Shown here: one piece after another, positions 1 through 29,890 of the stretch
Layout: every line of letters starts with the position of its first letter
How positions within the stretch are numbered: position 1 is the stretch's first letter
DNA from: Aduncisulcus paluster
Taxonomy: Eukaryota; Fornicata
Assembly: GCA_024181965.1 (NCBI GenBank)
Contig: BQXS01012511.1
Location: 7,203-37,092 of the forward strand
Length of the DNA: 29,890 nucleotides
Direction: 5' to 3'
The notes under the pieces: model-generated
What the model saw: only the letters and a program-made list of their open reading frames with translations
What the model was told of the DNA's origin: nothing
The model's database searches: none
Position numbers and translations under genes: made by a program

Positions 1-2
1 CC

Positions 3-845
3 AACGATTTCAAGGACAGAATCGATGAAGAATGGGTTAAGAAAAACACTACCATTGTCGATGGTCTGTGGGATGAGACAAACGGAGGTACCTCTGTCAT
101 TGAGCCCAAGGTTCCTTTCTTCACCAAGATTCTCGGTACTTGCCTTACTAAACGTGAGCACTACATTGTCCTTGACCTTACCGTTGCCCAGAAGAATTGG
201 GTTGTCTACCCCAAGGCTGGATACCTCTATATGGCTCGTGTTATTTTCCAGAACTTGACTCTGGTCGATATCAACGCTATTCACCTGCAATCGATTGGTA
301 TTGAAGAAGGCGGTGCTCTGATGATTGGAATGCTTGGAAACAGTTCTGTATACTTCCCCTTCTGCATGTCAGATACCGCTGATTGTACATTCTACGTTCA
401 AGGTGCTGGAAATATTGATGTGTACCAGTTTGCAACCTTGAATGGTGCTCTTGCCAATGTATTCAACACCTATACATTCAACACAACTGCCAGAGCTACC
501 CTTACTTTCGAGGATGGATTCTTGGGAGATGGAGGATGTCTTTTTGCTGGAGATAACATTGATGTTGATGACTTTGAAGTTGACGCTGATGTCACCGGAT
601 ACTCTGTCATGTCTACCTACTACTTGTGTAAGGATGTTGCTGCTGCCGGTGATGGTCTTACAATTACAATCAATGCCAGCAAGAAGGTCACTGGTAAAGT
701 TCAAATTGTTGCCTATGGTACTGGTGCTTTTACTGATGATGGTGTGGAGGACCAATTTGACATTTTCAACCCCGATATTATGGAGGCTGATTTCTTCAAT
801 GACACTTGGAATGATCATGTCATTGATGTCAAACCAAAGGAATAA
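3..845 (+). CDS. Asp-rich, probably secreted beta-rich protein, 5'-truncated
   Basis: The frame is open from base 3 to a TAA at 843-845 (280 residues), so the start lies outside the window. I do not recognise the family. The visible part alternates short hydrophobic strands with Gly/Asp/Asn turns, has about seven cysteines and several N-glycosylation-type sites (NTT, NLT, NSS, NAS, NDT), and ends in a very acidic tail (FDIFNPDIMEADFF, then HVIDVKPKE). This suggests an extracellular or cell-surface beta-structured protein, possibly a repeat or beta-helix fold; that is inference. Codon choice differs from the neighbours: many C- or G-ending codons (ACC, GTC, ATC, AAG, TTC), typical of a highly expressed gene in an AT-rich genome. 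No transmembrane segment is seen in the visible part. I am confident it is coding but not of its function. Confidence 0.8.
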   Translation, partial: NDFKDRIDEEWVKKNTTIVDGLWDETNGGTSVIEPKVPFFTKILGTCLTKREHYIVLDLTVAQKNWVVYPKAGYLYMARVIFQNLTLVDINAIHLQSIGIEEGGALMIGMLGNSSVYFPFCMSDTADCTFYVQGAGNIDVYQFATLNGALANVFNTYTFNTTARATLTFEDGFLGDGGCLFAGDNIDVDDFEVDADVTGYSVMSTYYLCKDVAAAGDGLTITINASKKVTGKVQIVAYGTGAFTDDGVEDQFDIFNPDIMEADFFNDTWNDHVIDVKPKE

Positions 846-1274
846 TTTATTCGATTTTCGTTATTCATTTTTTTAGTTTGTTAATTTCAATACATCCATA
901 ATTTATAACAATCTATCTCTGAGTTATGGATTTATTTGTTTTTATTTGAATCGTTTTGAAGGTTTATTCTTGAGTTTTTAGAAGAATTACTATTACTTCA
1001 TCATTCTGTACCGAATTTCATTATACTGTACTATACTAAGTCTTCTTGTCATTTTTTCGTTCAAGAGAGACGCTTTTCATTGTAAAATGAAAATAAAATT
1101 CCTGTTTTACATGTGTTTTGCATTTTGGGCAAGAATTTCCATTGGAAAATTTCCAATCCGGATTCAATGGAAAACGGCTCTGTTCACCTCTTAAATATTT
1201 AATCCATGCGTCCATGGCCATATTTTCCAAATAACAAATGTCTTACCTGCTAATATCTTTTCATAGTCCAATCA
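846..1274. other. Intergenic, 3' region of left-edge gene
   Basis: AT-rich spacer between the left-edge gene and the SH3 gene, containing only the doubtful small ORF. A TACTGTACTATACTA run near 1027-1041 resembles a longer run near 22975-23000. No RNA gene or clear promoter motif is seen. Confidence 0.5.
1036..1221 (-). CDS. Doubtful small ORF with one CxxC pair
   Basis: A 61-codon frame runs from the ATG at 1221 (MAMDAWIKYLRG) to TAG at 1036. An in-frame TAA lies just upstream, so this is the first ATG. It has a single CPKC pair, several aromatic residues (FYFHF) and a basic C-terminus. Composition looks more protein-like than neighbouring random AT-rich frames, but one CxxC pair does not make a known zinc site and I recognise no family. 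It would be divergently transcribed from the SH3 gene. It may be a small real gene, a relic or chance. Confidence 0.25.
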   Translation of the reverse strand: MAMDAWIKYLRGEQSRFPLNPDWKFSNGNSCPKCKTHVKQEFYFHFTMKSVSLERKNDKKT

Positions 1275-1324
1275 ATGGTTTCAAAGCTGAGATTTTCCTG
1301 TTTGAAAGGACTTCAAAATTTACT

Positions 1325-1489
1325 GTATGTCAAATATTCAATTTAGTGTACATTAAGATATATAATATATGATTTTATCCGATATTATTAACTGGTTGTT
1401 CTGTTTGGATGTTATTGCCGTTTTCTCAGACTATTCTCCTAGAAATTCGCATTCTTATAAGTTAACAAATCAATATTCTGCTCATTTAG
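1325..1489 (+). other. Candidate intron before the SH3 gene start
   Basis: GTATGT at 1325-1330 matches the donor used by the kinase and PBDC1 introns, and CTCATTTAG ends at 1489. Removing these 165 bases joins a 50-nt ORF starting at ATG 1275 (MVSKLRFSCLKGLQNL) in frame to codons just upstream of the ATG at 1515, adding about 22 residues. An in-frame TAA precedes ATG 1275. In-frame joining by chance is one in three, so this stays tentative. Confidence 0.35.
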
Positions 1490-1514
1490 TTTTGTATTGA
1501 AATTGATAAATCCA

Positions 1515-4343
1515 ATGAGTTCATATACACCCATTCAAAGTGTGAGAGCTGAATTTTTCCATAAAGAAACTATATCTCATGAATCCAGAGATAAAATATG
1601 GCCAAAATATCAAGTAGGGCCCAGGTATGAATATGAAATTCCCTTGATGCCAGGGCAAGATAGAGAAAAAGAGGGGTCTGAATATCCTGATTCAAGGGAA
1701 CGTTCGTCGACCACATCCACTCAATCGTACCCATTCCAGCGTCATAGTCCCACTGGTCGCCTCCATTCCATCTCCCCCCCACTCTCTGTCTCTCCTCGGA
1801 CGGCTGTTCTATCACGTGATGTCCGTATCTCGACTCTGATCCATAGTAATCAGATTCTGAGTGTAGCATTGGAGGAAGAGCGACAACAGCGTGAGAAGAG
1901 GAAAGAAGAGAGGAGGCGACGGAGGCGGCGTGAAGAAGAGGAACGGAAAGAGAGAGAAAATGAAAGAAAAAGGCTAGAAGAAAAACGGAAGAGCGATGAC
2001 CGTCTTCGAGAGGAAAGAATAAGAAAAGACGAAAGAGATCGTCGTTTGGAGCGTGAACGGATGCAACAAAAAGAGAGATCCACGAATAGAGAGCTTCTCA
2101 ATCACTCCTTGCATTCTCCTTCACAGCTTTCTCATCCAGAATCGAGAAGATCTGTTACTTTCCAAGTGGCACAAGGGATTGATCATGATAATGGACCTAT
2201 AAGAACAGGCGTTATCGGTAGCCATATCGGGAGTAATCCTTCTGCTTCTATCTCCTCCCTTTCTTCAACTGTTGAAAGACTGGATATGTTGAAGAGATCG
2301 GTCAGAGAGAGTGAAAAACGCATTCAAGATGCAAGGAGAGGGCAGAAAGAAGTCGAGGGACAGCATGACATAGAGAAAAAGATGCTTCAGGCAAAGGTTC
2401 TTAAGGAAGCTGATAGCGAACTTGGAGCCAAACAATCATCCAAACAATTATCCAATCCATCCAAGTTTGCAAGACATCGTTTCTCTGATCGAATTACTCA
2501 AGAATCTTCTGATGCCACAGCTGCTTCAAGAACACCTTCCTCTTCTTCTTCTTCTTCTTCTTCTTCCGCTTCTTCCGCTCCTTCCGCTCCTTCTTCTTCC
2601 TCATTATCTTCATTATCACCCCATCCTCGCACTAAAGGAGGTATACCTCACATTATGCTCTACTCCTTCACTGCTCGTTCCCACAAGCCGTCTGAGATAT
2701 CGGTTAGGGCCGGCGAGGAAGTTTGGGTTGTGACGAAAGCAGGAGATGGCTGGACTCTCGTATGCCGTGGTGACGGAGAAATGGGAGTTGTTCCCACAGA
2801 TTATCTTGGGAAACAGGTAAAGAAGAAGAAGAAGTCGCCAAAGACTGCTGATGCAAAGCATATTGATGGAACTGAGGGTGAGAAGAGAGAGAAGAGAGAG
2901 AAGAGAGAGGAAGTGAGTGGTAAAACAAAACATAAGGATTCTAAAAAAGAGCTGCCATCGAAAGATTCTTCCAAACATGACATTCCACATGCTTCTCTCG
3001 ATGGTTCTGATTCTGAGAAAGATGATAGAAAAGTAGATAAACAAGAACCATTGTCTCCAAATGCTGGCAGTGAGGGTGAAGATATGGATTCCAAGACTTC
3101 TCCTCCTCTTCTCAAACATATAGATATGGACAGTGGCAGACCAACAACAAAGCCACACTCAGACAGTATCAAGGGCTCTGATATTCATTCTGAGACTGAT
3201 GGTATCGATCATACTCCCCCTCTCGAAGCCATGTCTCCTTCCTCCACAGAGCTCATTGATAGCGAGCATATCATTGATAGTGATCCTCACATGGATGATT
3301 CTGCATCTGAAATGTCACCTCTCAAATCCAGATTAAAACAAAGGACTGGTGGAAAGAAAGGTTCATCAAAGAAGAGTTCTAAGAAACGATCCTCAAAGCG
3401 AAAGGGTAAAAAATCATCGTCAGAGTCTAAAACTAAAATCCCTGATATCCCTCCTCCTCTTGCTCCTGCTCCCACTTCCTCTTCTTCTTCCTCTTCTTCT
3501 TCCTCTTCTTCTTCCTCTTCTTCTTCCTCTTCCTCTTCCTCTTCCGCTCCTCGTGGACCCACAAAGCTTGTATTTAGACGTGTTGCTATGCCACCATACC
3601 CCATTGTTTACACTCCATTGTGTGACAAGGAAGCCGTTGCAATGCTCCGAGGTGACATATTCCTTCGTCATTTTGATAATGGGACAATGGTTGAGCAGAA
3701 AATGTGCATAAACAATTCATTTGACAAAATACTTATGGGCACTGAAAAAGCAATAGAAAAGGAGAAGAAACGTCTTCGAATCGTTGAAGAGAAAAAGAAG
3801 CACCAACAAGCAAAACGATATAAATCAATGTACCATCTTATACATTCTGGAGATTTGAATGCCATGCGAGGACGTTCTTCTCGAGAGATTGTGTCTCCAT
3901 TCGTGATTGGAGAGAAATTCCAAGGTTCATCTTCCTCTGGCGTTCCTTTCAAGTCCTCTAGGACTCTGATAACATCGATGAGTCATAATAAGATGACATT
4001 CATGGGTCTTCCGGGGTTCTATTCTCCTTCACATAATCTCAAATGTATTGATGTCGGTCGTATCATGTCAATTTATGTTGATCCCATATCTCCTTCTCTT
4101 CTTGTCATTCGCATAGCTGTTGGTTCCTCAGCTGTCAAGAAATATACACACTCGTTCAAGGAGGGTGTTGTGATGATGTCAGACTTCTTGGAGGAGTCAA
4201 AGATTGAAGAAATCACATTGCAGGCAAGAAATGGACAGTTGGCAGCATTATGGTGCGATTTGTTCACAAGACTCGTTCAAACAGTCACGCAAACCATACC
4301 AAATCCATTATATGGAGTGTTTGTTGAACGCGTTCCGAAATAG
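1515..4343 (+). CDS. SH3-domain scaffold protein with charged coiled coils and PH-like C-terminus
   Basis: 942 residues from the ATG at 1515; an in-frame TAA lies at 1458, and a longer N-terminus through an upstream exon is possible (see 1325-1489). Residues ~116-194 form a very long Arg/Glu-rich helix and ~250-305 a second coiled coil. Residues ~379-434 are a recognisable SH3 domain: MLYSFTAR (ALYDF position), GEEVWVV, the GDGWTLV tryptophan, and the terminal GVVPTDYL. A Lys-rich linker, acidic Ser-rich stretches and a poly-Ser tract (~654-677) follow. The last ~260 residues are folded (MLRGDIFLRHF ... WCDLFTRLV) and end in a Trp-bearing helix reminiscent of PH-like domains; that is only suggestive. 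Expected role: cytoplasmic adaptor binding Pro-rich partners, possibly at membrane or actin. It converges on the kinase gene. Confidence 0.9.
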   Translation: MSSYTPIQSVRAEFFHKETISHESRDKIWPKYQVGPRYEYEIPLMPGQDREKEGSEYPDSRERSSTTSTQSYPFQRHSPTGRLHSISPPLSVSPRTAVLSRDVRISTLIHSNQILSVALEEERQQREKRKEERRRRRRREEEERKERENERKRLEEKRKSDDRLREERIRKDERDRRLERERMQQKERSTNRELLNHSLHSPSQLSHPESRRSVTFQVAQGIDHDNGPIRTGVIGSHIGSNPSASISSLSSTVERLDMLKRSVRESEKRIQDARRGQKEVEGQHDIEKKMLQAKVLKEADSELGAKQSSKQLSNPSKFARHRFSDRITQESSDATAASRTPSSSSSSSSSSASSAPSAPSSSSLSSLSPHPRTKGGIPHIMLYSFTARSHKPSEISVRAGEEVWVVTKAGDGWTLVCRGDGEMGVVPTDYLGKQVKKKKKSPKTADAKHIDGTEGEKREKREKREEVSGKTKHKDSKKELPSKDSSKHDIPHASLDGSDSEKDDRKVDKQEPLSPNAGSEGEDMDSKTSPPLLKHIDMDSGRPTTKPHSDSIKGSDIHSETDGIDHTPPLEAMSPSSTELIDSEHIIDSDPHMDDSASEMSPLKSRLKQRTGGKKGSSKKSSKKRSSKRKGKKSSSESKTKIPDIPPPLAPAPTSSSSSSSSSSSSSSSSSSSSSSSAPRGPTKLVFRRVAMPPYPIVYTPLCDKEAVAMLRGDIFLRHFDNGTMVEQKMCINNSFDKILMGTEKAIEKEKKRLRIVEEKKKHQQAKRYKSMYHLIHSGDLNAMRGRSSREIVSPFVIGEKFQGSSSSGVPFKSSRTLITSMSHNKMTFMGLPGFYSPSHNLKCIDVGRIMSIYVDPISPSLLVIRIAVGSSAVKKYTHSFKEGVVMMSDFLEESKIEEITLQARNGQLAALWCDLFTRLVQTVTQTIPNPLYGVFVERVPK
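2537..2600 (+). repeat. TCT/TCC trinucleotide tract (poly-Ser coding)
   Basis: A run of TCT, TCC and GCT/CCT codons inside the SH3 gene encodes about 13 Ser followed by Ser/Ala/Pro. It is a low-complexity linker immediately N-terminal to the SH3 domain and a likely length-variable microsatellite. Confidence 0.85.
3475..3545 (+). repeat. (TCTTCTTCC)n tract coding poly-Ser
   Basis: A nearly pure run of TCT and TCC codons, largely in a 9-base period, encodes about 24 consecutive Ser between the Lys-rich linker and the folded C-terminal domain of the SH3 protein. The antisense frame reads as poly-Glu and is a shadow. Confidence 0.9.
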
Positions 4344-4794
4344 TCGTTTGTATCTCTCTTTATATCATTATGAAAAATGATTTTTTTCACTTTTTAGATA
4401 AATATTATTATGAATCTATTCTTTTTTTATTATTATTATTTTATTTCATGTAAAAAAGGGGAAAACAATCTCATGACTCATGACTCATGACTATTTTTCT
4501 TCTTTAATACTACACGCCTTTTCCTTCATATGAAGGCCTCATATATATTCTTTTTCTTTTTAAGTATTTAAGTTCATCAAAAACAATCAATTTATTTATT
4601 GCAATCATTAGATCAACCCTCTTGATTCTTCATTTCTGAGCAGTTCAGAAATTCTGAGAGTAAAGAAAGGCTTTCAAATTTCTTTTTCTCGCTATATAGA
4701 TCTCATCTTATAAGATTAGGCTTCTTGCCAACTTGGGGATCCCATGTGAGAAGAGATAATCGTTCATTAATTTCACTTTTCTCTGTAGTTACTA
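4344..4794. other. Convergent intergenic region with palindromes
   Basis: 451 bp between the converging SH3 and kinase genes, with no coding signal. It holds a triple 7-base repeat giving two overlapping ATGACTCAT palindromes (4473-4488), the 14-bp palindrome CCTTCATATGAAGG (4523-4536), an 8-bp-stem hairpin with loop GCAGT (4632-4652) and the 12-bp palindrome ATCTTATAAGAT (4705-4716). These may serve in 3'-end formation of the two converging transcripts; this is inference. Confidence 0.6.
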
Positions 4795-7700
4795 CTATAG
4801 TGTAGTAGTAAAAACAAGGGAGGAAATACCGAAATATAGAGATTTTTCCTCTTCCCACGTTCCTTTCCCTTCAATCTCACACAATACGATATTATCGAAA
4901 TCAATAGGAAGGAAGTGCCATTCATATATATGTTCAGGTCTTGTGAATTCATACCTTATGAATGTCTTCTTACCATCACAATCAGTGAAAGTGAAGAGAA
5001 GAGAGGGTGAACTATAGTTTGCACTCACACAGATATAAGCACCTTGCACAAAATTAGGGGATGGAAAAGGGATGGAAAGATGGGATAATAAAACTTTCTG
5101 CTCACCTTTTAGCATTTTTTGTGCATCTGAACTTTGCTCATAATCCTTTGATTCCTTACTATATGAACAATGTTTTCCTTTAACCATTGAGAAAGATGGA
5201 GTAATGATCTTTGGATCATCACGTGGAATAGGAATAGAATCTCTACTTTCTGACCTTTTATCACCTTCCTGAACAAATTCTGATTTTACAACAGGAGATT
5301 CAGACCATAGTTTTTCTCGGCATTCACGAATTTTTGCCTCTTCAGAAGTTTCATTTCGGAAGAAAAAGAGGGATTTAATTTTAAAAGACTCAAGTCTCCT
5401 TCCTTTTCCTGTAATTTCACACAAAATAACATCAGGGAGATCAATAGAAAGAAAATACCAATGCTCATCTCGAAATAATGGAGGAAATTCATATTTCTTG
5501 ACTTTTTTATCACCTCCTGAAGATATAAAAGTGAAGGTAAGATGTGATGGAGGTGAATCCCAGTTATATATACAAATATAAGCTCCCTTGATTGAGTGAG
5601 ATGAAGAGAAAGGAATGGATATATGGGTTAGGCTTCGATAATTATACTCTCCTTTCATCATCTTTTGTGCAAAAGAACTCATATCATATCCATTGGTACC
5701 TTTTCCTTTTGTTCCATCTATTCCTTTGATAGTTGGAAAGTGAGGACTCTGAACATTGGGAGAATCTCTGGGAATTGGACAATACCATGAATCTCCTTCA
5801 TAAATGAACTCTGGTTTCACAAGTTGAATACTGGGTTTAGATGAACTCTTTGCTGCGATAGAAAATGTCATATCATCTTCTACGGATGCCATTTCAGTTC
5901 CTGTATTACTTCCGCTACTAGTGTCTATGGTATAAGTTGAACTTAAAGGAATTGATTGAATTCCATCGCCTCTCCTCTCCATTTCAGATTGAGTTGTTGT
6001 TGTTGAACTGAAAGGAATTCCTTTTTTCATCGCTATTTCCGAGGAATCTAATGAAATTTTTTGTAAAATGGGTGTATCATGTTCTTTGTCACGTTCTTTA
6101 CACACAAGATCCTTATCATGCTCTGACAATTGGAACTGTGTACTATGAATTGAACTCATAGCACTAAGCGAGAAAGTGTCTTTTGAGATACCTAATGGGA
6201 AGATATGATAGCCAGAGCCATCCACACCTGTATCTTTATCTTCAATCTGAGTGACATGTTCTCTTTCTTCCTCTTCTTCCTCAAGCTTCTTCTTTTCCTC
6301 AATCTTTGGAGATATTCTTGTCTTACTTCCACTACTAGTGTCTATAGTATAGCTTGAACTTACAGGAAGAGTTTGATTGCCATCTCCTGTTTTCTTCTCC
6401 ATTTCAGATGGACTTGTTGTTGTTAAAGTGGGTGTAGCATGTCTTGGTGATGATTCACTATCTTGTTTCTGTTTTTCACTCTCATCTTCCTTTACCTCTT
6501 CAATACATCCAGAGTTACCCCCATGTTTTAAAAGCTGACGTTTTACAATATCCTCAACGGATGGACATATAAACCCTTCTCCAATCTGGGGTAGTACAAT
6601 CTTTGGAAGCAAATCTTTGATGGATTGCACCTTCTTTCGAGCTTTATGAACACTCATACGTTCATCTTCATCTTTTTTGGTGAGACCTGTGAATATTTCA
6701 TTCAAACATGCATGAACAGGTTGGAATTTCCCATCTTCAATGGTTCGTAATGTTTTGAAGAGATCAGAAGAACATAATCTGGGAACTCTATTCTTTTCCA
6801 TCAGACTCAGCATGGTATACATAATATCATAACTATTATCAACACCTCGAAATACAGGCATGGATATGAAGGGATCAGTGCATTGGAACAAGGCAAGAAT
6901 CGACATTCCAAGAGAATATCCATCACTCTTTTGAGTCTGTTTTCCTTCACAGAGAGTCTCATAAGAATTATACACGATAGTTCCACACGCAGAGGGTTTA
7001 GGTTGTGAAAGTCGTTTTTCTTGTTTGGTGGAAGAAGAGGAAGGAATATAACTCTTGGAAGTTACAGATGATGTGATAGAATCTAAGACTTGGACCATTC
7101 CAAGATCAGAGAGAACAATTGTACATTTCTTTGAATCATGATCAACACGAACAAGGAAGTTGTCTGGTTTAACATCTCGATGAATAAGACTCTTCTTTGC
7201 TCTAAACACATCATCAAGACACTCAATCATGCCAACACAGAGAGCACTCACTTTAACAGGGTTAAGTCTCATGGGATCAAAATGAGTTGTGTCAATATCA
7301 TTCTTGGAGTCAGAATCAGAAATACAAGATGAATCAGAATCTTCACTATCATCAGCATCACCAATATCACTCACATACTTGCCATCATCACACCAACTTC
7401 TAGCAAATGCACTCACACTACCTCCAGCACAATATTCCATGATAAATCCATATTCACCTTTCATATCTGCATCAAGCAGGTCAAGGATATACAAAGGACG
7501 AGGGATACGATTGAAACATTTGGGGTTGTTAAATAACTTTCGTTGCATCTTGAACTCCTTTCGGCATCCTTTAACAACCCTTTCATCAGCTTCATGGAGC
7601 ATTTTCTTCAGAACACAAGGAATGGGAATACCTTCAACTTCAACAAGAAGAACTTTACCAAATCCACCATGACCAATGATGCACTGAGGAGTCATGGTTG

Positions 7701-10700
7701 CAGAGGAAGTTAGGGTGAAAGAGTTTGGTTTGATAAGCTTTGTGGAATCTGAAGGAAGGGGAGGAATGTCTTCACCTTTAATGAAAATAAGGGATTTTAG
7801 AGAAAAAGTTCGACTCAACCCCTTTTTCCATGTCCCTTTTCCCTGAATCTCACATAATCTAACGTTTGGAAGATCAATAGGAAGAAAGTAATATTCAGAT
7901 TTATGTAGAATTTCTGTGAATTCATACCTCTTGGATATCTTCTCTCCATTAGAAAGAGTGAAAGTGAAGAGAAGAGCAGGGAGAAAATATTTAGGAACAG
8001 AAATATATGCACCTTTAATTGAATTAAGTGATGGGAAAGGGATGGAAAGATGGGATAAGGAGAATGCAATACCTTCCCCCTTTAACATTTTTTGTGCATC
8101 TAAACTCCGATCATACTCCTTAGATTCCTTACAATAGACATCATTCTTTCCCTGAACATGTGAAAATGAAGGCTTTATGATTGATGGATCATCACGTGGA
8201 ATGGGAATATAATCTTCAGATGCTTCCTTAATGAATTCGGGTTTAATCGATACAACTCCTTTCCACTGTTTTTTAAATAATAATTCTTTAACTTCTCGAT
8301 CAATCTCTTCATCAGGAGTTTCTTCTCGATAAAAAGCAAGGGAAGAAATAGAAAAATTCTCCCTTTCTTCTTCGTCTCCTTTGATATCTCTTTTGATATC
8401 ACATGAAACAACATCAGAGAGACCAATTGAAAGCTTAAACCAACGAACTGTGGATTCAGTATCAAATTGATATAAATATGATATTTTGCTTCTATTTGAA
8501 GAAGTAAATGTGAATATAAGAGATAAAGATTTACGATATGATAGACAGATATAGGCACATTTTATAGATGTTGATGATTTGAAAGGAATGGAAATATGAG
8601 AAAACTCAGAATTATAAAAAATATCCAATCCTCTCATCATCTTTTGTGCAAACTCGCTCGTATCAACATATCCATCTTTTTGTTTCTTTCTTGCATTAAT
8701 TTCAATAAAATCTGGACTGATAAATATTGGATCATCTCGAGGGATTAGAATGCATGAATGATCTCCTCTATAGATATATTCAACTGTTCCCAATAAAATA
8801 CGTTGTTTGATGAAAACTAAAGAAGTTATTGAAAAACATCGACTATTCTTACATCTCCACGTTCCTTTTCCTTCAATCTCACACAATACAACATTATCCA
8901 AATCAATAGGAAGGAAGTGCCATTCATATGAATGTTTAGGTTCAGGTCTTGTGAATTCATACTTCTTGTATATCTTCTTACCATCACAATCAGTGAAAGT
9001 GAAGAGAAGAGAGGGTGAACTATCATTCCAATCCACACAGATATAAGCACCTTTCATTGGACTGGGTGATGGGAAAGGGATGGAAAGATGGGATAATTTC
9101 ACCCTACCTTCACCTTTCAACATTTCTTGAGCTTTTTCACTTTGGTCATACTCCTTAGATTCCTTACAATACGAATCCTTACTTACCGTATCATTCTTTC
9201 CCTTGACCATCTCAAAAGAAGGATTATTAACGGCTGCATTACCACGTGGAATGGGGATGGCAGATGCATCGCCAGAATTCATAAACTCTGATTTAATGGT
9301 GGGCTACATATCATTTTTGAAAAAGAGATATATAATGGTATTAGAAACAAATCGAGAGATAATATTGTAAAATAAGATTAGCGTGAATCGTATCAAATAA
9401 TAAAACAAAGAAATGTGAACATATTAAACCAATAAAATATAATGAACATACAGCTTTAGACCATTGTTCCTCAATGGATTCTCGAATATAAGGTTCTTCA
9501 GAGGTTTCTTCTCGAAGGAATACGAGGGAGAGGATGAAAAAACATCGACTATTCTTCTCTTTCCATATTCCTTTCCCTTCAATCTCACACAATACAACAT
9601 TATCCAGATCAATAGGAAGGAAGTGCCATTCATAGTCATGTTTAGGTCTTGTGAATTCATACTTCTTGCGTGTCTTCTTACCATCACAATCAGTGAAAGT
9701 GAAGAGAAGAGAGGGTGAACTATCATACTTATAAACACAGATATAAGCACCTTTCATTGGACTAGGTGATGGGAAAGGAATGGAAAGATGGGATAATCGA
9801 ACAAACCAATCCCCTTTTAACATTCTTTGTGCATCTGAACTCTGATCAAACTCCTCAGATTCCTTACTCTTCGAATCATCCTTGCACTTTACCATTGAGA
9901 ATGAAGGATCTACAAGCTTTGGATCACCACGCGGAATAGGAATAGAATATCTACCTTGAGAATTTCTATCTCCTTCCTGAACAAACTCTGGTTTCACAAC
10001 TTGAGCTTCTGACCATAGTTTCTCTCGAAAAGCTTCTTTGGCTTCACGAAATATAGTTTCTTCATGTGTTTCTTCTCGAAAAAATATGAGGGAGTAGATT
10101 TCAAAAGACTCTTCCTTTCTTCCTTTCCCTGTAATCTCACACAGAACAACATCAGAGAGATCAATAGGGAGAAAGAACCAGCTTGTTTTTTCTAATTCAG
10201 GAAATTCATATTTTTTAACCATTTTCTCCCCCTTTGAAGATGTAAGAGAGAAGATAAGGTGTGAAGGTGATCGGGTATATCCTCCTCCAATACAAATATA
10301 AGCACCTTTAATGGGAGTAGACGTGGAAAAAGGAAGGGAAATATCTGTAAATGCCCCCCAATAACCCTCTCCTTCCATCATCTTTCCTGCATTAAAACTC
10401 TGATCATATTCTCTATCACCTCTTCCCTTGGTCCTATTCTTAGCTTCAATAACAGTTATATCAGGACTCTTAACATTTGGGGCATCTCGAGGAATTGGAA
10501 AGCTAGTTAAATAACCTTCATGAATAAACTTTGGTTTAACTTCTTGAATCTAATAAATTAATTGAGATTTTGGTGGAAATAAAGCAATAAAAAACACCCG
10601 AAAGAGAAAAAGGGTTATGAAAGCAATATGGGCATTATTTTTCAAATTAATTATATCAAACATCATAAAATGTATAAATTCGAAAACTTTCAGAAACATA

Positions 10701-10740
10701 CAATATCTTGGCCACTTTCTGAGCTTGATTTTGGATCCAT
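4795..10740 (-). CDS. Giant protein kinase with seven novel ~150-aa modules (3 exons)
   Basis: Exons 10740-10702, 10549-9452 and 9303-4795 join in frame to 1,881 residues. The ATG at 10740 is the first after an in-frame TAG. Catalytic domain ~915-1270: Gly loop GHGGFGKV (~921), VLKKM lysine, HRDVKPDN (~1086), DLG in place of DFG (~1111) and CGTIVYNSYE for the APE region (~1158). All catalytic residues are present, so an active Ser/Thr kinase is expected. It carries an acidic Asp/Ser insert (DADDSEDSDSS) before the C-lobe. Five modules precede the kinase and two follow it, separated by a low-complexity linker (~1290-1550). Each module has IPIPRDDP, then a KESKEYDQS-AQKMLKGE segment, LSHLSIPFPSP, KGAYICV, LLFTFT, KKYEF, FLPIDL-NVVLCEIEGKG and a closing strand; it looks like a beta-sandwich that may bind ligand, but I do not recognise it. 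No TM segment or signal peptide is seen, so it is probably cytoplasmic. Confidence 0.93.
4798..5792 (-). repeat. Two C-terminal modules of the kinase protein (A-B)
   Basis: Module 6 (from ~5790, PIPRDSPNV) is class A and module 7 (from ~5237, IPIPRDDPKII) is class B, joined by the WSESPVVKSEFVQEGD linker. Module 7 is nearly identical in DNA to modules 2 and 3 (compare 4865-4930 with 8872-8935 and 9574-9640). The protein ends right after the closing strand of module 7. Confidence 0.9.
5909..6424 (-). repeat. Duplicated linker segment in the kinase protein
   Basis: The linker after the kinase domain contains two copies, about 95 bp each, at ~6326-6424 and ~5909-6004. They encode SEMEKKTGDGNQTLPVSSSY and SEMERRGDGIQSIPLSSTY, each followed by TIDTSSGS. 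Between the copies lies a Glu/Lys-rich stretch. This is a diverged internal duplication within a Ser/Thr-rich region. Confidence 0.8.
7760..10512 (-). repeat. Five N-terminal modules of the kinase protein (A-B-B-A-B)
   Basis: Module starts (IPRD/IPRG motif) lie near 10510, 9946, 9262, 8753 and 8212 on the minus strand. Two classes are visible. Class A (modules 1 and 4) has MM-G-E and HISIPF- or DISLPF-type sequence with SSSxSIKGAYIC. Class B (modules 2, 3 and 5) has QKMLKGE-type sequence with LSHLSIPFPSP. Modules 2 and 3 are close to identical at DNA level over the KGAYICV to EIEGKG stretch. Module 4 is the most diverged (IKCAYICLSYRKS). Intron 2 lies in the linker between modules 2 and 3. 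Confidence 0.9.
9304..9451 (-). other. Kinase gene intron 2 (148 bp, phase 0)
   Basis: Donor GTATGTTCAT at 9451 and acceptor ATATGTAG ending at 9304. Splicing gives EEQWSKA-PTIKSEFMNSGD followed by AIPIPRGN, which lines up residue by residue with the uninterrupted equivalents REKLWSEAQVVKPEFVQEGD and SIPIPRGD in other modules. The internal repeat therefore proves the junction. Confidence 0.95.
10550..10701 (-). other. Kinase gene intron 1 (152 bp, phase 0)
   Basis: Donor GTATGTTTCT at 10701 and acceptor TTTATTAG ending at 10550. Splicing joins MDPKSSSESGQDI to IQEVKPKFIHEGYL, and the latter matches the inter-module sequence (VVKPEFVQEGD) seen elsewhere in the protein. The intron interior contains stops. 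Confidence 0.88.
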
Positions 10741-10746
10741 TGTGTT

Positions 10747-10960
10747 CTAAAATGTCTATGATGAGAACACGAACAATAATAAAAATAATATGATAATTTT
10801 AACAAAGAATGTCACCACAATCATCGAACATGAAGTGAGTTTCAAGGAGGAAATGAGGACAAGAACACAAAAGAACAGCCAGCAAGAATCAGTAAATAAA
10901 ACATGGTGATTATGGATTGAGAAGAATGTAATCTCGAATAAACAAAGAATTATGACATAC
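10747..10960 (-). other. Candidate 5'UTR intron of the kinase gene
   Basis: GTATGT at 10960 (minus) and an acceptor-like CATTTTAG ending at 10747, six bases before the start ATG, could bound a 214-bp untranslated-leader intron. No ATG-initiated frame upstream would be joined. Support is motif match only. Confidence 0.25.
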
Positions 10961-11195
10961 AATATTTATGAAGTGTTGAATTTATCCCAAAAGAAGATAC
11001 TATTTCTTATTTCATAAAATTGAGTATTAAAACCCCATTTATTGAATAAAATTTAATAGTATAATTCAAAAATAGAAAAATATTTATTATAATATCCAAG
11101 ATTGAGCTGAGAACCCCCTCAATAATGAATACCATTCAAATTTCCAAGATATATGAGATTAATAAGTACATTAAAAGATTATTATGGGTCAAACA

Positions 11196-11316
11196 CCATC
11201 ATACAACGAGCCTTATCACAAAGTATGATGGAATTGTAACTATCATCATCCATTTCCGACCAAAGTGAACTTCACTTTAATATTGAATATTCTACGTATA
11301 AATCCTCGAAAGGATT
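11196..11316. repeat. Cluster of three perfect inverted repeats
   Basis: CCATCATAC (11196-11204) pairs with GTATGATGG (11223-11231) across an 18-nt loop. AAAGTGAACTTCACTTT (11262-11278) is a 17-bp odd palindrome. AAATCCT-CGAA-AGGATTT (11299-11316) is a 7-bp stem with a 4-nt loop. All three fall within 121 bp, outside coding sequence. They could be a structured non-coding RNA or regulatory DNA. Confidence 0.55.
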
Positions 11317-11521
11317 TCATATCTTCATAAATTACAACAAATAAATTATAATAGACTCTTATATAGACGAAAAAGTTCGCAGCTAGAAAAGGAAGATAAT
11401 ATTTATGGTATTTTGTATCGTATAAATATAATATAACAGTACAACGAAAAACAATAACAATAAATAAAAATAAAAATATAATAAAAATAAAATAAATAAA
11501 AAAAACTATTATTTTTATAGT

Positions 11522-13036
11522 TTATACTCTAATGGTGCTACAAATTGATTTTAAATCGTGAACTTCCGCGCTAAGGTTTTGAGTCTCTCGAAATGACAAC
11601 AAACTTGAAGTTAGTGCAGACTCAAGTGATGTCAAGAGTTGTTTATCAGAAAATATCCCAAGACACTCATTTTCAGAGAGTAAATATAGAGAATGGAGAT
11701 GTTGAACGTGGGAGATTGCTAGAACAGTGACTAATTCAATAAATTCAGAAAGAAACACATAATCAGTGGTCGGAATCACTGCCAAATCTACAAATCTCTC
11801 GGCAATAGGAAGAAGGGAAGGGTGTCTGAAATTGAAACCTAACTCAATTAAAGCATTAAGAGTTTCATCACGAGATATGACTTTTCTTCTACCGCTTGTT
11901 GTACAATACGCAGGATTCTCAAGACAAATGGGGTTTGTGTGAGGCAAATTATCCTCAGAATTATAGCTGTATGTGATAAAACACACAGGATCTTCATATA
12001 TATCCTCATTATTCGACTCGCTAGAATACTCTCTATAATTGGAATCAGATTTAGAGGAAGAGGAGGAAGAAGATGGATTAGAATTATCGATTAGATCAGA
12101 ATCTTGATCATTGTGCTCAAATTCAGTGGTAGAAGAGGTCAAAGAACATGATGATTTGTCATAATCATTGGAATCAATACTACACGTGAAATCAGAATTG
12201 AAATTATCACTATCAGTTTCATTATTATTGATAAATGGCTCAGATTTTAAATTGTTTTCATCAAAAAATGTCGAATTCGAATCAGATGACCCCTCGAAGG
12301 AGTAGGACTCAGAGGAGTACGTATTATCTGAAATCTCTTGGCATCTTCCGTATCTTTCGTATCCTGTAGTGGTAAATACAGTCACGGCTGCCAAAAGAAG
12401 GTTCTCAGCTTGCTTATACTCATCATATCTGATTACGTTGTCATCAACATCATAACAGAATAAATTAAAAATATTGTTCGTGATCCGGGGAGAAAATTCA
12501 ACATTAATCATATCTCCAGATATTCCCATCATATTGGCGACAAGAATTGGGAGTTTTTCACTGAAAGCAGCCTTTGAGATTTCGAAACTTTCATCCGAGT
12601 CGATTAGATAGAAGTTGGAATGACTAACCTCTTCTGAAAATCGTAATTTCATGCCATTGGCCATTAAACCCATATCAATCCAGAAAAATGCAGTTTTCTT
12701 AAAAGAAACCCGGATGTTATCTTCTGGTTGAATTCCAAGCGAAATACACTCGGAAAACTCTTCTTCATATTGAGCAAATTCTTCTTCTGCCTCATGGACA
12801 TACCTATAGTCATCCTCCTTGGGAGTTCTCATCGTAAAGAATTCTGAATCACTTAAAGGATCCCAACGAGCAGTATAAACTGATTGTATAGAGTAAAATA
12901 TTATAATAATTGAACAAAAACAACAATATAATTTGTTGAGACTCATCATATATTTGCGGTACAACCCATAGTACAAGGAAAAAGAACGTTGTTTATGTTT
13001 TGATAATAATTCATCAATGAAGGAAAATTTTGACAT
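11522..13036 (-). CDS. Ser/Asp-rich protein with N-terminal signal or membrane anchor
   Basis: 504 residues from ATG 13036. A hydrophobic segment (LYCCFCSIIIIFYSIQSVYTA, ~35-55) follows a basic stretch, making it a type II anchor; if translation starts instead at Met30 or Met31 it is a classic cleavable signal peptide. Residues ~60-235 look folded and acidic (KKTAFFWIDMGLMANGMKLR; TVFTTTGYERYGRC). Residues ~245-355 are a disordered Ser/Asn/Asp tract. The last ~110 residues are helical with conserved-looking hydrophobics (TLNALIELGFNFRHPSLLPI). I recognise no family. The start lies in ATATATAATGTCA, a 13-mer shared with the start of the giant gene at 19706. It is divergent from the small zinc-protein gene; the 273-bp gap between them must hold both promoters. 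Confidence 0.8.
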   Translation of the reverse strand: MSKFSFIDELLSKHKQRSFSLYYGLYRKYMMSLNKLYCCFCSIIIIFYSIQSVYTARWDPLSDSEFFTMRTPKEDDYRYVHEAEEEFAQYEEEFSECISLGIQPEDNIRVSFKKTAFFWIDMGLMANGMKLRFSEEVSHSNFYLIDSDESFEISKAAFSEKLPILVANMMGISGDMINVEFSPRITNNIFNLFCYDVDDNVIRYDEYKQAENLLLAAVTVFTTTGYERYGRCQEISDNTYSSESYSFEGSSDSNSTFFDENNLKSEPFINNNETDSDNFNSDFTCSIDSNDYDKSSCSLTSSTTEFEHNDQDSDLIDNSNPSSSSSSSKSDSNYREYSSESNNEDIYEDPVCFITYSYNSEDNLPHTNPICLENPAYCTTSGRRKVISRDETLNALIELGFNFRHPSLLPIAERFVDLAVIPTTDYVFLSEFIELVTVLAISHVQHLHSLYLLSENECLGIFSDKQLLTSLESALTSSLLSFRETQNLSAEVHDLKSICSTIRV

Positions 13037-13309
13037 TATATATGGGGTTTATTTTTATCAATCGAATGGTTTAACATTTGTATAAGTTTATTCCCACTGA
13101 TAACGAGGTTGAAAATAGATTAGATGAAGCAGGATCATTTCACGGTTTTTAAATCCAAAAATAATGATTTCTCATCATTTCTATTTAATAATATTCCAAT
13201 CAGAAAATTCGTCTGACTTGGTAGAGTTGATTGGTTGTGGCCCATTGATTGTAACGGCTTTTACCTATTCATTGAGTCTTTATTTATTATAATTTGTTTA
13301 TTTTGATTC
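13037..13309. promoter_or_regulatory. Divergent promoter region
   Basis: 273 bp between two divergently transcribed genes, so both promoters should lie here. It is AT-rich. The 13-mer ATATATAATGTCA (minus, 13031-13043) overlaps the left gene's start codon. No other motif is assigned. Confidence 0.45.
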
Positions 13310-13696
13310 ATGAGTGGCAAAATCTGTGACTTATGTGAATGTCAAGGGACTGAACATGATCTGAAAACGGATTCGAATGGTGTTACCGAGATGTGTGATA
13401 AATGTGGTCATATCTTCTGTTCCGTTGAACCAAATTCTCAATGCCAATTTTGTAAAAAATTGCGAAGTGAATCTAAACTCCTTCGAGAAGTTGAGAAACT
13501 CGAGAGTCTCCCGAAGGAATCCTCGGCCAAACTTGAGTTTGACGACGATTTATTCTTTGTAGATGCAATTCTTTACAGAGATACTCTCTTATCTAGGCAG
13601 CTTGATGATGAAGTCATGGGTAAACACGTGATTGATGATCAAAGTATCTGGACTCCTTCTATTGGGAAAAGAACTTCCCTTGTTGATTATTTGTAA
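13310..13696 (+). CDS. Small Cys-rich zinc-binding protein
   Basis: 128 residues. The N-terminal ~50 residues contain CDLC, CDKCGHIFC and CQFC, giving seven cysteines and a histidine in a CxxC-x(n)-CxxCGxxFC-x(n)-CxxC pattern that resembles a two-zinc treble-clef or RING/FYVE-like finger but fits no family I can name. A short charged helix (KLRSESKLLREVEKLESL) and an acidic region follow. The C-terminus is hydrophilic (IGKRTSLVDYL). The ATG is the first in frame. Likely a protein-protein or nucleic-acid adaptor. The gene converges with the giant gene at 13923. Confidence 0.75.
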   Translation: MSGKICDLCECQGTEHDLKTDSNGVTEMCDKCGHIFCSVEPNSQCQFCKKLRSESKLLREVEKLESLPKESSAKLEFDDDLFFVDAILYRDTLLSRQLDDEVMGKHVIDDQSIWTPSIGKRTSLVDYL

Positions 13697-13922
13697 TTTC
13701 TCACGGCTTTATTTATGCGTAATGGATTCATGTATATACATTTTCTGACTTTTTGTCTCTTTTTCAAGATCAGGCACCGGAACCCAAGTTCACTCTCGAC
13801 TTCTCGAAGAACGATGCTTATTCATTGCATTGTTCTACCAAAATGCAATCTGTTCGTCTTTTATTTAATTCCAGAAGATGCATCAGTGGTTTTTTTATGA
13901 TATTTTTTAAATTAAATTAAAT

Positions 13923-16900
13923 TTATTTTCTTCTATTGTCTCTGGCCTTCTTTGGGTCTTGTGGAGTTTCTATTGATAATCCTTCAATTAGAAATGTCGA
14001 GGGAGGCAGTGGATACACTAATTGCTTTCCTCCTTTCCCCTGAATGTGGAATCCTTGTGATTGTAAATTCATTTTCTTGGATCTCTTCGTTTCTACGGCC
14101 AACCTTGATGATATCTTTGGTTTCAAGGGCTGTGAATGGGGTAGTTTTGACCTGAGTGATAGAGACGTCTGGTCTTTAGGTTGTCTTCCACTTAGATGTT
14201 CGAACGTAAGGTTCTTTGAGCGTGAAGGGACTGATTTCAAGGATCTGGATTCCATTATCGATCCTCTGTGTGGCATCAGAGCTGGATGCTGATGTGCTTG
14301 AGCAGCAGAAAGGACAGCCCCTTCTCCAATGACTGAATATTCAATAAAAGCATTACTCACCCTTCTCTCAAGTCTTGCTTTGCGTTCTTTGCCTTTTTGA
14401 GCGAATCTAGAAGCTGATGGTGGCACTGGTATTCTTTTTGAGGATTGAGTTTCATCAGGATCATTCAGGAAAATTGATTTTAACATCCGATCATCAATTT
14501 TATCTATTTTTAGAGTATCTAGACCCACATCATTCGTGTGGAGCAAAGAAGTTAAAAATAGCGATAAAATATCTCGATAGGTAATTGATATTGGTTTTTT
14601 CTTGGATTTTAAGATCTGTTCTCTTGTTTTTTGAGAGACGAACGAACGTTTATCGAGTCCATATTCGATAGATTTCTTTGGAGGAGAGAGAGGGGAAGAA
14701 AGGGCCGCCGAATAAGAATTGTAACCCATGTCACTCTGCGAAAATAACAAGGAATTTAATAAAGGGTGATGGATAAGCGAAAGAAATGATATTAAATCTA
14801 AATTAAATGCGATGGCACGAATCAAGATACGTGAAGGTTCAAGATTGATTGGAACAACACCAAATTTCCTCACTTCTGTGAATTCTCCATGTTGTAATTC
14901 ATGCCTTCTCTGTTGCCATGATATTTCATCGCTGCTAAATTCAGACGAAGACGGGGAATGGGCATCATCCATATGTTGCATTTTCCCTCCTCTTCCTCCT
15001 CTTCCTCCTCTGCCTTTTCCTCGGTTTGGATGTGTTACTTTTGTTGAATGTTGTTGAATGGTTCTTTTGGCTGCTATACTGTGCAATGCATCAGAGGATG
15101 ATGGTTGGTAGTCTTCGTTAATCATAGTTAATGAAATACCGACGCCAGCAACTTCATGATGATCAATGAAAGAATGTTTCTGTTTCTCTTCATCATCAAT
15201 TCGTTTCCGATCGAATGACGTAATGGGTAGCACTTTTTGTTGGACAATTATCTTACCATTGTGATCGACCATATCTGTTGGAACTTCAGGAGAGATTGGA
15301 GATTGGCACAACTGCTGCTGTTCTGTTTCTCTCTCAGTTTCAGAAGAAGAAGACGAATCGGGAATGTTTGCTTCACTCCGCTCTCTAGCTTCTCTAGATC
15401 TCAACTCATGTTCTTCTTGCTCAGAGGATGAGGATTCACTATTCATAAGTCTGTCGGCCTTTGGAGTAATTACGACTCCCTCAGTGATTGGTGGAGGTTT
15501 TATACCAAGAGATAGAGTACTCGAGGTTGGAGTGGACGGCATTCGAACGGATACAGCACCACCAGGACCAATATTATTCTTATTGCTAAAAGCTGGATGG
15601 CCTGGGTTCTGGTGGGAATGTGCATCAAAGGCAGAAGATCCATGGGTATTATTGCCCTTACTGAATGGTTGAGTCGCATATAACATTATTTGTTCATAAG
15701 CATTATATTCATGTGTTTTAGAAGTATTTCCTTTACCCTGTAACGATAAAGAACTGATGTATTGTTTGCTTTTGGTTCGTTTTCTTTCCCATTTCGAATG
15801 TTTTAACTCTTTCATGTAACTATCCTCCGCCCCTCCAAGAATTCCAGCAAATTTTATGATGTTGATGTCAGACGCATTCAATAACAAGGTCTTGACAACC
15901 CTCGAGATGGCTATTCCTGCATTCTCAAGGATTATACTTGCTATCTGGAATATTCCACCGCCTCTCTCACACATCATCTTAAACAGTTGTCTTGAACTTA
16001 CGAGTCCAGATAACAACAAAGAGGACAACTCCCTTAAATTGACTTCTTTTTGAAAAGCAGCGTTTTGAGTTGATCTGCCGTGAGCTGATATTCCGTTCCC
16101 TAACTCTTCTCTCCTCATTTCTTTCTTAATCTTCTCAATAACGGGTATATTTATAGCCTTTTCCGACGATATTCTCCTCAGGGCATGGAGATATTGTCTT
16201 CTCTGTTCAACAGTATCAGCTCCATGCATTGAACCCTGTAAGATACCACTAGTGGGATGGTACATATGTGACTCAGGGGAAGGTCTGCCTTGTACAAGAG
16301 AGGAATCAGCCCTCCCACGAACAACATCATTCTCGTGCACAACGTCAAGTGTTGTTGAACCCCAAGATAGAGCCGAGGCAGGTGTCATTCCACCAGCTGA
16401 ACGATGACTGAACGAGGAACGAGCAGATTCAGTTAAAACAAACCTATTTGAGATGGACATCCGACGAGAACGTTGTCCAGGTATTGTTAACTGATCAAAC
16501 CGTTCAATTGGAGGCAGTTTTCTCATTCTAGCACTCGACGGAGCAAGGCCATATGATGATGAAAATCTCTGATCACCTCTACCTTTATGAAAGGCAGCTA
16601 AATAGTCCGTTTTAGGGGTTATTTCTTCAACAGTTTCCTCAGCAGCGAATCTTGGATCTGAGATCATATGCGATTTGCCATGGTACGGTTTCGAGAAGGA
16701 CAGTTGTTTACGAATTGTATTACGTCTAATATCAGCAAAAGATGTAGCTTCAGGGCCAAAATTGGGTTGCTGGGCTTGAGCAGCCATTCTTGCTGATTGT
16801 GAATCTCCACCCAATCTTGAGGTGAGGGCGTTCATTTGTTGGTGGATCATTAAGGCAGTTGGAACATCCTTGGATGAATATGGTGACAGGTCTGAGGGCT

Positions 16901-19706
16901 GTCCACTGATATATGATGAACTTATGCTCTGTGGTTCAACTCCTCTTCCACTCAGCATCCCTATTCTTGCAGAGGAAGGGAAGGAGTCATCGTACCCGGC
17001 TAAAAGAGCCTGAGATTGTTGCATTCTTGCGGAAGGGGGAATGATAGAAGTGCCACCGATAACTACTGAAGAAGGAATAGTTCTGAGGTCTCCTCTGACA
17101 GAGTTGGCTTCAGATTGGATTCGCGAAGACTCGAATCTGCCTGTTGATAATAGTTCCAGGCGACCAGTAGATACTGCACTAAGGTTAGGAATGGGATATT
17201 GTCCGCCAATTGAACCAAATACACCATCTTTCTTGCCATCGCGAGCTGTGGATGAGAACAATGTCATGGATTCGCCTGAACTGCTTTCTTGAGGAATTTC
17301 TGAGGATATCTTATTGCTCATGCCGCTTCTTTCGGATGCAAGGAGATCATCGATTCTTTTTTTATCCATGGAAGTTGCAGAGTCTGCACCAAAGTCTTGG
17401 ATATGAATAGATTCCTCGGGGTAGAATTGCAAGTCGATATAGAACACTTTACCCTGAGAATTGGGATCATTATGAACAGAACTCATAGGTCTAATTTTAG
17501 ATGAGAAAGAAGAGTGATGTCCTCCGATACTCCTTCCTTCTGCCTTCTTGCCGCGTGAACTCTTTGTGCTTACTATTAATCGCATCCTGACACATATTTC
17601 ACCATCATCAGCTTCATCATCTATTGCCAGACATCGGGCACAAACAATCTCTGAATCGAACGAAGTCTGGAATATATACTCTCCAGTTGTGGCTAAAATG
17701 GTCAACAGACCATCAACACCGCCAACAAGTACAACAGAAGAAGGGAAGAAAGAGCCATATCGGGACAAATTAAAGGTCTCGACTTGGATAAAACTTATTT
17801 TGAAATAATTTGACTCTTCATTCTTCCATAAAACCTTATACTGATCTTCATCACGCAGGGCAGGATCTATTCTTGATGAAGAAGAGGAAGAAGAAGAGGA
17901 AGAAGAAGAGGAATGGATCTCACCGTGAATGAGTTCATCAGTATCTCCGTCAAGAGGAATATCTTTTCTATCAGCATGTGATGCTCTCAATTCCTCTCTT
18001 TCCTTCTCTTCTTGGACGTGTTTCTTAAGGAGATAGCACGTCACGCTTCCATCGAAACGGCCAACGAACACCATTAAACCTCGAATGCACACACAGCACA
18101 CACGAGCATTTATATCTATTGAATGACCACCTTTAAGAAATCCAAATACTTTGCTCGGAGATGCTGTTAACTTAGAGGGAAAAGAAGAGGAAGAAGAGGA
18201 AGTTGCTTGAGGATTCAATAATAACATAGAGGCTGCTTGGGTCTGGGGANNNNNNNNNNNNNNNNNNNNTTCCTTCTCTTCTTGGACGTGTTTCTTAAGG
18301 AGATAGCACGTCACGCTTCCATCGAAACGGCCAACGAACACCATTAAACCTCGAATGCACACACAGCACACACGAGCATTTATATCTATTGAATGACCAC
18401 CTTTAAGAAATCCAAATACTTTGCTCGGAGATGCTGTTAACTTAGAGGGAAAAGAAGAGGAAGAAGAGGAAGTTGCTTGAGGATTCAATAATAACATAGA
18501 GGCTGCTTGGGTCTGGGGATCAATTTTCTCTTTTTCTTTCTCAGAACTATTAATAGCCGAAATAAAGTCAACGATATTCTGTTGATTGTCATCTGACATA
18601 TCAGGTAGATATTCCTCAGGCTGAATCGAGAGCCATAAATAGACATTGCCCGAACTACCATCAGTGCGAAATATATCAACATACCCATCGCCTCGTCCGG
18701 CTGCAATCAATGATTCATGGCAACTCACTGCCGAGTATAAAGTGCTTGAAGTAGAGATAATTCGAGGGAAAATCGATTCTTCAAGTTCGTCACGCTTCCT
18801 TTTGTTTCGCTTCCGTTGTTTGTCTTTTGCTTTGGCTGACTTTGATGGAGCTAACGATACCTTGACTACTGGCTGAGATGCAGATCTAATTTCTTGAGCG
18901 ATAAGAGATGGAGTAAACACAGATAAAACAGGTTTCCACATGCACAAGTTCCCTTCTTCATCGCCATATATAATACATACGTTATAAGGGGTGTGAAAAG
19001 CCCATGGAATGGATGTTATTGATGCTAAATATGAAGCTTGGCGATCTTGCTCATTCCTCAGAGAAGTGAGGGATTGTGAATCTTTGGAAGGAAGGGGAAG
19101 AATGGGAATATCTGTTTTGAAACTTGGAAGCTTTGAATTAGCTTTACCAACAGATTTTATCTCTGCTTGCTCAAGAATAGTCATACAAAGAGCCGGAGAT
19201 GGTAGTGAAATGGCTGCTTGAGCTCTCTTTTCACTCAAGTTCCAGGCAACAATGCTACGCCCACCAGTGAATACTATAGGAGCTGATGGATGAATAACAC
19301 TGCAATATACGGGGAATTGATCATTTCTACCGAGTTTAAATGATGTGGAGAAATGATCACCTTCAATACATAAACTTTGTGTGCCATGCGATAATATTAT
19401 CCCAAATCGCGATATAATACTTGAGTTTAAGTCTTCTAATCGATTATACGCGATTCCATGAGAAGATTTCGCAGAGGATGTTGGTTCATTGGAACAAACG
19501 CTAGATCTATCTTTTGATGTTGTTGGAATATCAGATATATATTTTACAGATGGATTAATATTAAAATGTGTTATGTTTGGACGCTTTAATGGCTCGAAAG
19601 GCAACAATAAGGTTGGAACCCTAGAAAATGGACGAATTGATGAAATTATACTATCGAATGAAACTGATTTCTCTTGTAAAACCGAGAATTCATAATTATA
19701 TGACAT
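13923..19706 (-). CDS. Giant protein with beta-propeller-like N-terminus, interrupted by an assembly gap
   Basis: The frame runs 1,927 codons including seven unknown residues over a 20-N gap; removing the duplicated 250 bp plus gap gives about 1,837. The N-terminal third has WD40-like blades: FGIILSHGTQSLC, PIVFTGGRSIVAWNL, NVCIIYGDEEGNLCMW, SLIAAGRGDGYVDIF, VFVGRFDGSVTCYLL and VVLVGGVDGLLTIL. Lys/Arg (KDKQRKRNKRKR) and poly-Ser inserts lie between blades. The middle is mostly disordered (Ser/Arg-rich), followed by a helical segment (SSLLLSGLVSSRQLFKMMCE, ~1225) and another (RILIRAIAFNLDLISFLSLI, ~1615). Gly/Arg-rich GRGGRGGRGGK may bind RNA. I do not recognise the family; a scaffold is likely. 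The start at 19706 lies in ATATATAATGTCA; an upstream exon cannot be excluded. Confidence 0.88.
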   Translation of the reverse strand: MSYNYEFSVLQEKSVSFDSIISSIRPFSRVPTLLLPFEPLKRPNITHFNINPSVKYISDIPTTSKDRSSVCSNEPTSSAKSSHGIAYNRLEDLNSSIISRFGIILSHGTQSLCIEGDHFSTSFKLGRNDQFPVYCSVIHPSAPIVFTGGRSIVAWNLSEKRAQAAISLPSPALCMTILEQAEIKSVGKANSKLPSFKTDIPILPLPSKDSQSLTSLRNEQDRQASYLASITSIPWAFHTPYNVCIIYGDEEGNLCMWKPVLSVFTPSLIAQEIRSASQPVVKVSLAPSKSAKAKDKQRKRNKRKRDELEESIFPRIISTSSTLYSAVSCHESLIAAGRGDGYVDIFRTDGSSGNVYLWLSIQPEEYLPDMSDDNQQNIVDFISAINSSEKEKEKIDPQTQAASMLLLNPQATSSSSSSFPSKLTASPSKVFGFLKGGHSIDINARVCCVCIRGLMVFVGRFDGSVTCYLLKKHVQEEKEXXXXXXXPQTQAASMLLLNPQATSSSSSSFPSKLTASPSKVFGFLKGGHSIDINARVCCVCIRGLMVFVGRFDGSVTCYLLKKHVQEEKEREELRASHADRKDIPLDGDTDELIHGEIHSSSSSSSSSSSSSRIDPALRDEDQYKVLWKNEESNYFKISFIQVETFNLSRYGSFFPSSVVLVGGVDGLLTILATTGEYIFQTSFDSEIVCARCLAIDDEADDGEICVRMRLIVSTKSSRGKKAEGRSIGGHHSSFSSKIRPMSSVHNDPNSQGKVFYIDLQFYPEESIHIQDFGADSATSMDKKRIDDLLASERSGMSNKISSEIPQESSSGESMTLFSSTARDGKKDGVFGSIGGQYPIPNLSAVSTGRLELLSTGRFESSRIQSEANSVRGDLRTIPSSVVIGGTSIIPPSARMQQSQALLAGYDDSFPSSARIGMLSGRGVEPQSISSSYISGQPSDLSPYSSKDVPTALMIHQQMNALTSRLGGDSQSARMAAQAQQPNFGPEATSFADIRRNTIRKQLSFSKPYHGKSHMISDPRFAAEETVEEITPKTDYLAAFHKGRGDQRFSSSYGLAPSSARMRKLPPIERFDQLTIPGQRSRRMSISNRFVLTESARSSFSHRSAGGMTPASALSWGSTTLDVVHENDVVRGRADSSLVQGRPSPESHMYHPTSGILQGSMHGADTVEQRRQYLHALRRISSEKAINIPVIEKIKKEMRREELGNGISAHGRSTQNAAFQKEVNLRELSSLLLSGLVSSRQLFKMMCERGGGIFQIASIILENAGIAISRVVKTLLLNASDINIIKFAGILGGAEDSYMKELKHSKWERKRTKSKQYISSLSLQGKGNTSKTHEYNAYEQIMLYATQPFSKGNNTHGSSAFDAHSHQNPGHPAFSNKNNIGPGGAVSVRMPSTPTSSTLSLGIKPPPITEGVVITPKADRLMNSESSSSEQEEHELRSREARERSEANIPDSSSSSETERETEQQQLCQSPISPEVPTDMVDHNGKIIVQQKVLPITSFDRKRIDDEEKQKHSFIDHHEVAGVGISLTMINEDYQPSSSDALHSIAAKRTIQQHSTKVTHPNRGKGRGGRGGRGGKMQHMDDAHSPSSSEFSSDEISWQQRRHELQHGEFTEVRKFGVVPINLEPSRILIRAIAFNLDLISFLSLIHHPLLNSLLFSQSDMGYNSYSAALSSPLSPPKKSIEYGLDKRSFVSQKTREQILKSKKKPISITYRDILSLFLTSLLHTNDVGLDTLKIDKIDDRMLKSIFLNDPDETQSSKRIPVPPSASRFAQKGKERKARLERRVSNAFIEYSVIGEGAVLSAAQAHQHPALMPHRGSIMESRSLKSVPSRSKNLTFEHLSGRQPKDQTSLSLRSKLPHSQPLKPKISSRLAVETKRSKKMNLQSQGFHIQGKGGKQLVYPLPPSTFLIEGLSIETPQDPKKARDNRRK
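17874..17912 (-). repeat. Poly-Ser coding tract
   Basis: A GAA/GAG-type run on the plus strand encodes 13 consecutive Ser on the minus strand in the giant gene. It is a loop-like insert between two propeller blades. Confidence 0.85.
18000..18249. repeat. 250-bp duplicate, left copy
   Basis: Base for base identical to 18270-18519 by eye. It ends exactly at the N gap. It encodes about 83 residues of the propeller region (from PQTQAASMLLLNPQ to HVQEEKE). Confidence 0.97.
18250..18269. other. Assembly gap (20 N)
   Basis: Twenty unknown bases inside the giant gene, bounded on both sides by identical 250-bp sequence. See the duplication entries. Confidence 1.
18270..18519. repeat. 250-bp duplicate, right copy
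   Basis: Identical to 18000-18249 and begins immediately after the N gap. This is the pattern expected when two contig ends that overlap were scaffolded rather than merged. Confidence 0.97.
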
Positions 19707-20202
19707 TATATATTTGGATTCCTTTCACAAAACGAATTTTCGATTCTTGAGGATATTGGTGAATTAGATATTAGAAATATGACAATATTCTTATTAAACG
19801 ATAGATTTATAAAACATACAATAAAAGTTATAATTATTTCTTTCATGTGAACTTTGGCTAGCAATATTTTTGGATTTGTTGCTGAATTAGTATGATAATA
19901 ACATGAAAAAGGTATCATATAAAGAATTTAAAGTTGTGACGATATTTTAAAAAACATTATATGTTTGTAAACTGCGGCAATCAGGTGCTAAGATTTTGCA
20001 TTTTCAAAATGATTTTGAAGTTCAAAATAGCTTTTCAGTTAAAACTCAACTGCTGAGAATAGATTATTCCTATGGAACAACATTGGAAATATAGATGAGG
20101 GAAGTGATTCAACCGTAAGTTTCGAATTTGATATTGTTATCCTTATTTTAAGTCACGATTTCTTGGCCGCATAAATTATCATATGATTGAAATTAAAATA
20201 TT
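19707..20202. other. Intergenic, upstream of giant gene
   Basis: 496 bp between the giant gene's start and the end of POP4. A frame at 19706-19918 looks like chance. Two adjacent odd palindromes, CATTTTCAAAATG (19999-20011) and ATTTTGAAGTTCAAAAT (20012-20028), stand out. Nothing else is seen. Confidence 0.55.
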
Positions 20203-20908
20203 TTACTTTGTTAAAAACGTTTTTGCTTTAAACTTTTTTTTAAGCCTCATTTCAGGTTTCCCAATGATGGCAAAACCAGAGATCTCATAACAATTTCCAC
20301 AAACCGCAATCTGGAACTTTATAGATTGTTTCTCTAACATAATTTTTGATTCATCTGGACACACGATACAAATCATTTTGCCAGTTTCGTAGACAACAAT
20401 TCCACTTCGACCACTCTCGCCTCTATGGGAAGAAACAACCTCAATAAAAGCACCATGAAGATTCATCATAAGAATGTTTGGAATTTTTGTCGCCAACAAA
20501 GATGGATTTCCTCCAATGTCAGAAACAGAAATACCATCAGCCATAATAGTTTCACACGTGTGAAGATTTGAATCAGAGTGGGATTTGGCTCCTTTGAATT
20601 GTTTAAATAAATTACTTGCATATTTTTTCCATATTAGATGCATTTTAAAGGCTGTTGCATATGAAATTTGTTTCCAAGATGAAGAGACCTCGGGAAAATG
20701 CTTTACGGGATATTTTTTTATGATATGTTTGGATTTTTCTTTCTTTGATACACTTTTAATATCTTAATGATGGAAGAATAACCAAAAAATGAGTATTTTG
20801 AAAAAAGATGAAAATCAACTATCAACAACTATTATATAACGTACGTTCACAACTAACGGATAGTGCGGTTCCTTTTACCTCTTTATCATAACTTGGAAAT
20901 GGCAACAT
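20203..20908 (-). CDS. POP4: RNase P/MRP protein subunit Rpp29/POP4
   Basis: Two exons, 20908-20845 and 20762-20203, join to 207 residues, close to the ~220 usual for the family. The subunit binds the RNA of RNase P (tRNA 5' maturation) and RNase MRP (rRNA processing) through an Sm-like beta-barrel. The C-terminal ~85 residues show that fold: NLHGAFIEVVSS, then GRSGIVVYETGKMICIVCPD, a SIKFQIAVCG strand and the basic end RLKKKFKAKTF, which matches the family's GIVxxET and terminal KKFKxK signatures as I remember them. The basic N-terminus (KKEKSKHIIKKYP) suits RNA binding. ATG 20908 is the first after an in-frame TGA. The gene is transcribed in the same direction as PBDC1, 138 bp downstream of it. 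Confidence 0.8.
20763..20844 (-). other. POP4 intron (82 bp, phase 1)
   Basis: Donor GTACGTTATA at 20844 and acceptor ATCATTAAG ending at 20763. Splicing joins SVSCE to HIKSVSKKEK in frame and bypasses in-frame stops. Exon lengths of 64 and 560 sum to 208 codons. GTACGT differs by one base from the GTATGT used elsewhere. Confidence 0.7.
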
Positions 20909-21046
20909 GAGACAAAACGGGTGATTCAAACATCACGTTAACAAAATAACATAAATTGAGAATTCGTTGCACAAAATGGTAAGGAGCAAAGAATTTGGTT
21001 AGAAATTTCTAATTTTTTTTTTATTTATCTCTTCAATAATGTTCAT

Positions 21047-21662
21047 CTATTTCTCTCCTTCTTCTTTCTTAGGTTCTTTTTTAGTGGAATCAATTGATGT
21101 CTTAAGATGGCCCAATTGGTTAATCCCTTCTCTATTTCTGGCAATTTCAATGCAATAAAACTGGATCCGTGGAACAAGAGTACAATTATCTTCGCCCCAA
21201 GGTTTTGAAGAATCAAGACGAACTAAAGAGCCCATATTCCATTGAGAAATGCGTTCTTTGAAATGCTCTAAAAATAGAGCCCATAAAGTCTTTGTAGCGC
21301 TGCTCTTGAGTAAATCTTCGGATATCACACTAATATCAAGAGAAGGAAAGGTTGAGCGGAATTTGGAATAAATTTCTTCATCGATGGGTGTGAGAGTAAT
21401 TTTTTTCAAATCCTTGCATCTCGGAAGGAGAACATTATAGAAAGTGTCTATAAAGTGGTAAACGGATTAATAACTAGACAAGAGAAAATAAAATATGAAC
21501 ATTGGATGGTATATATAATCACATACAACTGAAATTAAATGCTAACTTGGCCCATTTCATCTCTATTTCAGCATCATTCTTCACACCTTCTGGGAAGGGA
21601 TTACGAGTTTTGTCAGCGAGCTCATCGATTTGTTTCTCATCTAAAGCAATATGACGTGACAT
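21047..21662 (-). CDS. PBDC1: PBDC1 homologue (polysaccharide biosynthesis domain-containing protein 1)
   Basis: Exons 21662-21527 and 21447-21047 join to 178 residues. PBDC1 (yeast YPL225W family) is a small conserved eukaryotic protein, linked in yeast to eEF1A folding; the name does not imply sugar chemistry. Family signatures as I remember them: EIEMKWAKLAF in exon 1, LTPIDEEIYSKFRSTFPSL, a DLLKSSATKTLWALF helix, NMGSLVRLD, VPRIQFYCIEIARNREGINQ and a Lys/Glu tail. The order and length fit a full-length member. The ATG at 21662 begins MSRHIALDEKQ. It is divergent from the RING gene and lies upstream of POP4 in the same direction. Confidence 0.9.
21448..21526 (-). other. PBDC1 intron (79 bp, phase 1)
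   Basis: Donor GTATGTGATT at 21526 and acceptor CACTTTATAG ending at 21448. Splicing gives AFNFSYTFYNVLLPRCKDL, aligning with the family's conserved region before the LT-x-DDxIY motif. The nearer acceptor TTGTCTAG would lead to a stop, so it is not used for this product. Confidence 0.88.
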
Positions 21663-21906
21663 AATCGAATCACAATATTTAACAATAATGGACAAAAGCT
21701 CGATTATGACTTCATGAAGTTATTTTAGAGCTATCATAAATTACAATGAAAAAAAAAATAGTAAAATGTAAAAAGATGTCTTAAACAAATATTTATTGTG
21801 CTCATAGGAGGATTAATCCTGACTAAGAGAAGTGTGGATCTTTTCTCTGCCTACAACCGTATTTTATCAAATTAATAGGTGGATATTATATAAAATAGTT
21901 TGAATT
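21663..21906. promoter_or_regulatory. Divergent promoter region PBDC1 / RING gene
   Basis: 244 AT-rich bases separate two divergent start codons and must hold both promoters. A TATATAAAATAG stretch lies just before the RING start. No other motif is assigned. Confidence 0.4.
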
Positions 21907-22470
21907 ATGGTATTCTACTTTCGAGCCACAGTTGCTATATTTTTTTTGTCATGCTTTGGAATTTATACCCTTGTAGTCATTGGTCTCATCATCATGAATA
22001 TGGATTCTCTTGAATGTGGATGTTGTTCTTCGTTACTATCGTGTTTTTCTCATGAATGTAAGTGTGATTCATGTCACCGAAAGAAACGTAAAGAAGGAGA
22101 AAGAGAGCGCTCTGTATCATCTTTATCGGCTTCTAGAGTCGAACCTGAAGATGCGATGCCGGTCATCACATCAAGTCGTTCAAAACTGCAAGATCCCCCT
22201 TCTTCACGCATGACTGCGTCTCCTCCTCCAAAATCTACTGATGGAGTTGCTCTTTCCACTAGTTCTACTGTTGCTTCTTCACCTACAAGTAGCAAACCTG
22301 TTTCAAAGGCCCCTCAATCCGGCGGTACTCGCTGTAGACTCTGTGGAATAGCAAAACCCTATATGATTGTTCTTGAATGTGGTCACCGAGTGATATGTGC
22401 TTCTTGTTTGATGAAAGCGGAATCATGCCCTGAATGTGGTGCCAAGATTTCTCGTGGTAAACCGTTGTGA
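21907..22470 (+). CDS. Membrane-anchored RING-finger protein
   Basis: 187 residues ending in TGA. An N-terminal hydrophobic segment (AIFFLSCFGIYTLVVIGLII, ~10-29) is a membrane anchor or signal-anchor. It is followed by a Cys cluster (ECGCC, CFSHECKCDSCHRKKRK), a long Ser/Thr/Pro-rich linker, and a C-terminal RING at ~140-183: CRLCG, ECGHRVICASC and CPEC with suitable spacing for a C3HC4-type finger. Such proteins are typically E3 ubiquitin ligases acting at an organelle or plasma membrane. The juxtamembrane Cys cluster could be lipidated or bind metal. The closing RING resembles the IAP/MGRN-like RING-HC group. The start is the first ATG. Confidence 0.85.
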   Translation: MVFYFRATVAIFFLSCFGIYTLVVIGLIIMNMDSLECGCCSSLLSCFSHECKCDSCHRKKRKEGERERSVSSLSASRVEPEDAMPVITSSRSKLQDPPSSRMTASPPPKSTDGVALSTSSTVASSPTSSKPVSKAPQSGGTRCRLCGIAKPYMIVLECGHRVICASCLMKAESCPECGAKISRGKPL

Positions 22471-23323
22471 TCACCTAGAGAAGATATTGTTCTGTATTGT
22501 ATCATATTGGAAGCAATATTGCATTTATAATACAATTCTAATGGAATACATCCAAAAAAACTATGATTAAAGCATGTATTGTCACGAATTCTTCCTTTAT
22601 CTTGCCAGCATATATATTTTCGAAATTTTTCTGAAATTTGGAAATATCTTGATGGATTTGGGATCAAAGCATTTTTTTTTGTTAAATTAAATATATATAT
22701 CTACCTAATAGAGGTATTTATGGTAAATACCGTTCAATTGTTACCTTTTTTTTCTAGTGAAAAATTTTCACTGGTTTTTGTTCAATAAAACCCTATTTTA
22801 AATGGATTAATATGTTTACTAATGGAGATATCCACAAATTGATTGATGGAAGATCAAAAACTCACGCTAGGCCGCCTCACTGAGGAAGTTGGTTGTACCA
22901 AACTTCTTTTGCACCTATAATGTACCTAGAGTAGTACTATACACTGGTTATAAGTCACTGAATACATATACTATACTGTACTACACTATACTATACTGTT
23001 CTAAATGCGAATATAGTTGTGAATCTGATAGATATAATGATTCTGAGAGGGAGAGGATTGTCAAGGTTCAACCTTACCTTGAGAAATTGACAGACTTTCT
23101 ATTGGATCTCAAGATATCACTCTGAGTCAGAGTTCAATACTACAATCACTATACTACCTTCTTGAATCTATTAGCTAGATAATCATAATATTCGATGATA
23201 TGGGTATTATTGAGTCATTATTGAGAATAGAGTTCTTGATGACATCTAAGGATGATTAACTCAAACTCTTTACCGTATATTTAAAATGAATTGTATTTCA
23301 AAATGCTATTATTAGAATCAGGA
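22471..23323. other. Intergenic, 3' regions of RING and Fic genes
   Basis: 853 bp between convergent genes. It holds a G/C-richer patch with a hairpin (22864-22912), a TACTATACTG-type simple repeat (~22970-23002), a coding-like stretch without a start (to the TGA at 23125) and a 15-bp odd palindrome ACTCTGAGTCAGAGT (23119-23133). No confident gene. Confidence 0.5.
22885..22906. repeat. Hairpin in GC-richer patch
   Basis: GAAGTTGGT-TGT-ACC-A-AACTTC can fold into a 9-bp stem with one bulged A and a 3-nt loop. It sits in a patch richer in G/C than the surrounding spacer (CTCACGCTAGGCCGCCTCAC just upstream). It may belong to a small structured RNA. Confidence 0.4.
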
Positions 23324-24826
23324 TTAACACTGCAATTGGTTTTCAACAACATAATTCGACACTTTACACGCCTCAGCAACAAAACCCTCCAAAATATCTG
23401 GGTTTAGCTGAGATTTAAATGATTTAGTCAACTTACGCATAAAATTTTTCTCATTGAAATGACCTTTTAATATTGTAACTCCCCATGTTCTTGCCAGCTC
23501 AAGATGTATATTTAAAAGTTTAGAATATTTCATAGACAACTTCCACAATTTATGGAGGTGATACGATGACTCAGAACCATCATAAAAGTTCCAAAGAAAC
23601 TGATATTCTTTACACTTTTCTGTACATTTATATTCTTTTGTATACGATCCCTCCACGGTTGAAACCAATTTATATTGACTGAGAAACTCCAAAAGTTGTT
23701 CGCTTTGAGCATTGTATGAACTATAATACTTTGAAGCAAACACCTCTTTTGATGCACCCTTATTCAATGTTAATAAAGAAGAGAAAGCTGAACCAACAGG
23801 ACCCTCCATAACGTATTCCATCAACAAACGCATCATTCTTCCATTTCCATCAGGATGTGGGTGGTAGTGCGAGTAAAATGCAGACAAACAAAGCATAAGT
23901 TCACAGGGGAGCTTAAATCTATACATAGAATACATATCTTCCAAAGCTGTCCAGTCAAGACAAAAGAAAGGCACTCCAATATGAGAAACATCTAATTTAT
24001 CTACTGAGAGCTTCACCAGTGAACTACTTCTCCGAGATTCATCAACAATTACATCATCCTGAGATCTAAATACTTCAACAGGTTTATCAGCTTCTTTCAC
24101 TTGCAATAACCTGAAAAGAGATGTCAAAGAGGTCTTTTCATCTTTCAAATGTTTCAAAATTTCACTTGCGGTCTCTGCATCTGGAGGAGCGTCCCCTTCG
24201 AACTTGAAACTCTCTTCTAAGTCATGCCTGCAGGTTGATTCAGAAGAAGTTGAAGACTCTTCCTCTGCATCTCCATCCCTAACTGAGGAGATATCCTCAG
24301 ATCCACAGAGAAACTTTCTACATATCATTAAGAATGGCTTCTTCATGACAGTGTTTATCCGTAAACGATATCGAGATTCAACACAACATTCTTGAACATG
24401 ATGATAATATTTCTCATCGAGAAGATCATACTCAGGTTCCTCACTTGAAAGATCAGGAGTTGTAACTAACTTAGAATTAAGAAATTCAAACAAGAACCAA
24501 ATTCTCCTATTAACTGGATCTTTTAAATCCGAAGAAGCAATCTCTTCTTCAGTTATATGATGCGTAAGTACATATCCAATCACCATTGGATTCCAAGGTT
24601 CATATTTCAGGTGATTGTATAAATGTAGATAAGTTGAAAGATTTTCTGGAACTGGCGTTCTTATGAAGGCTTCAGGTATTTCTTCATCGTCTGGGCAGTA
24701 ATTTTCCCATAAAGTATTGAGTTCTTCATCACAAGATCCGAAAAACAACCGAGATTTGGGTTTTGCCCAAAATAATCTAAATAAATTCATCAGCCCACAA
24801 ACACCCGTTTCTATGGGGTATTTCAT
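23324..24826 (-). CDS. Fic-domain protein (predicted AMP transferase)
   Basis: 500 residues from ATG 24826; the longer frame relies on a TTG start. Fic proteins transfer AMP or other phosphate groups to target hydroxyls. The Fic motif at ~321-332 reads HPHPDGNGRMMR: catalytic His, acidic Asp, GNGR and final Arg are kept, with His where Phe is usual. It is followed by a helix (LLMEYVMEGPVGSAF). The N-terminal part carries RRIWFLFEFLNSK and ESRYRLRINTVMKKPFL, resembling the RRIWFLYEWLTG and RHRVRDNLL regions I know from bacterial Fic proteins, so bacterial ancestry is suspected. An acidic Ser-rich insert (~195-250) is a eukaryote-like elaboration. No S/TxxxE(G/N) inhibitory helix was recognised. 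No signal or TM segment. Confidence 0.85.
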   Translation of the reverse strand: MKYPIETGVCGLMNLFRLFWAKPKSRLFFGSCDEELNTLWENYCPDDEEIPEAFIRTPVPENLSTYLHLYNHLKYEPWNPMVIGYVLTHHITEEEIASSDLKDPVNRRIWFLFEFLNSKLVTTPDLSSEEPEYDLLDEKYYHHVQECCVESRYRLRINTVMKKPFLMICRKFLCGSEDISSVRDGDAEEESSTSSESTCRHDLEESFKFEGDAPPDAETASEILKHLKDEKTSLTSLFRLLQVKEADKPVEVFRSQDDVIVDESRRSSSLVKLSVDKLDVSHIGVPFFCLDWTALEDMYSMYRFKLPCELMLCLSAFYSHYHPHPDGNGRMMRLLMEYVMEGPVGSAFSSLLTLNKGASKEVFASKYYSSYNAQSEQLLEFLSQYKLVSTVEGSYTKEYKCTEKCKEYQFLWNFYDGSESSYHLHKLWKLSMKYSKLLNIHLELARTWGVTILKGHFNEKNFMRKLTKSFKSQLNPDILEGFVAEACKVSNYVVENQLQC

Positions 24827-25288
24827 TATTTTTTTTATATTTCTTTTTATAAATTGGACCAAAATGGGCTGATAAATGATGGATTTTGAATATTGAGTCG
24901 AGCCGACTATTCACAATGGTCGTCAAGGCGATTTTATTGCAAAAAGAATAGATTATTCAAAGGAATTAGAATTTAGGAGAATTATTTGGAGATAATTTGA
25001 AGTGTTATGCAATAAGTAATTGCCAATAACAATTGTCAAAGAATTTCAAGTTCAAAAACAAACAAAATACATAAATATAACAATACAATGCACTATCGCA
25101 TTCCAAAAATAGAATAATGAGAAAAAGATAGATATATATATATATATATAGAGAGAGAGAGGGTAGGAAAGAAGAGGGAGAATACAGTGTTATCATCAGG
25201 ATAACACACTTCAAAAAGAAACCCTAATTATATCATAATAATTAATATTCATATCATAATGCTGAAGAAAGTAACAAGATAAAACCTA
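24827..25288. other. Intergenic, upstream of Fic gene
   Basis: 462 AT-rich bases between the Fic start and the exporter gene's end. They include a TA/GA microsatellite (25132-25161). A T-rich stretch before the Fic ATG may be leader. No other feature is seen. Confidence 0.5.
25127..25163. repeat. (TA)n(GA)n microsatellite
   Basis: About nine TA dinucleotides followed by about six GA dinucleotides, in non-coding DNA. Confidence 0.9.
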
Positions 25289-26587
25289 TCACGTCAAGAA
25301 ATAAGCCTGAATCATAGCAGCAAGGCATGAAAATATGGTTGCACAACCAACAACCACCCTACAAACTCCTTCACTGAGTTTCATGGCAAAAATAGCAGAA
25401 ACAATAGCCCCACCGATGGCCAAAATGGGCATCATTATCATGTAAGGCCAGATTTCAGCGTAGTTTTCGGATGTAAGTCTGAAAGAATGACTGACAACAC
25501 ACACAAATGTCATAATGACCACTTGGGCATTGCTAGTAGCTGTAGCTTGTAACATCTCGAATTTAAGTGCAAAAACAAGGAACATGGCCATCACAAGACC
25601 TCCACCGCACCCCAACGTTCCAACATATCCGCAACCTGTTAGCAATAAAAGAATATATACGACCAGGCTTTTCTTCTGAGATTTAATTTCATTCCACGTG
25701 GCTCTGTGGTATAATTGCCGAGAGTTATCGCCATTTTCAAGCTCATTTTCATCAGGATTATCCTCCAGGTCGACTGTAGGGATTCTACCGGAAGAAGGCA
25801 TAAGAGAAGTTGAGATAGTTCTGTATCTGGAGGGCATTTTAACCTCAGAGACATCAACCCTCGCCTGAGAAAGTAGATTTCCACTATCTTTAGAATCTGA
25901 GAAAGTCGTGGTCGTTGGATCATCAGCAATAATAGGTTGGTCATCAGAGATTGGCCTTTCATCAATTGCAGTTGTTTGGGGATCAACACGATGATGTTCT
26001 TCAATTTCATGGGGACTCAAATCATCAAAAACGTCCTCTTCATCGTCACCGAGTAAGGCTTCACCATCTCCATTCCCGAGGGAAACTGTCCCTTTAAGTC
26101 CAGGTTTGACAGATAAATAATCATCGCCATCAATATCATCGTTCTCAGGACCGAGGAGAGAAGATCCTTGACCCTGAATCTGTGGAGCGGCAGGTTCATC
26201 GCCTCCTTTGAGCATTCGTACACCAGATACGAGGAAAGGGATTCCAAGAAGACAACCAAAGGGCCCAATAATATTAAATAATTGATCTTCAAAGGTTTCA
26301 AGGAACCAGGCGCTGAAAAAAGTAATGCCGAAGACAACAGGGATGATTATCATTCCACTCATAAAGACCATCTCCCAACAAACACGGTCGCGATACATAA
26401 TAGTAAGAGTGATATTGACAGCAAGATCGGTCAGGAGAGAAAGATAAACTCCTTCAAGGATATCAAATTTGAACACACCAAACACTAGAGGAACGATCAG
26501 ATTCCACGCAGTTAGCGAAATTAGAGAGGCACCTACACCAATTAATATACTAACTGGAAGGAAAATGAGAATGTGAATCGGATTCAT
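25289..26587 (-). CDS. TauE/SafE-family membrane exporter
   Basis: 432 residues. The TauE/SafE family moves sulfonates, sulfite or other organic anions across membranes through two four-helix halves. The N-terminal half has about four TM segments (ILIFLPVSILIGVGASLISL; VFMSGMIIIPVVFGITFF and others in residues 1-125). A hydrophilic acidic loop of ~180 residues separates it from the C-terminal half (~305-432), which opens with LVVYILLLLTGCGYVGTLGC, followed by GGGLVMAMF and QATATSNAQ. The Gly-rich GTLGCGGG turn and the ATATS segment are the family's usual landmarks. The long loop (phospho-site-like Ser/Asp) is the unusual part. Substrate cannot be told from sequence. The ATG at 26587 is the first in frame. 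It is divergent from the right-edge gene. Confidence 0.82.
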   Translation of the reverse strand: MNPIHILIFLPVSILIGVGASLISLTAWNLIVPLVFGVFKFDILEGVYLSLLTDLAVNITLTIMYRDRVCWEMVFMSGMIIIPVVFGITFFSAWFLETFEDQLFNIIGPFGCLLGIPFLVSGVRMLKGGDEPAAPQIQGQGSSLLGPENDDIDGDDYLSVKPGLKGTVSLGNGDGEALLGDDEEDVFDDLSPHEIEEHHRVDPQTTAIDERPISDDQPIIADDPTTTTFSDSKDSGNLLSQARVDVSEVKMPSRYRTISTSLMPSSGRIPTVDLEDNPDENELENGDNSRQLYHRATWNEIKSQKKSLVVYILLLLTGCGYVGTLGCGGGLVMAMFLVFALKFEMLQATATSNAQVVIMTFVCVVSHSFRLTSENYAEIWPYMIMMPILAIGGAIVSAIFAMKLSEGVCRVVVGCATIFSCLAAMIQAYFLT

Positions 26588-27253
26588 TGATCAAATAAAT
26601 CAAGAATGACTGTGGAGGTCGAAAAAAATGATACTAAGTTAAACAATTGGATAAATATCTCTAAAACAAATAGATTTAACGAATAAGGGGTATTTTATCC
26701 GTTTTCCCGAGTATTTTGGATATCCAATAGTCAGAAAATTGATGAATTAATTTTGCCCAAAATTTAAGTCTAGGATAATTTGCATGATACTCCAAAAATT
26801 CATCGTAATTTTGGATTAAATATGATGAGATCATTCATTCTCGTTTGAGATATTTTCCATTAACACGCTATACGCCGCAGGACCGCTGGATTATTATAGT
26901 CCGGAACCTAGTGATTTGATACAATTAAACATTGATAAAACCAAGTTTTATACTAGTGAAATAACATTTATGTTTTTTATATAATCATATTTTTGACCTT
27001 TCAACATGTTAAATGATTTGCTTTGTAGAGGAGTTTCCTTTGATATGATCCTTCTGTTTTGCAATAAAAAATTAATACAATAATATCATCTGCAGGTTTC
27101 ACTCCACAAATATTATATCCTTTTATGGGGGCCGGATTGGATAATCATTTTTGTTGTTTGGCTGCATAGATATTATTAATAATTTTTTATATCATTATTT
27201 ATTTTTTTAATATTAGATTTAGTTGCATATTTAACTGACAAAAATACATATTT
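26588..27253. promoter_or_regulatory. Divergent intergenic region with a GC-richer patch
   Basis: 666 bp between the divergent exporter and right-edge genes, so both promoters should lie here. It is mostly AT-rich. A patch at 26862-26915 (CACGCTATACGCCGCAGGAC then GTCCGGAACC) is clearly richer in G/C and can pair CCG-GGAC with GTCC-GG. No tRNA or known snRNA was recognised. Confidence 0.45.
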
Positions 27254-29890
27254 ATGCCTCTTGAAGCCGATATCGCTTTGCAATTACCTCAACTTACTCT
27301 ACTCTCGCAGAATCTATCTAGATTGACTGATTCAATTGTTGATATATTTCGAAAATTAAAGCATAATCGATTTTTAATCATATCTGTCATTGTAGGATGG
27401 TTATACCTTGTTGTTCAAACAGGACGTGTTATAGTGTCAATGAGTGAATTGGCCAAGGAACTTCCACCCACATTAGCAGCCATTCTACGATCTTTTATTA
27501 GTCTCGGTATTATTGCTGTGCTAATTATTGTTGTTCTAAGTGTATGCGAATTGATTGTGACTTTCCTTGGTTTACCTCGAAACTTTTCTTTTCTTCGAAT
27601 ATTAGCTCGTTTATTAGGTCCTGGAATGGTCCCAGAACCAGATATAATTCATTCATCGAGCAAAGACTCACGGATACAAGATGGGGTATCTCATCTCTCT
27701 GATGGTCCCGATTCCACCAGAACTTCACGATATCATTTGGAAGGAATGGACTCATATCATCAAAAACTGCTCCTAGAGCGCCATAAAGCATCTTTTATTG
27801 ATGGATATCATCACTTTAACCCAAGATTGGTTTCAATGTTTCCTTCCTTTGACAACCAACAATCAACATCTCCAAACTCAAAAGATATATCAAGATATCG
27901 TCAAGTTCCATTCACAGCCCCCCAATCGCCTGGAAAAGAAGGAATCGACCCCCAGATCTCTGACCATCACCATGGATTAACCTCACACCAATCACAATAT
28001 ATATATACGCCCAATCCTCCGAAAGATTTTATTGCTGCAACAAGAGATTCTAGAGAAGAGTCTCTTCCTTCTTCTACTTGTTGTTTATCTGACAAATGGA
28101 GCATTAGTGTTGATGGAAAAGATATATCTCCTCTCACTCCGGCTTTGAAGGAAGAACACCATACCCAGACAAAGGGTCAGATTATGAAAAGAAATGTACC
28201 AAATAAGCAGACCGGATGGGAGAGAGGTATTTTCGGCAGGCGTAAGAAAGACAAACAAAAAGACAAAGAGATAGCGAGTGAAAAAGAGAAAGATATTATT
28301 ATGGATGGACAAGAAGAATCTATCTCTGAAGAAATTGAAGAAGAGAGAGGAGAGAAGCAGAAGAAAAATATATCAATTTCAATGATATCAAAAGATCTAA
28401 TTTTAGAATCAGATGGTACTGATGAGAAAGAAATGAAAAGATGGGAAAGGGAAATCCAAAGAGAATCAAGAATTGGAGATCATGAGCAAGACAAGAAGCA
28501 AGATAAAGGCAAGAAGTCTGTCCTTTCTAGATTTTTTACTTCTAAAAATACGAAGAAGAATAAGAGAGATTCTTCCCCTGAAAGATTCTCTCCTTCTTCT
28601 CCTCCTTCTGCTTCTTCTTCTCCCACTGCTCGTTCTTCTACTGCTCGTTCTTGTTCTGGATCAATTCCGATTGCTGATGGTGAAGATACAATAGGTTATG
28701 ACGTTGAAGGAATGTCTGAAGGATTTCCTTCTTTTTTCCACAGCGAATGTGAACCAACAAAGTCTATTTCCCCATCTTTCCACCGCCATTCTTCTATAGA
28801 TCACCCAGTTCTTTTGTCTTCAAGCATTAAAGAAATAGAAGATGATATAATATCTCCCGAGAGTGATCATTCACAGCCCATATATGCACTAAAACCGATT
28901 CGCTCATATCATTCTCCCTCAGTGAAAGGTTCTGTGAAAAGGAGAGGTGTCACTCATCAAATGTCACTTTCACCCACCCCTACATGTTCGTCTCTGCCAA
29001 TTTCTCTCTCTCCATCACACCTCAGCCCTTCAACAATTCCATTTGATAAAAGTTATCAGCATGGTCAGCGTCATTGTTTTCCTCAACAAATCACATATCA
29101 CCAAGATATTAGGTTTAGTATTCATCCGTATTCTGTTCCCTCTTGCCTTTACCTTCCCAACTCCCTTGTTGTGTTTTATATATCCATATTTAACTCGCTT
29201 AATATGATCGAAATAGATCTTAAATCAGGGAAAACGACCAAGACAGACATTCGATCGCACATGTCAATGCCTGCCCTTGAACCTTTAGTCCTGGATAGTA
29301 TCCTTGTATCCACTCCAGCACGATCCATTGTATACATCGTGTGTGCGAAGAAAAGGGAGAGGAAAAGGTTGATGGAGGGTGCTCAACAGGGCATTTTATT
29401 ATTTGGAATGCATTTGGGAAGTCGAACATGGAAGTTGGTTGACGTTTCAATGTCGTTTTGTAAGAAAACAAAGCAAGATCATAAACTCCACCCTCCGTCC
29501 TCCCTTGCATATGACACAAAGGGCAGTCTATGTTCTAGTGCTGGAATGAGTGTTGATAGAGGATGTGTGCGCGTGATTAACAAGAAAGATAGCCCTGTAA
29601 TCGTATATGTCGATATGATCGAGAGAATGTGCATATTTTCAAGAGATAGCGGACATAATTGGTCACACAAGGTCATAAACTCTCGAATGTTACCTGCCTT
29701 TGGGCCTCTTCACGTTGTTCGCTCCAATGGTGATAAGGATACAGGTTCCTTTTTGAGTCTCCAACCCAGGGGTCAGATTCTGAAGTTTGGAAATACCGGT
29801 TTGCTTCGGTGGAGAATTCGAAATAATTCCTCGATGCTCAAAAGTAAGAAGAACGATTTCTCAAGTATTTGTGGTGCTCATGGTGTCATT
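27254..29890 (+). CDS. Two-TM protein with disordered middle and Asp-box C-terminal domain, 3'-truncated
   Basis: The frame is open from ATG 27254 to the window edge (879 codons, no stop), so the C-terminus is missing. Residues ~1-45 are amphipathic. Two hydrophobic segments follow (FLIISVIVGWLYLVV at ~45-60 and FISLGIIAVLIIVVLSVCEL at ~91-110), making a hairpin-like membrane anchor. Residues ~130-600 are disordered and rich in Ser, Lys and Glu, with a basic patch (RRKKDKQKDKE-like) and a Ser/Pro tract. From ~610 the sequence is beta-rich (SLVVFYISIFNSLNMIEIDL) and contains an Asp-box, SRDSGHNW (~795), as found in sialidase or sortilin-type propellers. A single visible Asp-box with no catalytic arginine triad recognised argues for a structural propeller. 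Probably cytosolic propeller tethered to a membrane. I do not recognise the gene. Confidence 0.85.
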   Translation, partial: MPLEADIALQLPQLTLLSQNLSRLTDSIVDIFRKLKHNRFLIISVIVGWLYLVVQTGRVIVSMSELAKELPPTLAAILRSFISLGIIAVLIIVVLSVCELIVTFLGLPRNFSFLRILARLLGPGMVPEPDIIHSSSKDSRIQDGVSHLSDGPDSTRTSRYHLEGMDSYHQKLLLERHKASFIDGYHHFNPRLVSMFPSFDNQQSTSPNSKDISRYRQVPFTAPQSPGKEGIDPQISDHHHGLTSHQSQYIYTPNPPKDFIAATRDSREESLPSSTCCLSDKWSISVDGKDISPLTPALKEEHHTQTKGQIMKRNVPNKQTGWERGIFGRRKKDKQKDKEIASEKEKDIIMDGQEESISEEIEEERGEKQKKNISISMISKDLILESDGTDEKEMKRWEREIQRESRIGDHEQDKKQDKGKKSVLSRFFTSKNTKKNKRDSSPERFSPSSPPSASSSPTARSSTARSCSGSIPIADGEDTIGYDVEGMSEGFPSFFHSECEPTKSISPSFHRHSSIDHPVLLSSSIKEIEDDIISPESDHSQPIYALKPIRSYHSPSVKGSVKRRGVTHQMSLSPTPTCSSLPISLSPSHLSPSTIPFDKSYQHGQRHCFPQQITYHQDIRFSIHPYSVPSCLYLPNSLVVFYISIFNSLNMIEIDLKSGKTTKTDIRSHMSMPALEPLVLDSILVSTPARSIVYIVCAKKRERKRLMEGAQQGILLFGMHLGSRTWKLVDVSMSFCKKTKQDHKLHPPSSLAYDTKGSLCSSAGMSVDRGCVRVINKKDSPVIVYVDMIERMCIFSRDSGHNWSHKVINSRMLPAFGPLHVVRSNGDKDTGSFLSLQPRGQILKFGNTGLLRWRIRNNSSMLKSKKNDFSSICGAHGVI

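Follow-up and report, generated by a model that had tools for sequence, protein, structure and literature searches.

Binding surfaces in which hypervariable residues sit on a constant framework are known from animals and plants. The DDRs of animals (DDR1 and DDR2) are single-pass membrane tyrosine kinases in which a discoidin-fold domain and a kinase lie in one chain. Hypervariable repertoires are also found in filamentous fungi, where the conserved repeats of HNWD proteins and other NLRs are described as having hypervariable codons under diversifying selection, with repeats exchanged within and between genes (PMC4986451). In the fornicate Giardia lamblia, 198 of the 278 kinases are Neks, and in 133 of these 198 the kinase is followed by ankyrin repeats (PMC3218828); these Nek-ankyrin kinases have been proposed to be placed at different cell sites. 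CBM32 domains have apex loops of variable length that form the sugar site (PMC5291390), with the sugars of CBM32 lectins sitting in variable apex loops furnished with aromatic and polar residues (PMC5291390, PMC3313936).

We analysed a stretch of 29,890 nucleotides (the window) from the genome of the free-living flagellate Aduncisulcus paluster. Positions 4795-10740 of its minus strand form exactly one coding region, with three exons, 1881 codons and one terminal stop. The spliced gene, together with a module profile, confirmed the span proposed in an earlier sequence-only reading and its seven modules, five before and two after a kinase. The parts of the gene are listed below in the direction of translation.

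10702..10740, minus strand: exon 1, with the start codon and 13 codons (MDPKSSSESGQDI)
10550..10701, minus strand: intron 1, phase 0, 152 nt
9452..10549, minus strand: exon 2, 366 codons that encode one A-B module pair, with phase 0 boundaries on both sides
10055..10549, minus strand: module 1, class A, aa 14-178
9491..10003, minus strand: module 2, class B, aa 196-366
9304..9451, minus strand: intron 2, phase 0, 148 nt, a junction intron between modules
4795..9303, minus strand: exon 3, with modules 3-5, the kinase, a linker, modules 6-7 and the stop
8797..9303, minus strand: module 3, class B, aa 380-548
8305..8790, minus strand: module 4, class A, aa 551-712, the module least like module 2 (37%)
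7768..8256, minus strand: module 5, class B, aa 729-891
6607..7707, minus strand: protein kinase domain, aa 912-1278 (Pfam Pkinase PF00069, 2.7e-13)
5830..6606, minus strand: Ser/Glu-rich stretch, with no domain over the Pfam cut-off
5335..5829, minus strand: module 6, class A, aa 1538-1702
4798..5298, minus strand: module 7, class B, aa 1715-1881

The splice sites of the window gene were chosen by reading and are backed by two relatives on contigs C39 and C210, where similar first exons (MDPMPSSERSQDI and MDPKPSSERSQDI) precede the same intron 1. Both introns have GTATGT...TAG ends, and the 80 nt upstream of the exon 1 ATG are identical in C39. Intron 1 has four matches, itself included, in the 7.1 Mb of the genome that was searched, the other three at 94-97%. 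The protein deposited for this gene (P0001) is a longer model of 2284 residues. We take the stretch ahead of its first module to come from an open frame further upstream, at 11522-13036, joined to exon 2, because the sequence ahead of the end of that frame matches the deposited protein. On sequence grounds the short start at exon 1, giving 1881 codons, is preferred over the deposited model, because C39 and C210 share the exon 1-like start and stand-alone relatives begin near the same point. An MSS start was found in 39 of the 120 relatives that were the best of 164 matches in one homologue search.

The sevenfold repeat is far beyond chance, and the other modules of the window are 37-71% identical to module 2. 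The earlier reading had put the module at ~150 amino acids; the repeat unit stands, with an actual module length of 162-171 amino acids. The order of motifs it gave for every module is that of class B and is incomplete in some copies, such as module 4, which has KLSIGL for FLPIDL. Its two classes, in the order A-B-B-A-B-kinase-A-B, were recovered as a two-peaked distribution of class score differences. Average-linkage clustering of the modules gave no classes, and class profiles were used instead; these started from the modules of the window and were refined in iterations over a set of 67 proteins, the spliced window protein and 66 from the database. The class, pair and motif counts in this 67-protein set omit P0001, which as the longer deposited model would represent the window gene a second time. 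Counting adjacent module hits, complete or partial, we obtained 265 pairs: 104 A-B, 62 B-B, 53 B-A and 8 A-A, and 38 that include an unassigned piece. The basic unit is thus an A-B pair, to which further B copies are added. A set of 11 pairs was picked from 18 diverse ones, out of 54.

Three homologue searches listed 216 different proteins, P0001 among them, and all 216 carry the module, with 630 module hits of which 525 are nearly complete. All are named A. paluster except two labelled Carplike_NY0171, which we take to be the same strain, because the genome announcement names NY0171 (PMC9933649). Among the matches listed the family thus appears specific to this lineage, as the sequence-only reading had anticipated; one of the searches gave the best 120 of 164 matches, and a foreign relative is possible among the other 44. 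Further proteins joining module and kinase, likewise anticipated there, are numerous: the kinase profile matched 66 of the 216 listed proteins, including the window gene's own record. Many family members are stand-alone A-B pairs: of the best 120 of 164 matches, 99 contain a single A and a single B module, and 79 are shorter than 400 residues. Some of the listed modules share a protein with AAA, thioredoxin or LRR domains. A search of the literature for a prior account of the module family found none.

The module matched nothing significantly in Pfam, NCBIfam or PDB sequence searches, and membership of a known sequence family was therefore rejected. CBM32 and F5/8 type C were absent from the Pfam results for the seven modules (E up to 1) and for 14 pairs (E up to 10). 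The module is accordingly unrecognised at the sequence level, as first described, but its fold is a known one. An AlphaFold model of modules 6 and 7 gave a coherent and confident galactose-binding-domain-like β-sandwich of the APC10/CBM32/F5-8C type (mean pLDDT 93.9), with APC10 and CBM32 as the nearest structures; the Foldseek TM-scores of the listed rows are low, at 0.09-0.30 over the two-module model. Intracellular proteins of this fold, namely APC10, IFT25 and muskelin, are among the fold-search matches. The proposal of a ligand-binding type of β-sandwich is strongly supported by this predicted fold, and the hypervariable, fast-changing loop positions described below speak for recognition of some kind. 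The Foldseek list for the two-module model also contains cupins. A fold search of viral structures returned galactose-binding and F5/8 type C proteins among its matches and added nothing.

The kinase domain carries the Gly loop, Lys, HRD and DLG that had been read from the DNA, in the forms GHGGFGKV, VLKK, HRDVKPDN and DLG, and only kinase families pass the Pfam cut-off in the window protein. Judged by these motifs the window kinase is likely active. In the 67-protein set, which includes the window protein, a kinase match was found in 50 and the HRD pattern in 40, with all four catalytic patterns in 28 of these 40; the motif counts pool partial gene models with lost motifs, and the kinases of some relatives may be partial or inactive. 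The window protein has no membrane segment: the peak of its 19-residue mean hydropathy (1.43) falls at residue 926, within the kinase. By reading, exon 1 shows no hydrophobic start resembling a signal. A membrane receptor was rejected for the window protein, which, having no membrane-like stretch, is probably intracellular. A model of modules 4-5 with the kinase, built from 7 sequences, had a mean pLDDT of 56.4 overall and a poor kinase part, so that gating of the kinase by the modules is without structural support.

About 25 positions in each A-B pair vary strongly, and the rest of the framework is nearly constant. In the 79 proteins of less than 400 residues (from the best 120 of 164 matches), 34 positions have an entropy of at least 2.6 bits. 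Relative to 273 framework positions, the variable positions are enriched in Asn (4.7-fold), Tyr (4.6), Trp (3.0), Asp (2.3) and His (2.0), and they are poor in Pro, Met, Thr and Val. In the 29 genomic A-B copies the hypervariable columns, numbered along the pair, are these.

Module 6 (class A half): pair residues 13-15, 53, 62, 64, 66, 88, 90, 91, 120, 150, 152
Module 7 (class B half): pair residues 229, 235, 247, 269, 271, 272, 301, 326, 327, 332, 334, 336

The A and B columns coincide far more often than expected (7 shared versus 0.83, p = 4.5e-7). The same columns are variable in the kinase proteins, with 11 of 13 A columns and 12 of 12 B columns within the top 25; this comparison used 38 of 50 proteins and left out the 12 with weak kinase matches. 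Comparison of exon 2 between the window and C39 shows amino acid differences at 13 of 25 hypervariable positions and at 27 of the 341 remaining ones (p = 9e-8); next to one variable loop there is also an indel of 10 residues. In the model of modules 6 and 7 the variable sites follow the first long strand (13-15), occupy a short helix (53), precede a long strand (62-66) and recur at 88-91, 120 and 150-152, with the B half largely equivalent. The hairpin turns at about 79-82, 103-107 and 131-134 hardly vary. With consecutive strands running in opposite directions, strand order alone would put the variable loops together at one barrel end and the termini, with the constant turns, at the opposite one.

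Codon tests were made by pairwise counting on 29 A-B copies with DNA, two of them from one long open frame (406 pairs). The genome search for such copies gave 120 matches in the 7.1 Mb searched, and only the 30 with loci were used; one of these (L026) was dropped, its best open piece being the neighbouring copy already present as L036, and only stop-free pieces were taken from copies with stops, such as L018 and L038. The 25 hypervariable codons have dN 1.09 and dS 0.66 and the 293 framework codons dN 0.07 and dS 0.23, with 41 columns of middle variability outside this contrast (dN 0.53, dS 0.29). Picking columns by their variability biases dN/dS, and we therefore used a held-out test between the homologous A and B halves, in which columns were chosen in one half and tested in the other. 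In this test dN and dS are 0.63 and 0.52 for the B codons picked via A, 0.84 and 0.46 for the A codons picked via B, and 0.11-0.14 and 0.22-0.25 for the remaining codons; 200 random sets of B codons reached a dN of at most 0.40. The held-out dN thus exceeds dS at the other codons of these copies by factors of 2.9 and 3.4. Silent change is also raised at the hypervariable codons (held-out dS 0.46-0.52), which could come partly from pairwise counting, locally higher mutation or gene conversion. Positive selection over the whole gene is unsupported, as the median dN/dS is 0.65 and the ratio exceeds 1 in 12 of 406 pairs, so that the signal of selection rests on a minority of sites. Diversity-generating retroelements act by template-copied adenine mutagenesis. 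A simple adenine-only pattern of this kind does not fit here, because at many hypervariable positions the codons include TGG, GAA, AAA and others that differ in their third base.

Introns lie between modules in five family genes: the window gene and those on C39, C210, C285 and C370. The intron 2 type is present in these genes as eight copies of 144-149 nt (7.1 Mb searched), phase 0 on both sides, between an exon end ...EQWSKA and a start such as PTIKSEF, PTIESEF or PAIKSEF; two further junctions, one each in C210 and C285, are outside this set. The eight copies have a mean identity of 97.9%. The last 100 codons before the junction introns have a dS of 0.13 (28 pairs). In the final 60 nt of the preceding exon identity is about 97%, and it falls off shortly after the intron ends. 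The module that follows is of class A in the two C39 copies and of class B in the other six. For downstream B-B pairs dS is 0.13 (15 pairs) versus an intron distance of 0.026, and for downstream A-B pairs it is 1.2 (12 pairs) versus 0.018; pooling the two classes downstream gives a dS of 0.61. Between the window and C39, intron 2 is 98.6% identical and the preceding B module hardly less, at 97.3%. That near-identical introns lead into either class suggests exchange or shuffling of module cassettes, and exchange or conversion of cassettes through the introns would be the simplest reading; the alternative is functional constraint on the junction intron. Introner-like mobile introns, which spread over unrelated genes, were rejected within the 7.1 Mb searched of the 29.4 Mb assembly, because all eight intron 2 copies (8/8) sit between modules of this family.

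These features can be set against the described systems. Fungal HNWD proteins (HET-E, HET-D and HET-R) and other conserved-repeat NLRs are intracellular and have near-identical repeats with few hypervariable, diversifying codons (PMC4986451). The A. paluster family shows the second property and, to judge from the window protein, probably the first; its whole-gene ratio is mostly not above 1. The fungal and other NLRs carry WD, ANK or TPR repeats on an NLR, whereas A. paluster has ~165-aa modules of galactose-binding fold beside a kinase or alone; neither an NLR nucleotide-binding domain nor WD repeats came over the Pfam cut-off in the window protein. A. paluster is also a unicellular flagellate, unlike the hosts of fungal HNWD proteins. 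Giardia is likewise a fornicate in which kinases linked to repeat domains have undergone a large lineage-specific expansion, and receptor kinases are apparently absent from it, a further likeness (PMC3218828). Giardia Neks have an N-terminal kinase with ankyrin repeats and are described there as mostly inactive (PMC3218828), in contrast to A. paluster, where β-sandwich modules mostly precede the kinase and its motifs can be recognised. The Foldseek matches of the two-module model include DDR1 (4ag4), and the window protein, like the DDRs, joins a discoidin-fold domain to a kinase, but it has many modules, no membrane segment between them and the kinase, and no sequence match to DDRs. CBM32, APC10/DOC and F5/8 type C domains have the same predicted fold as the module, which differs from them in its paired A-B layout, its variable loops on a nearly fixed framework and its lack of a Pfam match.

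A constant framework with a few fast-changing positions, cassette exchange and a signalling domain, combined as in the fungal conserved-repeat NLRs, argues for a recognition repertoire, and we put at about 0.55 the probability that the gene is a kinase-coupled sensor of such a repertoire, intracellular and hypervariable. The gene would encode a soluble intracellular sensor kinase, a location suggested by the lack of a signal or membrane segment. Its ligand-binding part would be the array of galactose-binding-domain-like (discoidin/APC10/CBM32 fold) modules in A-B pairs, each displaying, at the barrel end away from its termini, a ring of hypervariable residues from the loops. Since the ring residues differ from gene to gene, and from module to module within a gene, the rings could make up a repertoire of specificities. 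The probably active kinase would answer recognition with phosphorylation, perhaps when several modules cluster on a single target, and we infer that the target is most likely foreign molecules, for example of bacterial prey or parasites. Renewal would come from gene duplication, diversifying selection on the loops, and duplication or exchange of exon cassettes through the near-identical introns. The interpretation offered by the sequence-only reading, a sensor or ligand-binding module that gates the kinase, is thus partly supported: the ligand-binding type of fold, the lineage-specific family and the many module kinases stand, and ligand binding and gating themselves are inferred. The fold is already known; the system looks new. 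A bolder form of this reading, which we hold only tentatively, is an adaptive-style intracellular repertoire of hundreds of lectin-fold modules with antibody-like loops, in which soluble pairs and kinase-coupled sensors of foreign molecules are renewed by cassette shuffling through conserved introns, perhaps with alternative splicing or targeted mutation.

The modules could instead be lectins that read the sugars of eaten bacteria, with kinases that switch feeding or digestion programmes and variation that serves diet rather than defence. Sensing of prey sugars is one possible target of the kinase-coupled repertoire and not a different machine. The predicted fold is that of CBM32 lectins with their sugar-binding variable apex loops (PMC5291390, PMC3313936), the bias of the variable positions toward Asn, Tyr, Trp, Asp and His suits such a role, and the organism is kept with food bacteria according to its genome announcement (PMC9933649). 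With neither a membrane-like stretch nor a signal-like start in the window protein, however, prey sugars would have to leak out of food vacuoles to reach it, and no module reaches CBM32 or F5/8 type C at the sequence level; we regard this reading as possible but doubtful. APC10, IFT25 and muskelin bind proteins, and the presence of these intracellular members of the fold among the matches is what would be expected if the modules were targeting scaffolds. Such scaffolds would bind the cell's own proteins (of the cytoskeleton, flagellar apparatus or organelles) and place lineage-expanded kinases at different sites, and the variation would reflect many endogenous partners. Modules that occur alongside AAA, thioredoxin or LRR domains in a protein point the same way, as does the expansion of kinases with repeat domains in the related Giardia (PMC3218828). 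Stable targeting modules would not, however, be expected to diversify at the same few positions of near-identical frameworks or to occur so often as stand-alone pairs, and no tie of the modules to a cell structure was seen in this analysis, which makes scaffolding unlikely, if still worth weighing.

Neutral expansion, in which a repetitive family is kept alike by gene conversion and the exposed loops drift without constraint or meaning, has on its side the whole-gene dN/dS, which is not above 1 in 394 of 406 pairs, the near-identical introns, which suggest homogenisation, and the dS that is raised at the hypervariable codons too. Drift alone is nevertheless insufficient for a held-out dN about three times (2.9 and 3.4) the silent rate of other codons unless mutation is locally raised, and the residues are biased, rich in Asn, Tyr, Trp, Asp and His and poor in Pro, Met, Thr and Val. 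We consider neutrality improbable.

If the gene is indeed the sensor of a hypervariable repertoire, it bears on the largely open question of how single-celled eukaryotes distinguish between self, prey and parasites within the cell. With a family of more than 200 proteins in one Giardia-related flagellate, mapped variable sites and a kinase readout, that question would become testable with purified pairs, and the galactose-binding fold would join the short list of natural scaffolds for diversification. The two Carplike_NY0171 entries probably come from an earlier transcriptome, in which case family members would be transcribed.

The open frame upstream of the kinase gene is probably a gene of its own, apart from the kinase gene, and the deposited model ADUPG1_012666 seemingly fuses it with exon 2 of the latter. 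This frame and others in the window are as follows.

11522-13036, minus strand: open frame of 504 aa upstream of the kinase gene
23324-24862, minus strand: 512-aa frame with a weak Fic/DOC match (E 0.00079, under the curated cut-off)
21047-21409, minus strand: PBDC1 protein, an ordinary neighbour
20203-20643, minus strand: RNase P/MRP subunit p29, also an ordinary neighbour
1497-4343, plus strand: 948-aa frame with one SH3 domain

Extended low-complexity tracts of serine and charged residues were seen in the 948-aa frame.

The Pkinase profile gave 119 matches in G000, a 7.1 Mb portion covering about one quarter of the A. paluster genome, with fragments of the same kinase tallied separately.

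On contigs C210 and C370 (loci L040 and L043), lone B-module exons are each flanked by two near-identical phase-0 introns; they are candidate recognition-module exons that may be alternatively spliced. In the A. paluster proteins P0127, P0164, P0042 and P0060, lectin-fold modules are also co-listed within the same protein with thioredoxin, a fidgetin-like AAA ATPase or leucine-rich repeats, combinations that may be either true fusions or merged gene models.
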